A stretch of 64,000 nucleotides of DNA from Flavobacterium sp. FEMGT703F (GTDB taxonomy: Bacteria > Bacteroidota > Bacteroidia > Flavobacteriales > Flavobacteriaceae): NCBI GenBank assembly GCA_002786385.1, contig PGCN01000012.1:124001-188000 (forward strand). Reading direction: 5' to 3'. The position numbers were made by a program, and so were the translations under genes. How positions within the stretch are numbered: the stretch's first letter is position 1; every line of letters starts with the position of its first letter. The notes beneath the pieces were generated by a model. It saw nothing but the letters and a program-made list of their open reading frames with translations. It did not search any database and was not told the origin of the DNA. Shown here in pieces: positions 1 to 64,000 of this stretch.

Positions 1-761
1 GACCGAAAGAATCGGAAACCCGTTTAGTACATCCGGAAGAAGAAAAAATGAGCGGCTTTGTCTTTAAAATACACGCCAATATGGATCCGAAACACCGCGA
101 CCGTTTGGCTTTCGTAAAAATTGTATCGGGAACTTTTGAAAGAAACAAGCCTTACACCCATGTTCGATTGAATAAAAATTTAAAGTTTTCGAGTCCGAAT
201 GCTTTTTTTGCCGAGAAGAAAGAAATTGTAGATATTTCATATCCCGGCGATATTGTAGGCTTACACGACACAGGTAATTTCAAAATCGGTGACACTTTGA
301 CTGAAGGTGAAATGATGAGCTTTAAAGGTATTCCGAGTTTTTCACCGGAGCATTTCCGTTACATTAACAATGCCGACCCGCTCAAAGCCAAACAATTGGA
401 CAAAGGTGTTGATCAATTAATGGACGAAGGTGTAGCACAATTGTTCACCTTAGAAATGAACAACCGAAAAGTTATCGGTACGGTTGGTGCATTGCAATAC
501 GAAGTAATTCAATACCGTTTGGAGCACGAATACGGCGCCAAATGCAGTTATGAAAACTTCCCGGTTCACAAGGCTTGCTGGGTAAAACCGAACGACCCAA
601 AAAGCGAAGAGTTTAAAGAATTCAAGCGCATCAAGCAAAAGTTTTTGGCGCATGATAAATACGGACAATTGGTATTCTTGGCAGACTCGGAATTTACCAT
701 TCAAATGACGCAGAGTAAATTCCCGAATGTAAAATTATTCTTTACTTCTGAATTCGATTGA
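1..761 (+). CDS. prfC: Peptide chain release factor 3, C-terminal part (5' end outside window)
   Basis: This is the C-terminal part of the GTPase that recycles release factors RF1 and RF2 from the ribosome after termination. The reading frame is open from base 3 and enters the window mid-gene, so the GTP-binding domain is missing here and the first internal ATG at 48 is not the start. Visible residues include FKIHANMDPKHRDRLAFVKI and RVCSG-type domain II sequence (IVSGTFERNKPYTHVRL), followed by the RF3 C-terminal domain with GALQYEVIQYRLEHEYG. That order is characteristic of RF3 rather than EF-G. The stop codon is at 759-761. The next gene lies 69 bases downstream on the same strand and seems to have its own weak promoter. 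Confidence 0.93.
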   Translation, partial: PKESETRLVHPEEEKMSGFVFKIHANMDPKHRDRLAFVKIVSGTFERNKPYTHVRLNKNLKFSSPNAFFAEKKEIVDISYPGDIVGLHDTGNFKIGDTLTEGEMMSFKGIPSFSPEHFRYINNADPLKAKQLDKGVDQLMDEGVAQLFTLEMNNRKVIGTVGALQYEVIQYRLEHEYGAKCSYENFPVHKACWVKPNDPKSEEFKEFKRIKQKFLAHDKYGQLVFLADSEFTIQMTQSKFPNVKLFFTSEFD

Positions 762-808
762 TAACCTGAATTTTATCGGATAAATTTTTTAAGTTTAAAA
801 ATGATTGC

Positions 809-816
809 TATATTTA
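809..816 (+). promoter_or_regulatory. Weak candidate -7 element for the small membrane protein gene
   Basis: The octamer TATATTTA is one base away from the Bacteroidota -7 consensus TANNTTTG. A T-run about 19 bases upstream (787-789) could act as the -33 element. It lies 14 bases before the ATG at 831. The match is degenerate. Confidence 0.35.
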
Positions 817-830
817 CCATCTGAAATAAA

Positions 831-1046
831 ATGACTATGAAACACTTATCAAAAATATATTTGCTGGCCTTTTTGGTTTTCGCTGATATAACAGCTTTTG
901 CCGGACCTGGTGATGATACCGGAGGAGGTGAATTAGGAGGAGGCGACCCGCCAGCGACACCGATAAATACTTATCTTATAGTTATGATAGTTTTAGGTTT
1001 GCTTATGGGGTTTTATTCTTTTAAGAAAACACAGAAATCAAATTAG
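831..1046 (+). CDS. Small exported glycine-rich protein with C-terminal membrane anchor
   Basis: I do not recognise a named family. The 71-residue product has an N-terminal signal peptide (about residues 1-24, ending AFA), a short Gly/Asp-rich linker (GDDTGGGELGGGDPP), a PPATPI motif, one transmembrane helix (about 48-63) and a basic tail (KKTQKSN). Similar short proteins are common in Flavobacteriaceae and are usually annotated as hypothetical. The motif-helix-basic tail layout resembles sorting signals read by membrane transpeptidases, but nothing else in the window supports that. A second in-frame ATG at codon 3 could also be the start. A rho-independent terminator follows at 1086-1113. 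Confidence 0.7.
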   Translation: MTMKHLSKIYLLAFLVFADITAFAGPGDDTGGGELGGGDPPATPINTYLIVMIVLGLLMGFYSFKKTQKSN

Positions 1047-1085
1047 TTCCTTTCCCAAACAAAAGACTTTTAAAACTAAAATAAA

Positions 1086-1113
1086 AAAAACCATCTTTTC
1101 AGATGGTTTTTTT
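1086..1113 (+). terminator. Rho-independent terminator after small membrane protein gene
   Basis: Stem CCATCT/AGATGG with a TTTC loop, flanked by A-run upstream and seven T downstream on the plus strand. Confidence 0.85.
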
Positions 1114-1190
1114 GTTTTATATGACAACTATTTTTTTATAATTAAGTTTAACTAATAACATCCATAAAACCATTTTTATCATTAACCATA

Positions 1191-1218
1191 AAAAAAACCA
1201 CTCAGTTGAGTGGTTTTT
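1191..1218 (-). terminator. Terminator of the 1715-residue T9SS protein gene
   Basis: Stem CCACTC/GAGTGG with a short loop. On the minus strand it is followed by a T-run, 19 bases after the stop codon at 1238. It could also stop any plus-strand read-through. Confidence 0.85.
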
Positions 1219-1237
1219 ATGGTATAATAAATTCTGA

Positions 1238-4200
1238 TTATTCGTCTTCAGCCACTTGAATAGTTGAGATTTTAAGGTCTTTTCTGAGCGTTGTTCTTGG
1301 AAACAATACTTTTTTAGTTACCGATTTACCGTCTTGGGTTTTAATCTTCACCAACAATACTTCGGTAGCAAAACCAACCTTAATTAAAGCTTGACTATTG
1401 TTAATGTCTTTTTGTTGGAACAACAAGCGACCTGCCAAATCGTAAATCATTACATGGTCCATTACAAAGTTTCCTGTATTGATGGAAATCTCGTTAGATG
1501 GCGTTTTGTAGATAACCACTTGGTTCTCAGTCAACACCGGATCTGTAACCCCTAAAGTTGACGCTTGGAATACTACTTCAAAACGAGCGTTAAAAGTACC
1601 CGATTCAGTAGCAAACGAGTAAGCACCATCGGATAAATTATGAACCGTACCGGTTACAGTATCTCTTAAATATACCGCTTGTCCTGAAGCAAACAAACCA
1701 TCTACTCTATCCACAGCTATACTGTAAGTACCGGCTGTAGTAGCAGTAAACTGCATCGGAATCACATCAGAAGTCGAGAAAGGCAAGGCTTTACATTGGA
1801 TAGCGTAAGGTTCAGCATCTAAAACAGAAGCCAAAGCAATTTCACCATCGTTAATATATTTACCGTCGTAGTTCATATCGAAACCATTAGTAGCATTGGT
1901 TACATAACCAATCATGGCTTGCGAGAACGCTCCGGCTGCATTGGTAACATTCAACCAAATTCTGTTTCTTTCCACAGTATTAGCAGAATGGGCAGTATTA
2001 GCCGTTCTTAAGAAACTGTTGGTATGATCGTCTATGCGCATAGTATTATCAAACACTACATTTCCGGAACCTGATCCGGTACCTTCCACAAAGAATCCTT
2101 GTCCGGTTTGAATTACTTGATTAGGTAGGTTAGCAACTTCATTAGCTCTTTCTTCACCATTCGAAATAAAACCACCCATGTTGAAAGTACAGTAAGAAGG
2201 CTTATTGGAACCATTGGTTTTACGCCACAAATACAAAGTACCGGTGATAGCAGCAGCATTATTAGGATTAGTAATAAATGCCTCAGGATCCATTGGAGAC
2301 GGATAAGGATTACCCACTAAGGTAAAGCGTTTACCGGGACCAAAGTTAGCCAACGGAATGGTATAAGTACCACTATTTGGTACTCCGGTAAAAGTTCCTG
2401 TCCATGATTGAGGTTGTGAAGCTGAGTGTGTATTAGCCACGCGAATTAAAACTCCTTTAGCCGTTTCAAAAGAAGTGGTTGACGGACTTGTAACAACAGT
2501 ATAAAAATTAGTATTAGAATCATAATTATAAAAACGGTTTGCCAAAGTTAAAGGCGAAAAAGCTTGCATTTGTTGTCCGGCTACCGGAGCAGACCACAAA
2601 GTATAATCTAAACGTTTGATTGGAGACGAATTGGCCTTCACAATTACAGTACCACTATTTAAGTTGGTTGTACCACTTTGAATTAAATGGGCTTGGGCTT
2701 CAAAAGTCATAGTACTTCCGGTAGTTACCGTTAATGCGCCTGATAAAATTACACTATCTTGCGGCACTACAGTAACCACGGCGTTATTTTGAACGGTTAA
2801 AGAACATCCTTGCAAATTATAATTAGCACCCGGTGAGGTATAATTAGCCGAAATAATCAAAGCTTTATTAGCTGTAGGCTCTCCACCAACCCAAGACGTA
2901 CCGTTCCAAGTAGTGGAAGCGAAAGATAAAGTAGCTGCAGAAGAATAAGCTTCAGCACAAGCACCGTTTTGAACAACAGCTCTAAACTTAGTCTCTTGCG
3001 TTAAAGCATCACTAGTGTAAGTTGTTGCCGTGTTGGCAATTGGAGTCCAGGTGGTAAACGGACTTACTGCACTTTCCCAACGAATCACATTACCGGTGTG
3101 ACCGGATAAAGTTAACAATCCGCTAGTGGCACCGGAACAAATTGTAGCAGTTCCAGAAACCGACCCTCCTACTGAAAAAGGAGACACAGTAACTGTTCTT
3201 GTTGCGGTAGCATTAGCACAACCTCCTGTTCCTGTTACGGTATAGGTCATTGTAGCTGTTCCGGAAGTAACCGGTGTTACCACTCCTGAAGCACTATTGA
3301 TAGTAGCTACAGCAGTATTACCCGAAGTCCAAGCACCTCCTGATACAGAAGAACTAAAGGTAGTAGTACCATTTGAACAAATCGTTTGAGTACCACTTAA
3401 AGTTCCTGCTGATGGTGCTGCGGTTACTGTAACGGTTCTGGTAGCAGTAGCATTAGCACAACCTCCTGTCCCTGTTACAGTATATGTCATAGTAGCCGTT
3501 CCGGCAGCAACCGGAGTTACTACTCCTGTAGCACTATTGATTGTTGCTACAGCTGTATTACCTGATGTCCAAGCACCTCCTGATACAGAAGAACCAAAGG
3601 TAGTAGTACCATTCGAACAAATCGTTTGAGTTCCACTTAAAGTTCCTGCTGTTGGTGCAGCAGTTACTGTAACAGTTCTGGTAGCGGTTGCATTAGCACA
3701 ACCTCCTGTCCCTGTTACGGTATAGGTCATTGTAGCCGTTCCGGCAGCAACCGGAGTTACTACTCCTGAAGCACTGTTGATAGTAGCTACAGCTGTATTA
3801 CCTGATGTCCAAGCACCTCCTGATACAGTAGAACCAAAGGTAGTAGTACCATTCGAACAAATCGTTTGAGTTCCACTTAAAGTTCCTGCTGTTGGTGCAG
3901 CAGTTACTGTAACAGTTCTGGTAGCGGTTGCATTAGCACAACCTCCTGTCCCTGTTACGGTATAGGTCATTGTAGCCGTTCCGGCAGCAACCGGCGTTAC
4001 CACTCCTGAAGCACTATTAATAGTAGCTACAGCAGTATTACCCGAAGTCCAAGCACCGCCTGACACAGTTGAAGCAAATGTAGTTGTACCGTTAGAACAA
4101 ACAGATTGAGTACCGCTCAAAGTTCCTGCTGATGGTGCAGCAGTTACTGTAACAGTTCTCGTAGCGGTTGCATTAGCACAACCTCCCGTCCCTGTTACGG

Positions 4201-6385
4201 TATAGGTCATTGTAGCAGTTCCGGCAGCAACCGGAGTTACTACTCCTGAAGCACTGTTGATAGTAGCTACAGCTGTATTACCTGATGTCCAAGCACCGCC
4301 AGACACAGTTGAAGCAAATGTAGTTGTACCGTTAGAACAAACCGTTTGTGTTCCACTTAAAGTTCCTGCTGTTGGTGCAGCAGTTACTGTAACAGTTCTC
4401 GTAGCTGTTGCATTCGCACAACCACCTGTTCCTGTTACGGTATAGGTCATTGTAGCTGTTCCGACAGCAACCGGCGTTACCACTCCAGTAGCACTATTGA
4501 TTGTTGCTACAGCCGTATTACCTGATGTCCAAGCACCTCCTGATACAGTAGAACCAAAGGTAGTAGTTCCATTCGAACAAATCGCTTGAGTACCACTTAA
4601 AGTTCCGGCTGATGGCGGTGAGGTAACAGTTATCGTAATAGGAGAAGATGTAGCAGAACACCCATTAGGAGGAGTTACTGTAACTGTATAATTCGTTGTG
4701 ACATTAGGAGATGCTGTTGGATTTTCAACAGTTGAACTACTCAATCCGGTTGTAGGAGACCAACTGTAAGTCATTGCACCACATGTTGCACTATTTACAG
4801 TAATAGACCAAGAATTTAAAGCCCCTGTATCTTGAGAAGCATCATCAAAAACACGTAGCGTCCAAATACCTGCTGCAGGACCAGAAAAAGTAGAAAATGC
4901 TGTTTCAGGTGCATAAGGACCATTTGCCGGAGTGCTAATCAAAGTATTTCCTGTAGGTAGACCTATACCCCCTGTTTGAAAAGTTGCAACAATATTATCA
5001 GTATCTCCTCCTTTATCAAGACATAATGGAATTTCAGTTCCATTTGGAGACACAAGATAAATATCTAAATCAGCTACCCAAGTGTGAGAAATATTTAACG
5101 TCACAGCAGAAACTTCATTTGCAGAAGCACAAGTATTTGGCAAAGTAATTTGTGACGTCGCTCCAGTTGTTTGATCGTTGTCAGGAATACTTGTTGTGAG
5201 AGAAACAGAATTAGAAGCACTTGAAGGCGCGTAAGAAAAAGTAGTTAACAGAGAGGTTGAATTACCACTACAAATTGAATTTTCAGTAGCTGACGCTGTT
5301 ACTGAATTGGGGCTAGGATTAACAATCAGGGTTTTAGAAGCTGTTGCCGCTCCACAAGAACCACCGGTTGAGGTCAACGTTAAAGTAGCCGTTCCTGAAA
5401 ATGAGGCTGGCGGCGCCCAAGTAGCGTTTAAACTTGTGGCACTGGGGGTAAAAGTTCCTCCCGACACACTAGAAGACCAAGTGCCTCCTGTGGCAGATCC
5501 GCTAATACTACCGCCTAAAGCGGCAGAGGTTCCTCCTTGACATATAGGCGGCAAATCAGCACCGGCATTAACAATTGGTGTAGTACAACCATTAATGCTC
5601 ACTCCAGTCATGGACGGAAAAGACGAACCGCTTAAAACAATTGCTCCATTAGAACTTGTATTTGTGGTTGGTACTGTAGAGAAATTAAAAATTCCTATTC
5701 TGTTACCAATATCACTTGAAGTCCCTGAAGTATTATAGTTAGCAATTATTTCGTCTATCAAGTCAAAATTAGTGTATGTATCAAATGTTCTGGCCGTTGT
5801 ATTTCCAAGTCTGCAAGAGTTGGCTATCATAATGGCTTGATCACCTGAATTTATTGTGAGATTAGTTCCGAAATTAAAAGTTGTAACAGCTGTATTATTG
5901 TTCAAATTTCTTGAATTAGTAATAGGTGAGGCTTGATCAACATAATCAAAAACGGCTGCCCAAACTTTTGTTTCAACAATATTATTATTCGTTTGCACTC
6001 TTACCGATAATGTTGTACCGCTTGCAGCATCAATGTTGGCTTCATCGAGATAATAAATAGCAGTGTGTTGACGACTACTTACAGTTAAATCTCCTTGAGC
6101 AAATGTAAGAGATCTTCCTCCATATGATAGAGCAACCGTGTTCGTACCATTAGTTCTTAAAGTCGAAGCCACTGCTACAACCAATAATCTACTGGTACCA
6201 CTTCCGGCCGAAATGTTAAATGTTGGAGTTTGAGCTGATGTACTAATGCCTTCATAGACGTTAGTCCAATTTTGAAGAGTAGTAACCTGGGCTTGAACAA
6301 CATTAATCCCGAAAATAAAAATCAGCAGTATCAACAACCGATTTCCATATTTGATAGATTTGGACATCTTTAAAAAATTTCTCAT
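1238..6385 (-). CDS. Giant secreted surface protein with P domain, six 80-residue repeats and T9SS type C signal
   Basis: A 1715-residue secreted protein with an N-terminal signal peptide (about 1-32, ending VQA). In order it shows a beta-rich N-terminal region (33-260), an Ig/PKD-like domain (270-355), a proprotein-convertase-type P domain (about 395-530, with LDIYLVSPNGTEIPLCLDKG and the closing WSITV), an Ig/PKD-like domain, six near-identical 80-residue Ig-like repeats (about 587-1066, each with CSNGTTTF and SGNTAVATINS), another Ig-like domain, and a C-terminal module (about 1200-1690). That last module contains RLDYTLWSAPV, VERNRIWLNVTN, ALPF and LRDTVTGTVHNL and matches what is annotated as the T9SS sorting signal type C region. 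This predicts export through the outer membrane and surface display or release, possibly as an adhesin. I see no catalytic domain. Unusually, about 20 residues follow the usual end (VTKKVLF). The same C-terminal module occurs in the genes at 6821-11659 and 52444-58620. Confidence 0.88.
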   Translation of the reverse strand: MRNFLKMSKSIKYGNRLLILLIFIFGINVVQAQVTTLQNWTNVYEGISTSAQTPTFNISAGSGTSRLLVVAVASTLRTNGTNTVALSYGGRSLTFAQGDLTVSSRQHTAIYYLDEANIDAASGTTLSVRVQTNNNIVETKVWAAVFDYVDQASPITNSRNLNNNTAVTTFNFGTNLTINSGDQAIMIANSCRLGNTTARTFDTYTNFDLIDEIIANYNTSGTSSDIGNRIGIFNFSTVPTTNTSSNGAIVLSGSSFPSMTGVSINGCTTPIVNAGADLPPICQGGTSAALGGSISGSATGGTWSSSVSGGTFTPSATSLNATWAPPASFSGTATLTLTSTGGSCGAATASKTLIVNPSPNSVTASATENSICSGNSTSLLTTFSYAPSSASNSVSLTTSIPDNDQTTGATSQITLPNTCASANEVSAVTLNISHTWVADLDIYLVSPNGTEIPLCLDKGGDTDNIVATFQTGGIGLPTGNTLISTPANGPYAPETAFSTFSGPAAGIWTLRVFDDASQDTGALNSWSITVNSATCGAMTYSWSPTTGLSSSTVENPTASPNVTTNYTVTVTPPNGCSATSSPITITVTSPPSAGTLSGTQAICSNGTTTFGSTVSGGAWTSGNTAVATINSATGVVTPVAVGTATMTYTVTGTGGCANATATRTVTVTAAPTAGTLSGTQTVCSNGTTTFASTVSGGAWTSGNTAVATINSASGVVTPVAAGTATMTYTVTGTGGCANATATRTVTVTAAPSAGTLSGTQSVCSNGTTTFASTVSGGAWTSGNTAVATINSASGVVTPVAAGTATMTYTVTGTGGCANATATRTVTVTAAPTAGTLSGTQTICSNGTTTFGSTVSGGAWTSGNTAVATINSASGVVTPVAAGTATMTYTVTGTGGCANATATRTVTVTAAPTAGTLSGTQTICSNGTTTFGSSVSGGAWTSGNTAVATINSATGVVTPVAAGTATMTYTVTGTGGCANATATRTVTVTAAPSAGTLSGTQTICSNGTTTFSSSVSGGAWTSGNTAVATINSASGVVTPVTSGTATMTYTVTGTGGCANATATRTVTVSPFSVGGSVSGTATICSGATSGLLTLSGHTGNVIRWESAVSPFTTWTPIANTATTYTSDALTQETKFRAVVQNGACAEAYSSAATLSFASTTWNGTSWVGGEPTANKALIISANYTSPGANYNLQGCSLTVQNNAVVTVVPQDSVILSGALTVTTGSTMTFEAQAHLIQSGTTNLNSGTVIVKANSSPIKRLDYTLWSAPVAGQQMQAFSPLTLANRFYNYDSNTNFYTVVTSPSTTSFETAKGVLIRVANTHSASQPQSWTGTFTGVPNSGTYTIPLANFGPGKRFTLVGNPYPSPMDPEAFITNPNNAAAITGTLYLWRKTNGSNKPSYCTFNMGGFISNGEERANEVANLPNQVIQTGQGFFVEGTGSGSGNVVFDNTMRIDDHTNSFLRTANTAHSANTVERNRIWLNVTNAAGAFSQAMIGYVTNATNGFDMNYDGKYINDGEIALASVLDAEPYAIQCKALPFSTSDVIPMQFTATTAGTYSIAVDRVDGLFASGQAVYLRDTVTGTVHNLSDGAYSFATESGTFNARFEVVFQASTLGVTDPVLTENQVVIYKTPSNEISINTGNFVMDHVMIYDLAGRLLFQQKDINNSQALIKVGFATEVLLVKIKTQDGKSVTKKVLFPRTTLRKDLKISTIQVAEDE
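3188..4627 (-). repeat. Six tandem 240-bp repeats inside the 1715-residue protein gene
   Basis: Units start at 3188, 3428, 3668, 3908, 4148 and 4388, each exactly 240 bp (80 codons), with no insertion or deletion between units. Each encodes one Ig-like domain from about TVTAAP...GTLSGTQ to GGCANATATR. The units are nearly identical at the DNA level, and the outer units are the most diverged. This points to recent unit duplication or ongoing gene conversion. Confidence 0.95.
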
Positions 6386-6770
6386 AATATTCTGTAGGTT
6401 AATAATATTAATTTGTTTTTATGACAAAGGTGACTTAAAATGAAAGTTAGAATCAAAAAAAATCGATAGCAGTGCAATAAAATCGATAAAGTTCAATTTT
6501 TGTACGTATTTCACCACTTTCGAACAGAATCTAACCCATTCAAGCTAAATCAACAATCAAAAATAGATTAAAAAAAGATTACAAACCAAATTTTTTATCG
6601 ACAAAATGCAATTTTTATCGATTATTTACATTATATAATGTTTTTTATAGTCTATATATTACAATATGATAGAATTTAGCAACAAATTATTAACTATAAA
6701 ATTTAAAGCTATACTTTGGGTAGTTTAAATTGCTTTACTTTGACCAAAGCAGTAAAGTAAAGCCTATAAA
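6386..6770. other. Intergenic region between the two T9SS giants, with paired ATCGATA boxes
   Basis: An A+T-rich non-coding stretch upstream of the gene at 1238-6385. It carries four copies of a TCGATA-type box. Two are in one orientation at 6462-6468 and 6482-6488, and two are inverted at 6594-6601 and 6614-6621. Both pairs have an exact 20-bp period. On the minus strand a possible promoter reads TTTG, 21 bases, CACCTTTG (-7 at about 6423-6430), one base off the consensus. A 10-bp perfect inverted repeat, GCTTTACTTT/AAAGTAAAGC, lies at 6732-6763. Confidence 0.5.
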
Positions 6771-6773
6771 AAA

Positions 6774-6802
6774 AACCTGTCTTCGCAGACAGGTTTTTTT
6801 AT
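6774..6802 (-). terminator. Terminator of the second T9SS giant gene
   Basis: Perfect 7-bp stem CCTGTCT/AGACAGG, which on the minus strand closes a GCGA tetraloop and is followed by eight T. It lies about 20 bases after the stop codon at 6821. Confidence 0.92.
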
Positions 6803-6820
6803 AAAATATGTAAGGTGAAT

Positions 6821-9800
6821 TTATTTAACGAACTTCTTAGTAATGGTTTCTCCGGTAACAGCCGTAATTTGCAACAACACTACTTGATTGGTGGCCGGCA
6901 AAGCCAAAGTGGCTTGTGAAGCATTGATAGCATTGCTCTCCGTTAACAAACGACCTCTGATATCGAACACTTTAATACTATTCATTACTATAGTACCGGT
7001 AGCAACAGTAACACTAGAAGCATCTGCAGCGTAAACTACTACTTGATTTTGAGTTAAAGTAGGCGTATCAGTACCTAAAGTAGCTTGATATACCACTTCA
7101 AAACGGCTATCAAAAGTACCGGCTTCTACTGCAAAAGTATAAGCACCATCATTTAAATTGTGGGTAACCCCCAAAACATTATCGCGCAAAAATACAGTTT
7201 GATCGTTGGCAAATATTCCATCAACATGGTCTATGGCAATAGTGTAAGTTCCGGCAGTAGTAGCTTTAAAACGCATTGGCACTACATCGGCAGCGTCAAA
7301 CGGCAAAGCACGTCCTTGGATAGCCATAGGGTTGGCACCCAATAAGGAAGTCAAAGCAATCTCACCATCGTTAATATATTTACCATCAATTTGAGCATCA
7401 AATCCGTTAGAGGCATTAGTCATATAGCCAATCATAGTTTGTGAAAACGCACCGGCGCCGTTAGTAGCATTCAACCAAACACGATTGCGTTCCACTGAAG
7501 TAGTAGTTTGCGCATTACGGAAGAATTGGTTCGCGTTATTGTCGGCACGCATGGCATTGGTAAATAACAATTGGTTGTTCGTTCCGGTAGCTTCTACAAA
7601 GAAAGCCTGACCGGTTTGTATTACATCATTTAAGTCGAAGGTTTGATCGTCATTATTGGTAACAAAACCTCCTGAAGTCCAAGTACAATAACTAGGATTA
7701 GCGCTACCGTTGGTTTTTCTCCAGAAATATAAAGTACCGGTAATGCTACCACTGTTGTTAGCATCTTCAATGAAAGATAAGGCATTAATAGGTGACGGAT
7801 AAGGATTTCCAACCAAGTTGAATCGCTCACCGGCCACAGCATCCTGCATAGTCACGCTGTAATCACCATTATGAGGCACACCCACAAATTGTCCGGCAAA
7901 AGCCGTTGGCGTAACCGCAGGGTGGTTATTAGGTACACGAATCAAGAAGCCTTTTCCGGCATCAAAAGTAGTAGTAGACGGACTAGGAACTGATTCATAA
8001 AAGTTAGTAGTCGAATTGTAAAGATAAAAACGATTCGTAAGGGTTTGCGGAGAGAAGTTCAATAAATTTTGACCCACTACCGGCGAAGACCATAACGTAT
8101 AATCCAAACGTTTTATCAAAGAGCTGTTGCGTTTAACGGTTACTGAACCGGTATTGTCAACATCTGCCGTTTGAATCAAATTGGCATTGTTTTCAACCAC
8201 CACATCAGCAGCTGTTAAATTGTTTACCAATTCATTTACAACAGTAATAGTATTTCCTGAATTAACAGTTAAAGAACCCGAGTTAACGGTTACTTTTTTA
8301 GCGGTAATCTCGCCGTTAACAGCAGTACTGTACACACCGGCAATAACCGCTTCAATATCGGCATCCGGTCCGGTAGTATTGGTCCAAGCAGTACCGTTCC
8401 ATGTACAAGATACCGGTTTGGTGGTTACTGAAATTTCATTTGAACTTCCGGTAGCAACTGTTCCGTTTACGGCTCTCACACGGTAAAAATATTGTGTTTC
8501 AGGATCAAGACCTGTTACAGCATAAGCAGTAAAATTCCCAACATTTAAACTTTGGTATCCTGAAGCATAAACCAATGATTCACTATCTACAGTCACTACA
8601 ATATCGTCGATAAAGAATCGAGCGTTGCTAATTTGAAAAGCTCTGAAAGTAACTTGAGTTGCAGCCGTAGCACCGGTTACATTCACAGTATAGTTGGCAA
8701 AAGCTCCTTTAGTCATGGTTACCGAACTTTGACTCAAAGTTCCGCCACCGGTTACTTCTAAAAGTAGCGTGGTTTGCTCTGAAGCACTATCCCAAGCACC
8801 GGCTCTAAAAGTCACAACGGCGTTACCGGCTGTTCCAAAGACAGGAGTAGTTAAAGCACCACGAGCACTACCCGTTCCCAATTTAGCACAATTATCTCCT
8901 CTGTATCCTGATGCGTCTGTCCAACCAACAATATCAAAGGTATTAGTAGCTATACTTCCACTCCATCCGCCGGAATTCCCTCCGGTACCATTGGTTGTTC
9001 CTAAATTGGTCCAAGTAAAATCTTGGTTAATTACCTCAGTAACACCTCCGGTTTTAATATAAACATCTAATTCATAAGAAGTCGCTCCCGAAACAGCATT
9101 CCATTTAGCTGTAAATCCAACCGGCAACACTGCAGTCGCTGCCGTAGCCGTTGGTACCGTTAAAGCGGTAATGTCGGCCGTTAAACCTGTTGGTTGAGAA
9201 ACACTATAGTTAGAAGCTTTGGTTCCAGCTAAACTGTAACCGGTTACCGTAACCGCAATGCCTACGCCCGGTAAAGCGGAAGCAAAAGTAGCCGTTGGCG
9301 TACCTGTAATAGATACAGCAGACTCATCGCCTGAAACCAAACCGCTCAATCCCGGCGCACCGCTTAAAGTAGCAGTGGTTGTACCATCTTGCACTTTATC
9401 ATCTGCTACCACTCCTGTTATGGTTAGGTTTTTAACCGCAACCGTCAAGGTTTGGTTAACAGCGGTAGCTGCGGTATTGTTAACATCTCCGGCTTGTGAC
9501 GCAGTAATGGTGGTTGACCCTGCCCCTACTATAATAACCGTATCACCCGAAACGGTAGCCACAGCGGTATTAGAACTGCTATAGGATACTGTTAAACCGG
9601 AAGAGGCAGTAGCCGATAAAGCAAAAGCAGCATCTCCGTAAACTTTAGACGCCAATGTTCCAAATGTAATAGTTTGCGAAGCCTGACTTATAGTAATAGT
9701 AATTGTTGCAGCGGCACTGGTTCCACCACCGTTGGCAGCTGTAACGCCTACTGCAAAAGTCCCCACTTGCGTAGGAGTACCGGAAATTAAACCGGTAGTA

Positions 9801-11659
9801 GTATTTAAACTCAATCCTGTTGGTAGTGTACCCGAAGCCACAGCGTAAGACGTTGGCGCATTGGTAGCAACTACATTATAAGAGAAAGCTGTATTATAAG
9901 TACCTGTTGGGGAAGCCGGAGTAACTACCGGAGTAGCGGCATTCACGGTCAATACCCCATTATCGGCAGTAGTATCCCATATACCATTGATGTCACCATA
10001 ACGGTATTCTGTGCTGCCGGTTCTTTGGAAACGAGACGCATAATAGTAAGTACCCGAGGTCAATCCGGTAGCAATGTTAGCAAAATACTCATCGTCATTG
10101 CCTTGATCGGCATTGAAAGTTGCCGGCACCCAATTGGTCCAAGTATTTGGATTAGTATTCGAAGTACTGTATCCTATCCAAGCGGTAATACCGGCACCCG
10201 GACTACCTGCATTTGTTACCCCGCCCAAATATACTTTAGCGTATACATTATAAGCATCGCCGGCAGTTATAGTCCCGGAAGTAGGATATTGTACATTACA
10301 CCAATCTACCAATAAAGAAGTTACGGTTAAAATACGATTGTCTGTAGTACTATTCCAAATACCATTGATATCACCATAAACATATGAACCCGCTCCGATT
10401 CTATATCTGTAAGCCAAGTAATAGGTAGCCGGAGTTAAACCTGTTAGCGCTGCTTTATACTCATCATTATTACCTACATCGGTATTATAAGTCGCAGGAA
10501 CCCAAGTCCAACCTGCTCCACTAGGATCACTATTAGTCGTACTGTAGCCTAACCAAGCATCAATAAGTGTTCCCTCTCCGGCGCTATCAGTTAATCCAGC
10601 CGAATAAACTTGACCATAATATGTTATAGATGAACCCTCGTTTATGGAAGTAGTAAAATCAGGATATTGAATATTGGCATAGGTTATAGAGTATGCCGAT
10701 GTGGTTGACCCATTTCCGGAACTTTCAGCTGAATAATTGAATGCCTTATCAGCCGTGTAAACTTTATACCAATACTGAGTCCCTTGAGACAAACCCGTAT
10801 CTGTAAATGAAGTCCCAGTACCAACATATCTAACAGTTCCCACTAAAGAACCTGTACCATTTGAAGTTGTATTACCAACTCCATAAATCCCGTTTTGGTT
10901 AATATCATTATCGGCATTGGGAGCACTAGCATAGCGAACAACAACATAACCTCCTCCATCAACACCTCCCGTAGCAGCTGCCCATGAAACGTTAAGAGTT
11001 GAAGATGTAGCAGCTGAAACAGTTACAGTTCCCGGCGAATTTGGAGCAGTATTATCTATCGCAGAACCGGGATAAATTACAAAATCGTCTACAAAAAAAC
11101 TACCGGCAGCAGCTCTTCCTGCAATACCAATTCCTGATGTTGTTACTGCTGTTGTAGCGGTTGACAACACATAACTTACTTTAGTCCAAGTGGCATTTGC
11201 AGCTAATGTTGCAGCCGTTGAGTAAGCAGGATTTGAAGTTCCATTGGTAGTAACAGCTGCTTGAAAACTGTTAACACTTGCCGCATTCTGCACAAAAAAC
11301 TGAACCACATACGAAGTATTGGCTGCTGGGCCGGCAGAGGCAGTAGCACTCTGAGGCGATTGTAAGTTTCTTGAAACAGTAGAAACACTCACCGCCGACG
11401 CATGTTTTGTACCACTTCTGGGTGAGGTCGTCACAATACTGGAAGAAGCTCCGGATTGATTCTGACGGCTCCAAGCGGCACTAGACAATGTAGTGCCAAG
11501 AACCCCTGTTGTTTGATTTTCAAATCCTCCATCCATAAAAGGAAAAGAGCCTATGGTTTGTGTTTGTGCAAACACAATTGATGAAGTTAATGCATTTGTT
11601 ATTAAAAACAAAAACAGCACTACTCTTCTCAACGAGAAAAGATTCGTAATTTTATTCAT
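6821..11659 (-). CDS. Giant secreted multidomain protein with T9SS type C signal
   Basis: A secreted protein of 1612 residues. The frame is open further upstream to 11749, but I place the start at the ATG at 11659. It gives a clean signal peptide (MNKITNLF...SSIVFAQ, about 1-31), and a good promoter lies at 11720-11749, so the upstream codons would not be transcribed. Domains in order: a carbohydrate-binding-like beta domain (32-200), fibronectin type III (about 203-320), two tandem copies of a roughly 110-residue module ending GDINGIW (323-571), a putative Ig domain of the He_PIG type (PTGLSLNTTTGLISGTPT), an MBG-type domain (VYGDAAF), a YDG-type domain (ALPGVGIAVTVTGYSL), a MAM-like domain with DDIVVTV, fibronectin type III, and the type C T9SS module ending TKKFVK. 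I see no catalytic motif. An adhesin or matrix role is inference. Its C-terminal third is clearly paralogous to that of the gene at 1238-6385. Confidence 0.87.
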   Translation of the reverse strand: MNKITNLFSLRRVVLFLFLITNALTSSIVFAQTQTIGSFPFMDGGFENQTTGVLGTTLSSAAWSRQNQSGASSSIVTTSPRSGTKHASAVSVSTVSRNLQSPQSATASAGPAANTSYVVQFFVQNAASVNSFQAAVTTNGTSNPAYSTAATLAANATWTKVSYVLSTATTAVTTSGIGIAGRAAAGSFFVDDFVIYPGSAIDNTAPNSPGTVTVSAATSSTLNVSWAAATGGVDGGGYVVVRYASAPNADNDINQNGIYGVGNTTSNGTGSLVGTVRYVGTGTSFTDTGLSQGTQYWYKVYTADKAFNYSAESSGNGSTTSAYSITYANIQYPDFTTSINEGSSITYYGQVYSAGLTDSAGEGTLIDAWLGYSTTNSDPSGAGWTWVPATYNTDVGNNDEYKAALTGLTPATYYLAYRYRIGAGSYVYGDINGIWNSTTDNRILTVTSLLVDWCNVQYPTSGTITAGDAYNVYAKVYLGGVTNAGSPGAGITAWIGYSTSNTNPNTWTNWVPATFNADQGNDDEYFANIATGLTSGTYYYASRFQRTGSTEYRYGDINGIWDTTADNGVLTVNAATPVVTPASPTGTYNTAFSYNVVATNAPTSYAVASGTLPTGLSLNTTTGLISGTPTQVGTFAVGVTAANGGGTSAAATITITISQASQTITFGTLASKVYGDAAFALSATASSGLTVSYSSSNTAVATVSGDTVIIVGAGSTTITASQAGDVNNTAATAVNQTLTVAVKNLTITGVVADDKVQDGTTTATLSGAPGLSGLVSGDESAVSITGTPTATFASALPGVGIAVTVTGYSLAGTKASNYSVSQPTGLTADITALTVPTATAATAVLPVGFTAKWNAVSGATSYELDVYIKTGGVTEVINQDFTWTNLGTTNGTGGNSGGWSGSIATNTFDIVGWTDASGYRGDNCAKLGTGSARGALTTPVFGTAGNAVVTFRAGAWDSASEQTTLLLEVTGGGTLSQSSVTMTKGAFANYTVNVTGATAATQVTFRAFQISNARFFIDDIVVTVDSESLVYASGYQSLNVGNFTAYAVTGLDPETQYFYRVRAVNGTVATGSSNEISVTTKPVSCTWNGTAWTNTTGPDADIEAVIAGVYSTAVNGEITAKKVTVNSGSLTVNSGNTITVVNELVNNLTAADVVVENNANLIQTADVDNTGSVTVKRNSSLIKRLDYTLWSSPVVGQNLLNFSPQTLTNRFYLYNSTTNFYESVPSPSTTTFDAGKGFLIRVPNNHPAVTPTAFAGQFVGVPHNGDYSVTMQDAVAGERFNLVGNPYPSPINALSFIEDANNSGSITGTLYFWRKTNGSANPSYCTWTSGGFVTNNDDQTFDLNDVIQTGQAFFVEATGTNNQLLFTNAMRADNNANQFFRNAQTTTSVERNRVWLNATNGAGAFSQTMIGYMTNASNGFDAQIDGKYINDGEIALTSLLGANPMAIQGRALPFDAADVVPMRFKATTAGTYTIAIDHVDGIFANDQTVFLRDNVLGVTHNLNDGAYTFAVEAGTFDSRFEVVYQATLGTDTPTLTQNQVVVYAADASSVTVATGTIVMNSIKVFDIRGRLLTESNAINASQATLALPATNQVVLLQITAVTGETITKKFVK

Positions 11660-11719
11660 AGTTTGATTATGTTTAGAAACTGTTTCCGAGCATCCCCACG
11701 ATACACAAAAACAAGCAAC

Positions 11720-11749
11720 CAAAAGTAGCATTTTTTTTGGCTGCTGCAA
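11720..11749 (-). promoter_or_regulatory. Promoter of the second T9SS giant gene
   Basis: On the minus strand TTTG (TTG at 11749-11747) is followed by 19 bases and TACTTTTG (11727-11720), an exact match to the Bacteroidota TTTG-N19-TANNTTTG form. It predicts a transcript start near 11713 and a leader of about 55 bases to the ATG at 11659. Confidence 0.75.
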
Positions 11750-11759
11750 ATTAAGGCCA

Positions 11760-12235
11760 TCCGTTTTGGGTTAATTGTTAACATCTTTCTCACAAAACGG
11801 CAAAAAAAGCAATAACATTTAGACCCAAGCATTTATGAATAAGAAAATTCTAATATTTTAATAAAAAAAACCATTCAATAAATGAGTTTAAATAACAAAA
11901 TCGAGGATCTTAGAGAAAATATATTGACTCATTTTTAAATATTTAGGTGAAATTAAATCTGTTTTTTTATTCATTAATTAACCCCTGTTTATTTAATCCA
12001 ACGGTCATCATAAAATCAAATAAACAGCCCCGTTGGAAGATAAAAACATTAGTTGAATCATTCTCAAGGTCGACTATGCTTTTTCACCGCCTCTTTGAGG
12101 GTATGGTAAAATTAAGCGAGGGCACACAAAATATTATCCAAAGAAAGCTTAGCGAGAGACTTATTATCATTCAGAGGTCATCAGCCGCAAAATATTTTTA
12201 GCTATTTTTTTATCTAATTCTCTAACAACAAAAAA
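11760..12235. other. Intergenic region without a supported gene
   Basis: About 475 A+T-rich bases. A plus-strand open frame at 11947-12201 has unlike-protein composition, no promoter and no recognisable domain, so I do not call it. An inverted repeat CCGTTTTG/CAAAACGG sits at 11760-11799. I see no RNA gene here. Confidence 0.5.
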
Positions 12236-12259
12236 CCCTCTCCGGTTGGAGAGGGTTTT
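12232..12259 (-). terminator. Terminator of the DUF3467 gene
   Basis: Perfect 8-bp stem CCCTCTCC/GGAGAGGG with a four-base loop. On the minus strand a T-run follows. Confidence 0.9.
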
Positions 12260-12277
12260 GATTATTTCAGTTGCTTA

Positions 12278-12589
12278 TTAGGCCTGACCTGTCGGTCCAA
12301 AATTTAACGGAACTTGCGGTTGCTCGGTATCCTTGATTTCGCCGTTAGCCAGCTCATATCTGTGGATATTTTCGCCTAATGCTTTTAGAAAACGTTTGGC
12401 ATGTTGTGGCGTGAGCACAATTCTCGATTTTACTTTGGCCTTAGGCACACCCGGCATTAGGGTTACAAAATCAACTACAAATTCGGAAGCCGAATGGTTA
12501 ATGATGGCCAAATTAGAATAGATTCCTTCGGCTGTTTTTTCATCCAACTCGATGTTGATTTGCCCTTGTTGTGGATTGTTATCGCTCAT
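12278..12589 (-). CDS. DUF3467 domain protein
   Basis: A 103-residue protein of the DUF3467 family, a short conserved Bacteroidota protein of unknown biochemical role. It includes the typical core EGIYSNLAIINHSASEFVVDF followed by MPGVPKAKVKSRIVLTP and a helix with AKRFLKALGENI. It has no signal peptide and should be cytoplasmic. It lies 116 bases downstream of rpoC in the same orientation, separated by the rpoC terminator, so it may depend on read-through or an unseen promoter. The position right after rpoC is, as far as I recall, common in Flavobacteriia, which hints at a link to transcription, but that is inference. Confidence 0.88.
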   Translation of the reverse strand: MSDNNPQQGQINIELDEKTAEGIYSNLAIINHSASEFVVDFVTLMPGVPKAKVKSRIVLTPQHAKRFLKALGENIHRYELANGEIKDTEQPQVPLNFGPTGQA

Positions 12590-12642
12590 TTGATATTAGA
12601 TTTTAAATATTAGATATAAAGCTTACTACGGATAGCAATATA

Positions 12643-12680
12643 AAAAGCCACTAATTTAGAATATAAAGTAGTGGCTTTTA
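12643..12680 (-). terminator. Terminator of the rpoBC operon
   Basis: Arms AAAAGCCACTA and TAGTGGCTTTT pair across a 15-base A+T-rich loop. On the minus strand the hairpin ends in a T-run just after the rpoC stop. Confidence 0.85.
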
Positions 12681-12704
12681 TTGAATTAACTATTACTAAA
12701 GATA

Positions 12705-15700
12705 TTAGTAAATGTATTCTTCTTTGTTAGCCATGATTTCATTGTAATCTTCTTTCGAACCTACAATGGTATGATCGTAATCTCTCATACCCGTTCCTGC
12801 CGGAATTCTGTGACCTACAATTACGTTTTCTTTCAATCCTTCTAAAGTATCTACTTTACCGGCTACAGCGGCTTCGTTTAATACTTTAGTAGTTTCCTGG
12901 AAGGAAGCTGCCGAGATGAACGATTTAGTTTGTAACGACGCTCTGGTAATACCTTGTAATACCGGAGTAGCGGTAGCGGTGATTACATCACGAGCGACTA
13001 CTAAGTTTTTATCGTTGCGTTTCAACATCGAATTCTCATCTCTTAATTCACGTGGCGATACAATTTGACCCGGTTTTAAAGTTTCCGAATCACCGGCATC
13101 TTCCACTACTTTCATTCCATACAATTTATCGTTTTCTTCAATGAAGTCAGCGGTGTGAATCAATTGTTCTTCTAAGAACAAAGTATCTCCCGGATCTTGC
13201 ACTTGAACTTTACGCATCATTTGACGAATAACTACTTCGAAGTGTTTGTCGTTGATTTTTACCCCTTGTAAACGGTAAACCTCTTGAATTTCATTTACCA
13301 AGTACTGTTGAACAGCAGATGGCCCTTGAATTCTTAAGATATCTTCCGGAGTAATAGCACCGTCAGACAATGGCATACCTGCTTTCACGAAGTCGTTTTC
13401 TTGTACTAAGATTTGACTTGACAATTTCACCAAGTATTTCTTAATCTCACCAAATTTAGATTCGATGATGATTTCACGGTTACCACGTTTGATTTTACCG
13501 AAAGACACTACCCCGTCAATTTCAGACACTACGGCCGGATTAGATGGATTACGAGCTTCTAACAACTCGGTAATTCTTGGTAAACCTCCGGTGATATCCC
13601 CGGCTTTAGAAGAACGACGAGGAATTTTAACCAAGATTTTACCGGCTTTAATTTTCTCTCCGTCTTCTACCATCAAGTGCGCTCCAACCGGTAAGTTGTA
13701 TGAACGGATTAACTCACCGTCTTTACCGTATACCAATAAGGTTGGGATTAATTTTTTATTTCTTCCTTCAGATATTACTTTTTCTTGGAAACCGGTTTGC
13801 TCATCGATTTCAACTTGGAACGATTGTCCTTGTTCTAAATCTTCGTAAGCAATTTTTCCGGTAAACTCAGAAACAATAACTCCGTTGTATGGATCCCATT
13901 TACAAATGACAGCGCCTTTCTCAACCACATCTCCATCTTTCACACTGATAACAGAACCGTAAGGTATGTTGTGCGTACTTAATAGGATTCCGGTTTTAAC
14001 ATCTATCAATTTTAATTCGGTTGAACGTGACACAACGATATCTACTTTGTTACCGTCGTTATCTTCTCCAACTACCGTTTTCAAATCTTCGATTTCTAAT
14101 CTACCACCGAATTTAGCAATGATGCTGGACTCTTCAGAAACACCTCCGGCAACCCCTCCAACGTGGAAGGTACGTAGGGTTAACTGCGTTCCAGGCTCCC
14201 CAATAGACTGTGCTGCGATTACTCCGACAGCTTCTCCTTTTTGGGTCATTTTTCCGGTAGCTAAGTTTCTTCCGTAACATTTAGCACAGATACCTTTCTT
14301 AGCTTCACAAGTCAATGGAGAACGTACATCTACTCTCTCTAACGGAGATTCCTCGATGGCTTTTACGATAGCTTCCGTGATTTGCTCACCTGAATGTACT
14401 AAGATTTCGTTATTTAAAGGATTGATTACATCTTGTAACGCCACACGTCCTAAGATTCTTTCTCCTAAAGTTTCTACGATTTCTTCGTTTTTCTTCAAAG
14501 CCGAAACTTCGATTCCTCTTAACGTACCACAATCTACAGAGTTTACGATTACGTCTTGAGAAACGTCGTGTAAACGACGAGTTAAGTAACCCGCATCCGC
14601 CGTTTTCAAAGCGGTATCCGCTAATCCTTTACGAGCACCGTGCGTAGAGATGAAGTATTCCAAAATCGATAGACCTTCCTTAAAGTTGGAAAGAATCGGG
14701 TTTTCGATAATTTCTCCACCACCAGCAGTTGATTTTTTCGGCTTAGCCATCAAACCACGCATACCGGTTAACTGACGAATCTGCTCTTTTGATCCACGCG
14801 CTCCGGAGTCAAGCATCATATATACTGAGTTGAATCCTTGTTGGTCTTCGCGGATGTTTTTCATCGCTAACTCAGTTAACAATGCATTGGTTGAAGTCCA
14901 CACGTCGATTACTTGGTTGTAACGCTCGTTGTTGGTGATAAGACCCATGTTATAGTTCATGGTAATTCCGTCCACTTGCTCACGAGCATCAGCAATTAAT
15001 TCATCTTTTCTTTGTGGGATGATGATATCCCCTAATGAGAATGACAATCCACCTTTGAAAGCGAATTTGTACCCCATATCTTTCATGTTATCCAAGAAGG
15101 CTGCAGTAGTTGGCACATCAGTTACGGCTAAAATTTTACCAATAATATCACGTAATGATTTTTTGGTCAATACCTCATTGATGTAACCGGCAGCTTCAGG
15201 CACTACTTCGTTAAATAATACTCTACCGGCGGTAGTTTGGATAAGTTGGTATACTAATTCACCGTTTTCGTTAAAGTCTTTGGCTCTGATTTTCACGCGA
15301 GCATTCAACTCTAATCTACCTTCATTCAAAGCGATGTTTACTTCTTCTGCAGAGTAGAAGGTTAAGCCTTCGCCTAAAATTTTATGATCCGGTGTAGATA
15401 ATCTTTCTTTGGTCATGTAGTACAGACCCAAAACCATGTCCTGAGAAGGTACGGTAATTGGCGCACCATTAGCCGGGTTCAAGATATTGTGAGAAGCCAA
15501 CATTAACAATTGTGCTTCCAAAATAGCCTCCGGTCCTAAAGGCAAGTGTACTGCCATCTGGTCACCATCGAAATCCGCGTTAAACGCCGTACACACTAAC
15601 GGGTGTAATTGAATCGCTTTTCCTTCGATTAACTTTGGCTGGAACGCTTGGATACCCAAACGGTGCAAAGTAGGAGCACGGTTTAGCAATACCGGATGTC

Positions 15701-17009
15701 CTTTGATTACGTTTTCAAGGATATCCCATACTACAGGCTCTTTTTTATCGATGATTTTCTTAGCCGATTTAACGGTTTTAACGATTCCTCTTTCGATTAA
15801 CTTACGAATAACGAATGGTTTGTATAGTTCCGCCGCCATGTCTTTTGGCAAACCACATTCGAACAATTTCATTTCAGGTCCAACCACAATTACCGAACGA
15901 GCAGAATAATCCACACGTTTTCCTAATAAGTTTTGACGGAAACGACCTTGTTTACCTTTCAAGGAATCCGAAAGGGATTTCAATGGACGGTTTGATTCAG
16001 TTTTAACCGCAGAAGCTTTACGCGTGTTGTCGAATAATGAATCTACTGATTCTTGCAACATACGTTTTTCGTTTCTCAAGATTACTTCCGGCGCTTTAAT
16101 TTCCATCAATCTTTTCAAACGGTTGTTACGGATGATTACTCTTCGGTACAAATCGTTCAAATCGGAAGTAGCAAAACGACCACCATCAAGAGGCACCAAC
16201 GGACGCAATTCAGGCGGAATCACCGGAATTACTTTCAAAATCATCCACTCAGGACGGTTTTCTCTGTTAAGGTTAGCCTCGCGGAAAGATTCTACTACTT
16301 GTAATCTTTTTAACGCTTCTGTTTTTCTTTGTTTAGACGTTTCGTTGTTAGCGCTGTGACGCAACTCGTATGACAAAGCATCTAAGTCGGTGCGAGCCAA
16401 CAAGTCCATAATACATTCAGCACCCATTTTGGCGATGAATTTATTCGGATCATTATCATCTAAATATTGGTTCTCCATCGGAAGAGTGTCTAAAATATTC
16501 AAATACTCTTCTTCCGTTAAGAAGTCTAATCTTTGTAAAGATTCGCCGTCTGCATTTTTAGCAATACCGGCTTGGATTACTACGTATCTTTCGTAGTAAA
16601 TGATCATGTCTAATTTTTTAGACGGTAACCCAAGGATGTAACCAATTTTGTTGGGTAATGAACGGAAGTACCAGATGTGAGCGATTGGCACCACCAAGTT
16701 GATGTGACCTACTCTGTCTCTACGTACTTTTTTCTCTGTTACTTCAACACCACAACGGTCACAAACGATTCCTTTGTAACGGATTCTTTTGTATTTACCA
16801 CAAGCACATTCGAAATCCTTTACAGGTCCGAAGATACGCTCACAGAAAAGACCGTCACGTTCCGGTTTGTGGGTTCTATAGTTGATAGTTTCCGGCTTCA
16901 AAACCTCACCTCTTGACTCAGCCAAGATGGATTCGGGAGAAGCTAGTCCTATCGAAATTCTGTCAAATCTTTTGATAGTATTTTTAGTATCTTTATTTCT
17001 ATTCATCAT
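12705..17009 (-). CDS. rpoC: DNA-directed RNA polymerase subunit beta'
   Basis: The largest RNA polymerase subunit (1434 residues), which forms the active centre with beta. The N-terminal zinc site is visible as [20 protein letters not shown] (about 68-88). The catalytic magnesium loop NADFDGDQM lies near residue 480. The second zinc-binding cluster includes [13 protein letters not shown] (about 900-913) with an earlier cysteine in VDCGTLRG. The trigger-loop/bridge region is intact, with the [16 protein letters not shown] motif. Length and order are normal for Bacteroidota. Two adjacent ATG codons (17009 and 17006) are possible starts. It follows rpoB by 86 bases, a spacer rich in CAGTC-like words, and is presumably cotranscribed with it. 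Confidence 0.98.
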
Positions 17010-17027
17010 AGTCGTAAACTTTTAAAT

Positions 17028-17090
17028 GTTACAGTCGCAGTTTTCAGTCACAGTCAGCAGTAATTGCCAACTGAGACCGAGACTGGTTTA
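17028..17090. repeat. Low-complexity CAGTC/GACTG spacer between rpoB and rpoC
   Basis: The spacer is built from repeated CAGTC, CAGTTTTCAGTCACAGTCAG-like and GAGACCGAGACTG words, which can pair with one another. It looks like a small insertion of a dispersed low-complexity element rather than ordinary operon spacer sequence. No terminator T-run is present, so transcription into rpoC should continue. Confidence 0.45.
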
Positions 17091-17095
17091 CTGAT

Positions 17096-20000
17096 TTATT
17101 CTTCTAATCTGATATCTAATCCGAGACCTTTCAATTCATGCATTAACACATTGAATGATTCTGGTAATCCCGGCTCCGGCATAGTTTCTCCCTTAACGAT
17201 AGCTTCGTAAGTTTTAGCTCTACCGATTACGTCATCCGATTTAACAGTCAAAATTTCTCTAAGCGTACTTGAAGCACCATAAGCCTCAAGTGCCCAAACC
17301 TCCATTTCTCCGAAACGCTGACCTCCGAACTGAGCTTTACCTCCTAACGGTTGTTGCGTAATCAATGAGTATGGACCAATAGAACGTGCGTGCATTTTAT
17401 CATCTACCATGTGTCCTAATTTCAACATGTAGATTACACCCACTGTTGCCGGTTGGTGGAAGCGTTCACCTGTTCCTCCGTCGTACAAATAAGTATGACC
17501 GAATCTTGGGATTCCTGCTTCGTCCGTGAAGGCGTTGATTTGGTCTAAAGAAGCACCGTCGAAGATTGGTGTAGCGAATTTTCTACCCAAGTTCATACCG
17601 GCCCAACCCAATACGGTTTCGTAAATCTGACCAATGTTCATACGCGATGGTACCCCTAGCGGATTCAATACGATATCTACCGGTGTTCCGTCTTCTAAGA
17701 AAGGCATGTCTTCATGACGAACGATACGAGCCACAATACCTTTGTTTCCGTGACGTCCCGCCATTTTATCACCCACTTTCAATTTACGTTTCTTAGCGAT
17801 ATAAACTTTCGCTAATTTCAAGATACCCGCTGGTAATTCGTCACCCACAGTGATGGTAAATTTCTCTCTTCTTAATGCCCCTTGCAAATCGTTTAATTTG
17901 ATTTTGTAGTTGTGGATTAAGTCGTTTACCAATTTGTTGGTTTCGTCATCAGCTACCCATTGTCCTTTAGTCAAGTGAGCGAAATCTTCAACGGCATGTA
18001 ACATTTTTTGGGTGTATTTTTTACCTTTTGGCAATACTTCTTCACCCAAGTCGTTCATTACACCTTGCGATGTTTTTCCGTTCACGATGTTGAACAATTT
18101 GTCAACCAATTTGTCTTTTAATTCAACAAATTTAGTTTCGAATTCCATTTCCAAAGTCGTCAAATCGTCTTTGTCTTTGGTACGTTTCTTTTTATCTTTT
18201 ACCGCTCTCGCGAATAATTTTTTATCTAAAACCACACCGTGTAATGATGGAGACGCTTTTAAGGAAGCATCTTTCACATCACCTGCTTTGTCTCCGAAGA
18301 TGGCTCTTAACAACTTCTCTTCCGGAGTTGGATCAGATTCTCCTTTTGGTGTAATTTTTCCGATTAGAATGTCACCCGGTTTTACCTCGGCTCCGATTCT
18401 GATCATACCGTTTTCATCTAGGTCTTTAGTCGCTTCTTCAGAAACGTTAGGGATATCGTTAGTTAACTCTTCGTTACCTAATTTGGTATCACGAACTTCC
18501 AAAGAATAGTCATCAATATGAATAGACGTAAAGATGTCATCGCGTACTACTTTTTCAGAAATTACAATCGCATCCTCGAAGTTGTACCCTTTCCAAGGCA
18601 TAAAGGCCACTTTAAGGTTTCTTCCTAAGGCCAACTCTCCGTTTTGCGTTGCATAACCTTCACAAAGTACTTGTCCTCTGGTTACTCTGTCGCCTTTTCT
18701 TACGATAGGCTTCAAGTTGATAGATGTACTTTGATTGGTTTTTCTGAATTTGATTAATTGGTATGTTTTTTCATCCGGGTCGAAGCTTACCATTCTTTCT
18801 TCTTCCGTTCTGTCGTATTTGATGGTAATGATGTTGGCATCAACGTACTCTACAGTACCTTCTCCTTCCGCATTAATTAATACTCTTGAGTCAGAAGCCA
18901 CTTGGCGCTCTAAACCGGTTCCTACGATTGGGGCTTCAGGACGTAATAATGGTACGGCCTGACGCATCATGTTAGATCCCATCAACGCACGGTTCGCATC
19001 ATCGTGTTCCAAGAACGGAATTAACGAAGCTGAAATCGAAGCGATTTGGTTTGGTGCCACGTCGGTATAATGAATCTCGGTTGGATCAACTACCGGGAAG
19101 TCACCTTCCTCACGGGCAATAACTTTATCAGCCGTAATTTTACCATTGTTATCCATGGTGATGTTCGCTTGTGCAATCATCTTACCTTCTTCTTCCTCTG
19201 CACTTAAATAGATGGGTTCTGAAACCAAATCTACTTGTCCGTTAGTTACTTTACGGTATGGTGTTTCAATGAATCCCATTCCATTTACTTTGGCGTAAAC
19301 TCCTAATGAAGAAATCAAACCGATGTTTGGTCCTTCCGGCGTTTCAATCGGACACAAACGACCGTAGTGTGTATAGTGAACGTCACGCACCTCGAAACCG
19401 GCTCTTTCACGAGAAAGACCACCAGGTCCTAGGGCAGACAATCTTCTTTTGTGGGTAATCTCGGCCAATGGATTGGTTTGATCCATAAACTGAGACAACT
19501 GGTTGGTACCAAAGAAAGAGTTGATAACCGAAGACAATGTTTTGGCATTGATCAAATCGATAGGTGTAAACACCTCGTTATCTCTAACGTTCATTCTTTC
19601 GCGGATGGTACGCGCCATACGAGCTAAACCTACACCGAATTGTTGAGACAATTGCTCACCAACAGTTCTTACACGACGGTTAGACAAGTGATCGATGTCA
19701 TCAATCTCTGCTTTAGAGTTGATCAATTCGATTAAATATTTAACGATAGTGATGATATCTTCTTTGGTAAGCACTTGCTTTTCCATTGGGATATCAAGGT
19801 TTAACTTTTTGTTCATTCTGTAACGACCTACTTCACCTAAGTTGTAACGTTGGTCAGAGAAGAACAATTTATCAATGATACCGCGAGCCGTTTCCTCATC
19901 AGGCGGTTCTGCATTACGCAACTGACGGTAAATGTGCTCAACAGCTTCTTTTTCAGAGTTGGTTGGGTCTTTTTGTAATGTATTGTGGATGATAGCGTAA

Positions 20001-20908
20001 TCGCCTTGATTCGCATCTTCCTTATGCAACAAAATAGACTTCACATTAGAATCGATAATTTCTTCCACATTATCTTTGTCGATAATAGTGTCACGATCTA
20101 AGATGATTTCGTTACGCTCGATAGATACAACTTCTCCGGTATCTTCGTCTACGAAATCTTCATGCCAAGTATTCAATACTCTCGCGGCTAATCTTCTTCC
20201 AATGTATTTTTTTAATCCGGTTTTAGATACTTTGATTTCTTCGGCAAGGTCGAAAATCTCTAAGATATCTTTATCTCTTTCGAACCCGATGGCACGGAAA
20301 AGAGTAGTAACCGGTAATTTTTTCTTTCTATCAATGTAAGCGTACATTACGCTGTTGATGTCGGTAGCAAATTCAATCCATGAACCTTTGAAAGGAATTA
20401 CTCTGGCAGAATACAACTTGGTTCCGTTAGCATGGAAAGACTGACCGAAGAATACGCCCGGAGAACGGTGTAATTGAGAAACAACCACACGCTCAGCACC
20501 ATTGATAACGAAAGTTCCGCTTGGTGTCATGTAAGGAATAGTCCCTAAATAAACGTCTTGTACGATAGTTTCAAAATCTTCGTGTTCCGGATCGGTACAG
20601 TACAATTTCAGACGCGCCTTCAAAGGCACACTGTATGTTAAACCTCTTTCAATACACTCTTGAATGGTGTAGCGCGGTGGGTCAACAAAATAATCCAGGA
20701 ATTCTAATACAAATTGGTTTCTTGTATCAGTAATTGGAAAGTTTTCCATGAAGGTGTTGTAAAGCCCTTCGTTGCCTCTTTCGTCAGATTTGGTTTCCAA
20801 TTGGAAGAAATCTTTAAAAGATTTTACCTGAACATCCAAGAAATCCGGATATTGAGGTATGTTTTTCGTAGAGGCAAAATTCAATCTTTCAGTCTGATTT
20901 GTTATCAT
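17096..20908 (-). CDS. rpoB: DNA-directed RNA polymerase subunit beta
   Basis: The second-largest RNA polymerase subunit (1270 residues), site of rifampicin binding in the family. Recognisable blocks include the rifampicin region [34 protein letters not shown], quoted here only in part as [15 protein letters not shown], then the conserved [22 protein letters not shown]-type sequence, the active-site [10 protein letters not shown], and the C-terminal [20 protein letters not shown]. In that rifampicin region the residues usually altered in resistant strains look wild type (D in FMDQTNP, H in THKRR, S in RLSALGP). I choose the ATG at 20908 because it starts the usual [11 protein letters not shown]; a TTG one codon upstream is unlikely. 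The rplL-rpoB spacer holds a strong hairpin at 21118-21155. Confidence 0.98.
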
Positions 20909-21111
20909 CAATGGACAAAATTTTGATTTAAAAAAAGTAATTTTTTGTGTGAGAGCACACTGTTTTATATCTACTTTCCTTTAAAATTAACCATTACCTC
21001 TTTAAAAATAAACCAGGAAATTTGTTTGTTTTTTTCTTCGTAATGGCTAAAGATGGGTTTCGCATTTGACTATATAAATGAGATAAAAAATTTATATAAT
21101 TTTATTATACG

Positions 21112-21155
21112 AAAAATGGTTTAGGCCCTTGGACGCATTGTCCAAGGCCTAAACC
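21112..21155 (-). terminator. Attenuator-like hairpin between rplL and rpoB
   Basis: Arms GGTTTAGGCCCTTGGAC (21118-21134) and GTCCAAGGCCTAAACC (21140-21155) pair almost perfectly with a five-base loop. On the minus strand they are followed by ATTTTTC. The position matches the partial terminator between rplL and rpoB known from Escherichia coli; that it acts as an attenuator here is inference. I saw no clear TANNTTTG promoter between it and rpoB. Confidence 0.75.
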
Positions 21156-21177
21156 TAGTTTTCAAACCGGTGTTGGA

Positions 21178-21549
21178 TTATTTTAACTCAACAACAGCTC
21201 CAGCTTCTTCTAAAGATTTTTTCAAACCTTCAGCTTCTGCTTTAGATACTCCTTCTTTGATGTTTGACGGCGCGCCATCAACGATATCTTTTGCTTCTTT
21301 CAAGCCAAGACCTGTTAATTCTTTTACAGCTTTAACTACTGCTAATTTAGAAGCACCAGCATCTTTCAATACTACTGTGAATTCTGTTTGCTCTTCAGCA
21401 GCTTCAGCACCACCACCACCAGCAGCAACTACTACTGCAGCAGCAGCAGGCTCGATACCGTACTCATCTTTTAATATTGTAGCTAAATCATTAACTTCTT
21501 TTACTGTTAAGTTAACTAATTGTTCTGCGAATTGTTTTAAATCTGCCAT
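21178..21549 (-). CDS. rplL: Ribosomal protein bL12 (L7/L12)
   Basis: The 123-residue stalk protein that recruits translational GTPases to the ribosome. It has an N-terminal dimerisation helix ([20 protein letters not shown]), an Ala/Gly-rich hinge (about 33-50, [15 protein letters not shown]) and the conserved C-terminal domain with KTEFTVVL-type sequence and [15 protein letters not shown]. The hinge is Ala/Gly-rich as usual. It follows rplJ by 55 bases with an A-rich leader and no Shine-Dalgarno sequence, as usual in this phylum. Confidence 0.97.
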
Positions 21550-21604
21550 TTTTTCTATCGTTTAAAATGTTCTTTTTTAATATTTATTTTTTAGTCTGCT
21601 CTAA

Positions 21605-22108
21605 TTATTCTGCTGCAGCTTCTCCTTTTTGCTCAGCATTGTTTAACAAAGCTGAAAGGATGCGTTTAGCAGGCGATTGAAGTAATCCGATGATTTCACC
21701 GATAACTTCTTCTTTAGATTTAAGGGAAGCTAAGCTATCTAATAAGTTATCTCCGATGTAGATCTCTTGGTTGATGTAAGCCCCTTTGAATACCGGTTTA
21801 TCCGATTTCTTTCTAAAGTCTTTAATGATTTTTGCAGGAGCATTAGCCACATCAGCCATAAAAACTGATGAGTTACCCTTTAATACTGATGGTAAATCTC
21901 CGTAATCATTAGTTGAAGCTTCCATTGCTTTTTCAAGCAAAGTATTTTTAACAACTTCTAATTTAATTCCGGCTTTGAAACAAGCTCTCCTTAAATTGGA
22001 AGTAGTTTCAGCGTCTAAACCTGATGTATCTGCAATGTAAATAATATTAGTTTCAGCCAACTTTGCAGTTAAATCTTCTATCGCGATTGATTTTTCTTCT
22101 CTTGTCAT
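21605..22108 (-). CDS. rplJ: Ribosomal protein uL10
   Basis: The 167-residue protein that anchors L7/L12 dimers to the 23S rRNA at the stalk base. The N-terminal RNA-binding domain shows GLDAETTSNLRRACFKAGI and VVKNTLLEKA, and the C-terminal helix ends in an Ala/Glu tail (EQKGEAAAE). Length is normal. It starts 23 bases after rplA. That spacer is too short for an E. coli-like L10 leader structure, so translational autoregulation by such a leader is unlikely here. Confidence 0.96.
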   Translation of the reverse strand: MTREEKSIAIEDLTAKLAETNIIYIADTSGLDAETTSNLRRACFKAGIKLEVVKNTLLEKAMEASTNDYGDLPSVLKGNSSVFMADVANAPAKIIKDFRKKSDKPVFKGAYINQEIYIGDNLLDSLASLKSKEEVIGEIIGLLQSPAKRILSALLNNAEQKGEAAAE

Positions 22109-22131
22109 AATAAAATATGTTTAACTACCAA

Positions 22132-22821
22132 TTATACAGCTTTAGGATCTAAAGCGATAGCAGGACTCATAGTACTTGACAAGTGGATAGACTTGATGTA
22201 AGTACCTTTAGCTGCAGTTGGTTTTAATTTAACTAATGTTTGAATAATTTCGTGAGCGTTATCTACAATTTTATCAGCGTCGAAAGAGATTCTTCCGATA
22301 CCGGCATGTACGATTCCGGTTTTATCCACTTTGAAGTCGATTTTACCCGCTTTAACTTCAGCAACAGCTTTACCAATTTCCATAGTAACTGTTCCAGTTT
22401 TAGGGTTTGGCATTAAACCTCTTGGTCCTAACACACGTCCTAAAGGTCCTAATTTACCCATGATAGCCGGCATAGTGATGATAACATCAACATCTGTCCA
22501 ACCATCTTTAATTTTTTGAAGGTAATCGTCTAATCCAACGAAATCAGCTCCGGCTGCTTTAGCTTCAGCTTCTTTGTCCGGAGTAACTAAAGCTAATACT
22601 TTAGTATCTTTACCGGTTCCGTGAGGAAGGGTTACAACACCTCTTACCATTTGATTTGCTTTTCTTGGATCAACACCTAAACGAACAGCAATATCTACTG
22701 ACTCATCAAATTTTGCAGAAGCAACTGTTTTCAATAAAGATGAAGCATCTTTTAAAGAATACAATTTATTTTTCTCAATTTTTGAAGCAGCCTCTTTTTG
22801 TTTTTTTGTCAATTTTGCCAT
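22132..22821 (-). CDS. rplA: Ribosomal protein uL1
   Basis: The 229-residue L1-stalk protein, which binds 23S rRNA and moves with the deacylated tRNA. Visible blocks are the N-terminal [38 protein letters not shown] (quoted as [12 protein letters not shown]), the [21 protein letters not shown] core (quoted as [15 protein letters not shown]) and a C-terminal [11 protein letters not shown]. It is complete and of normal length. It starts only 3 bases after rplK, which implies translational coupling. Confidence 0.97.
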
Positions 22822-22824
22822 GTC

Positions 22825-23271
22825 TTATCCTTTGTTTAGAGGAGAATCTCCAGTTACAGTTAATCCCATTGATCTAGCTGTTCCAGCAACCATGCTCATA
22901 GCAGATTCGATAGTGAATGCATTTAAATCTGGCATTTTGTCCTCTGCAATCGTTTTGATTTGGTCCCAAGAAACGTTACCAACTTTACGACGATTAGGCT
23001 CTCCTGAACCGGATTTAATTTTAGCAGCATCCAATAACTGAATTGCAGCAGGCGGAGTTTTCACGACAAAATCAAATGATTTGTCTTTGTACACGGTAAT
23101 TTGTACCGGTAACACTTTGCCAGGTTGATCTTGGGTTCTAGCATTAAATTGCTTACAGAACTCCATGATGTTAACCCCAGCAGCTCCCAAAGCAGGTCCA
23201 ACCGGTGGCGACGGGTTCGCAGCACCTCCCTTAACTTGTAGTTTAACTACTTTACTAATTTCTTTAGCCAT
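22825..23271 (-). CDS. rplK: Ribosomal protein uL11
   Basis: The 148-residue protein of the GTPase-associated centre, the binding region of thiopeptides and RelA in the family. The proline-rich [21 protein letters not shown] hinge region (about 19-39, quoted in part as [19 protein letters not shown]) and the C-terminal RNA-binding helices with GTARSMGL are intact. It is followed at once by rplA. The start is preceded by an A/T-rich leader without Shine-Dalgarno sequence. The gap to nusG is 71 bases. Confidence 0.97.
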
Positions 23272-23342
23272 TTCTTAAAAAAAAATTTTGCATCTCTCAA
23301 TTGGAAGCGATTGACGCGGGTTATAATGTATGTAACAAAAAA

Positions 23343-23894
23343 TTATACTTTTTCAACTTGCATAAAACTCAATTCTAATGGTGTTTTTCTACCGAAGATT
23401 TTTACCATTACTTCAAGCTTACGCTTTTCTTCATTGATTTTATCAATAGTTCCGTTGAAACCATTGAAAGGACCATCAATTACCTTAATTGTTTCGCCAA
23501 CAGTGAAAGGAATATTCTGAGTATCAGTATTCACCGCCAACTCATCTACTTTTCCTAGCATTCTGTTCACTTCTGACAAACGCAATGGCACAGGATCTCC
23601 TCCTTTTACTTCACCTAAAAAACCAATTACACCGGTAATCGATTTGATGATGTGAGGAATTTCCCCAACCAAATTAGCTTCTATCATTACATAGCCAGGA
23701 AAATATACTTTGTCCTTAGCTATCTTTTTTCCATCTCTAACCTGTACCACTTTTTCAGTAGGGACAAGCACTTGAGAGATGTAATCTGACATGCCTAACC
23801 TGTTAATCTCAGTTTCAATATAAGCTTTCACTTTATTTTCCTGACCACTAACAGCTCTTACGACATACCATTTTTTTAAATTAATATCAGCCAT
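23343..23894 (-). CDS. nusG: Transcription termination/antitermination factor NusG
   Basis: A 183-residue NusG with the NGN domain (KKWYVVRAVSGQENKVKAYI at the N terminus, FPGYVMIEANLVGE in the middle) and a C-terminal KOW domain (FTVGETIKVIDGPFNGFNG, about 125-143). NusG binds the clamp helices of beta' and controls pausing, and links RNA polymerase to the ribosome in the family. Length is normal, with no insertion. It is encoded 9 bases after secE and before rplK, the conserved order. Confidence 0.97.
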   Translation of the reverse strand: MADINLKKWYVVRAVSGQENKVKAYIETEINRLGMSDYISQVLVPTEKVVQVRDGKKIAKDKVYFPGYVMIEANLVGEIPHIIKSITGVIGFLGEVKGGDPVPLRLSEVNRMLGKVDELAVNTDTQNIPFTVGETIKVIDGPFNGFNGTIDKINEEKRKLEVMVKIFGRKTPLELSFMQVEKV

Positions 23895-23903
23895 TTCAGT
23901 ATA

Positions 23904-24101
23904 TTAAGAATTTAACCATGTAAAGAATCCAGCAATAACTTTCGCACAAGCTTCATCAACTCCCCACGTAGCTAGAGCACAAACAACTGAAAATACAGCT
24001 ACCACAATAGTGTATCTTTGAACCTCAGCCCATTCCGGCCAAGTAACATTTGTTTTCAATTCTTCAAATGCTTCTGATATATAGTTAACAATTTTTGCCA
24101 T
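23904..24101 (-). CDS. secE: Preprotein translocase subunit SecE
   Basis: A 65-residue single-span SecE. The sequence KIVNYISEAFEELKTNVTWP is the typical amphipathic helix with the conserved TWP, followed by one transmembrane helix (YTIVVAVFSVVCALATWGVD). SecE clamps SecY in the Sec translocon. The frame continues upstream to 24146, but that would run into the tRNA-Trp gene, so the ATG at 24101 is the right start. It lies between tRNA-Trp and nusG. Confidence 0.95.
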   Translation of the reverse strand: MAKIVNYISEAFEELKTNVTWPEWAEVQRYTIVVAVFSVVCALATWGVDEACAKVIAGFFTWLNS

Positions 24102-24116
24102 TGTATATTTTTTTTG

Positions 24117-24187
24117 CACGGGCGGGAGGATTCGAACCACCATCAACGGTTTTGGAGACCGCTATTCTACCCTTGAACTACGCCCGT
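24117..24187 (-). tRNA. tRNA-Trp (CCA)
   Basis: Reading on the minus strand, the 71-base cloverleaf starts ACGGGCG and closes with CGCCCGT plus discriminator G. The anticodon loop CTCCAAA (anticodon CCA at 24155-24153) and the TTCGAAT T-loop are present. The 3' CCA is not encoded. It lies between tuf and secE, as in many bacteria, only a few bases after the tuf terminator-like hairpin. Confidence 0.95.
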
Positions 24188-24193
24188 TTCATT

Positions 24194-24226
24194 AAAAACC
24201 AGTGTCGCCTTGACTGACGACACTGG
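24194..24226 (-). terminator. Terminator-like hairpin after tuf
   Basis: Perfect 9-bp stem CCAGTGTCG/CGACACTGG (24199-24207 with 24218-24226), followed on the minus strand by five T and then, seven bases on, by the tRNA-Trp 5' end. It may end most tuf transcripts while letting some pass into tRNA-Trp-secE-nusG. I see no separate promoter in the short gap. Confidence 0.85.
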
Positions 24227-24245
24227 TAATTTATTTACTAAATAA

Positions 24246-25433
24246 TTAGTCTAAAATTTCAGTTACCTGACCAGCACCAACTGTTCTACCACCTTCACGG
24301 ATAGCGAAACGTAAACCTACGTTTAATGCAATTGGGCTTAACAAGCTTACTTCAATAGTTAAGTTATCACCTGGCATTACCATCTCTACACCTGCTGGTA
24401 AAGAAATAACTCCTGTTACGTCAGTTGTACGTACGTAGAACTGTGGACGGTAGTTATTGTGGAATGGCGTGTGACGACCACCTTCTTCTTTTTTCAAGAT
24501 ATAAACCTCAGCTTTGAATTTAGCGTGTGGTTTTACTGAACCTGGTTTACAAATAACCATACCTCTTTTGATATCAGCTTTATCGATACCTCTTAACAAA
24601 AGACCTACGTTATCTCCAGCTTCACCTCTGTCAAGGATTTTACGGAACATCTCAACTCCAGTGATTGTAGAAGTCAATTTGTCAGCTCCCATACCGATAA
24701 TTTCTACCGGATCTCCAGTATTAGCAACTCCAGTTTCGATACGACCTGTAGCAACAGTTCCACGACCTGTAATTGTAAATACGTCCTCAACAGGCATCAA
24801 GAATGGTTTAGCATTGTCACGTACCGGCTCTTCGATCCAGTTGTCAACAGCTTCCATCAATTCGATGATTTTTGGTACCCAGTTAGGGTCATTGTTCAAT
24901 CCACCTAAAGCAGAACCTTGAACTACAGGACCATTGTCTCCATCATATTCATAGAAAGACAATAAGTCTCTGATTTCCATTTCTACTAATTCTAATAATT
25001 CCGGATCGTCAACCATGTCCACTTTGTTCATGAATACAACGATTCTAGGAATACCTACCTGACGTCCTAAAAGGATGTGCTCACGAGTTTGCGGCATTGG
25101 TCCGTCAGTTGCAGCTACTACTAAGATAGCACCGTCCATTTGAGCAGCACCAGTAACCATGTTCTTAACGTAATCCGCGTGACCTGGACAGTCAACGTGA
25201 GCGTAGTGACGGTTAGCAGTTTCGTACTCAACGTGTGAAGTGTTGATAGTAATACCTCTTTCTTTTTCTTCCGGAGCGTTATCAATTTGATCAAATGATT
25301 TCGCTTGACAGTAACCTGCATCAGACAATACTTTAGTAATTGCTGCAGTTAAAGTAGTTTTTCCGTGGTCTACGTGTCCAATTGTACCTATGTTAAGGTG
25401 TGGCTTGGTACGACTAAAATTTTCTTTTGCCAT
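24246..25433 (-). CDS. tuf: Elongation factor Tu
   Basis: A 395-residue EF-Tu, the GTPase that delivers aminoacyl-tRNA to the ribosome. The G motifs are visible: [10 protein letters not shown] (G1), a switch I region with [14 protein letters not shown] (G3), NKVD (G4) and GSAL (G5). Domains II and III follow with [11 protein letters not shown] and [16 protein letters not shown]. Length and sequence are normal. Codon use is strongly biased, as expected for a highly expressed gene. It is preceded by three tRNA genes, followed by a strong hairpin and tRNA-Trp, and its leader is A-rich without Shine-Dalgarno sequence. Confidence 0.98.
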
Positions 25434-25488
25434 TTTACTTAATTTTTAATCTTAGTTTATATATTAGTGTTCAAATTTTACAATTTTG

Positions 25489-25560
25489 AGCCAACTACGG
25501 GATTTGAACCCGTGACCTCTTCCTTACCAAGGAAGCACTCTACCCCTGAGCTAAGTCGGC
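25489..25560 (-). tRNA. tRNA-Thr (GGT)
   Basis: A 72-base cloverleaf on the minus strand, starting GCCGACT and ending AGTTGGC plus discriminator T. Anticodon stem CTTCC/GGAAG with loop TTGGTAA gives anticodon GGT. The T-loop GGTTCAAATCC is typical. It is the last tRNA before tuf. Confidence 0.95.
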
Positions 25561-25775
25561 TTGTACCAGCTTAGAAGTTAAACCTCAGAATTCAGAAACT
25601 TCCAAACCCTTATTGCTAAACTCCAATCATTTTGAATCCTCAACACATGGTTGAATTTCCAATTTTAGAATACCACCTTTTAAGTGATAATCCTGATAAG
25701 GTGATGCCTTATCCAAGCTTTAAATCTGAATTTACTCGAAAGCAAAATCTCGGATAAATTCCTATTCAAAGTTAG
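25561..25775. other. 215-base gap between two tRNA genes
   Basis: In many bacteria a tRNA-Gly gene sits here between tRNA-Tyr and tRNA-Thr. I see no cloverleaf in this gap, only A+T-rich sequence with a small hairpin GATAAGG/CCTTATC (25695-25713). Confidence 0.55.
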
Positions 25776-25857
25776 TGGGGAGAGCAGGATTCGAACCTGC
25801 GAAGATGTAATCAGCGGATTTACAGTCCGCCCTCGTTGGCCGCTTGAGTATCTCCCC
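25776..25857 (-). tRNA. tRNA-Tyr (GTA)
   Basis: An 82-base type II tRNA on the minus strand with a long variable arm. The acceptor stem is GGGGAGA/TCTCCCC with discriminator A. The anticodon loop CTGTAAA gives anticodon GTA. Confidence 0.95.
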
Positions 25858-25891
25858 TAACCTTTTTATTTTCAATACTATAAAAGAACCG

Positions 25892-25965
25892 AGCCGATGG
25901 AGGGACTCGAACCCACGACCTGCTGATTACAAATCAGCTGCTCTAGCCAACTGAGCTACACCGGC
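25892..25965 (-). tRNA. tRNA-Thr (TGT)
   Basis: A 74-base cloverleaf on the minus strand, starting GCCGGTG and closing with CATCGGC plus discriminator T. Anticodon stem GCTGA/TCAGC with loop TTTGTAA gives anticodon TGT. It is the first gene of the tRNA-tuf unit. Confidence 0.95.
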
Positions 25966-25970
25966 AACAA

Positions 25971-25999
25971 TAAAAAAAGTCCGCTATTTCTAACGGACT
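25971..25999 (-). terminator. Terminator of hpf
   Basis: Stem AGTCCG/CGGACT with a 10-base loop and, on the minus strand, seven T. It lies between hpf and the first tRNA and overlaps the predicted transcript start of the tRNA-tuf unit. Confidence 0.8.
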
Positions 26000-26000
26000 G

Positions 26001-26030
26001 CAAATGTAGGCATTTTATCTTTTAATCAAA
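26001..26030 (-). promoter_or_regulatory. Promoter of the tRNA-Thr/Tyr/Thr-tuf unit
   Basis: On the minus strand TTTG is followed by 18 bases and TACATTTG (26008-26001), an exact match to the Bacteroidota consensus. The predicted start is near 25995, just after the hpf coding end and at the foot of the hpf terminator hairpin. Confidence 0.75.
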
Positions 26031-26053
26031 ACATTTTTGAAAAAATTTTCATC

Positions 26054-26356
26054 TTAGGTATGTGCTCTGATTTTTTCTTTCCTTTTTACCAATAATCGCT
26101 CCAAGGATTCTGAGGATAATTCTACCGCTTCCTCAAAAGTTTTACATTGTTTTTTTACCACAAAATCATCTCCGGGAACATGAATTTTCACCTCTACAAT
26201 TTTATTTTCCTTCTCACTAGTGTTGTCTACCTTCAAAAAAACATCTGAAGAAACGACTTTGTCGTAGAATTTTTCGAGTTTACCTAATCTTTCATTGATA
26301 AAATCAACCAGCTTTCTGTCGACAGTAAAGTTTACTGCATGAACATTTACCTTCAT
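26054..26356 (-). CDS. hpf: Ribosome hibernation-promoting factor, short form
   Basis: A 100-residue protein of the HPF/RaiA (YfiA) family, which binds the 30S decoding region in non-growing cells and blocks tRNA and mRNA binding. The sequence matches the short-form fold: KVNVHAVNFTVDRKLVDFI at the start, a central NKIVEVKIHVPGDDFVVKK strand pair, and a helix with FEEAVELSSESLERLLVKRK. There is no C-terminal dimerisation domain, so ribosome dimerisation, if it occurs, needs another factor. It lies 32 bases downstream of the xerC-like gene. Confidence 0.92.
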   Translation of the reverse strand: MKVNVHAVNFTVDRKLVDFINERLGKLEKFYDKVVSSDVFLKVDNTSEKENKIVEVKIHVPGDDFVVKKQCKTFEEAVELSSESLERLLVKRKEKIRAHT

Positions 26357-26388
26357 AATACTATTTTTATTGATTAAACATGGTCGAA

Positions 26389-27285
26389 TTATTTTTGGTT
26401 TCTGGGATGCGCACTACCGTAGATTTTTTTTAGCTCTGCTAAACTACTATGTGTATAGACTTGGGTAGAAGCCAAACTGGAATGTCCTAATAATTCTTTA
26501 ACCGAATTAATATCTGCCCCATGATTCAAAAGATGCGTCGCAAATGTATGTCTTAAAATATGCGGACTCTTTTTTACCTTCTCTGAGACATTACTAAAGT
26601 AATAATTTATTAGCCGATAAACAAACGAATCGTTCAATTTAACGCCTTTTAACAATAGAAAAAAAGAGTCATCATCGATAATTCTCTGTAAACGTGACCT
26701 TTCGTCCAAATAAATCCTAATCTGATTTTGAACCACAGGCAAAACAGGAATGATTCTTTCCTTATTTCTCTTCCCTAACACTTTTATCGTTCCGTTGGAC
26801 AAATCAACATTGTGCAACTTTAGTCCTATCAGCTCTGCGCGTCGAATACCGGTAGTGTAAAACAAATCCACCACCAACTTGTCGCGCACACCTTCAAAAC
26901 CCTCCGGATACACAATTTGATTGAGTACCAAATCCAACTCTTTTTCCGAAAAGGGAATTTGAAGCTTCTTGGGAGATTTCAAGGCTTTGTGCTTGAGTAA
27001 CGGACTTGTTTCGATTTGCTTGGTCTTGAGCAAGAATTTGTAAAACGATTTTAAAGAAGATATCTTTCTGTTAATAGAACTATTGGATACACCGTCATCA
27101 GACAACGAAACTATCCAAGCACGAATTTGATTGTAGTTGACGCGAATTAAATCATCATCTTCAAAAGCACCTTTCAAAAAAGCCTGAAAAAAATCCAAGT
27201 CGTTCAAGTACGCGGTTACCGTATGTGGAGAATAGTTTTTCTCCAAACCCAAATAGTCCCGAAATCTAGCCTTGATACTTACCAT
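26389..27285 (-). CDS. Tyrosine recombinase of the XerC type
   Basis: A 298-residue site-specific recombinase. The SAM-like N-terminal DNA-binding domain (YLGLEKNYSPHTVTAYLNDL) is followed by the catalytic domain with TTGIRRAELIGL (first Arg), GKRNKERIIPV (Lys), HILRHTFATHLL (His, Arg), LLGHSSLASTQVYTH (His, Tyr). All catalytic residues are present. Length matches XerC/XerD, which resolve chromosome dimers at dif. I cannot tell which Xer it is, and no attachment site or mobile genes lie nearby. I choose the ATG at 27285 (MVSIKARFRDYL); an upstream alternative at 27306 would overlap the rpsU terminator. Confidence 0.93.
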   Translation of the reverse strand: MVSIKARFRDYLGLEKNYSPHTVTAYLNDLDFFQAFLKGAFEDDDLIRVNYNQIRAWIVSLSDDGVSNSSINRKISSLKSFYKFLLKTKQIETSPLLKHKALKSPKKLQIPFSEKELDLVLNQIVYPEGFEGVRDKLVVDLFYTTGIRRAELIGLKLHNVDLSNGTIKVLGKRNKERIIPVLPVVQNQIRIYLDERSRLQRIIDDDSFFLLLKGVKLNDSFVYRLINYYFSNVSEKVKKSPHILRHTFATHLLNHGADINSVKELLGHSSLASTQVYTHSSLAELKKIYGSAHPRNQK

Positions 27286-27334
27286 AAAAAAAACCGCTGA
27301 CCTCAAAGTTAAAAAACTTTAATGATCAGCGGTT
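27286..27334 (-). terminator. Terminator of rpsU
   Basis: Arms AACCGCTGA (27292-27300) and TCAGCGGTT (27326-27334) pair perfectly, with a nested AAAGTT/AACTTT stem inside. On the minus strand a T-run follows, ending right at the xerC-like start codon. Confidence 0.88.
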
Positions 27335-27355
27335 ATATCTTATCAGGAAATTAAC

Positions 27356-27550
27356 TTATCCTTCTAAATTGTCTCTCAATGTTTGAATATAAGCAGCTTT
27401 TTGAATTTGTGCTCTTCTCACTACTGATGGCTTAGTAAACGCCTGACGCGCTCTAAGTTGTCTTACAGTTCCGGTTTTATCGAATTTTCTCTTGTAGCGC
27501 TTTAATGCTCTATCAATGTTTTCTCCGTCTTTAATTGGTATAATCAACAT
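27356..27550 (-). CDS. rpsU: Ribosomal protein bS21
   Basis: The 64-residue small-subunit protein that sits next to the 3' end of 16S rRNA. The sequence shows IPIKDGENIDRALKRYKRKF and RQAFTKPSVVRRAQIQKAAY. In Flavobacterium, published structural work places bS21, with bS18 and bS6, where it hides the anti-Shine-Dalgarno sequence. The gene is unusual in this window because its start is preceded by AGGAGGTG at 27566-27559 with an 8-base spacer, while neighbours have no such site. That fits autoregulation in which ribosomes short of S21 prefer this message. A clear promoter precedes it at 27582-27612 and a terminator follows. Confidence in identity is high; regulation is inferred from the literature. 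Confidence 0.96.
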   Translation of the reverse strand: MLIIPIKDGENIDRALKRYKRKFDKTGTVRQLRARQAFTKPSVVRRAQIQKAAYIQTLRDNLEG

Positions 27551-27558
27551 AATTTAGA

Positions 27559-27566
27559 CACCTCCT
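27559..27566 (-). promoter_or_regulatory. Full-strength Shine-Dalgarno sequence of rpsU
   Basis: AGGAGGTG on the minus strand can pair over eight bases with the 16S rRNA anti-Shine-Dalgarno CACCTCCT, 8 bases before the ATG. I see nothing comparable in front of tuf, rplK, rplJ, rplL, nusG or rpoB. Confidence 0.9.
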
Positions 27567-27581
27567 CTCATTTAGTGGGTG

Positions 27582-27612
27582 CAAAAGTAACAATAATTTT
27601 GACTCGAACAAA
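27582..27612 (-). promoter_or_regulatory. Promoter of rpsU
   Basis: On the minus strand TTTG (27612-27609), a 19-base spacer and TACTTTTG (27589-27582) match the Bacteroidota consensus exactly. The leader would be about 25 bases and contains the Shine-Dalgarno sequence. Confidence 0.82.
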
Positions 27613-27670
27613 CAAATTTCAATTTGTTTTGGAAATAGGCGAAGCAATGATAAATTGTAAATTATTTTTT

Positions 27671-27787
27671 GGGCGTGCCGGTGCCTACAGCCATCATCTT
27701 GAATAGAAACCATTCACACAGCCACCGTCGGGCTGTACGTTGCAATCTTTTACTCCGTAAAAGGATTTCCTCTTCCATCCCTCACGC
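27671..27787 (-). ncRNA. Dispersed structured RNA-like element, copy D
   Basis: One of five related intergenic elements. On the minus strand it opens with GCGTGAGGGATGG and ends CACGCCC, with closing stem GCGTG/CACGC, hairpin GGAT/ATCC and central hairpin TTTTAC/GTAAAA. The core AAAAGATTGCAACG and AGCCCGAC are shared with the copy at 59155-59260. It lies between the acyl-CoA dehydrogenase gene and rpsU, upstream of the rpsU promoter. It has no T-run, so it is not a terminator. The Rfam Flavo-1 motif is a candidate identity that I could not check. Confidence 0.6.
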
Positions 27788-27812
27788 GAAAGTAAGGAAC
27801 AAGTGAAAAGAC

Positions 27813-27852
27813 AAAAGGGATAAGTAAAAAGTCATTTCAACTTATCCCTTTT
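27813..27852. terminator. Palindromic terminator after the acyl-CoA dehydrogenase gene
   Basis: A perfect 13-bp inverted repeat AAAAGGGATAAGT/ACTTATCCCTTTT around a 14-base loop. It would work on either strand and lies 20 bases after the minus-strand stop at 27873. It is related in sequence to the element at 33235-33340. Confidence 0.75.
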
Positions 27853-27872
27853 CCCTAATCCCTTATTTCTCA

Positions 27873-29042
27873 TTATTTAACCGCCGGCTGATAGCTTTTA
27901 TTGTCTATAATCAATTTGGACAAAATCTCTCTCAAGATTTCAGAAGTTCCGCCGCCAATCGGCCCTAAACGACTGTCCCTTAACAAGCGCGCCAACGGAT
28001 ATTCTTCCATATAACCATAACCGCCCAACATTTGCAAGCAACTGTAAATCACTTCATCTGCTACCTTAGTCGATTTTAACTTGGCCATAGTCGCTTCTTT
28101 AACCACATATTCTCCTTGATTCAATCTAGCGACTGCCGCATAATTGAAAATTTTACAGTGCTCTACTTCAGTTGCATTATCTACCATGGCATGACGTAAG
28201 GCTTGGAACTTATCAATAGATCTACCGAAAGCTTCGCGTTGCGACATGTATTCTAAAGTATAATTGATAGCATATTCCGCTCGAGCGTGGGCATTAATCG
28301 CCATAATCAATCGTTCCAAAGCAAAGTGTTGCATGATATACGGGAAACCTTTCCCTTCTTCTCCCATTAAGTTGGCCACAGGAATTTCCACATTGTCAAA
28401 AGAAATTTCTGCCGTATCGGAAGCTCTCCAACCCAATTTATCCAATTTGGTAGCATTGATGCCTTTAGTGGCTGTGTCTACTAAAAATATACTGATGCCT
28501 TTGTTCCCTAACTCCGGACTGGTTTTCGCAGCCACTACATAGTAATCCGCATAAACACCATTAGTTATAAAGGTTTTAGAACCGTTAATCACATATTTAT
28601 CGCCATTTTTTACTGCCGTAGTTCGCATTCCGGCCACATCGCTTCCGCCAAAAGGCTCAGTCAAACACAAGGCTCCGATTTTATCACCGGCTATACTGGG
28701 CGCTAAATACTCTTGTTTGATTCTCTCATCGCCTTCCGCATTCAAATGTGTCATGGCCAAATAAGCATGCGCCCACATGGCAGCCGCAAAACCCGATGAT
28801 TTTATTTTTTGAAGTTCTTCTAAAAACACTACGGTGTAAAACAAATCCAAATTCATCCCGCCGTAAGCTTCAGGGTAAGTCAACCCGAAAAAGCCCATAT
28901 CACCAAACTTCTTCCAAATAAAACGTTCAATTGTTCCGGTCTTTTCCCATTTTTCAATGTGTGGTACCACCTCTTTTTGCAAAAAATCTTGCAAACTCTT
29001 CCTGAACAACTCGTGCTCTTCCGTAAAGTATGTTGAATTCAT
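27873..29042 (-). CDS. Acyl-CoA dehydrogenase family protein
   Basis: A 389-residue FAD enzyme of the acyl-CoA dehydrogenase family, which makes the alpha-beta double bond of an acyl-CoA and passes electrons to ETF. It has the all-alpha N-terminal domain, the middle beta domain with CLTEPFGGSDVAGMRT and KTFITNG, and the C-terminal helical domain with LQMLGGYGYMEEYPLARLLRD and the family signature IGGGTSEILREIL. Substrate chain length or branching cannot be read from the sequence. It is transcribed alone, with a bidirectional hairpin after it. Confidence 0.93.
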   Translation of the reverse strand: MNSTYFTEEHELFRKSLQDFLQKEVVPHIEKWEKTGTIERFIWKKFGDMGFFGLTYPEAYGGMNLDLFYTVVFLEELQKIKSSGFAAAMWAHAYLAMTHLNAEGDERIKQEYLAPSIAGDKIGALCLTEPFGGSDVAGMRTTAVKNGDKYVINGSKTFITNGVYADYYVVAAKTSPELGNKGISIFLVDTATKGINATKLDKLGWRASDTAEISFDNVEIPVANLMGEEGKGFPYIMQHFALERLIMAINAHARAEYAINYTLEYMSQREAFGRSIDKFQALRHAMVDNATEVEHCKIFNYAAVARLNQGEYVVKEATMAKLKSTKVADEVIYSCLQMLGGYGYMEEYPLARLLRDSRLGPIGGGTSEILREILSKLIIDNKSYQPAVK

Positions 29043-29074
29043 AGTAAATAAAACTGTTTTTCTTAGCTATTTTT

Positions 29075-29956
29075 TTAGAATTCCAAATATAAAGCAATTA
29101 TTTTTATTTTATCGACAGGAAATCCTTTAATTTTTGACAAATCCTCAGTTTTGATATCGCCATTCATACTGCGAAAAACTACTATTTCTTTGGCCAAAGT
29201 ATACTTGAAAAACGGAAAATGTGATAACTCTTTGATTGAAGCGTTGTTAATGTTAATTTTCTGAATGCCTGCAGTGGATTTTACCTCAAAGTTTTGGTTG
29301 AGTTTGGCAATAACTTCGGGCGACAAACCCCAAACATCATCGAGTTGTTCCATCGATACAAAAGCACCGAGCTTATTTTTATAGTCCAAAATCCGATCTG
29401 AAATCTTATCTCCTATACCGTAGACTTTCATCAAATCTGCTTTAGTAGCTTGATTGATATCAACCACAACTATCTTTTCAGGCTTGTTAAATGTTGGTTT
29501 AGCGGTTGATGTAGTATACTCTTTTTTGTTATTCACCCAATCCGGGAACTTAAAATAGGGCGATATGGCGTTGAGCAACGAATCAGAAACCTTGGTGACC
29601 GCTTGGAATTCTGCGGCTGAATTGACAAACTTGTTTTGCTTTCGGTAGGCCAATAATCGATCGATTTCCGCTACTGACATCCCGAGCTTATATCCTTTAA
29701 AATCGGTTATAAAATTAGGATTGAACGGATAAATAGTCGGCTTTACGTTATAAGACTGCAACTTCAAACTATCCACCACCGACTGATGAGCCAGCCATTT
29801 CCGGGCTTCTGCAGTATTCAACTCCTCGGATTTAAAATCGTGAATCACATAAAAACTTTGACAAAGCACTATGAGTCCAAAGAGCAAAATAATTCCGATT
29901 CGCTGGCTTTTCGAATAGTGTGAAAGAGTTGCCCAAATGGAATTAGATTGCCGCAT
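29075..29956 (-). CDS. Membrane-anchored helix-hairpin-helix protein (ComEA-like)
   Basis: A 293-residue protein with one N-terminal transmembrane helix (IGIILLFGLIVLCQSFYVI, about 20-38) and repeated helix-hairpin-helix motifs. One is DINQATKADLMKVYGIGDKISDRILDYK (about 170-197, quoted as NQATKADLMKVYGIGDKI) and another is ININNASIKELSHFPF (about 233-248). A third, weaker one lies around DRLLAYRKQNKF. Such proteins bind double-stranded DNA; ComEA does so in natural transformation. No other competence genes lie here, so the role is inferred. It is 4 bases from the PspC gene start side (stop of PspC at 29960), implying an operon. Confidence 0.85.
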   Translation of the reverse strand: MRQSNSIWATLSHYSKSQRIGIILLFGLIVLCQSFYVIHDFKSEELNTAEARKWLAHQSVVDSLKLQSYNVKPTIYPFNPNFITDFKGYKLGMSVAEIDRLLAYRKQNKFVNSAAEFQAVTKVSDSLLNAISPYFKFPDWVNNKKEYTTSTAKPTFNKPEKIVVVDINQATKADLMKVYGIGDKISDRILDYKNKLGAFVSMEQLDDVWGLSPEVIAKLNQNFEVKSTAGIQKININNASIKELSHFPFFKYTLAKEIVVFRSMNGDIKTEDLSKIKGFPVDKIKIIALYLEF

Positions 29957-29959
29957 ACG

Positions 29960-30187
29960 TTATAAATCAAAAACTGAGGTTCTTTTACCCCGAATCAAAT
30001 CTTTCAATTTGAGCCAAAAAGCTAAGGTTAAGTAAATCCCAAAACCCAAACCGGCTGTTACAAATGAGATATAAATAAAAAACAGGCGCACATTGGAAGC
30101 CCGCATACCTAATTTATCGGCCAAGCGTGAAGAAACGTGAAAACCGTGTTTTTCGAAGAAATATTTGAGTTGGATGATGGGTGACAT
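29960..30187 (-). CDS. PspC domain protein, short
   Basis: A 75-residue membrane protein of the PspC family. It shows SSRLADKLGMRASNVRLFFI, the PspC core, followed by a hydrophobic span (FVTAGLGFGIYLTLAFWL) and a basic tail. PspC in enterobacteria senses envelope stress, but short stand-alone PspC proteins in Bacteroidota are of unknown role. I use the ATG at 30187 (MSPIIQLKYF); the frame is open to 30208. It is tightly linked to the helix-hairpin-helix gene downstream, only 3 bases apart. Confidence 0.85.
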   Translation of the reverse strand: MSPIIQLKYFFEKHGFHVSSRLADKLGMRASNVRLFFIYISFVTAGLGFGIYLTLAFWLKLKDLIRGKRTSVFDL

Positions 30188-30255
30188 TATATTGTATTTT
30201 TTTACCACATAGGGTTATAATTATTGTTTGGGTAAGCTTTTGAAATTATTATTCA

Positions 30256-31524
30256 TTACTCCTTTAAAAGATGTACTCCGACAGCACACTGCAAACACCT
30301 GCCTTTACTGCAATAATTGTTCTTTAGTTGCAAAAGCGATTGGGTTTCAAAAGCACTTTCGGCAGTAATGCCAAAATTAGCAAACTTTTCAATGACAATA
30401 TTCTTTTCCGGCGGTATTGTTTGTAGGAGTTGTACCAGTGATTCCGAAATTTCTTTTCCTTGGCTTTCCGCATAGGCAAATTGAATCGGAACTATGGTAT
30501 TCATAACCAGCAAATCAATAAAGCTTTTGGACAAGCGCTTCTTTTTGGTGGGACTGACTTTATCCAATTGATAGTGATTTTCCCAATAAGCAGAAACGCC
30601 TGAATTAAATAACTCATACAAATCGTTCATCGATGCAGCCGCTATAATTTTAGCAAACAGATTTTGCTGCAAATGATACAACATGGCCAATTGCGCCAAT
30701 CGAATGGTTGGAAAATTATCAGGGCGATGTTGGAAAAACTGAACGGGTTCAACCCAAGTTTTTTTCAAGCGATATTTTTGTGTGAGATAAGATGTCCTAC
30801 CCCGCAAATCCTTCGCATAAGCATCTTCTGCAGTCTCTGACAGCAAATGCAGCTGACTAAAAAACAACGCTTCCAGGTTTTGAACTTCAAAACTTTCTTT
30901 TCGAATAACCGAAAACGGAATCGACTGAAGTGCTTTGAAAAAAATTTCTCCATTGGTATTCAGTCCGAAGTTTTTGGCCAAGCTGTAAAACAATACCGCT
31001 TCCCAATCGTTGTTGGTGGCAGCTAATAAAGTTTTTATCGGAACAGCTTTGCTTTCTAATCGTTCAAAGAACAACCGCTCCAACCAATTTTTCAAAACAA
31101 AAGTATCAGTTAACCGAATTTGGCTTTCGCAAAAAATCCAGGATTTGGGTGTGGTTAATGCTAAATACTGTTGCAAGACAGCTTTCGACACAAAACTTTT
31201 AAGCGAAACCGTCGGAATAACCGAATTATCATTTCTGAAAATAGGCACATCATGTTCCCAAACCACGTGTAATATAACATTGTTGTACTGATTGTCTTGT
31301 TCATGTTGGTGCAAATACCAATCAGATGACTTGACATGAATTTCTACATTGCCGGCCCATTTTTGATTCCCAATTATAATTTGAGCGTTGAAAAAATCAG
31401 GCCCGGCTTGTTGTAAATACTGACCGGTATGGACAACCGTTATTGCTTCTCCCGAAACCGTGGTTAGGTTAGAAAAATCAAACTTCTTATATTGCCAGAT
31501 ATAATGAAGAAAATCTTCTCTCAT
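30256..31524 (-). CDS. DUF2851 family protein
   Basis: A 422-residue protein of the DUF2851 family, conserved in Bacteroidota and of unknown function. It includes the family's N-terminal block AGPDFFNAQIIIGNQKWAGN and EIHVKSSDWYLHQHEQDNQY and ends with a cysteine group CSKGRCLQCAVGVHLL, possibly a metal site. It has no signal peptide. The IHVKSSDW motif and the acidic residues around it recall a nuclease-like fold, but I would not call one. It lies divergent to the PNGase gene. Confidence 0.88.
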   Translation of the reverse strand: MREDFLHYIWQYKKFDFSNLTTVSGEAITVVHTGQYLQQAGPDFFNAQIIIGNQKWAGNVEIHVKSSDWYLHQHEQDNQYNNVILHVVWEHDVPIFRNDNSVIPTVSLKSFVSKAVLQQYLALTTPKSWIFCESQIRLTDTFVLKNWLERLFFERLESKAVPIKTLLAATNNDWEAVLFYSLAKNFGLNTNGEIFFKALQSIPFSVIRKESFEVQNLEALFFSQLHLLSETAEDAYAKDLRGRTSYLTQKYRLKKTWVEPVQFFQHRPDNFPTIRLAQLAMLYHLQQNLFAKIIAAASMNDLYELFNSGVSAYWENHYQLDKVSPTKKKRLSKSFIDLLVMNTIVPIQFAYAESQGKEISESLVQLLQTIPPEKNIVIEKFANFGITAESAFETQSLLQLKNNYCSKGRCLQCAVGVHLLKE

Positions 31525-31580
31525 AACCTCAAATTTTTAACTAAAGTAAGAATTTTACTTTATAATAAAAAATATTTGTA

Positions 31581-33230
31581 ATGAAAAATTTACTTTTTAC
31601 CTTTTTGCTGTTTGCTTCAGGAACTATTTTTTCACAGCATTACAAAATTACTTACCTCAAAAGCTCTAATGGCAAACCTATTCAAGGCCAAGATCCCATT
31701 TGGGTATTTGTACATCCTAAAAGCACACACATCACTTCCGAGAGCATTGTAAATCGAACAGCCTCTTATCCCAACGAGGAAATTGTTGTATTTAAAGACA
31801 CGAATACAATGGTTCAAATAGCTCATTTGGAAATTGGAAACAACATTAGCGCCACTGATAGTGTGGCTTTATCAAAACAAACTTTTGAATACTTGAATGA
31901 AACGAAAAAAATCTTAGGCTATAACTGTAAAAAAGCCAAAACCATCATCAATTCGAATACTATAGAATTTTGGTATACAGATGAATTAAATTGTAAAGGT
32001 GCACCAACTGTTTTAGGACAGAACCTCGGATTAGTATTGGAAATGGTCCGCAATGGGAATTATGCCGTTACAGCAACAAAAATAGAAAAGCCTAAAACAT
32101 TTCCGGGCTTTGTTTTACCGAAGAAAAACTTCGATTTAATAACCTACAAAGATTTACTCTGGAAAAGCCGATTCACCACCATCCCTATTTTTAAAGACCA
32201 AGTGATTAACTTTTCAAGCGAATCGAAATCAAATGACAGTATTTTGCGTTTTGCCAACGGAACCATAGCGGTGCGAAAAATGAAATTTCCTGAAATTACA
32301 ATCGGCAGCCAGATTTTTGCTGATGTTACCGAACAATCTAACGGAGATGCTTACGACAGAACCGGTTCTTTTTTTATGATTCCGACCGACAAAGCCCTGT
32401 CTTTCTTAGACGGATTACAAAACGGCGCCAAAACACTACCAATTTACACGAACGGAAACGGCAAAGAATACCAAGGCGTAGTGGCTACCGAGCAGTACAA
32501 TCCGGTAGTGGAATTGATGCGCTTTTTTACACCTTTCGGTGTGAAGCAATACAATTATTTGGAACAGAAAGACAAAACTTGGGCAGAAAACGTTTTGTAC
32601 CGGCAGGATATCTCCGACTTGCTGCCTTTGTTGAGTGGTAAAGAAGTTTGGATAGGCATCAACATTGGGAATTACGACAAAGGTGGTCATAAAGTATCCG
32701 CGAATATTACCATCCATTCTGAAGGCGAATCGAAGGCCAAACCTACTCGAATTGTACCTTTGTTTTGTACCAACAATATTATGGAAATGGCCGGACAAGA
32801 ATACGGCACTATGTTCAACAACGAAAAAGGGTTGGAAGTCAGTTTTACCCTTGACCAACCGATGAAAAATATCAAATTGCGTTATATCACTACCGGTCAC
32901 GGCGGTTGGGAAAACGGCGATGAGTTTGTACCGAAAAAGAATACCATTTATTTGAATGGGAAAGAAACTTTTGGATTTACCCCTTGGCGACAAGATTGCG
33001 GTTCATATCGCTTATCAAATCCGGCTTCGGGGAATTTTGGCAATGGTTTGTCGTCTTCTGATTATAGTCGCTCTAACTGGTGTCCGGGAACAGTTACCAA
33101 TCCAATCTTTATTGATTTAGGTGATTTACCGGCCGGAAATCATACTTTAAAAGTTAGCATTCCTCAAGGTTTGCCGGAAGGCGGCAGTTTTAGTTCCTGG
33201 AATATTTCCGGGCTTTTGATTGGAGAGTAA
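31581..33230 (+). CDS. Secreted PNGase F-type glycoamidase with GLPGLI-like N-terminal domain
   Basis: A 549-residue exported protein, predicted to release N-glycans by cutting the glycan-asparagine amide. It has a signal peptide (about 1-18, ending TIFSQ). The N-terminal half (about 19-175) resembles the GLPGLI family, including VLGQNLGLVLEM near 145-157. The C-terminal part matches both PNGase F subdomains, aligning DAYDRTGS (Asp259) with the catalytic Asp60 of mature PNGase F, NGDEFVPK (Glu448) with Glu206, and SNWCPGT (Trp500) with the conserved WCPG. The position of the third glutamate (118) seems to be Asn in my rough alignment. Overall length suits the longer PNGase F-II type with an extra N-terminal domain. 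There is no T9SS signal, so it may be periplasmic. A hairpin follows at 33257. Confidence 0.85.
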   Translation: MKNLLFTFLLFASGTIFSQHYKITYLKSSNGKPIQGQDPIWVFVHPKSTHITSESIVNRTASYPNEEIVVFKDTNTMVQIAHLEIGNNISATDSVALSKQTFEYLNETKKILGYNCKKAKTIINSNTIEFWYTDELNCKGAPTVLGQNLGLVLEMVRNGNYAVTATKIEKPKTFPGFVLPKKNFDLITYKDLLWKSRFTTIPIFKDQVINFSSESKSNDSILRFANGTIAVRKMKFPEITIGSQIFADVTEQSNGDAYDRTGSFFMIPTDKALSFLDGLQNGAKTLPIYTNGNGKEYQGVVATEQYNPVVELMRFFTPFGVKQYNYLEQKDKTWAENVLYRQDISDLLPLLSGKEVWIGINIGNYDKGGHKVSANITIHSEGESKAKPTRIVPLFCTNNIMEMAGQEYGTMFNNEKGLEVSFTLDQPMKNIKLRYITTGHGGWENGDEFVPKKNTIYLNGKETFGFTPWRQDCGSYRLSNPASGNFGNGLSSSDYSRSNWCPGTVTNPIFIDLGDLPAGNHTLKVSIPQGLPEGGSFSSWNISGLLIGE

Positions 33231-33234
33231 TTCT

Positions 33235-33340
33235 AGGGATAAGGGATAAGAAAAAAAGGGATAAGTAAAAAAGAGTCAAGATTAAAACTTATAGTATCTA
33301 AACCTTGACTCTTACTTTTGACTTATCCCTAGTCCCTTTA
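33235..33340. terminator. Palindromic bidirectional terminator between PNGase and CBS genes
   Basis: Outer arms AGGGATAAGT (33257-33266) and ACTTATCCCT (33321-33330) and inner arms GAGTCAAG (33273-33280) and CTTGACTC (33304-33311) form one long hairpin between converging genes. It has the same AGGGATAAG words as the element at 27813. Confidence 0.72.
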
Positions 33341-33342
33341 AC

Positions 33343-34704
33343 CTATTTAATAGAACTAATAATATCGTGTTTGGTAATAATATGGTGTTTTCCGTTGCCT
33401 AAATCGACCAATACCGCTTGGTTGTCTTTATTGATGAGTTTAGAAATCTCTTCAACCGGCGCGTTGGCATTGACAATCGGATACGGTTTACCCATGATTT
33501 CTTTGATAGGCTTATCGGCTATATTTTTGTCTTCGATATAGCTACGGAACAAATCGGTTTCGTCTATGCTACCCACAAAACCGGTGGTATCTATTACCGG
33601 AATTTGAGAGATGTTGTATTTTTTCAAACGTTCGATGGCGTGTGATACTAATTCTTCCGTACGTACAATGACCAATGGTTTGTCTTTGTGGTCTTTGATT
33701 ACGTCTTCTGCTTTGGTGATTTCTTCTTCTAAGAAACCTCTTTCGCGCATCCAGTCGTCGTTGAACATTTTCCCCACATAACGGCTTCCGCTATCGTGGA
33801 AAAGCACTACTACAACATCATTCGGACCGAAATGCTCTTTCAATTGGTGCAAACCTTTGACGCAAGCACCGGCTGAATTCCCAACAAAAATCCCTTCTTC
33901 CAAAGCAATTTTACGAGTATAAACTGCGGCGTCTTTATCGGTTACTTTGGTAAACCCATCGATAACAGAGAAGTCAACGTTTTTAGGCAAGATGTCTTCC
34001 CCGATGCCTTCAGTGATATAAGAGTAGATTTCGTTTTCATCGAAGATACCTGTTTCGTGGTATTTTTTGAATACTGAACCGTAGGTATCAATGCCCCAAA
34101 CTTTCACATTCGGGTTTTGCTCTTTTAAATATTTTCCGATGCCGGAAATGGTTCCGCCGGTTCCAACGCCTACAACAAAATGAGTTACTTTACCATCGGT
34201 TTGTTCCCAAATCTCAGGACCGGTTTGTTGGTAATGTGCTAGTGCATTGCTAGGGTTATCGTATTGGTTTACATACCAAGAATTAGGAATTTCGGTGCTC
34301 AATCTTTTCGAAACAGAATAGTACGAACGCGGGTCAGTTGGTTCTACATCGGTTGGACAAACGATTACTTTAGCGCCAACGGCACGAAGGATGTCCATTT
34401 TTTCTTTAGATTGTTTGTCGGTGATTACAAAAATACATTTGTATCCTTTTACAATTGCGGCTAAGGCTAAGCCCATACCGGTATTTCCGGAAGTTCCTTC
34501 GATAATGGTTCCGCCCGGTTTTAGTCGGCCATCAGCCTCGGCATCTTCTACCATTTTAAGCGCCATGCGGTCTTTGGTAGAGTTTCCGGGATTGAAGGTT
34601 TCTACTTTGGCCAAAACCAAGGCGTCGATGCCTTTCACCACTTTGTTCAATTTTACTAAAGGCGTGTGGCCAATAGTGCCTAGTATATTTTCTGCGTAGT
34701 TCAT
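33343..34704 (-). CDS. Cystathionine beta-synthase-type PLP enzyme with CBS pair
   Basis: A 453-residue pyridoxal-phosphate enzyme of the cysteine synthase/cystathionine beta-synthase family. The PLP lysine is in NPGNSTKDRMAL (about residue 43), the phosphate-binding loop is EGTSGNTGMGLA, and the second glycine-rich loop is GVGTGGTISGIG. The C-terminal quarter holds two CBS domains (VIVRTEELVSHAIERL and DEEISKLINK-like sequence), as in eukaryotic and Bacteroidota CBS, where they may bind an adenosyl ligand. The likely reaction is condensation of serine and homocysteine, but cysteine synthase activity cannot be excluded. It starts at an ATG at 34704, and structured element A lies upstream. Confidence 0.9.
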   Translation of the reverse strand: MNYAENILGTIGHTPLVKLNKVVKGIDALVLAKVETFNPGNSTKDRMALKMVEDAEADGRLKPGGTIIEGTSGNTGMGLALAAIVKGYKCIFVITDKQSKEKMDILRAVGAKVIVCPTDVEPTDPRSYYSVSKRLSTEIPNSWYVNQYDNPSNALAHYQQTGPEIWEQTDGKVTHFVVGVGTGGTISGIGKYLKEQNPNVKVWGIDTYGSVFKKYHETGIFDENEIYSYITEGIGEDILPKNVDFSVIDGFTKVTDKDAAVYTRKIALEEGIFVGNSAGACVKGLHQLKEHFGPNDVVVVLFHDSGSRYVGKMFNDDWMRERGFLEEEITKAEDVIKDHKDKPLVIVRTEELVSHAIERLKKYNISQIPVIDTTGFVGSIDETDLFRSYIEDKNIADKPIKEIMGKPYPIVNANAPVEEISKLINKDNQAVLVDLGNGKHHIITKHDIISSIK

Positions 34705-34802
34705 TTTTGAGTAGCTGAGCAGCTGAGCTTTAAATTTAGGTTACAAAGATATTGATAAAAAGAAGGTTTGCAAGTTTGAAGCACCTTAATTCGAAATCGT
34801 TT

Positions 34803-34883
34803 GCGTGCGGGATGGGAACGGCATCCTTTTGTTTCGTTGGTAAACGAGACAAAAGATACAGTGGACAGCGCGGTAACACGCCC
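34803..34883 (+). ncRNA. Dispersed structured RNA-like element, copy A
   Basis: Plus-strand copy of the five-member family, 81 bases. The closing stem is GCGTG (34803-34807) with CACGC (34877-34881), followed by hairpin GGATG/CATCC and central hairpin TTTTGTTTCG/CGAGACAAAA, and the 3' end is CACGCCC followed by an A-run. It lies 8 bases beyond the porin gene stop, antisense to the flanking minus-strand genes, so any transcript would need its own promoter. No T-run follows. Confidence 0.58.
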
Positions 34884-34891
34884 AAAAAAAA

Positions 34892-36859
34892 TTACTGGAA
34901 GAAGTTCCATACTAAACCGAAGCGAATCATAAAATCGCGGTACGGATAGTTGGGCGCGGTATAGAAAGTATTCCCGGTCATGCGAGAGTTCAAATGCTCT
35001 ACTTTAAAGAAAATACGCGTTTGACGGATTCGGGCGTTGACAAAGAAATCGACCATAGGAAACTCCCCTATTTCTCGGGTATTTTGCACGAAGGCTTCGG
35101 CCAAGATCGGATTGTAATCGTTGGCGTAATATTTTGTAAAATAATTGAAGGTAAAACCGGTTTGCAGGTAAAGCGCTTTTTTGAAAAAATAATCGGTGTA
35201 ATACAAAGAGTTTCGGGTTACGATTTGCGGCACATTGAGCACATCGTCTTCTTGGTCTACTTGTTGGTATAAAACGGTGTTATCGAGCGCCAATTTCCAC
35301 CATTTGAATTCGCGGCTGACTTTAACCGACAAATAATTGATGGTTTTATCGTATTGTTTAGGGGTAACAATTTGCTGTTGCGGATCAGTAGCATCATTGC
35401 TAAAGAACAAGTAATCGTTAAGCGAACTGATTTGCATGGCCGCATTGAACCATTGGGTTTTGGCCATCACTTCCAGATTGTTGATTTTTTCGTTTTTGAA
35501 ATCATAGTACCAATTGTAACCGATGAAACTGCTTTGGTGCAAGTTGTAGAGATGGTCAGGTATTTTATTGAGCATTTGGTATTGGAACTGCAGCTCGTTT
35601 TTGGCGTTGATTTGGTATTTGAGTTGGGCGTTGAAGTTGGTAAGCGATTGATTGGAAATGGAATTAGAATAGGTAAAAACGCCATTCCATTTGTTTTTGC
35701 GGTATTCGTATTGACCGCCAACGGTGTTGATTTCATCGCTTAAAGAACCGGGAATAATACCGGAATCCAAGATCAGTACTTTATCATAAAAGTAGTTGAA
35801 TCGGTAATCTTCGGCGAAGAATTGGAACTTCCCTAATAAGGCATTCTCGTAGATGGCGCCGACTTTATTGTGCATGCGGTTGTAGCGACTTTGATCGTTG
35901 ATACCACCGGAAACATAGGCTTCGCCAAAATGCAGTATTTGCGTATTCCCTACTGTTGAAGCCAGTGTTTTTTGATTGTATTCAAAAAACTTAGTTTCAT
36001 AGGTAAATTGATGTGTCAGGTACAAATTATTATTGCCTTTTTTGGTGTTGATTCGGAAATTATGGTCGAAGAAATACCTTTTTCCTTTCATGAATGACTT
36101 GGCATCTTTGAGGTATACCTCCAATCGGGCACGGTTTTGGAATGCAGCATCTTCGCTTTCAAAATCCTCGAGCGTTGTAATTCCACCGTTTTCACCGTTT
36201 GAAAAATCCTGACCGGTGAAATGAAAATTAAGGTAATATCTTTTATTGAGTGTATTGTAGCTGGTAGTGAAGCGGAAGTTTCCGGTACTCGACAATTGGT
36301 TGATGTATTTCCCTAACGAACGCAAGCCTTTAAAAGCGACTGACATATTGAAGCGTTCTGAGGTATTTACAGTAATGAATGCGTCTACAGATTGTCCTTG
36401 CTCCATTACGGTTTTGAAGTACAACTCGGTTATCGGCGTGGCAACAGAGTAATACTTAATATCGTCTATTTGCAGGTAATTAAAATGTTTTCCAGAATGC
36501 CCCAATTCAGGGTAAGCCGCAAATTTTTTTAATCCGTAATCTAAAACGGTATAGGTTTGACCTTCATTGGCAAAAGGCAACAAACCGAAAATATCTTTAC
36601 GCAGGTAATTGTATTCGTACTCCTTTTTGATAGTTAACGAAGTATCAACGTAGGTAGTGTCTTTTTGCAGGCTTATAATTCTGTAAAAATCATAGGGTGC
36701 CTTTTTTACTTCCTTAGTGGCGGAGGTATCTTTAACAGAAGTATTTCTGGAGGTTGGTTTAACATTTTGGTCCAGTGTACCGAGCTTAGCACTTCTGTCT
36801 CTTTGGGAAGAAACAGATTGGATTGAAAGTAAAAAAACTATAAATAAAAGATAGCGCAT
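34892..36859 (-). CDS. Putative outer-membrane porin of Bacteroidota
   Basis: A 655-residue outer-membrane beta-barrel protein of the putative-porin family (Pfam DUF/Porin_10-type, by recollection). It has a signal peptide (MRYLLFIVFLLSIQSVSSQ), a soluble N-terminal stretch with APYDFYRIISLQKDTTYVDTS (quoted from about residue 50), then alternating amphipathic strands ending in an aromatic-terminated strand (RFGLVWNFF). The ATG at 36859 is chosen over the upstream one at 36910 because the promoter at 36877-36917 lies between them. The substrate is unknown. Terminal element A sits right behind the stop codon. Confidence 0.85.
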   Translation of the reverse strand: MRYLLFIVFLLSIQSVSSQRDRSAKLGTLDQNVKPTSRNTSVKDTSATKEVKKAPYDFYRIISLQKDTTYVDTSLTIKKEYEYNYLRKDIFGLLPFANEGQTYTVLDYGLKKFAAYPELGHSGKHFNYLQIDDIKYYSVATPITELYFKTVMEQGQSVDAFITVNTSERFNMSVAFKGLRSLGKYINQLSSTGNFRFTTSYNTLNKRYYLNFHFTGQDFSNGENGGITTLEDFESEDAAFQNRARLEVYLKDAKSFMKGKRYFFDHNFRINTKKGNNNLYLTHQFTYETKFFEYNQKTLASTVGNTQILHFGEAYVSGGINDQSRYNRMHNKVGAIYENALLGKFQFFAEDYRFNYFYDKVLILDSGIIPGSLSDEINTVGGQYEYRKNKWNGVFTYSNSISNQSLTNFNAQLKYQINAKNELQFQYQMLNKIPDHLYNLHQSSFIGYNWYYDFKNEKINNLEVMAKTQWFNAAMQISSLNDYLFFSNDATDPQQQIVTPKQYDKTINYLSVKVSREFKWWKLALDNTVLYQQVDQEDDVLNVPQIVTRNSLYYTDYFFKKALYLQTGFTFNYFTKYYANDYNPILAEAFVQNTREIGEFPMVDFFVNARIRQTRIFFKVEHLNSRMTGNTFYTAPNYPYRDFMIRFGLVWNFFQ

Positions 36860-36876
36860 TGGAATAATTTTCGGGA

Positions 36877-36917
36877 CAAAAATACACAAAAGTATTGGTA
36901 ATAAAATCATAAAAAAA
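36877..36917 (-). promoter_or_regulatory. Promoter of the putative porin gene
   Basis: Two overlapping -7 matches on the minus strand, TACTTTTG (36894-36887) and TATTTTTG (36884-36877), lie 17-26 bases after a T-run (36917-36911) that also serves as the T-tract of the subtilase terminator. Confidence 0.6.
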
Positions 36918-36943
36918 CCATCCTATATCTAGGATGGTTTTGC
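36911..36943 (-). terminator. Terminator of the subtilase gene
   Basis: Stem ACCATCCTA/TAGGATGGT with a 4-base loop, followed by a T-run on the minus strand, about 20 bases after the stop at 36964. Confidence 0.9.
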
Positions 36944-36963
36944 GTATCAAAAGTGAATTGAAG

Positions 36964-38868
36964 TTATTCTTTGATGAATTTTTTGGTAGTTACACCGTTG
37001 TCCGACTTAAAGGTTACAAAGTACACTCCTGAAGCCAATGAAGAAACGTCGATACTTTCCGAAGAAAGTGAATTTACTCTTTTGTATACTTCTTTCCCGG
37101 AAATATCAATGATGGTTACTTCTTGTAAATTCAACAACGATTTAGTACCGATATTCAAAACCGAGTTAGCTGGGTTTGGATAAACCATAATCTGACTGTT
37201 ATCGGCTGAAAACTCATTATTTGAGAGTGTAATATTGTTACCTGATGAAACGATTAACGAGAATTTTTGAGGTCCATTAGAAATGCTGTTTTTGTGGGTA
37301 ACCGTAATAGTGTAAACACCACTTGGATTATCTACTTGGACTTTTTCAAAGTTATCTCTGAAGTTATCTGCGGTTCTAACAGGTTCATCATAAGGAGCAG
37401 CAGGATTTAAGGTCCAAGGAAAGTAGGTATTAGTTGCTTGTGTTACTCTTATATCTAAGTCGTTAACCAAATTGAGATTAGTTGGATCAATAGCATTAGA
37501 TGTATTGGCCACACCTGCAGGGTCAGTCCAAGATATTGAAGCCATCAAAGGCGCTGTACCAGTTGAAGCAACATCAATAGTATAACTTTGACCGGTCGCT
37601 AATTGCAATTCATATATAACTGCATTTTGTTGTTGGGATTTTTGAATTACAGTTGCAGCTGCTTGAGCATTAACTAATCCCCAACCATATTCATAATCAG
37701 GCCCGGTGTAGTAACCCGCTTCGTCAGCCGTGTGCAAAATTAGACCTTTGAGAGTAGCAGCTCTCATGTAGGTTGAAAATAAAGACTCATAGTATTGTTG
37801 TAATAACAACGAAACTCCTGTAATACCAGGCGATGCCATAGAAGTCCCTTGCATTATGCCACTGGCAGTATCTGAATTTGACATGGTAGATCTTACAGAG
37901 ACACCTTTAGTAACTATCTCAGGCTTAATTCTACCGTCGTCAGAAGGTCCCCAACTACTAAAAGAAGACATGACAACACTATTGGCGTCAACATAATTGA
38001 GTACTTGATTAACAGCACCAACCGTTAAAATATTCTTTGCATTGTGCATCCCTCTTACTAAGTTGTAACCAAATTTTTGATTCAAATAAGGTCCAATTAT
38101 AGCATCTTCATAATCACTTCGATCATTACCGGCTGAAGTTACAGGTAGATAGTAAGGCGCTGCAAATGTAATTTGGTCTAATTGTCTTGCTCTTGAATCA
38201 TAAGCCCCAAAATTCCAAGGTGTACTTTGAACAGCCCCTATAAAATAAGAATGATTGGAAACCAACATCCCGTTGGCTGCCTGATCAGTCATTTCTGCAT
38301 AATCATTATCCCAGTCAGATGAATAAGCACTGGCATTAAAGGCCAATCCTCTTAAGTTGGCAGTAATTCCCTGAGCCACAATTGTGCCTGTAACATGGGT
38401 AGCATGGTCTTCGAAAGTTGAGCCATCCAATATAAAAACCTTATTATTAGGAAACTCAACATGCGTATTGCGAGCAGAACCGCCATCCCAGACATAAGCA
38501 TACATTCCTTGACCTTGGATATTTAACCCCATAGCGCCACCAGAGTACAAACGGTCTGCTCTTGCAGTTCTGGCGGCGTTAAAATTAGAGGTAGAATAGT
38601 ACAATACCTCAGAATTATTGATTACATCATAAATTTCTCTCTTAGCACCATTAACATAATAAACTTTTTTAGCAGAAGGATGAGAAGACAAATAAGCTTC
38701 AATTCGCTCCTTTCGTTTGAAATATTCAAAGTTAAACTGCTCAGAAAGTGATTTCAGAGTGGTAACATCCGTATTTTTGATAATCTCTTTTCTTTGTTGT
38801 TGCGTTTGAGAAAAGCCAAAAGTGACAGATATTAAGAGAAAAAAACCAATTTTAATTGTATTTTTCAT
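36964..38868 (-). CDS. Secreted S8 (subtilisin-family) serine peptidase with T9SS type A signal
   Basis: A 634-residue secreted protease. Signal peptide about 1-20 (ending FGFSQ). The catalytic triad is visible as WDGGSARNTHVEF (Asp near 128), DHATHVTGTIV (His near 157) and GTSMASPG (Ser near 345). A jelly-roll-like P or proprotein-type domain follows (TIDVASTGTAPLMASISWTD). The C-terminal ~75 residues, with YPNPANSVLNI, DISGKEVY, LASGVYFVTF and TTKKFIKE, form a type A T9SS sorting domain, so it should be secreted across the outer membrane and either released or lipid-anchored. It is in the same orientation as the SusC/SusD operon upstream but behind its terminator. Confidence 0.93.
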   Translation of the reverse strand: MKNTIKIGFFLLISVTFGFSQTQQQRKEIIKNTDVTTLKSLSEQFNFEYFKRKERIEAYLSSHPSAKKVYYVNGAKREIYDVINNSEVLYYSTSNFNAARTARADRLYSGGAMGLNIQGQGMYAYVWDGGSARNTHVEFPNNKVFILDGSTFEDHATHVTGTIVAQGITANLRGLAFNASAYSSDWDNDYAEMTDQAANGMLVSNHSYFIGAVQSTPWNFGAYDSRARQLDQITFAAPYYLPVTSAGNDRSDYEDAIIGPYLNQKFGYNLVRGMHNAKNILTVGAVNQVLNYVDANSVVMSSFSSWGPSDDGRIKPEIVTKGVSVRSTMSNSDTASGIMQGTSMASPGITGVSLLLQQYYESLFSTYMRAATLKGLILHTADEAGYYTGPDYEYGWGLVNAQAAATVIQKSQQQNAVIYELQLATGQSYTIDVASTGTAPLMASISWTDPAGVANTSNAIDPTNLNLVNDLDIRVTQATNTYFPWTLNPAAPYDEPVRTADNFRDNFEKVQVDNPSGVYTITVTHKNSISNGPQKFSLIVSSGNNITLSNNEFSADNSQIMVYPNPANSVLNIGTKSLLNLQEVTIIDISGKEVYKRVNSLSSESIDVSSLASGVYFVTFKSDNGVTTKKFIKE

Positions 38869-38889
38869 AGCATATAAAAAATTAGATAA

Positions 38890-38918
38890 AAAAAAACCCT
38901 AACAAAGTTAGGATTTTT
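38890..38918 (-). terminator. Terminator of the SusC/SusD operon
   Basis: Stem CCTAAC/GTTAGG with a 3-base loop, T-run on the minus strand, 35 bases after the lipoprotein stop codon at 38947. Confidence 0.85.
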
Positions 38919-38946
38919 TCTTGTATAAATTATAAAAATCTAAAGA

Positions 38947-39762
38947 TTAGATTCCGGTAAACACTTCTTCTTTGTTTCCGTAAGAACCAACATTAGGAAT
39001 GTAATAATTTACATAAACCTTCATAGTTCTTGTACATGGGTTGAAAGAAGAAACTTGTGTAGCATCAGTTGACATTCTTGCCCAAATGTAACCATTGTAT
39101 TGTGCTACAAAATAACCTGTATTTTGTGGAGCAAAAGTTACAACATAAGCATCATTGTATGACAAGATAAAGTTAGGAGCAGTGGCGTTATCAGACCAAA
39201 AATCATTAATCTGGATAGTATTTGCTGCAGTACCTTCAACTACAGTGTGAGTAGAACTACCCAACCACCAAGATGTAGCATCAAAGTCACCAACGAATGT
39301 ATTGATTGGACAAGATAAGCTTACATTAACTGTATAAACTTCGTTAAAAGTTGCACTATCAAGTGTTGAAGAAGACATTTTGAATTTGGCTATTTTACCT
39401 GTTTGAACAGCACCACCTTCTAAAAATTTCACTGTAAATTGACCAGTAGTTTCACCATCAGTCAATTCATCAGTACCATCAACAATTTCGAAATCAACAC
39501 CCTCAACAGCTGTTGAGTTTTCAGTATCAAGAACCAATGATACAGTATTATCACCTGCTACAGGCTTCAAAACACCGTAATCAATATTGATTTCAGTAAA
39601 ACCAGTACCTGAGAAAACAAAAACGTCTCTAGAAACACCTTTGTGGAAGTTCAATAAGGAAGCACCTTTGTAAACTCTTTCCCCTTTGTCATCATCGGTA
39701 CAGCTTGTAAAAGTTGCCACCATGAAAAGCGACAATAAGCTTAATAATTTAATTTTTTTCAT
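38947..39762 (-). CDS. Outer-surface lipoprotein of the SusC/SusD operon, Calx-beta-like
   Basis: A 271-residue lipoprotein with signal peptide II site TFTSC (Cys21) followed by acidic residues TDDDKGE, which is a typical surface-export context in Bacteroidota. Residues about 60-140 resemble a Calx-beta domain (TAVEGVDFEIVDGT, FTVKFLEGG). The C-terminal half has conserved aromatic residues (WWLGSS, YNGYIWARM). I do not recognise the family. Being the third gene after susC and susD in one operon, it may be a substrate-binding surface subunit, by analogy with SusE/SusF. It starts 12 bases after susD. Confidence 0.85.
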   Translation of the reverse strand: MKKIKLLSLLSLFMVATFTSCTDDDKGERVYKGASLLNFHKGVSRDVFVFSGTGFTEINIDYGVLKPVAGDNTVSLVLDTENSTAVEGVDFEIVDGTDELTDGETTGQFTVKFLEGGAVQTGKIAKFKMSSSTLDSATFNEVYTVNVSLSCPINTFVGDFDATSWWLGSSTHTVVEGTAANTIQINDFWSDNATAPNFILSYNDAYVVTFAPQNTGYFVAQYNGYIWARMSTDATQVSSFNPCTRTMKVYVNYYIPNVGSYGNKEEVFTGI

Positions 39763-39774
39763 AGTTTTTTATTT

Positions 39775-41337
39775 TTAATTGTATCCTGGATTTTGTTGAA
39801 TAGTAGGATTACCAGCAATTTCATCTTGAGGAATTGGCAAAGTAAATCTGTGATCATTATTAGGAATAGTAGTTGGTAAAGACAAAATCAAATCGTCAGT
39901 AATATTTCTGTCGATACTTTTGTTAGCCGCAACACCTAAACGCTTGATATCCATATATCTGTGACCTTCAAAACACAACTCTTTTCTTCTTTCTTTTAAG
40001 ATATCAGCCCAAGCTTGTTGTTGGTCTGCATAAGAAGGAAGTGGTTGAGCTGATAAGCGGTTTCTTGCATCACGGATGTTTTTGATATATCCAGCTGCAG
40101 TAGCCAATTGGTTTTCTGCAACAGCACACTCAGCTAAGATAAAGTACATTTCAGACAATCTGAAGATTTTAATATCACTTCTTAATGGCTGAGTAGGTTT
40201 ACCAGGGTATTTATCGATTACCAAAACATCAGATGTATTGTATGCCGGATTTGTTAAATAAGAGGCATCAATTAAAGATGTAGGATCAACAAAAGCTAAA
40301 CCACGGATATCACCATTAACTTCTCTCAACTCATTGAATAAGTTTCTACCCATGTCTAAGTAAGCACCACCGGTAGCTGAAGTAGTATTAAAGAAGAAGT
40401 TAGCTGCAATGTTACCCCAAGAACCTCCAGCTGGTCTAGATAAAGCAAAAAGTACTTCACCTTGGCTTAAATCAGCCCAGATTCTTCTGTAAGGATTAGT
40501 TGTTGTAGTCTCGTTGTAGAAATTAGCAGCAACATACGGAGTAGCTAATGTTAATGAAAGACCTGAGCTTGTAACAACTTGTTGAGCGTATTGTTTAGCT
40601 AAAGTATAGTTCTTTCTGTAAAGGTACATTCTTGCGCGTAAAGCAGCAATCATATTACTACTTGCATACTTGTATCCTGATGCAGCTGTTCTATTGTAAA
40701 TATTTGAATCAGCAAAAGCCAAGTCGCTTTCGATCAAAGCAAATACCTCACCGTTAGTAGATCTTGGTAATTTTTCATCAATAGCAGGAACATAATCAAA
40801 CAACATTACTCCTAAAGCACTATCATCTGATAAATCAGTTGAGAAATAGGATAATAATTGGAAGTAAGAGTAAGCTCTAACCGCTCTGGCTTCAGCTAAA
40901 ATCGCATTGTAATAATCAACCTCAGAGATAAAAACTCCCGGCTCAACTTCAACATCTACAGCGGCATTTGGAGTGATTAAAGCAGAAGCTTCAATCAATC
41001 TGTTTACCCTGTTGATTACAGTATAGTGACCAATCCACATTCCTGAAACATAACCAGTTGTTTGGTTAAGGTTAAAACGGTGTAACTCTAATTCTTGTCC
41101 ACCATTGTTAGGACCGATACCACACTCGTCTGTAAAAGACGCTGATATCATAATTTCATTAGTATTCCCTAAACTGGAATAAACAGAACCATTGAGAAAC
41201 TGAGCCAAGTCATTAACTGTTCTGAAAGTGTTGCCATTTCCTAACTCACCGTCTTGAATAATATCTGTCGCATCATTACAAGATGATACAGAAAATATCA
41301 ATCCCAATATTATTATTAAACTCTTTATACTTTTCAT
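39775..41337 (-). CDS. susD: SusD/RagB family nutrient-binding lipoprotein
   Basis: A 520-residue SusD-family protein, the surface lid of SusC-type transporters. Lipobox FSVSSC (Cys20) ends the signal peptide. Helical TPR-like regions and the C-terminal SusD signature are present: DIKIFRLSEMYFILAECAVA, NIRDARNRL and LKERRKELCFEGHRYMDIKR (quoted from about residue 435), then LPIPQDEIAGNP near the end. The ligand cannot be read from the sequence. It begins 19 bases after susC and shares its transcript. Confidence 0.94.
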   Translation of the reverse strand: MKSIKSLIIILGLIFSVSSCNDATDIIQDGELGNGNTFRTVNDLAQFLNGSVYSSLGNTNEIMISASFTDECGIGPNNGGQELELHRFNLNQTTGYVSGMWIGHYTVINRVNRLIEASALITPNAAVDVEVEPGVFISEVDYYNAILAEARAVRAYSYFQLLSYFSTDLSDDSALGVMLFDYVPAIDEKLPRSTNGEVFALIESDLAFADSNIYNRTAASGYKYASSNMIAALRARMYLYRKNYTLAKQYAQQVVTSSGLSLTLATPYVAANFYNETTTTNPYRRIWADLSQGEVLFALSRPAGGSWGNIAANFFFNTTSATGGAYLDMGRNLFNELREVNGDIRGLAFVDPTSLIDASYLTNPAYNTSDVLVIDKYPGKPTQPLRSDIKIFRLSEMYFILAECAVAENQLATAAGYIKNIRDARNRLSAQPLPSYADQQQAWADILKERRKELCFEGHRYMDIKRLGVAANKSIDRNITDDLILSLPTTIPNNDHRFTLPIPQDEIAGNPTIQQNPGYN

Positions 41338-41356
41338 AAAATTATATTTTTTTTAA

Positions 41357-44300
41357 TTAAAATCTGATGCTTGCACCAAAAGAAACAGTCTTTGGATTAG
41401 GGAAAGCTGTAACACTTAATAATTGAGTGTTTTCAGGATCGAAACCTCTCCATTTTGTCCAAGTATACAAGTTCTCACCTTGAACGTATAAACGCAAACT
41501 TTGGATAAAAGTACCTTTCAAGAATGCAGAAGGGAAGTTGTAACCAAAAGTTAAGTTTTTAAATCTCAAGAATGATGAATCATATAAAAATCTATCTGTA
41601 TCTGTTGAACCATAAGTTGAACCATTGGTAGCATTTAATGCAGGGAAGTTAGTAGGATTAGCAGCAGTCCAAGCGTTCAATAAATCTGAAGAAACGTTGT
41701 CGTCACCGATAAAGTCTACGTTGTAAGCCCAAGCTAACTGATTATCAACTCTCCAAGAATCTTTAGTCCAAGAGAATAAAGTATTTAAGAAGAACCCTTT
41801 GTAAGTAGAATTAAATCCGAAACCTCCTTGGTATGCAGGAATAGAACTCTTACCTGTTAATCTTCTATCTGCTACTAAATCTGGGTTTTCGGTTACATTA
41901 CCGTCAGCATCCAAGAATAATAAATTACCATTTGCTTGGTTTACACCAACGTAAGGAATCAAATTCCATTGGTTAGCCATTTGACCAACAAGGTTTACTG
42001 TAGCATTTCCAGACTGATCAGTTTCTAACAAAGAAGTGATTTCATTTTTGTTGTATGCCATGTTAGCAAAAAGTTGTAAGTCAAGCTCTTTGTTTTTGAA
42101 TACATTATATTTCAACTGTAACTCAACACCACTATTTCTTAAACCACCGTTATTACCGGTTTGAGAATAAAGACTGGTTGAAGCAGAACGTGTAATATCA
42201 CTGTATAATTTTTCAGTTTGTTTTCTGTAGATATCAATGTTACCTTCAATTCTGTTGTTTAATAAAATGAAGTCTAAACCAATGTTAGCTTGAGAAATTT
42301 CTTCCCAACGCAAAGATGTATTTGCAATGTTTGAAACAAAAATACCAGGATCATTGTTGTAACCAGCTCCGGTAGCATTTAAATCACGTACAATACTTGT
42401 TCCTAATAACAATGGATTAGTTCCATATCCCGGAGCAATAATGTTTTGATTCCCTTGAGTACCGTAAGAAGCACGTAATTTCAACATAGAGAAAGTTGAA
42501 CCTTCCATAAACTTCTCTTTGTCTATGTTCCATCTACCTGAAACAGACCAGAAAGTTCCCCATTTGAAATCGTCAACAAAACGGTAAGTAGCATCTCTTC
42601 TGATTACTGCTCCAAAACCGTATTTATCATTATAGTCATAATCTAAAGTAGCAAAGTATGACAATGTACCTGCATCAATTTTAGAAGCAGAAACTGATGG
42701 TAAATAAGAGTTAGGATTTGCCGAGTTGAAAGCAATATATCCAGTTCCTGCACCAGGAGCATAAGTCAATGGATTCAAACCATTTTGAGTTTGTGAAGTA
42801 GATCTGAAGTGAGACTTCATGTACTCCATATAAACGTTTGCATCAATTCTGTGCAATTCTTTAATTTTCTTAGAATAACCTAAACTTACAATGTTAGTAA
42901 AAGTAAAGTCTTTAGATTGAGAAATACGTTCAAACCCACCAAATTCTTCACCTCTACTCTCGCGTACAGCAATAGCCAAATAAGACCATGGTGCTCTTGC
43001 GAATACTCTGTCATTTTGTTTGAAGTCAATACCAAATCTATTTGACAAAGTCAAATCTTTAGTTAACTTGTAAGAAGCTGAAATGTTAGCCAAAATAGCA
43101 CTTTCGTCAGCCCAACTTGGTAAGCTATTCTTTTTAAGAATATCTTCCAACACATAAGTATCATTAGGTCCTGAGAAATCAGTACCAATTTCATTGTACA
43201 AGTCTTGACCAGTTGCAAATTGATTAGCAGCTACATAAGGAAGACCCATAGTAGCACCGTGCAATGGATTTTGAATAGTATTGTTGTTTACACCATCATT
43301 AGTTTCTTGGTTCAACTCATTTCTTCTTGAGTAAGCCAATGATAATTGAGAGTTGTAAGTGAACTTACCATTATTAGATTTACCATTGATATTATTTCTG
43401 AAAGTAAATCTTTGGAAATCTGTAGTTGGTACCATACCACCTTGCTTGAAGTAACCAAAAGAAGAATAAGTAGAAATATTTTCTCCACCAAAAGTCAATC
43501 CTAAGTTGTGTTGTTGGGTAACATCCACACCAAAAAACTCTTCTCTCCAATTAGTATTAACATCATAAGCAGCAATCTCAGCATCAGTTAAAGTAGCTCC
43601 TAAACCTGTGTTCTTTCTTTTCTCAATAGTCAATACTTGTCTTGAATTAGACATATTGTATTTGTTTTTTGGTAAAACATTCACACCAGTAACAGCATCA
43701 TAGGTAATTTTTAATGCAGAACCGTATTTACCTTGTTTAGTTGTAATAACTAAAACCCCGTTTGCTCCACGGTTACCATAGATTGATGTTGCAGCAGCAT
43801 CTCTCAAAATCGATACAGTTTCAATATCATTTTGGTTCAAACTTCTGAACTGATTCCCATTAGTAGGAACACCATCAATTACAATCAAAGGATCTGTTGA
43901 AGCATTCAAAGAAGAAGCACCTCTAATTAACAAATCAATTTTTGCCGAACCAGGAGAACCTGAAGACGATAAAATTGATGCTCCGGGAGCAGTTCCTTGC
44001 AATGAATTCAAGAAGGAAGCATTAGGTCTGTTTTCAATAACTTCTGCAGTTACTGTTGTTAAAGCAGACGTTGTAGTCGCTTTCGTTCTTGCACGGTTAT
44101 AACCCTCAGAAACGATAACAACTTCTTTAAGGGTTTCACCCTCTGTCAAGGTTACTGTGTAATTACTTGCTGCAGTTACACTGATTGACTGTGTGCTGTA
44201 TCCTGTAAAAGAAACAACCAAAACATCACCTTGTTTTGCTTTGATGGAAAACTTTCCGTCAAAATCTGTTTGGGTGCTGTTTTTAGTGCCTTTAACAATA

Positions 44301-44428
44301 ATGTTAGCACCAGGAAGCGGTCCAGTTTTATCTGAAACAACTCCAGTAACAGTTTTCTCTTGTGCAAACGAAAACTGCATTGTAAACGCCAATAAAAGCG
44401 TAAAAATCCATTTGAACTTCGATCTCAT
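41357..44428 (-). CDS. susC: SusC/RagA family TonB-linked outer-membrane protein
   Basis: A 1023-residue TonB-dependent transporter. After the signal peptide (about 1-22, ending FSFAQ) comes a carboxypeptidase-regulatory-like domain (TGVVSDKTGPLPGANIIVKG, about 28-105), then the plug with the SusC signature (IDLLIRGASSLNASTDPLIVIDGV, quoted from LLIRGASSLNAS to IDGVP; NDIETVSILRDAAATSIYGN) and the beta-barrel to a terminal phenylalanine (SFGASIRF). No other TonB component is nearby. With SusD and the lipoprotein it should form a nutrient importer whose substrate is unknown. No glycoside hydrolase is near, and an S8 peptidase is, so a peptide substrate is possible. Confidence 0.95.
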   Translation of the reverse strand: MRSKFKWIFTLLLAFTMQFSFAQEKTVTGVVSDKTGPLPGANIIVKGTKNSTQTDFDGKFSIKAKQGDVLVVSFTGYSTQSISVTAASNYTVTLTEGETLKEVVIVSEGYNRARTKATTTSALTTVTAEVIENRPNASFLNSLQGTAPGASILSSSGSPGSAKIDLLIRGASSLNASTDPLIVIDGVPTNGNQFRSLNQNDIETVSILRDAAATSIYGNRGANGVLVITTKQGKYGSALKITYDAVTGVNVLPKNKYNMSNSRQVLTIEKRKNTGLGATLTDAEIAAYDVNTNWREEFFGVDVTQQHNLGLTFGGENISTYSSFGYFKQGGMVPTTDFQRFTFRNNINGKSNNGKFTYNSQLSLAYSRRNELNQETNDGVNNNTIQNPLHGATMGLPYVAANQFATGQDLYNEIGTDFSGPNDTYVLEDILKKNSLPSWADESAILANISASYKLTKDLTLSNRFGIDFKQNDRVFARAPWSYLAIAVRESRGEEFGGFERISQSKDFTFTNIVSLGYSKKIKELHRIDANVYMEYMKSHFRSTSQTQNGLNPLTYAPGAGTGYIAFNSANPNSYLPSVSASKIDAGTLSYFATLDYDYNDKYGFGAVIRRDATYRFVDDFKWGTFWSVSGRWNIDKEKFMEGSTFSMLKLRASYGTQGNQNIIAPGYGTNPLLLGTSIVRDLNATGAGYNNDPGIFVSNIANTSLRWEEISQANIGLDFILLNNRIEGNIDIYRKQTEKLYSDITRSASTSLYSQTGNNGGLRNSGVELQLKYNVFKNKELDLQLFANMAYNKNEITSLLETDQSGNATVNLVGQMANQWNLIPYVGVNQANGNLLFLDADGNVTENPDLVADRRLTGKSSIPAYQGGFGFNSTYKGFFLNTLFSWTKDSWRVDNQLAWAYNVDFIGDDNVSSDLLNAWTAANPTNFPALNATNGSTYGSTDTDRFLYDSSFLRFKNLTFGYNFPSAFLKGTFIQSLRLYVQGENLYTWTKWRGFDPENTQLLSVTAFPNPKTVSFGASIRF

Positions 44429-44622
44429 ATTAATTTTATTTGAGTTAGTTATTTCGCAAACTTCTTAATTATTTCTTAAATAAACAAATATTACTTCGGA
44501 ATAATATTTTTTTAACAATTGACAAACCAATTGATTTAAGGAGTTTGAGAACACTACAAATGGTTGATGAAAGAATTTTAAATTGGTTGCGTGAGTTTGT
44601 TTATTTTTACCTAAAAAAAACA

Positions 44623-45222
44623 ATGTTATTAAATCATTATTCTGATTTTCTTATAGAATGTGGCACAGACGAAGCCGGCAGAGGTTGCTTAGCAGGACCG
44701 GTAACAGCTGCCGCTATAATTTTACCTAAAAATTTCAGTTTGCATTTATTAAACGACTCCAAACAGCTCTCTGAAAAAATAAGAGAACAACTCAAACCAA
44801 TCATTGAAGCCCAAGCCATTTCATTTGCCGTGACTCATCTTGAGCCTTTAGTAATAGACGACATAAACATTTTGAACGCGTCTATTAAAGCGATGCAAGA
44901 AAGCATCTTGAAGCTAAGCCCTACCCCAGAATACATCATAGTAGATGGCAATCGATTCAAACCTTTAAATCAAATTCCATACACCACTATTGTAAAAGGC
45001 GACAGCAAATACCTTAGCATAGCCGCAGCTTCAGTCTTAGCCAAAACCTATCGCGACGAGTATATGGATAAAATACATGAAGAGTTTCCCATGTACAATT
45101 GGAAAAAGAATAAAGGATACCCAACTGCCGAACACCGAGAAGCCATTAAAAAATACGGCACCACCAAATACCATCGAATGTCTTTTCGATTATTGCCGGA
45201 ACAGCTAAAATTGGAATTTTAA
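44623..45222 (+). CDS. rnhB: Ribonuclease HII
   Basis: A 199-residue RNase HII, which nicks RNA in RNA-DNA hybrids and removes single ribonucleotides from DNA. The catalytic acidic residues are visible in [14 protein letters not shown] (Asp, Glu near residues 16-17), in VDGNRF, and in the later region [14 protein letters not shown] choose the ATG at 44623 (MLLNHYSDF), giving the usual distance to the GTDEAGRG motif; the frame is open to 44545. Its stop codon overlaps that of lipB on the other strand by four bases (45219-45222). Confidence 0.93.
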
Positions 45223-45911
45223 ACAAAAGCAGCTTCAAAAAGTACAGAAAAGTGTTTCAGAATTTTAGCCTTCACTTCTTGCTCTTCAACTTTTTGTCCG
45301 AGTTCAACATGCATAGAAGTAACCGCTTTACCGCGAATACCACAAGGAATAATGTTATCAAAATAACCCAAATCAGCATTGACATTTAATGCAAAACCAT
45401 GCATGGTAACCCAGCGGCTGGCTCTTACGCCCATAGCACAAATTTTTCGAGCAAAAGGCGTTCCTACATCCAACCAAACACCGGTTTCTCCTTCGCTTCT
45501 TGTACCTATTATATTATATTCGGCTAAAGTGAGTATAATCACTTCCTCCAACAACCTTAAATACTTGTGAATATCGGTAAAAAAGTTTTCCAAATCCAAT
45601 ATCGGATAGCCAACAATTTGTCCGGGACCGTGATAAGTAATGTCGCCGCCTCGGTTGATTTTATAAAAAGTAGCGCCTTTGGCGACCAACTGTTTTTCGG
45701 ACAATAATAAATTGGAAATATCTCCACTTTTTCCAAGTGTATAAACATGAGGATGTTCTACAAATAAAAAAAAGTTCGGAGTAACCAATTGCGGATTGTT
45801 TCGTTTCTCCAACTTAACATCCACGATTTCTTTAAACAAGGTTTCTTGATAATCCCACGTTTCTTTGTAGTCTTTGTTCCCTAAGTCGCGTAATTGTATA
45901 TTTTTATTCAT
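45219..45911 (-). CDS. lipB: Octanoyl-[acyl-carrier-protein]:protein octanoyltransferase
   Basis: A 230-residue LipB, which moves octanoate from acyl-carrier protein to lipoyl domains in lipoate synthesis. Signature motifs are [20 protein letters not shown], the lysine in KICAMGV (about 145) and the active-site cysteine in [14 protein letters not shown] (about 180). Length is normal. Its start lies in the 267-base gap shared with lysS, which also holds element C. Confidence 0.95.
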
Positions 45912-45969
45912 TTTTTATTTGGAAAACGCAAAGTTACAAAGTTTACAAGTTAACTCGACGTTAATCTTT

Positions 45970-46098
45970 TAGCCCCGATTGCAGTGAAAATCCTTTTGTT
46001 TGAAGCTAAGTCCTTCGATTTTGCAAAGGGTGACCAAACAAAAGATTGAAACGAAAAGCGGGAAAACGGACTCCCGAATAAGCCCGAGCGCTTCGCTC
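45970..46098 (+). ncRNA. Dispersed structured RNA-like element, copy C
   Basis: Plus-strand copy, variant form starting TAGCCCCGATTGCAG. It keeps hairpin GATT/AATC, the ATCCTTTT core, and a central helix TTTTGTTTG/CAAACAAAA closing a longer loop, then AAAAGATTGAAACG and a terminal hairpin GAGCG/CGCTC (46086-46098). It sits between the divergent lipB and lysS genes, just upstream of the lysS promoter. Confidence 0.52.
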
Positions 46099-46127
46099 AA
46101 AAACAAAAAAATTGAAACGGCCAAGCT

Positions 46128-46157
46128 TTGATACTTTAGCACTTATCGTTATCTTTG
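46128..46157 (+). promoter_or_regulatory. Promoter of lysS
   Basis: TTTG (TTG at 46128-46130), 19 bases, then TATCTTTG (46150-46157), an exact match. The ATG at 46179 gives a leader of about 15-17 bases. Confidence 0.82.
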
Positions 46158-46178
46158 CGGGCTTAAAAACCTTTGTAT

Positions 46179-47870
46179 ATGCAACTTTCGGAACAAGAAA
46201 TTATCAGAAGAGAAAAACTTCAAGCCCTTCGTGACTTAGGCATTAACCCTTATCCTGCGGATTTATTTCCGGTAGACCACACGTCTAAACAGGTTAAGGA
46301 AACTTTTGAAGAAGGTAAGAAGGTAGTAGTTGCCGGAAGATTGATGAGCATACGCGACCAAGGAAAAGCGGCTTTTGTGGAATTACAAGACAGTGAAGGC
46401 CGCATTCAATTGTATTTTAACCGCGACGTAATTTGTCCGGGTGAAGACAAAACAAAATACAATCAAGTTTTTAGAAAACTAACCGACTTGGGCGACTTTA
46501 TTGGTGTGGAAGGCGAATTGTTTTTGACTAAAGTAGGCGAAAAAACTATTCATGTAAACAATTTTACCTTTTTGAGTAAAACTTTGCGACCACTACCATT
46601 ACCAAAAATGGACGACGAAGGTCACGTGTTCGACGCTTTTACCGATCCGGAATTGCGTTACCGTATGCGTTATGTAGATTTAGTAGTAAATCCGCAAGTG
46701 AAAGAAGTGTTCCTCAAAAGAACCAAGTTGTTCAATGCGATGCGAAGCTTTTTCAATACAGCCGGTTATATGGAAGTGGAAACACCGGTATTGCAATCGA
46801 TTGCCGGTGGTGCAGCAGCGCGTCCGTTTATCACTCACCACAATAGTCTAGACATTCCTTTATATATGAGAATTGCCAACGAATTGTATCTGAAAAGATT
46901 GATTGTAGGCGGTTTTGACGGGGTTTATGAATTTTCGAAAAACTTCAGAAACGAAGGAATGGATCGCACGCACAATCCGGAGTTCACCGCTATGGAAATC
47001 TATGTGGCCTACAAAGATTACAACTGGATGATGGCATTCACGGAGCAGTTATTGGAATATTGCGCACTGCAAGTAAACGGCACAACCGAAACGACTTTTG
47101 GCGAACATAAAGTAGATTTCAAAGCACCTTACGCTCGTGTTACGATGACGGATGCTATCAAACAATTTACCGGTTTTGACATTTCCGGCAAAAGTGAATC
47201 AGAGTTATTTGAAGCCGCTAAAAATATGGGCATCGAAGTAGATGAAACGATGGGTAAAGGCAAATTAATCGATGAGATTTTTGGTGCTAAGTGTGAAGGC
47301 AACTTTATTCAGCCGACATTCATCACGGATTACCCTAAAGAAATGTCGCCTTTATGCAAAGAACACCGTGACAATCCGGAGTTGACCGAACGTTTCGAGT
47401 TGATGGTATGCGGAAAAGAAATCGCCAATGCTTATTCGGAATTGAATGATCCGATTGACCAAAGAGAGCGTTTTGAAGCCCAATTGAAATTGGCCGAGCG
47501 CGGCGACGATGAAGCGACACAATTTATTGACCATGATTTCTTGAGAGCGTTAGAATACGGCATGCCGCCAACCTCAGGATTAGGCATTGGGATGGACCGT
47601 TTGATTATGTTCTTAACCAACAACCAATCGATACAAGAAGTATTGTTCTTCCCGCAAATGCGTCCGGAGAAAAAACAATTAGAATTGACTGAAGAAGAGA
47701 AAATTATTATTGGTTTATTAAAAGCCGAAAACAATCAAGCCTTGAGTGCTTTAAAAGAGAAATCACAACTCAGCGGTAAAAAATGGGACGCCGCTATGAA
47801 AGGATTAGCCAAACACGGCTTAACCAAAGTGGTAGTTGACGGCGACAACAAAACCGTAGTTTTAAACTAA
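46179..47870 (+). CDS. lysS: Lysine--tRNA ligase, class II
   Basis: A 563-residue class II lysyl-tRNA synthetase. An OB-fold anticodon-binding domain (GRLMSIRDQGKAAFVELQD) is followed by the catalytic core, with motif 2 FRNEGMDRTHNPEFTAMEIY and motif 3 SGLGIGMDRLIMFLTNN. About 70 residues follow the usual end (FPQMRP), including TEEEKIIIGLLKAENNQALSAL and a small winged-helix-like stretch, an extension I recall from other Bacteroidota. I use the ATG at 46179; a TTG two codons earlier is in frame. A strong promoter precedes and a terminator follows. Confidence 0.97.
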   Translation: MQLSEQEIIRREKLQALRDLGINPYPADLFPVDHTSKQVKETFEEGKKVVVAGRLMSIRDQGKAAFVELQDSEGRIQLYFNRDVICPGEDKTKYNQVFRKLTDLGDFIGVEGELFLTKVGEKTIHVNNFTFLSKTLRPLPLPKMDDEGHVFDAFTDPELRYRMRYVDLVVNPQVKEVFLKRTKLFNAMRSFFNTAGYMEVETPVLQSIAGGAAARPFITHHNSLDIPLYMRIANELYLKRLIVGGFDGVYEFSKNFRNEGMDRTHNPEFTAMEIYVAYKDYNWMMAFTEQLLEYCALQVNGTTETTFGEHKVDFKAPYARVTMTDAIKQFTGFDISGKSESELFEAAKNMGIEVDETMGKGKLIDEIFGAKCEGNFIQPTFITDYPKEMSPLCKEHRDNPELTERFELMVCGKEIANAYSELNDPIDQRERFEAQLKLAERGDDEATQFIDHDFLRALEYGMPPTSGLGIGMDRLIMFLTNNQSIQEVLFFPQMRPEKKQLELTEEEKIIIGLLKAENNQALSALKEKSQLSGKKWDAAMKGLAKHGLTKVVVDGDNKTVVLN

Positions 47871-47875
47871 ATACA

Positions 47876-47904
47876 GAAGAGCTCAAATGAGCTCTTTTTT
47901 TATA
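47876..47904 (+). terminator. Terminator of lysS
   Basis: Stem AGAGCTCA/TGAGCTCT (47878-47885, 47888-47895) followed by seven T. Confidence 0.9.
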
Positions 47905-47975
47905 AAATTTTGTTAGCCCTTAAACCTTATCCAAAGTTACAAGTCAAAAGCACATAATTCTAATATGTAACAAAG

Positions 47976-48404
47976 ATGAAAAAATTATTTTTAGCCCTTT
48001 TATTGTTAGTTGGCATAACCACTTGGGCACAAGGAAAAAGAGAAAGAAGACCGGAAGGCGACCGTTTGACTAAAGAAGAAAAAGTCGATATTCAAGTAAA
48101 ACGTATGACGAAAGACTTGGATTTGAACGAAAAGCAAGCCAAGGAGGTTCGCACTTTAGTGACCAAAGAAGTTGAAAAAAGAGAAGCCAAAAGAGCCGAA
48201 ATGACCGAGGAGAAAAAAGCAAAAAGAGAAGCTATGAAGGCGGAAATGAAAGAAGCACAAGCAGCTCACAGCGCAGAAATGAAAAAAATTCTGACTCCGG
48301 AACAATATGCCAAATGGGAAAAATTGCGCGAGGAACGCAAAGATAAACTCAAAGAGCGAATGGCCGAAAAAAGAGGTAAAGGAAAACCAACTCCAGAAGA
48401 ATAA
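47976..48404 (+). CDS. Spy/CpxP-like periplasmic protein, charged and helical
   Basis: A 142-residue exported protein with a signal peptide (about 1-19, ending TTWAQ) and an almost wholly helical, Lys/Glu-rich body. The segment MTKDLDLNEKQAKEVRTLV and the later ILTPEQYAKWEKLREER resemble the LTxxQ-type repeats of the Spy/CpxP family, which are periplasmic chaperones or stress sensors in enterobacteria. The function here is inferred from resemblance. It precedes a second protein with related architecture, which has its own promoter. Confidence 0.75.
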   Translation: MKKLFLALLLLVGITTWAQGKRERRPEGDRLTKEEKVDIQVKRMTKDLDLNEKQAKEVRTLVTKEVEKREAKRAEMTEEKKAKREAMKAEMKEAQAAHSAEMKKILTPEQYAKWEKLREERKDKLKERMAEKRGKGKPTPEE

Positions 48405-48416
48405 CTAAAATAAATT

Positions 48417-48446
48417 TTGAAGTTTCAACAAAATAATTTAGTTTTG
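48417..48446 (+). promoter_or_regulatory. Promoter of the second Spy-like gene
   Basis: TTTTG (TTG at 48417-48419), 19 bases, TAGTTTTG (48439-48446), an exact match to the consensus. The ATG at 48477 gives a leader of about 25 bases. Confidence 0.78.
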
Positions 48447-48476
48447 AAGCTATTATTCTTCTAAACAACTAAAACA

Positions 48477-48809
48477 ATGAAAAAATTTATTGCTGCTTTA
48501 ACCTTACTGTTAGCTTTTACGATAAATGCAAACGCCCAAGAGAAAAAAGAACTGACTTCTGCAGAGAAAGCTAAAAAAGAAGCTGTGGCTTTATCTCAGT
48601 TTTTAGGTCTAAACGATACTCAAACTGCTGACTTCCAAAGATTATTCGAACAAAAACACAGAACGCTTGAAGACAAAACCCTATCTCAAGAAAGAAGAGC
48701 AGAAGTATCAAGAATCATTGAAATGAAAATATCAGCAACTATCACTGATGATCAAATGACCAAATTGAGACAGAATAAAGAGTTATTCAAAGAATTGATT
48801 ACCAATTAA
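48477..48809 (+). CDS. Small exported helical protein, Spy-like
   Basis: A 110-residue exported protein with signal peptide MKKFIAALTLLLAFTINANA. The mature part is helical, with LSQFLGLNDTQTADFQRLF and a later SATITDDQMTKLRQNKELF, the paired LT/Q-type elements seen in Spy-like proteins. It is shorter and less charged than its upstream neighbour. I cannot assign a function. It is followed by a bidirectional terminator. Confidence 0.72.
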   Translation: MKKFIAALTLLLAFTINANAQEKKELTSAEKAKKEAVALSQFLGLNDTQTADFQRLFEQKHRTLEDKTLSQERRAEVSRIIEMKISATITDDQMTKLRQNKELFKELITN

Positions 48810-48827
48810 TCAGTATTGATTTAATAT

Positions 48828-48858
48828 AAAAAAACCTCTCAGTTATGAGAGGTTTTTT
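48828..48858. terminator. Bidirectional terminator between Spy-like gene and hemL
   Basis: Stem CCTCTCA/TGAGAGG (48835-48841, 48846-48852) flanked by A-run and T-run, between two converging genes. Confidence 0.9.
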
Positions 48859-48860
48859 AT

Positions 48861-50147
48861 TTATAAGGTCTTTGCAACTTTGTTAACCGCTTCTATCGTA
48901 ATATCTAAATCTTCGTACGTTAGCGCATCGGTTATAAACCAAGTTTCATAAGCAGAAGGCGCTATGTAAACTCCTTCATGCAGCATCCCGTGGAAAAACT
49001 TTTTAAAAGTATCATTATCACCGTTTTTGGCTGTTTGAAAATCAACTACCGGATTAGCGTCAAAATGAACAGAAATCATAGAACCAACTCTGTTAATCGT
49101 AAAAACGATATTGTTTGCTTTCAACACTTTTTCAATACCTTGGTGCAAATATGCCGTTTTAGCCTCTAATCTATCGTAGATAGCGACATCACTGTTCAAG
49201 GCTTGTAACATAGCATAACCGGCAGCCATAGCCAAAGGATTTCCCGAAAGTGTTCCGGCTTGATAAACCGGTCCCAAAGGCGCTAAAAAGTTCATAATTT
49301 CCTCACGAGCTGCAAAAGCACCAACCGGCAATCCACCACCAATAACTTTTCCGAAACAAGCAATATCAGCATTAACACCATACAACTCTTGCGCACCTCC
49401 TTTAGCTAAACGGAAACCGGTCATCACTTCATCGAAAATCAACAAAGCGTTGTGGTTATGACACACTTCTTTCAGGGCTTGTAAAAATCCTTCTTTAGGT
49501 GGCACACAACCCATATTTCCTGCTACAGGCTCAATAATAACAGCCGCAATTTCGTTAGGATTAGCTTCAAACAATGCTTTCACATTCTCGATATCATTGT
49601 AATGTGCCAGTAAAGTATCTTTAGCAGTACCTTGAGTTACACCGGGACTGTTAGGCACTCCAAACGTACTCAAACCACTACCGGCAGCAATCAGGAAAGA
49701 ATCGGAATGACCGTGATAGCAACCTGAAAACTTAATTATTTTATCTTTTTTGGTATAACCTCTGGCCAATCGAATGGCACTCATACAGGCTTCGGTCCCC
49801 GAATTTACAAAACGAATCTTATCGATATTCGGCACCATAGCAATGGCCAATTCGGCTATCTTGGTTTCCAATTCGGTCGGCATTCCGAAAGAAGTACCTT
49901 TTTTTGCTTTTTCAATCACTGCATCTACAACAGGTTGATAAGCGTGACCTAAAATCATCGGCCCCCACGAATTGATATAATCAATCAAACGATTATCATC
50001 TTCATCATACAAATAGGCTCCTTTGGCACTTTTAGCAAAAAGAGGCGTTCCTCCTACTCCTTTGAAAGCCCTTACCGGAGAGTTAACTCCGCCCGGTATA
50101 ACTTTTTCAGCTTCAGCAAACAGCTGACTGCTTCTTTGATATATCAT
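48861..50147 (-). CDS. hemL: Glutamate-1-semialdehyde 2,1-aminomutase
   Basis: A 428-residue PLP enzyme that converts glutamate-1-semialdehyde to 5-aminolevulinate, the C5 entry into heme synthesis. Sequence markers are [20 protein letters not shown] at the N terminus, [26 protein letters not shown], and the PLP lysine in [15 protein letters not shown] (near residue 266). Length and end are normal. It precedes the LysM glucosaminidase gene's end by 21 bases in the same orientation, suggesting cotranscription. Confidence 0.97.
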
Positions 50148-50168
50148 AATAAATCTAAAATTATAAAG

Positions 50169-51065
50169 CTATTTTACAATAATGGTTTGCCCTAACGATA
50201 AGGTGTTGTCCACCATATTATTCTTTCTTTTAAGCTCTTCGACTGTAATATTAAATCGCTTAGAAATAGAATACAAAGTATCGCCTTTGACTACGGTATA
50301 TTTTTGGGAGTCATCCGTATAACTGATTTCCTTTTGAGGGACAACAGCCACATAATCATTCCCTAATACCTCTGCATCATATTTACTCAATTGATAACGT
50401 TCAATCAAACCAATCAGTTTTTCCGGATATTTTGGATCGGTAGCATAACCCGCTGCTTTTAAACCTCGAGCCCAAGCTGCGTAATCGTCTTTTCCCAACT
50501 GGAATAATGAAGCATATCTCGGTCGACTGGTTAAAAAATAAGAGTGGTCTTTAAAAGAACCACTAGGTTCCTCATATTTACGAAAACATTCGTTTTCTGC
50601 ATCATCGGTATAGCGGATACTCGGCCCTGTCCACTCTTTGTGGCATTTAATCCCGAAATGATTGTTGGCTTGCACACTCAACGGCCCTGTTCCGGCACCT
50701 GATTCCAAAATAGCTTGACCCAACGTAATACTGGCCGGAATTCCGGTATTCACCATATTCTCCTTAGCTATATTTTTGTATTTTTCGATGTAAGCCAAAA
50801 CCATTTCAGTGGTAACTTTTACACGGGTTGTTGCTTCCAAAATTTCAGAAGAAGCAGTATTAGTAGCCGGATTCGATGTTGATTTTTGGGTCGTAACACC
50901 GCCGCTTTTTGCAGTTGCCGGTCGGTAAATAGGTTTTTTAACCCTTTGCGCTACCGGTTCACTTGTTTTTGGCTGATTGGATTTTGAGGTCCTAACCACA
51001 GACTTACTGGTATTACAAGCTGCCATCAAAAGGACAAGCCCAACTAAAAAAAGTTTTTTACTCAT
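50169..51065 (-). CDS. Glucosaminidase with LysM domain, lipoprotein
   Basis: A 298-residue cell-wall hydrolase candidate. Lipobox LMAAC (Cys17) makes it a lipoprotein. A Ser/Thr/Lys-rich linker (20-80) leads to a FlgJ-like glucosaminidase domain (ENMVNTGIPASITLGQAILESGAGTG, quoted from PASITLGQAILESGAG with the catalytic Glu near residue 113) and KCHKEWTGPSIRYTDD. A single LysM domain ends the protein (YTVVKGDTLYSISKRFNITV). It probably cuts peptidoglycan glycan strands. The start overlaps the stop of the upstream PLP enzyme by four bases (ATGA), so the two are translationally coupled. Confidence 0.9.
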   Translation of the reverse strand: MSKKLFLVGLVLLMAACNTSKSVVRTSKSNQPKTSEPVAQRVKKPIYRPATAKSGGVTTQKSTSNPATNTASSEILEATTRVKVTTEMVLAYIEKYKNIAKENMVNTGIPASITLGQAILESGAGTGPLSVQANNHFGIKCHKEWTGPSIRYTDDAENECFRKYEEPSGSFKDHSYFLTSRPRYASLFQLGKDDYAAWARGLKAAGYATDPKYPEKLIGLIERYQLSKYDAEVLGNDYVAVVPQKEISYTDDSQKYTVVKGDTLYSISKRFNITVEELKRKNNMVDNTLSLGQTIIVK

Positions 51066-51958
51066 AGAATTATTTCGATTTGGTTTTTCTGTTTTAACAA
51101 AATATTCATTCCGGCAATTCCCTGCAAACCTCCGGTGTGAATCATCAGTATTTTGGAGCCTTTCGGAAATTTCTTTTTTTCGATTAAATCCAAAACTCCG
51201 AAAGCCATTTTACCGGTATAAATAGGATCCAAAGACACTTGAAATTTTTGATAAAAATTATTGATAAATTCAATTAGTTCCTTGGTCACTTTGGCATAAC
51301 CTCCAAAATGATAATCGGTTACCAATTGCCAATTGGATTGAGTTACAAACTTACAAATATCTTCGCTTAAAAAATCGCCTTTGAGCGCCGGAAATCCTAA
51401 AACTTGTTGACTAACTTTTGAACTGTTAATAATACCTGAAATAGTCCCACCGGTCCCAACAGCGCAACAGATGAAATCAAAATCAGCATCGATTTCCTCT
51501 AAAATCTCTTCACATCCTTTGACTGCTAAGTTGTTAGTACCGCCTTCGGGCAAAAGAAAAAAATCTCCAAACTGTTCCTTTAGTCTTTGCAAAAACGTTT
51601 CTTCATTCTTTTTCCGATAATCTTCTCTTGAAACGAAGTCAAAAACCATTCCGAATTCACAGGCTTTATTGAGAGTTGGATTGCATGAGACTTTGTCCCG
51701 AAGCTCTTCTCCGCGAATAATTCCAATCGTTTTCATGCCGTTTTCTTTACCGGCAGCGGCTACGGCTAGTATATGATTAGAAAAAGCACCACCAAAAGTT
51801 AACAAAGTAGAATAATTGTCTTCTTTGGCTTTTTGCAAATTGTAGTAAAGTTTTCGGAATTTATTACCGGAAACATGAGGATGTAGCAAATCCTCTCGCT
51901 TTATATAAAGCGAGTAATCGTCAGTTTCCAGAGGTATTTTTTGATTGTAACTTTTCAA
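51062..51958 (-). CDS. ACC deaminase / D-cysteine desulfhydrase family PLP enzyme
   Basis: A 298-residue fold type II PLP enzyme. The PLP lysine is in HVSGNKFRKLYYNL (near residue 35), the Ser/Asn loop is GGAFSNHILAVAAAG, and the phosphate loop is CAVGTGGTISGI. A C-terminal IHTGGLQGIAG is conserved. The family includes 1-aminocyclopropane-1-carboxylate deaminase and D-cysteine desulfhydrase; desulfhydrase is the more usual activity in bacteria of this type, but I cannot decide. It is directly coupled to the LysM glucosaminidase gene. Confidence 0.87.
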   Translation of the reverse strand: MKSYNQKIPLETDDYSLYIKREDLLHPHVSGNKFRKLYYNLQKAKEDNYSTLLTFGGAFSNHILAVAAAGKENGMKTIGIIRGEELRDKVSCNPTLNKACEFGMVFDFVSREDYRKKNEETFLQRLKEQFGDFFLLPEGGTNNLAVKGCEEILEEIDADFDFICCAVGTGGTISGIINSSKVSQQVLGFPALKGDFLSEDICKFVTQSNWQLVTDYHFGGYAKVTKELIEFINNFYQKFQVSLDPIYTGKMAFGVLDLIEKKKFPKGSKILMIHTGGLQGIAGMNILLKQKNQIEIIL

Positions 51959-52443
51959 AAAAAGTCTTTTAACAAAGGTACAAATCGATTTGTTTTAATT
52001 ATATAAACATTGGTTTTAATTCCTTTTAGATGATTTAGCAACATAGCAATGTATCAATTCCCTTAAGTAAAACTCCAGAACCCAATAATGAATTGAAAAT
52101 TAATTATGCATTAAAAAACCTATGGATGATTTACAAAAACAAAGCTATTGTGACACAAAAAAATCGTGAATAACATCAAATACTTGTTAAAAAAACAACT
52201 CCGAAAAATAATATCCTGCGCTAAATCAAATATTTTATTTGCCATATTTAAACGATAATAAAGGTTATTAGAAACTAAAAAAAATAATTTTACGTACATA
52301 AATTAGCTTTTCGACGTTAATTTTAACTTTTAACCGTAAATCTTTTTTCTCAACTAAAAACTACATTATTTTTATTATGTTTTTTAAAGAATTTTAAGAG
52401 AATTTCCATTGTTTTAACTTTTTTTATAAATACTAAACAATAT
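51959..52443. other. 485-base A+T-rich intergenic region before the third T9SS giant
   Basis: No gene, tRNA or repeat found. Divergent genes read away from it, so it should hold two promoters, but I found no exact TTTG-N19-TANNTTTG match. The A/T-rich stretch around 52330-52440 is the likely promoter region of the giant gene. Confidence 0.45.
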
Positions 52444-55400
52444 ATGATAAAAAAATTACCCCAAAAAAAAACAACATTTAACAATAGAAAAAACAAGGAT
52501 ACGACACACTTAGTCTTACTAATGGCAATGTTTCTTTTGTTAGGCAATGTTTCTGCATACAGTCAATGTTCAAACTATCAAGTTTATGAAAGTTTCAATG
52601 GAACATCCACTCCAACATCAGGAGGAACTTGGGCAGAAAACTCCATATTACACGTAACCAATACTTTACCCAGAACAGGAGCTTCCAGTATAGTTTTCAA
52701 TGCTGTTAACGATGCCATCCGAACACCTTTAATCAGTAATCCTGGAATTTTTTCGTTTTGGTATGTTAGAAATAATAATAACAATACCCACTCATTTGCA
52801 ATACAGACTTCTCCGGACGGAACAACTTGGACTACACGAGGAACAACACCTCAACCCACAACCACTTACCAACAATACTCTATAAACATAGGAGCTTTGG
52901 GATTAACAAATGTATATATCAGAATACTTGACACTCGCCCAAGTGGAACTAACGTTCGCGTTGTAGACGATATTTCATGGACCTCAACAGTAAGCTCCAA
53001 CAATACAGTTATTCCTGCTTTGGTCAATTGTACACAAACCATTTCCTGTGGAACCACTTATACGTTTACGGATGCGGGAAGCCAAAACGACACTTACAAT
53101 AGTTCTACAGATTATACCATAACTTTCACGCCTTCTGTAACGACTAACAAAATTCAAATGGTTTTTAGTGCATTCAACATTGAAAACAATTACGACGGAA
53201 TGGTTATTTACAACGGCCCTAGTACATCCTCTCCCATAATTGCCTCTTCTTTACCGGCTGGAACAGACCCTGTGAATTGCCCCGCCGATTCGTTTTACGG
53301 AAACAATAGTCCCGGTACTATTATATCAACTGATGTCTCAGGTGCCATAACAATACGCTTCAGATCTGATACCGTAACCAATCATGCAGGATGGTTAGCA
53401 AGTGTTAGTTGCATTTCCATACCCAATTGTGTTGCTCCGACAAGCCAGGCCAGCGCCTTCACGTTAGGAACATCAACCTCAAGTTCATTACCAGCAACAT
53501 TCAGCGGCACAGCCAACGGCTATTTAGTGATTCGTTCAACCAGTAGTACCCCACCAAGTCAACCGGTTAACGGCACTACTTACTCTGCAGCCAATATTAC
53601 TACTCTGGGAAGCGGTTTGACATTTGTTCAAAGCAGTAATTCAACTACTATCACTGGAACAGGTCTTGCTGGCAACACTCAGTATTATTATTTCATTTAT
53701 GCTTACAACAACACAAGCTGTTCCGGAGGTCCCGTATACAATACCAGTGGTCCTTTAGTTGGAAATGGTATAACTTGTCCTGCCGTTCCCAATTCCGTAA
53801 CCACTTCAGGTATTACTACCAACAGCTTTACACTCAACTGGGCTTACCCAACAGGAGGTACGTCGGCTCCCATATCCTACACCATCCAAATCACTACAGA
53901 TGCAGGATACACAAGTAATATTCCCGGCTCCCCGTTTACAATATCAGCCCCTACAACTAGTTTCAATGTCACCGGACTCTCCGTAGGTTCCACTTATTAT
54001 TATCGAATATTAGCTGGCAACGGATGCAACAGCAGTTATGTAACCGGCAGTATTTTAATACCGATAGCTAATGATAATTGTAATGGTGCCATTCCACTAA
54101 CCGTTAATGCAAATACCTCGTGTTCATCAGCAACAACAGGCAGTACAGTGGGCGCAACTCAGTCGCAAGCTGGTTGTGTTGGTACTGCAGATGATGACGT
54201 TTGGTATAGTTTCGTAGCCACTTCAACTTCTCATATAGTAACAGCAACCCCTAACACAATTTCTGATATCGTTTTACAAGTTTTTAGTGGAAGTTGCGGT
54301 AGTTTAAATAGCTTAGGATGTACCGACGCTACCATTTCTACACCTGAAACTACTACATTAACCGGCTTAACTCCGGGCAATACTTACTACGTTAGAATAT
54401 ACAGTTATGGAAGCGGCTCAGGACAAGGAAGTTTTTCATTGTGCATTACCACTCTAACGCCTTGTACAACACCAAACGCTCAAGCATCCGGCTTAGTTAT
54501 CGGCACTGTAACTTCAAGCGATATTCCGGCCACTTTTACAGGTACTGCTGACAGCTATTTGGTTATCCGATCAACCTCCAGTACTCCACCGTCTCAACCT
54601 GTGAATGGAGTTGTTTATTCAGCTGCCAATATTGCTACTTTAGGAGCAGGACTAACATTCGTCCAAACCGGTAATTCAACATCTATTACCGGCTCTGGTT
54701 TGAATGGTAACACCCGATACTATTACTACATTTATGCCTACAACAACACCAATTGTTCAGGCGGACCAATGTATAACACTAGTGGTCCATTAAGCGGCAA
54801 CGCTGTTACTTGCCCAGCAGCTCCAAACCCGGTAACAATAACCGGAACAACAACCAGTAGCTTTACACTAAATTGGACTACCCCAACAGGCGGTGGATTT
54901 GCTCCAATTTCATATAGTATTCAAATTACAACGGATACCGGTTACTCCAGCAATATCCCGGGCTCTCCTTTTTCATTATCCGCTCCAACAACCAGTTTGA
55001 ATGTTACGGGATTGAATCCTAGTACAACCTACTACTACAGAATACTGGCCAATAACGGATGTAATAGCCCGTATAGCACCGGTAATACTTCTACAACTCT
55101 TACCAATGACAATTGCAACACCGCCATCCCGCTTAGCATATCTTCCTCTTGCAATTACACTTATTATTCTAATAACGGCGCGACTGACAGTTCAGGCGTA
55201 CCGGCTCCGGGTTGTGCGAGTTATTCCGGAGGAGATGTTTGGTTTAGCGTAGTGGTTCCTGCAAATGGCATTATCGAAATTGATACTGACGATTCGGTTA
55301 TGACTGATAGCGGTATGGCAATGTATAGTGGCTCATGCGGATCTTTAACGCTAATAGAGTGTGACGACGATGACAGTGCCAACGGATTAATGTCTTATAT

Positions 55401-58400
55401 ATTCAGATCAGGCTTAACTCCGGGAAGCACTATTTTCATTAGACTTTGGGAGTATGGAAATGATAACAACGGTAGTTTCGGAATATGTGTTTCAAGCCCT
55501 GTCCCTCCAGTTAATGATAATCCTTGTGGCGCAATAGATTTAAACGTTAACACAAGTTGTAGTTTTCAAACATTTTCAACCTCCGGTGCTACTAACACTA
55601 CAACGGTAACTGCACCAATTTGCGGTAGTTATGCTGGTGGAGATGTTTGGTTCAGCGCAATGGTACCAAGCAATGGAATTGTTAGAATTGATACTAATTC
55701 AAACACTATTACCGACGGAAGTATGGCAGTTTACAGCGGAAATTGTGGCTCTTTAACTCTTTTGCAATGTGATACAGACAGCAGTACTAATGGATTAATG
55801 CCTTATTTAAATTTGACCGGATTAACCCCGGGAACAACAATTTTTATTCGTTTTTGGGAAAGTGGCAACGATGTTTTCGGCACTTTTTCAATCTGTCTTT
55901 CTACCGATTGTACTTCAGGTAACGGCGCAGGTAATACATCAATCTCTTGCCCTAATATTTTGGCCGGAGGATTAGACTTGAATGGCGCTGACCCTTCTCC
56001 GGTTACTTGCGGTTCATCAAGCTGCACTACCATAGAAGCAGAATATTTACAACTGGGAACCACCTCCAACTATACTGTTGAAAATATCGTCTATAATCCA
56101 CCATACCAATTCAACTGTTTGGCCAACCCAGTTAGTGTTAATGTGGATGATGTTTGGTCTCCGGTGGTCAACCTTCCTTTTAATTTCTGCTTTTACGGTA
56201 CTAACTACAATCAGTGTGTAATTGGTTCCAATGGTGTTTTAACTTTTAACACTAGTTATGCCGGCACTGCCTCTGGCTATGCTTTTAACGACAATCTTCC
56301 AAACAACACCGATGATCAGTTGGTTGGCAATGCTATTTTTGGGGTATTCCACGATATTGACCCAAGCGAAGGTGGTGAAGTTGGATGGGAATTGGTTACT
56401 TTGAATACCGGATGTAGAGCTTTAGTCGCTTCTTGGTATAATGTCCCTATGTTCTCCGACAATTCTATTTTATACACCGGCATGATGGTTTTATATGAAG
56501 ACACTAACATCATCGAGGTTTATGTTAAAGAGAAAAAAATAGACAACAACAACGTTTCTCCATGGAATAGTGGGAATGCCATTATCGGCTTACAAGATGG
56601 CACACGTACACAAGCAGTAGTTGCCCCTAACCGCAATGGTTTGAGCAACAATTGGACTGCCACGAATGAAGCTTGGAGATTTGTTCCGTCTGGCACATCC
56701 ATAACGTCTATCAAATGGTTCGAAGGCGCAGGCACATCAGGAACGGTAATTGGCAACACAGACACTATAAGCGTATGCCCGGCTTCAACCACTACTTACA
56801 CCGCTGAAGTAACTTACAATATGTGTAACGGTGGCATCGTAAAATTAGTAGACCAAACAACTGTAGTGGTGTCAAACTCAAAAATCTGGAATGGTTCAGT
56901 AGACAACGATTGGAACAAAAGCAACAATTGGACTCCAAGTGGTATTCCAAACAATGCTGATTGCGTAAAAATTCCTGCAACTGCTAACAATCCGGTTATT
57001 TCAGGAACCAACTATGTAGGATATGCCGGTTCATTATTGGTGTATAACGGCGCCACATTAACCGTCAATTCTAATAATGCTATCTCCGTTACTGATTGGG
57101 TAAATGTTGCAAGCGGCGGAACTTTTTTAATCAACAACAACGCCAGCTTAGTCCAAATTAACAATACAACCAATACCGGAAATATCATTTACAAGAGAAA
57201 TGCGAGTATTCGAAAGCAAGATTATGTGTATTGGTCGTCTCCGGTGGCAAATTATACTGTAAATAACATCGCATCTCCATTATCTTTTGCTACTATTTTC
57301 AAATGGAATACTACAGTAGCAAACTCAAATGGCGGTCAAGGCAATTGGAATCCTGCCTCGGGCGACATCATGATTCCCGGCAAAGGATATATAGCCAGCG
57401 CTCCAAACAGTTTCAGTAGTACCACTAATACAACTTTTTACGGAAGCTTTACCGGAGTTCCTAATAATGGTCCTATATCAATAGGTGTTTCCAGAGGAAG
57501 TGACACCAATACAGCCTACCACGTTGGACTTAACGGTACAGAAATCAACAATTACAGTGACAACTGGAATTTACTCGGTAACCCATATCCTTCTGCCATC
57601 CGCGCCAGTCAATTTCTATTGGACAACAACACGAAAATCATGGGGAATGTGAGACTATGGACGCATGGTACATTACCTAGCAACATTTCGAGTCCGTTTT
57701 ATGGTTCGTTTGTTTACAATTACAGCCCGGGAGATTACTTAACGTACAACTTCACGGGAACCAGTTGCTGTCCGGCAGCAGGAGCCGACTTGTTTATTGG
57801 ATCCGGACAAGGTTTCTTTGTTCAAATGGTGGACGGTCCGACAGCGTCAGATAACGTGAGTTTTAACAACAACCTGAGAAGTACAAGTTACACCAACAGT
57901 AACTTTTACAGATTGGCCAATTCCAATAGCGCCGAAAGTTACGTTGACAGTATGGAAAGAAACAGAATTTGGTTAGATATCGTAAACAGCTCCAGTCGCT
58001 CAGACAGAACTTTATTCGGTTACATCCAAGATGCTACTATGGCCGAAGACAGCTTCTTCGATTGCTTGACCCAAAACACCGGTGATTTAAGAATCTACTC
58101 GTTGATTAACGATAAAAAATACATCATCCAAGGCCGAGCTTTACCTTTCGATATAAACGATGAAGTTCCGATAGGCGTTAATGTGCCAACCACCGGAAAT
58201 TATAGTATCGGACTGGCCGGAGTAGACGGATTATTCAACGAACAAAACATCTATTTAAAAGACCTTTTGCTCAACACTACTCACGATTTGAAATCGGCAC
58301 CTTACCAATTCACCGCTAATGCCGGAAATTATAACGACCGATTCCGTGTGGTATATTTGACTTCTACATTGGGCAATACCGACTTAGATTACAACAACGA

Positions 58401-58620
58401 AATCAAAGTCATTACCAACGAATCACTTAGCGTGAACTCGAGCCATCAAATCATGCAGTCGGTAATTGTTTACAACGTACTCGGACAAGAAATAGACCGT
58501 TACGAAAATGCCAATAGCAATTTCCTAACGTTATCCAACGTTAGAAAAAACAACACTACTTTGCTACTAAAAATAAAACTCGACAATGGTATTACTACCG
58601 TCAGAAAAGTAATTTACTAA
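52444..58620 (+). CDS. Giant secreted multidomain protein with CUB, pre-peptidase-like domains and T9SS type C signal
   Basis: A 2058-residue surface protein. After a long signal peptide (about 1-41, ending SAYSQ) it has a MAM-like domain (42-183, with DDISW), a CUB domain (about 195-324), and two copies of a ~210-residue unit made of a beta domain and a fibronectin type III domain (330-540 and 672-882; VIRSTSSTPPSQPVNG and NGCNS occur in both). Three pre-peptidase C-terminal-like domains are interleaved (542-672, 885-1015, 1020-1155; DVWYSFVA, DVWFSVVV, DVWFSAMV). A nidogen-like domain (about 1240-1420; NGVLTFNTSYAGTASGYAF) precedes the T9SS type C module (about 1475-2058; RKQDYVYWSSPV, LLGNPYPSAI, RALPFDINDEVPIG). 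No catalytic domain is visible. Adhesion or carbohydrate binding is inference. The stop overlaps the next gene on the other strand by four bases. Confidence 0.88.
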   Translation: MIKKLPQKKTTFNNRKNKDTTHLVLLMAMFLLLGNVSAYSQCSNYQVYESFNGTSTPTSGGTWAENSILHVTNTLPRTGASSIVFNAVNDAIRTPLISNPGIFSFWYVRNNNNNTHSFAIQTSPDGTTWTTRGTTPQPTTTYQQYSINIGALGLTNVYIRILDTRPSGTNVRVVDDISWTSTVSSNNTVIPALVNCTQTISCGTTYTFTDAGSQNDTYNSSTDYTITFTPSVTTNKIQMVFSAFNIENNYDGMVIYNGPSTSSPIIASSLPAGTDPVNCPADSFYGNNSPGTIISTDVSGAITIRFRSDTVTNHAGWLASVSCISIPNCVAPTSQASAFTLGTSTSSSLPATFSGTANGYLVIRSTSSTPPSQPVNGTTYSAANITTLGSGLTFVQSSNSTTITGTGLAGNTQYYYFIYAYNNTSCSGGPVYNTSGPLVGNGITCPAVPNSVTTSGITTNSFTLNWAYPTGGTSAPISYTIQITTDAGYTSNIPGSPFTISAPTTSFNVTGLSVGSTYYYRILAGNGCNSSYVTGSILIPIANDNCNGAIPLTVNANTSCSSATTGSTVGATQSQAGCVGTADDDVWYSFVATSTSHIVTATPNTISDIVLQVFSGSCGSLNSLGCTDATISTPETTTLTGLTPGNTYYVRIYSYGSGSGQGSFSLCITTLTPCTTPNAQASGLVIGTVTSSDIPATFTGTADSYLVIRSTSSTPPSQPVNGVVYSAANIATLGAGLTFVQTGNSTSITGSGLNGNTRYYYYIYAYNNTNCSGGPMYNTSGPLSGNAVTCPAAPNPVTITGTTTSSFTLNWTTPTGGGFAPISYSIQITTDTGYSSNIPGSPFSLSAPTTSLNVTGLNPSTTYYYRILANNGCNSPYSTGNTSTTLTNDNCNTAIPLSISSSCNYTYYSNNGATDSSGVPAPGCASYSGGDVWFSVVVPANGIIEIDTDDSVMTDSGMAMYSGSCGSLTLIECDDDDSANGLMSYIFRSGLTPGSTIFIRLWEYGNDNNGSFGICVSSPVPPVNDNPCGAIDLNVNTSCSFQTFSTSGATNTTTVTAPICGSYAGGDVWFSAMVPSNGIVRIDTNSNTITDGSMAVYSGNCGSLTLLQCDTDSSTNGLMPYLNLTGLTPGTTIFIRFWESGNDVFGTFSICLSTDCTSGNGAGNTSISCPNILAGGLDLNGADPSPVTCGSSSCTTIEAEYLQLGTTSNYTVENIVYNPPYQFNCLANPVSVNVDDVWSPVVNLPFNFCFYGTNYNQCVIGSNGVLTFNTSYAGTASGYAFNDNLPNNTDDQLVGNAIFGVFHDIDPSEGGEVGWELVTLNTGCRALVASWYNVPMFSDNSILYTGMMVLYEDTNIIEVYVKEKKIDNNNVSPWNSGNAIIGLQDGTRTQAVVAPNRNGLSNNWTATNEAWRFVPSGTSITSIKWFEGAGTSGTVIGNTDTISVCPASTTTYTAEVTYNMCNGGIVKLVDQTTVVVSNSKIWNGSVDNDWNKSNNWTPSGIPNNADCVKIPATANNPVISGTNYVGYAGSLLVYNGATLTVNSNNAISVTDWVNVASGGTFLINNNASLVQINNTTNTGNIIYKRNASIRKQDYVYWSSPVANYTVNNIASPLSFATIFKWNTTVANSNGGQGNWNPASGDIMIPGKGYIASAPNSFSSTTNTTFYGSFTGVPNNGPISIGVSRGSDTNTAYHVGLNGTEINNYSDNWNLLGNPYPSAIRASQFLLDNNTKIMGNVRLWTHGTLPSNISSPFYGSFVYNYSPGDYLTYNFTGTSCCPAAGADLFIGSGQGFFVQMVDGPTASDNVSFNNNLRSTSYTNSNFYRLANSNSAESYVDSMERNRIWLDIVNSSSRSDRTLFGYIQDATMAEDSFFDCLTQNTGDLRIYSLINDKKYIIQGRALPFDINDEVPIGVNVPTTGNYSIGLAGVDGLFNEQNIYLKDLLLNTTHDLKSAPYQFTANAGNYNDRFRVVYLTSTLGNTDLDYNNEIKVITNESLSVNSSHQIMQSVIVYNVLGQEIDRYENANSNFLTLSNVRKNNTTLLLKIKLDNGITTVRKVIY

Positions 58621-58946
58621 CCAAAATACTTTAAAAACTTCCAAAAAGACCTTTGCTTTAAATAGTGAAGGTCTTTTTCGTTAGCATATGCTTCTCGCTC
58701 AAACGAAATGGCACGATACGCCCTTTTGGCATCTTGTTCCTTCGAAAAATGCCATAAAAACGCTAAAGCATACCATACAAAAAAAGGCAAAATCAACAAC
58801 TCCAATTGCTGGCGCAAATGGATCTTCTCATGATTCAACAATACCGCATCCGCAACACTTTCCCGCTGCTTCAAAAACACAAACGGGAAAACCGTCAATC
58901 CTCTATACCCTTTCGGCACTAAATATTTCGAAACGATGAGTATCAT
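58617..58946 (-). CDS. Small membrane protein with HExxH-type motif
   Basis: A 109-residue protein without a named family known to me. It carries LLNHEKIHLRQQLELL (HEKIH, about 38-42), a hydrophobic span (LILPFFVWYALAFLWHF), and a downstream FEREAYANE about 45 residues later. HExxH plus a later Glu is the zinc-ligand pattern of M48/M56-type membrane metallopeptidases, so a peptidase-like origin is possible, but the protein is much shorter than those families. Its 3' end overlaps the stop of the giant T9SS gene. It reads away from the DUF5522 gene, whose start lies 29 bases upstream on the other strand. Confidence 0.72.
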   Translation of the reverse strand: MILIVSKYLVPKGYRGLTVFPFVFLKQRESVADAVLLNHEKIHLRQQLELLILPFFVWYALAFLWHFSKEQDAKRAYRAISFEREAYANEKDLHYLKQRSFWKFLKYFG

Positions 58947-58961
58947 TACTTATAAACTCTT

Positions 58962-58969
58962 TAAATTTG
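58962..58969 (+). promoter_or_regulatory. Candidate -7 element of the DUF5522 gene
   Basis: TAAATTTG matches the -7 consensus exactly, but I see no good -33 TTTG at the right distance. The ATG at 58975 is only 5 bases downstream, so the message would be leaderless or nearly so. Confidence 0.45.
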
Positions 58970-58974
58970 CGACT

Positions 58975-59151
58975 ATGAACGAGCAAAATAAGGAAAATAA
59001 ATTAATCGAAGGCGAGGACTATTACCTCACGCCCGAAGGTTATAAAGTTTTCACCGAAAAATACCACTTAAAACGCGGCTATTGCTGCAAAAGTGGTTGC
59101 CGTCATTGTCCGTACGGATTTGATAAAAAAACAGGAATAATAAAAAAATAA
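58975..59151 (+). CDS. DUF5522 family protein
   Basis: A 58-residue protein of the DUF5522 family with a conserved cysteine group, GYCCKSGCRHCPYGFDK, likely a metal-binding site. It is cytoplasmic, and its function is unknown. I use the ATG at 58975 (MNEQNKENKL); the frame is open to 58936, but that region overlaps the start of the minus-strand HExxH gene. The element E repeat follows on the other strand. Confidence 0.85.
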   Translation: MNEQNKENKLIEGEDYYLTPEGYKVFTEKYHLKRGYCCKSGCRHCPYGFDKKTGIIKK

Positions 59152-59154
59152 TTT

Positions 59155-59260
59155 GGGCGTTACCACAAGGGTCGGGCTTTCCGTTGCAATCTTTTTAAAG
59201 AGTATTTGTCTTCTACGAAGACCAATCCTTAAAAAGGATTTCCACTCCAATCCCTAACGC
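59155..59260 (-). ncRNA. Dispersed structured RNA-like element, copy E
   Basis: Minus-strand copy, 106 bases. The closing stem is GCGTTA/TAACGC, a base-pair-preserving variant of the GCGTG/CACGC stem in copies A and D. Hairpin GGATT/AATCC and central hairpin CTTTTTAA/TTAAAAAG are kept, and the core AAAAAGATTGCAACGGAAAG with AGCCCGACCCTTGTGG is the most canonical. It lies between the DUF5522 and urocanase genes, opposite to their direction. Confidence 0.62.
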
Positions 59261-59308
59261 TTCAGGCAAAAACAACAAACAACTTATAACATCCAACTCA
59301 AAACCAAA

Positions 59309-61300
59309 ATGACTTTTAAAGAACAAATTCTCCAAGGAATTCCGGCCGTTTTACCACAGCCGAAAGCTTATGAACCACAAATCAATCACGCGCCAAAACG
59401 CAAAGAAATACTAACCGAAGAAGAAAAGAAATTAGCCTTAAGAAATGCATTACGCTATTTCGAACCGCAACATCATGCTACGCTAATTCCGGAGTTTAAA
59501 GCTGAGTTAGAAACCTATGGCCGTATTTACATGTACCGCTTTCGTCCGGATTACCGCATGTATGCCCGTCCTATATCTGAATATCCCGGAAAATGCGAAC
59601 AAGCCAAAGCCATCATGCTCATGATTCAAAATAATTTGGATTATGCCGTAGCGCAACATCCGCACGAGTTAATCACTTATGGCGGTAACGGTGCAGTTTT
59701 CCAAAATTGGGCCCAATACTTACTCACCATGAAATACTTGGCCGAAATGACAGAAGAACAAACTTTAGTCATGTATTCCGGTCACCCTATGGGCTTGTTC
59801 CCATCGCATCCGGATGCCCCGAGAGTCGTAGTTACTAACGGTATGGTCATCCCAAATTACTCCAAACCCGACGATTGGGAAAAAATGAATGCCTTAGGCG
59901 TTTCCCAATACGGACAAATGACTGCGGGCAGTTATATGTACATTGGACCACAAGGCATCGTTCACGGAACAACTATCACGGTTCTGAACGGTTTCCGAAA
60001 AATCAAAAAATCTCCCAAAGGCGGTTTATTCGTAACCTCAGGTCTTGGCGGAATGAGTGGTGCCCAACCTAAAGCCGGAAACATTGCCGGTTGTGTAACG
60101 GTTTGTGCCGAAGTAAATCCTAAAATTACGCATATCCGTCATTCTCAAGGTTGGATTAACGAAATCATTGAAAACATAGACGAATTAGTACCAAGAGTTA
60201 AAAAAGCCTTAGCTGCCCAGGAAGTAGTTTCTATTGCGTATTTAGGAAACATAGTAGATGTTTGGGAACGCTTTGACCAAGAGAATTTACACATCGATTT
60301 GGGTTCAGATCAAACCTCATTACACAATCCTTGGGCTGGTGGCTATTACCCTATCGGTTACACTTTTGAGGAATCAAATGAACTAATGGCGAACCAACCG
60401 GAAAAGTTCAAAGAAGAAGTCCAAAAAACCCTGCGCCGTCATGCCGCTGCCATCAATAAACACACGGTAAAAGGCACTTACTTTTTTGACTACGGCAATG
60501 CTTTTTTATTGGAATCTTCTCGTGCCGGCGCCGATGTAATGAACGACCATCCTACTTTGGGAAGAGAATTCAAATACCCGAGTTACGTACAAGATATTAT
60601 GGGCCCGATGTGTTTTGACTACGGATTTGGCCCTTTCCGTTGGGTTTGCGCCTCCGGAGATCCGAAAGATTTGGCCAAAACCGATCAAATTGCCTGTGAA
60701 GTGTTAGAGGAAATGATGAAAACCGCACCCGAAGAAATCCAACAACAAATGGCCGATAACATCCAATGGATCAAAGGTGCTCAAGAAAATAAATTGGTTG
60801 TAGGTTCGCAAGCACGTATTTTGTACGCAGATGCCGAAGGACGTATCAAAATTGCCGAAGCTTTCAACCAAGCTATCGCCCGTGGCGAAATCGGATATGT
60901 GATATTAGGCCGTGACCACCACGATGTTTCTGGCACAGATTCGCCTTACCGCGAAACCTCAAACATCTATGACGGCTCTCGTTTTACAGCTGATATGGCT
61001 ATTCACAATGTGATTGGTGACAGTTTCCGTGGCGCCACTTGGGTGTCCATTCATAACGGCGGAGGTGTCGGTTGGGGCGAGGTAATTAACGGCGGATTTG
61101 GTATGGTTCTTGATGGTTCAAAAGCAGCATCAAGACGCTTAGAATCAATGCTTTTTTGGGATGTTAACAACGGAATCTCACGAAGAAGTTGGGCCAGAAA
61201 TGAAGGTGCTGTTTTCGCTATCAAAAGAGCTATGGAAACGCAACCTTTGTTGAAAGTTACCATCCCTAATGTAGTTGATGACGGATTGTTAGATTTTTAA
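59309..61300 (+). CDS. hutU: Urocanate hydratase
   Basis: A 663-residue urocanase, which converts urocanate to imidazolonepropionate in histidine degradation using tightly bound NAD. The core is clear: NGFRKIKKSPKGG, the NAD-binding TSGLGGMSGAQPKAGN, the conserved MGPMCFDYGFGPFRWVCASG (about 430-450; contains the conserved Cys region) and NVIGDSFRGATWVSIHNGGG (quoted in part as DSFRGATWVSIHNGGG). It is longer than the common ~557-residue form; the extra residues include an N-terminal part (about 1-110, RNALRYFEPQHHATL), typical of the longer Bacteroidota variant. No other hut gene is adjacent. Confidence 0.95.
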   Translation: MTFKEQILQGIPAVLPQPKAYEPQINHAPKRKEILTEEEKKLALRNALRYFEPQHHATLIPEFKAELETYGRIYMYRFRPDYRMYARPISEYPGKCEQAKAIMLMIQNNLDYAVAQHPHELITYGGNGAVFQNWAQYLLTMKYLAEMTEEQTLVMYSGHPMGLFPSHPDAPRVVVTNGMVIPNYSKPDDWEKMNALGVSQYGQMTAGSYMYIGPQGIVHGTTITVLNGFRKIKKSPKGGLFVTSGLGGMSGAQPKAGNIAGCVTVCAEVNPKITHIRHSQGWINEIIENIDELVPRVKKALAAQEVVSIAYLGNIVDVWERFDQENLHIDLGSDQTSLHNPWAGGYYPIGYTFEESNELMANQPEKFKEEVQKTLRRHAAAINKHTVKGTYFFDYGNAFLLESSRAGADVMNDHPTLGREFKYPSYVQDIMGPMCFDYGFGPFRWVCASGDPKDLAKTDQIACEVLEEMMKTAPEEIQQQMADNIQWIKGAQENKLVVGSQARILYADAEGRIKIAEAFNQAIARGEIGYVILGRDHHDVSGTDSPYRETSNIYDGSRFTADMAIHNVIGDSFRGATWVSIHNGGGVGWGEVINGGFGMVLDGSKAASRRLESMLFWDVNNGISRRSWARNEGAVFAIKRAMETQPLLKVTIPNVVDDGLLDF

Positions 61301-61390
61301 GATTATTAGACTGACTTAGACTAAATAATCCTTGTAAGTTAATTCAAAATCTGACGATCTAAGAAGTCTAACAATCAAAAAAAATGACAT

Positions 61391-61924
61391 ATGAAAACAA
61401 CTAAAATTTTACCGTTTCTACTACTGTTAGTATTTGCTTCTTGTAGTTCGGTTAGAGTGTATTCGGACTATGACAAACAAGTCGATTTTACACCTTACAA
61501 GACTTATGCCTTCCACAAGAACGGCATAGACAAAGCCGAGATATCAGATTTAGATAAAAAGCGTATTTTACACGCCATAGATGAAACTATGAGTGCTAAA
61601 GGATTTACCAAAAGTGACAATCCCGATTTGTTGATTTCCTTCTTTACCAAAGAAAGAGAAGAAGTCAATGTCAACCAATTCAATGCCGGCTGGGGTTACG
61701 GTTGGGGTTGGGGTTGGAATCCGTTCTTATGGGGCGGCAATACTATGGTAACCCGTCATACTGAAGGTTCATTGTACATCGACATTATTGACGCCAAGAA
61801 AAAAGAATTAATTTGGCAAGGTGAAGGCGAAGGCGTGTTAACCAAAGACCGTGACAAAAAAGAAGCCCTGATTAAAGAATTTGTGTCCAAAATTCTGGAA
61901 CAATATCCACCACAGAAGAAGTAA
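61391..61924 (+). CDS. DUF4136 family lipoprotein
   Basis: A 177-residue lipoprotein with lipobox FASC (Cys18). DUF4136 features are visible: DYDKQVDFTPYKTYAFH near the start, MSAKGFTKSDNPDLLISF in the middle, a Trp/Gly-rich stretch (WGYGWGWGWNPFLWGG), then GSLYIDIIDAKKKELIWQGEGEG. The function of the family is unknown. It follows hutU by 90 bases on the same strand and ends in a good terminator. Confidence 0.88.
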   Translation: MKTTKILPFLLLLVFASCSSVRVYSDYDKQVDFTPYKTYAFHKNGIDKAEISDLDKKRILHAIDETMSAKGFTKSDNPDLLISFFTKEREEVNVNQFNAGWGYGWGWGWNPFLWGGNTMVTRHTEGSLYIDIIDAKKKELIWQGEGEGVLTKDRDKKEALIKEFVSKILEQYPPQKK

Positions 61925-61930
61925 AGAGTA

Positions 61931-61964
61931 AAAAACCGCAATAGAAAAATATTGCGGTTTTTTT
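61931..61964 (+). terminator. Terminator of the DUF4136 gene
   Basis: Stem ACCGCAAT/ATTGCGGT (61935-61942, 61951-61958) with flanking A-run and seven T. Confidence 0.9.
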
Positions 61965-61970
61965 AGCTGA

Positions 61971-62110
61971 TGCCCTAGCCCGGATGGAAACGGCATCCTT
62001 TTACAGCTGTTAGGTTTAAAAAACCTGACAGCTGTAAAAGATATAGTGGACAGCCGGAAACGAGCTCCTAAAGAGCGAACTGGCGAAGCAAAAAGCTCCT
62101 TCCATCCGTT
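61971..62110 (+). ncRNA. Dispersed structured RNA-like element, copy B (expanded)
   Basis: Plus-strand copy, longest of the five, beginning GCCCTAGCCCGG. It has the hairpin GGATG/CATCC, a long central hairpin TTTTACAGCTGT...ACAGCTGTAAAA extended by AGGTTT/AAACCT, then AAAAGATATAGTGGACAGC as in copy A. CGGATGGA (61982-61988 region) can also pair over eight bases with TCCATCCG near the 3' end (62101-62108), an alternative to the local hairpin. It fills the gap between the DUF4136 terminator and the aromatic amino acid hydroxylase gene. Confidence 0.58.
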
Positions 62111-62202
62111 GCACTCTTGATGAACGTTTGTTTTTTTATGATTTTTATCACAGTTGTTTTGGCTAAGATTTGTAAATTTACGAACACAACAAAACACTCT
62201 AT

Positions 62203-63966
62203 ATGGAAGCGCATTTTGAAAGCAACCCTTTGATTGACAGGCTACCAAAGCATCTAAAACAGTTTATCAAACCGCAAGATTACAACGATTATACGCCTAT
62301 AAATCAGGCCGTGTGGCGTTATGTGATGCGCAAAAATGTGGATTATCTTTCAAAAGTAGCACACGAATCTTACTTGGACGGATTGCAAAAAACCGGTCTG
62401 GAAGTGGATTCTATTCCGAACATGTACGGCATGAACCGCATTTTAAAAGAAATTGGTTGGGCTGCCGTGGCTGTAGATGGTTTTATTCCGCCGAATGCTT
62501 TTATGGAATTCCAAGCGTATAACGTTTTGGTAATTGCTTCCGATATCCGACAATTAGAACATATTGAATACACACCTGCTCCGGATATCATACACGAAGG
62601 TGCAGGCCACGCGCCTATTATTGCCAATCCGGAATATGCTGAATATTTGCGACGTTTTGGGGAAATTGGCTGTAAAGCGATTTCGTCTTCGCGCGATTAC
62701 GAATTGTATGAAGCGATTCGTTTGTTATCGATTTTAAAAGAAGCGGAAGACACTCCGGAAGCCGAAATTAAAAAAGCTGAAGATCAAGTAGACTTTTTGC
62801 AAAATAATATGGGCGAACTTTCGGAAATGTCCAGAATCCGAAACCTACACTGGTGGACAGTGGAATATGGTTTAATCGGAACAATAGACAATCCGAAAAT
62901 TTATGGCGCAGGCTTGCTTTCCTCTATAGGTGAAAGCGCTTGGTGTATGACAGATAACGTTAAAAAAATCACTTATGATATCTCGGCTGCCGATCAAAGT
63001 TTTGACATAACCAAACCGCAACCGCAACTGTATGTAACCCCCGATTTTGCGCATTTGAGCTTGGTTTTGGAAGAATTTGCCAACACTATGGCTTTGCGAA
63101 CCGGAGGTTTATCAGGCGTTAAAAAACTGATTGATTCCAAGGCTTTGGGCACTATTGAATTGAGCACAGGGATTCAAATTTCCGGGGTATTTACCAACGT
63201 GATTGAACATGAAGGAAAGCCGGTTTATGTGCAAACTACGGGTAAAACGGCCTTGTCTTACCGCGAAAAAGAATTGGTAGGTCACGGAACCGCATACCAC
63301 GCTGAAGGATTTGGTTCGCCAATTGGTAAACTAAAAGGTATCAACTTGGCCATTGAAGACATGAGTCCGCGCGACTTAAGAGCTTACGACATTTACGAAG
63401 CGGAAAAAGTTACCTTAGAATTTGAAGGCAATATCAAAGTAACCGGAGAAATCATTACTGGTTCCCGAAATCTGCAAGGAGAAATTATCATTATCAGTTT
63501 TAAAAACTGTACAGTAACCCACAACGAAACCGTATTGTTCTTACCGGAATGGGGAACGTACGATATGGCCGTCGGTAAAAAAGTTATTTCCGCTTTTTCC
63601 GGACCAGCCGATGTGAACAGTTTTGACATGATTAACCATGTGCCTTCTTCGCAAACTATCAAAGCCAAAAAATCAGCAGAGCGCGAAGAATTAGAAGGTT
63701 TATACCTCAACGTACGAAACATACGTGAAGGTAAACCTGCAGTCATTTCACTAGAAAAAACGTTCGAATTAGTCAAAGACAAACATCCTAAAGATTGGTT
63801 ATTATCTGTTGAAATCGCCGAATTGTGCGACAAAACGAACAATACTGCTTTATTACATGATGTTTTGGTGCATTTGGAAAAAGTGAAACAAAGTCGCCCC
63901 GAGATAGCGCATTTAATTTCAGGCGGACTGGGATTATTTCTGGAAAAAGTAAGCTTACAACACTAG
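62203..63966 (+). CDS. Aromatic amino acid hydroxylase (phenylalanine 4-monooxygenase family) with long C-terminal extension
   Basis: A 587-residue pterin- and iron-dependent hydroxylase. The iron ligands are in PDIIHEGAGHAPIIANPEYAEYLRRFGEIG, quoted as HEGAGHAP (two His near 131 and 136) with the later Glu in RRFGEIG; the family pattern is HD/E-x2-GH-x-P and a Glu. The catalytic domain covers about residues 40-320. The remaining ~270 residues (HVPSSQTIKAKKSAEREEL...) are not typical of the ~300-residue bacterial phenylalanine hydroxylases and their role is unknown. A weak -7 match, TAAATTTA, lies at 62173-62180. Substrate is most likely phenylalanine, by family only. The neighbouring urocanase shares the amino-acid-degradation theme. 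Confidence 0.9.
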   Translation: MEAHFESNPLIDRLPKHLKQFIKPQDYNDYTPINQAVWRYVMRKNVDYLSKVAHESYLDGLQKTGLEVDSIPNMYGMNRILKEIGWAAVAVDGFIPPNAFMEFQAYNVLVIASDIRQLEHIEYTPAPDIIHEGAGHAPIIANPEYAEYLRRFGEIGCKAISSSRDYELYEAIRLLSILKEAEDTPEAEIKKAEDQVDFLQNNMGELSEMSRIRNLHWWTVEYGLIGTIDNPKIYGAGLLSSIGESAWCMTDNVKKITYDISAADQSFDITKPQPQLYVTPDFAHLSLVLEEFANTMALRTGGLSGVKKLIDSKALGTIELSTGIQISGVFTNVIEHEGKPVYVQTTGKTALSYREKELVGHGTAYHAEGFGSPIGKLKGINLAIEDMSPRDLRAYDIYEAEKVTLEFEGNIKVTGEIITGSRNLQGEIIIISFKNCTVTHNETVLFLPEWGTYDMAVGKKVISAFSGPADVNSFDMINHVPSSQTIKAKKSAEREELEGLYLNVRNIREGKPAVISLEKTFELVKDKHPKDWLLSVEIAELCDKTNNTALLHDVLVHLEKVKQSRPEIAHLISGGLGLFLEKVSLQH

Positions 63967-64000
63967 TGTAACCTTTGTTACTGCCTACTAAAGTCGACTA

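Follow-up and report, generated by a model that had tools for sequence, protein, structure and literature searches.

Flavo-1 elements of Flavobacterium extend to a three-way junction and may act as DNA at the borders of transcription units

Flavo-1 has been listed as an RNA family since 2010 without a function. Our findings confirm this known family in a Flavobacterium genome and extend its fold past the Rfam model to a three-way junction with a covarying closing helix (P1) and a variable third arm. By computation, the fold belongs to one defined strand, the copies are old residents at conserved sites, promoter boxes pointing into them are no more frequent than chance, and the structure is kept equally well whether or not a sense gene lies upstream. 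We tentatively favor the reading, to which we give somewhat less than an even chance, that Flavo-1 acts as a DNA-level element at transcription-unit borders and not as a small RNA, riboswitch, or terminator. The results make the choice between DNA and RNA open to testing, and the fuller element described here, with its closing helix, third arm, and two classes, is the one with which to test it.

In the window, meaning the whole 64,000-nucleotide stretch analyzed, the first-pass annotation had described a dispersed family of five elements, suggested Flavo-1 (RF01705) as a possible name, and proposed a search with the Rfam model. That search recovered the elements in all five gaps at 45 to 75 bits, over the gathering score of 42, as well as matches throughout the genome, so the suggested name was right. 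The motifs quoted for the minus strand of 27671-27787 (GCGTGAGGGATGG, ATCCTTTTAC, GTAAAAGATTGCAACG, AGCCCGAC, and CACGCCC) are all present. The family is indeed dispersed, but five is not its size: the 2.98-Mb genome holds 71 matches at E<=0.001, of which 51 exceed the cut-off. Gene context was studied in 52 of the 71, comprising 50 of those 51 and 2 below the cut-off, with 19 left out. Under stricter filters, by which weak matches are lost, Flavo-1 occurs in 186 of 199 sampled congeners (13 without a match) and in 44 of 296 genomes of a phylum sample with completeness of at least 90%, 36 of them over the cut-off; in the congener sample the matches counted in each genome were capped. Given matches in so much of the genus, a function at the borders of genes, if it exists, would be shared widely. 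Copy numbers are patchy among congeners, ranging from 0 to 88 in 24 of them. Rfam assigns the type "Gene; sRNA," and the table of Weinberg et al. 2010 (PMC2864571) rates Flavo-1 "y" as RNA and "n" as cis-regulatory. In its remarks on Flavo-1, a transcriptome study of F. psychrophilum (PMC9723704) found no real clue to function in hits that lay sense or antisense of transcribed regions and, in many cases, outside such regions. Beyond a few Flavo-1 papers, wider searching found no other title or abstract start naming the family.

Simple patterns divide the 52 copies into class I (n = 46; TAGCCC..GCNGGA) and class II (n = 6; GCGT..ACGC). Copy D, a class II three-way junction, occupies 27671-27788 on the minus strand, with its Flavo-1 core at 27722-27792 (50.0 bits). 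Its P1, outside the Rfam model, spans 27673-27787 and joins GCGTG (27787-27783) to CACGC (27677-27673); its third arm, P3, spans 27679-27727 and joins CGGTG (27727-27723) to CACCG (27683-27679), as read from the sequence and a fold with DNA parameters. A comparable stem was seen by eye at the same site in four relatives (L098, L102, L097, and L088). Folded with DNA parameters, the copy D strand gives the junction of P1, P2, and P3 (z = -2.54) and its complement reaches z = -0.64; RNA parameters keep P1, change the interior, and do not return the three-way junction (z = -1.24). The class II copy at site B (34798-34883, plus strand; match 34798-34879, 45.2 bits) has the core and a closing GCGTG/CACGC without the third arm. 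On one side of it is the stop codon of 34892-36859(-) and on the other the -7 box belonging to 33343-34704(-). At site C, a class I copy (45967-46069, plus strand, 75.2 bits) lies between genes that both point away. The remaining two are a class II copy at 59157-59272 on the minus strand (match 59166-59272, 62.0 bits), closed by GCGTTA..TAACGC, and a class I copy at 61973-62064 on the plus strand (70.4 bits), with a 3' module ending in GCTCC downstream. Elsewhere in the window, four tRNA genes are clustered on the minus strand at 24117-25965.

The closing helix is kept while its sequence changes. Among 94 class I copies with a 5' TA start, taken from this genome and its relatives, AGC is accompanied by a downstream GCT[CT]C in 79, and all 6 copies starting with AAC have GTT as the partner; 4 AGC copies met GTT first, and neither motif was present in another 4 AGC copies and one AGA copy. 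GCT[CT]C occurs within 60 nt in 81 of the 94, compared with 3.5 in shuffles, and GTT[CT]C in 11, compared with 5.7. By eye, P1 of class II is kept in all 17 distinct copies listed, in five different sequences (GCGTG/CACGC, GCGTT/AACGC, GCATG/CATGC, GCGCG/CGCGC, and GTGTG/CACAC); a further copy, in L129, has A opposite C as its last P1 pair. Several class II copies carry a third arm of very variable length 3' of the core. Another palindrome (CCCTTCGACTGCGCTCAGGGTGAC type, in either orientation) is nested in the apical loops of 12 of the 52 own-genome copies, for example at G000:C2:37430-37541, C9:48124-48227, and C18:119217-119321. A subfamily of about 145 nt (L170-L175, from G010 and G165) has a conserved apical arm of its own (GAGCGACC..GGAAGCTC) in copies that have diverged.

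The compensatory stem changes that had been claimed from the window are borne out by 117 distinct aligned rows (4 of them reverse-strand hits), in which 97.1% of cells hold standard pairs compared with 70.1% after shuffling, and 19 of 20 pairs have changes on both sides, a count reached in 0 of 500 shuffles; the alignment was fitted to the model structure and so leans towards it, and 39 aligned copies had served to build that model. In a set of 113 rows, reported as the 117 minus the 4 reverse-strand rows and 2 duplicates, the cells comprise 2023 Watson-Crick, 27 G.T, 7 A.C, and 57 other combinations. The excess of G.T over A.C (binomial p = 0.0008) points towards one strand as the folding strand. 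Core mismatches are conserved, with A.G in 111, G.A in 105, and A.G in 103 of the 113; the loop of G.A and A.G surrounds a free middle position, and the second loop is mostly GGA/GNA or GGC/ANA. These A.G and G.A pairs are probably sheared. The upper hairpin GGATG/CATCC proposed from the window was rejected as a kept pairing: in the 96 pattern-bearing copies of the 113, its closing pair is Watson-Crick in just 44, and in 93 the base at this position partners the far 3' strand instead.

In the sister species G055 and G063, 20 loci taken from each yielded 12 orthologous pairs. Of 240 structure pairs, 185 are the same, 11 have changed on both sides and remain paired, 1 has changed on one side and remains paired, 9 are unpaired in one species, and 34 are gapped. 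The 11 double changes fall in 3 loci, of which one shows an inverted apical loop and another differs by 51 nt in apical length. At L123:984-1077 and L151:1069-1175 the apical loop is inverted between near-identical flanks. Such clustering is equally compatible with template switching, conversion between copies, and selection. If covariation were mainly mutational, with template switching during replication (a mechanism of the kind described in PMC8794818) holding the arms complementary, then helix covariation would say little about function. The ratio of 11 double-sided to 1 single-sided paired change, the inverted apical loop, taken as a sign of the process, and the rarity of G.T intermediates (27 of 2114 cells) speak for this explanation, which is compatible with the other readings considered here; we nevertheless think it rather unlikely, as template switching should erase the mismatches that the core has kept, one sister or the other has lost the pairing at 9 positions, and conversion between copies could explain the clustering too.

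Syntenic loci were compared in 20 relatives for sites A (copy D), B, and C and in 19 loci for sites F2 and F3 of L027. Over these five sites, orientation is the same at 37 of 40 occupied sites, or 37 of 41 if an extra copy in L088 is counted. Site B (34798+) is occupied in 12 of the 20 relatives, always in the same orientation, by class I in some species and class II in others; a diverged copy in L091 and a decayed remnant in L090 were recognized by eye. Site C (45967+) has 10 copies in the same orientation and 1 in the opposite one among loci of which L098, L099, and L101 do not reach or fully span the site; the additional L088 copy there is also in the opposite orientation. At site A, 4 copies have the same and 2 the opposite orientation among the 20, some of whose loci reach a few hundred bases past the neighboring gene. 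Sites F2 and F3 are occupied in 7 and 4 of 19 loci, respectively, all in the same orientation, with part of the F2-F3 stretch missing from L121 and L122. In a midpoint-rooted tree of four proteins, genomes with an occupied site are found on distant branches (the branch of G058 is inflated, one of its four matches being just 35% identical), so we read these as old sites with losses. The Flavo-1-poor genomes G024, G048, and G018 gave no model match at site B (L163-L169), where the intergenic spacer is short by eye.

This history bears on whether Flavo-1 is a REP/MITE-like, nonautonomous hairpin that some enzyme moved as single-stranded DNA and that is now largely immobile, its intergenic placement due to the loss of other insertions. 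Dispersed intergenic copies in patchy numbers, the palindrome nested in 12 of 52 apical loops, a copy 321 bp away from where the single Y1_Tnp gene of this genome matches the domain, and a weak association with Y1_Tnp (present in 138 of 186 genomes with Flavo-1 and 6 of 13 without; p = 0.049) would fit such an origin. We consider it unlikely, because the sharing of sites and orientation by distant branches of the genus tree argues against it, as does the rarity of Flavo-1 near Y1_Tnp: 1 of 36 loci, with flanks mostly of 1.5 kb. Among the 23 of these loci at E<=0.001, two come from genomes without Flavo-1, and 22 have no copy in their flanks; a smaller, earlier sample gave 1 of 7. Furthermore, the genome with 88 copies (G004) has no Y1_Tnp at E<=0.001, the Y1_Tnp gene of our genome has flanking palindromes of its own, two complete genomes show no dependence of strand on genome position (p = 0.93 and 0.67, from 142 of 154 hits after exclusion of weaker ones), the six copies of one subfamily are diverged, and the single candidate examined for an empty site was a 520-nt replacement and not a clean one. 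At that locus, one sister species has about 520 nt with an apparent open frame (L136:3542-4063) and the other has the element (L146:1014-1152). The surroundings of the only Y1_Tnp match (L020:2250-3000; G000:C4, ~265861-266205) resemble a RAYT gene with REP elements, having palindromes of the AATCCC(G/C)NTAGGGATT kind on both sides. Three narrower proposals were rejected: mobilization in the RAYT/REP manner (35 of 36 Y1_Tnp loci without Flavo-1, a Y1_Tnp gene with its own palindromes, and a weak correlation), a replication-strand bias (none in the two complete genomes), and recent spread of the 145-nt subfamily (six diverged copies, two with flanks common across species).

No copy of the 52 lies inside a gene called by the heuristic caller made for this analysis, and orientation shows no preference relative to genes (-E- 15, +E+ 14, +E- 11, -E+ 10, edge 2). 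Promoters were sought as exact matches to the Flavobacterium sigma-A -7 box TAnnTTTG (PMC9723704) within 150 nt, with mononucleotide shuffles giving the chance level, a scan that would miss readthrough, weak promoters, and those of other sigma factors. Boxes pointing into the element are at chance level on either strand, in 6 of 52 own copies (4.8 expected) and 6 (4.6 expected), and in 8 of 61 relatives' copies (9.0) and 10 (8.5). The outward direction, by contrast, is enriched about 4- to 6-fold, at 14 (3.7 expected) and 11 (2.7) for own copies and 19 (4.5) and 28 (4.5) for relatives' copies, which indicates that the scan has power; because the copies share ancestry, and some of the 61 occupy the same orthologous site, these counts are not independent. 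The 49 intervals between an element and a gene comprise 24 in sense and 25 in antisense. In 20 of the 49 a box separates the element from the gene (1.7 expected), and in 8 a box is on the far side (3.0 expected); the others have no exact box. Where there is a box, then, the element mostly precedes the promoter.

Half of the copies with both neighbors known (25 of 50) have no sense upstream gene, and a box on the right strand accompanies 2 of these 25 (1.66 expected). Their Watson-Crick pairs number 454 of 473 (96.0%), compared with 457 of 475 (96.2%) in the 25 with such a gene (p = 0.87); bit scores likewise do not differ (p = 0.39), and the three core mismatches are kept in 23, 22, and 23 of 25 compared with 25, 24, and 23 of 25. 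This two-group comparison is the only one tested statistically. The ten copies in divergent gaps are the most intact, with 184 of 185 pairs Watson-Crick. To be set against this, -E- copies score lowest (median 56.6 bits), keep the fewest Watson-Crick pairs (270 of 288), and contribute 10 of the 15 G.T cells of this genome. The two-group result is evidence that upkeep of the fold is independent of sense reading by the upstream gene from known promoters.

These results weigh on the view under which Rfam files Flavo-1, that of a functional RNA acting as a small RNA or, within readthrough transcripts, as a 3'-end or processing element. The first-pass annotation had gone from covariation to a conserved RNA structure; the covariation stands, and the step to RNA is not secured, with inward boxes at chance and copies lacking a sense gene equally well kept. 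Some 70 diverged copies would also be unusual for a small RNA. Strong covariation, a conserved purine-rich core that folds well with RNA energies, tolerance of G.U above A.C, and the classification as RNA by both Rfam (sRNA) and Weinberg et al. 2010 ("y"; PMC2864571) are what this view has in its favor, and on balance we judge it quite unlikely. A bidirectional terminator or a riboswitch-like 5' leader is highly improbable. Many copies start or end about 25 nt or less from a stop codon, and convergent gaps hold 11 of 50 copies where 3.8 to 4.0 are expected (p = 0.0004 and 0.001), a comparison biased by the elements themselves, which lengthen the gaps they occupy. By eye, however, none of the 52 listed copies ends in a T-run, and an intrinsic terminator would have a T-run after its hairpin and a position after a gene. 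The earlier statement that these are not terminators fits with the 10 of 50 copies in divergent gaps, since a terminator between two genes pointing outward has nothing to stop. A leader would sit in a 5' untranslated region, after the promoter and in sense, and the excess of boxes on the gene side of the element, together with nearly equal sense and antisense counts, does not agree with this.

The absence of excess inward boxes and the equal upkeep of copies lacking a sense upstream gene suggest that the selected molecule may be DNA. We envisage about 70 long-resident intergenic elements in this genome, at borders between transcription units, in which one defined strand folds into the three-way junction, whose core combines an A.G mismatch with stacked internal loops (G.A/N.N/A.G). 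That strand might become single stranded or extruded, for example when negative supercoiling builds up behind outward-facing promoters or when the DNA is replicated or repaired; a putative structure-specific protein might then bind the purine-rich core as a mark of border or topology. No protein partner of Flavo-1 was found. Energy-based discrimination between RNA and DNA gave a mixed outcome. The element strand has a better fold than its complement in 108 of 113 copies with DNA energies and in 65 of 113 with RNA energies; prediction of the core is slightly better with RNA energies (mean 0.689 compared with 0.601 for DNA, DNA being better in 47 of 113). The G.T excess over A.C is expected of RNA as well and hence counts against a DNA-only reading. 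The composite picture, in which a family catalogued as RNA is a single-stranded DNA three-way-junction hairpin with a G.A-rich core, as old as the genus at transcription-unit borders, bound by a putative protein and with arms kept partly by template switching, seems to us possible but somewhat doubtful. If the acting molecule is DNA, covariation alone is no proof of RNA, which would bear on other orphan "RNA" families.

The window family shares core helices and internal loops with the Rfam Flavo-1 model, whose gathering score its five copies exceed. It differs in that the 76-position model has unpaired ends, to which the closing helix and variable third arm are added here, in its second class, GCGT(G/T)A..(T/C)ACGC, and in a placement that may argue against the transcript implied by an sRNA gene type. 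REP and BIME elements go with RAYT transposases, and RAYT-mobilized REP elements carry a 5' GTAG-type guide tetranucleotide. Flavo-1 resembles them in being dispersed, intergenic, hairpin forming, and present in either orientation, but it is absent beside Y1_Tnp in 35 of 36 loci and conserved in position across the genus sample. ERIC and BOX are likewise many-copy, structured intergenic repeats, from whose usual descriptions Flavo-1 is set apart by its one-strand, non-Watson-Crick core. The STAXI motif (PMC2864571) is another product of comparative genomics for which the authors, in their account of it, considered that single-stranded DNA might be the relevant form instead of RNA; its pseudoknot repeats, unlike Flavo-1, sit near DNA-handling genes, and RNA was the reading they favored.
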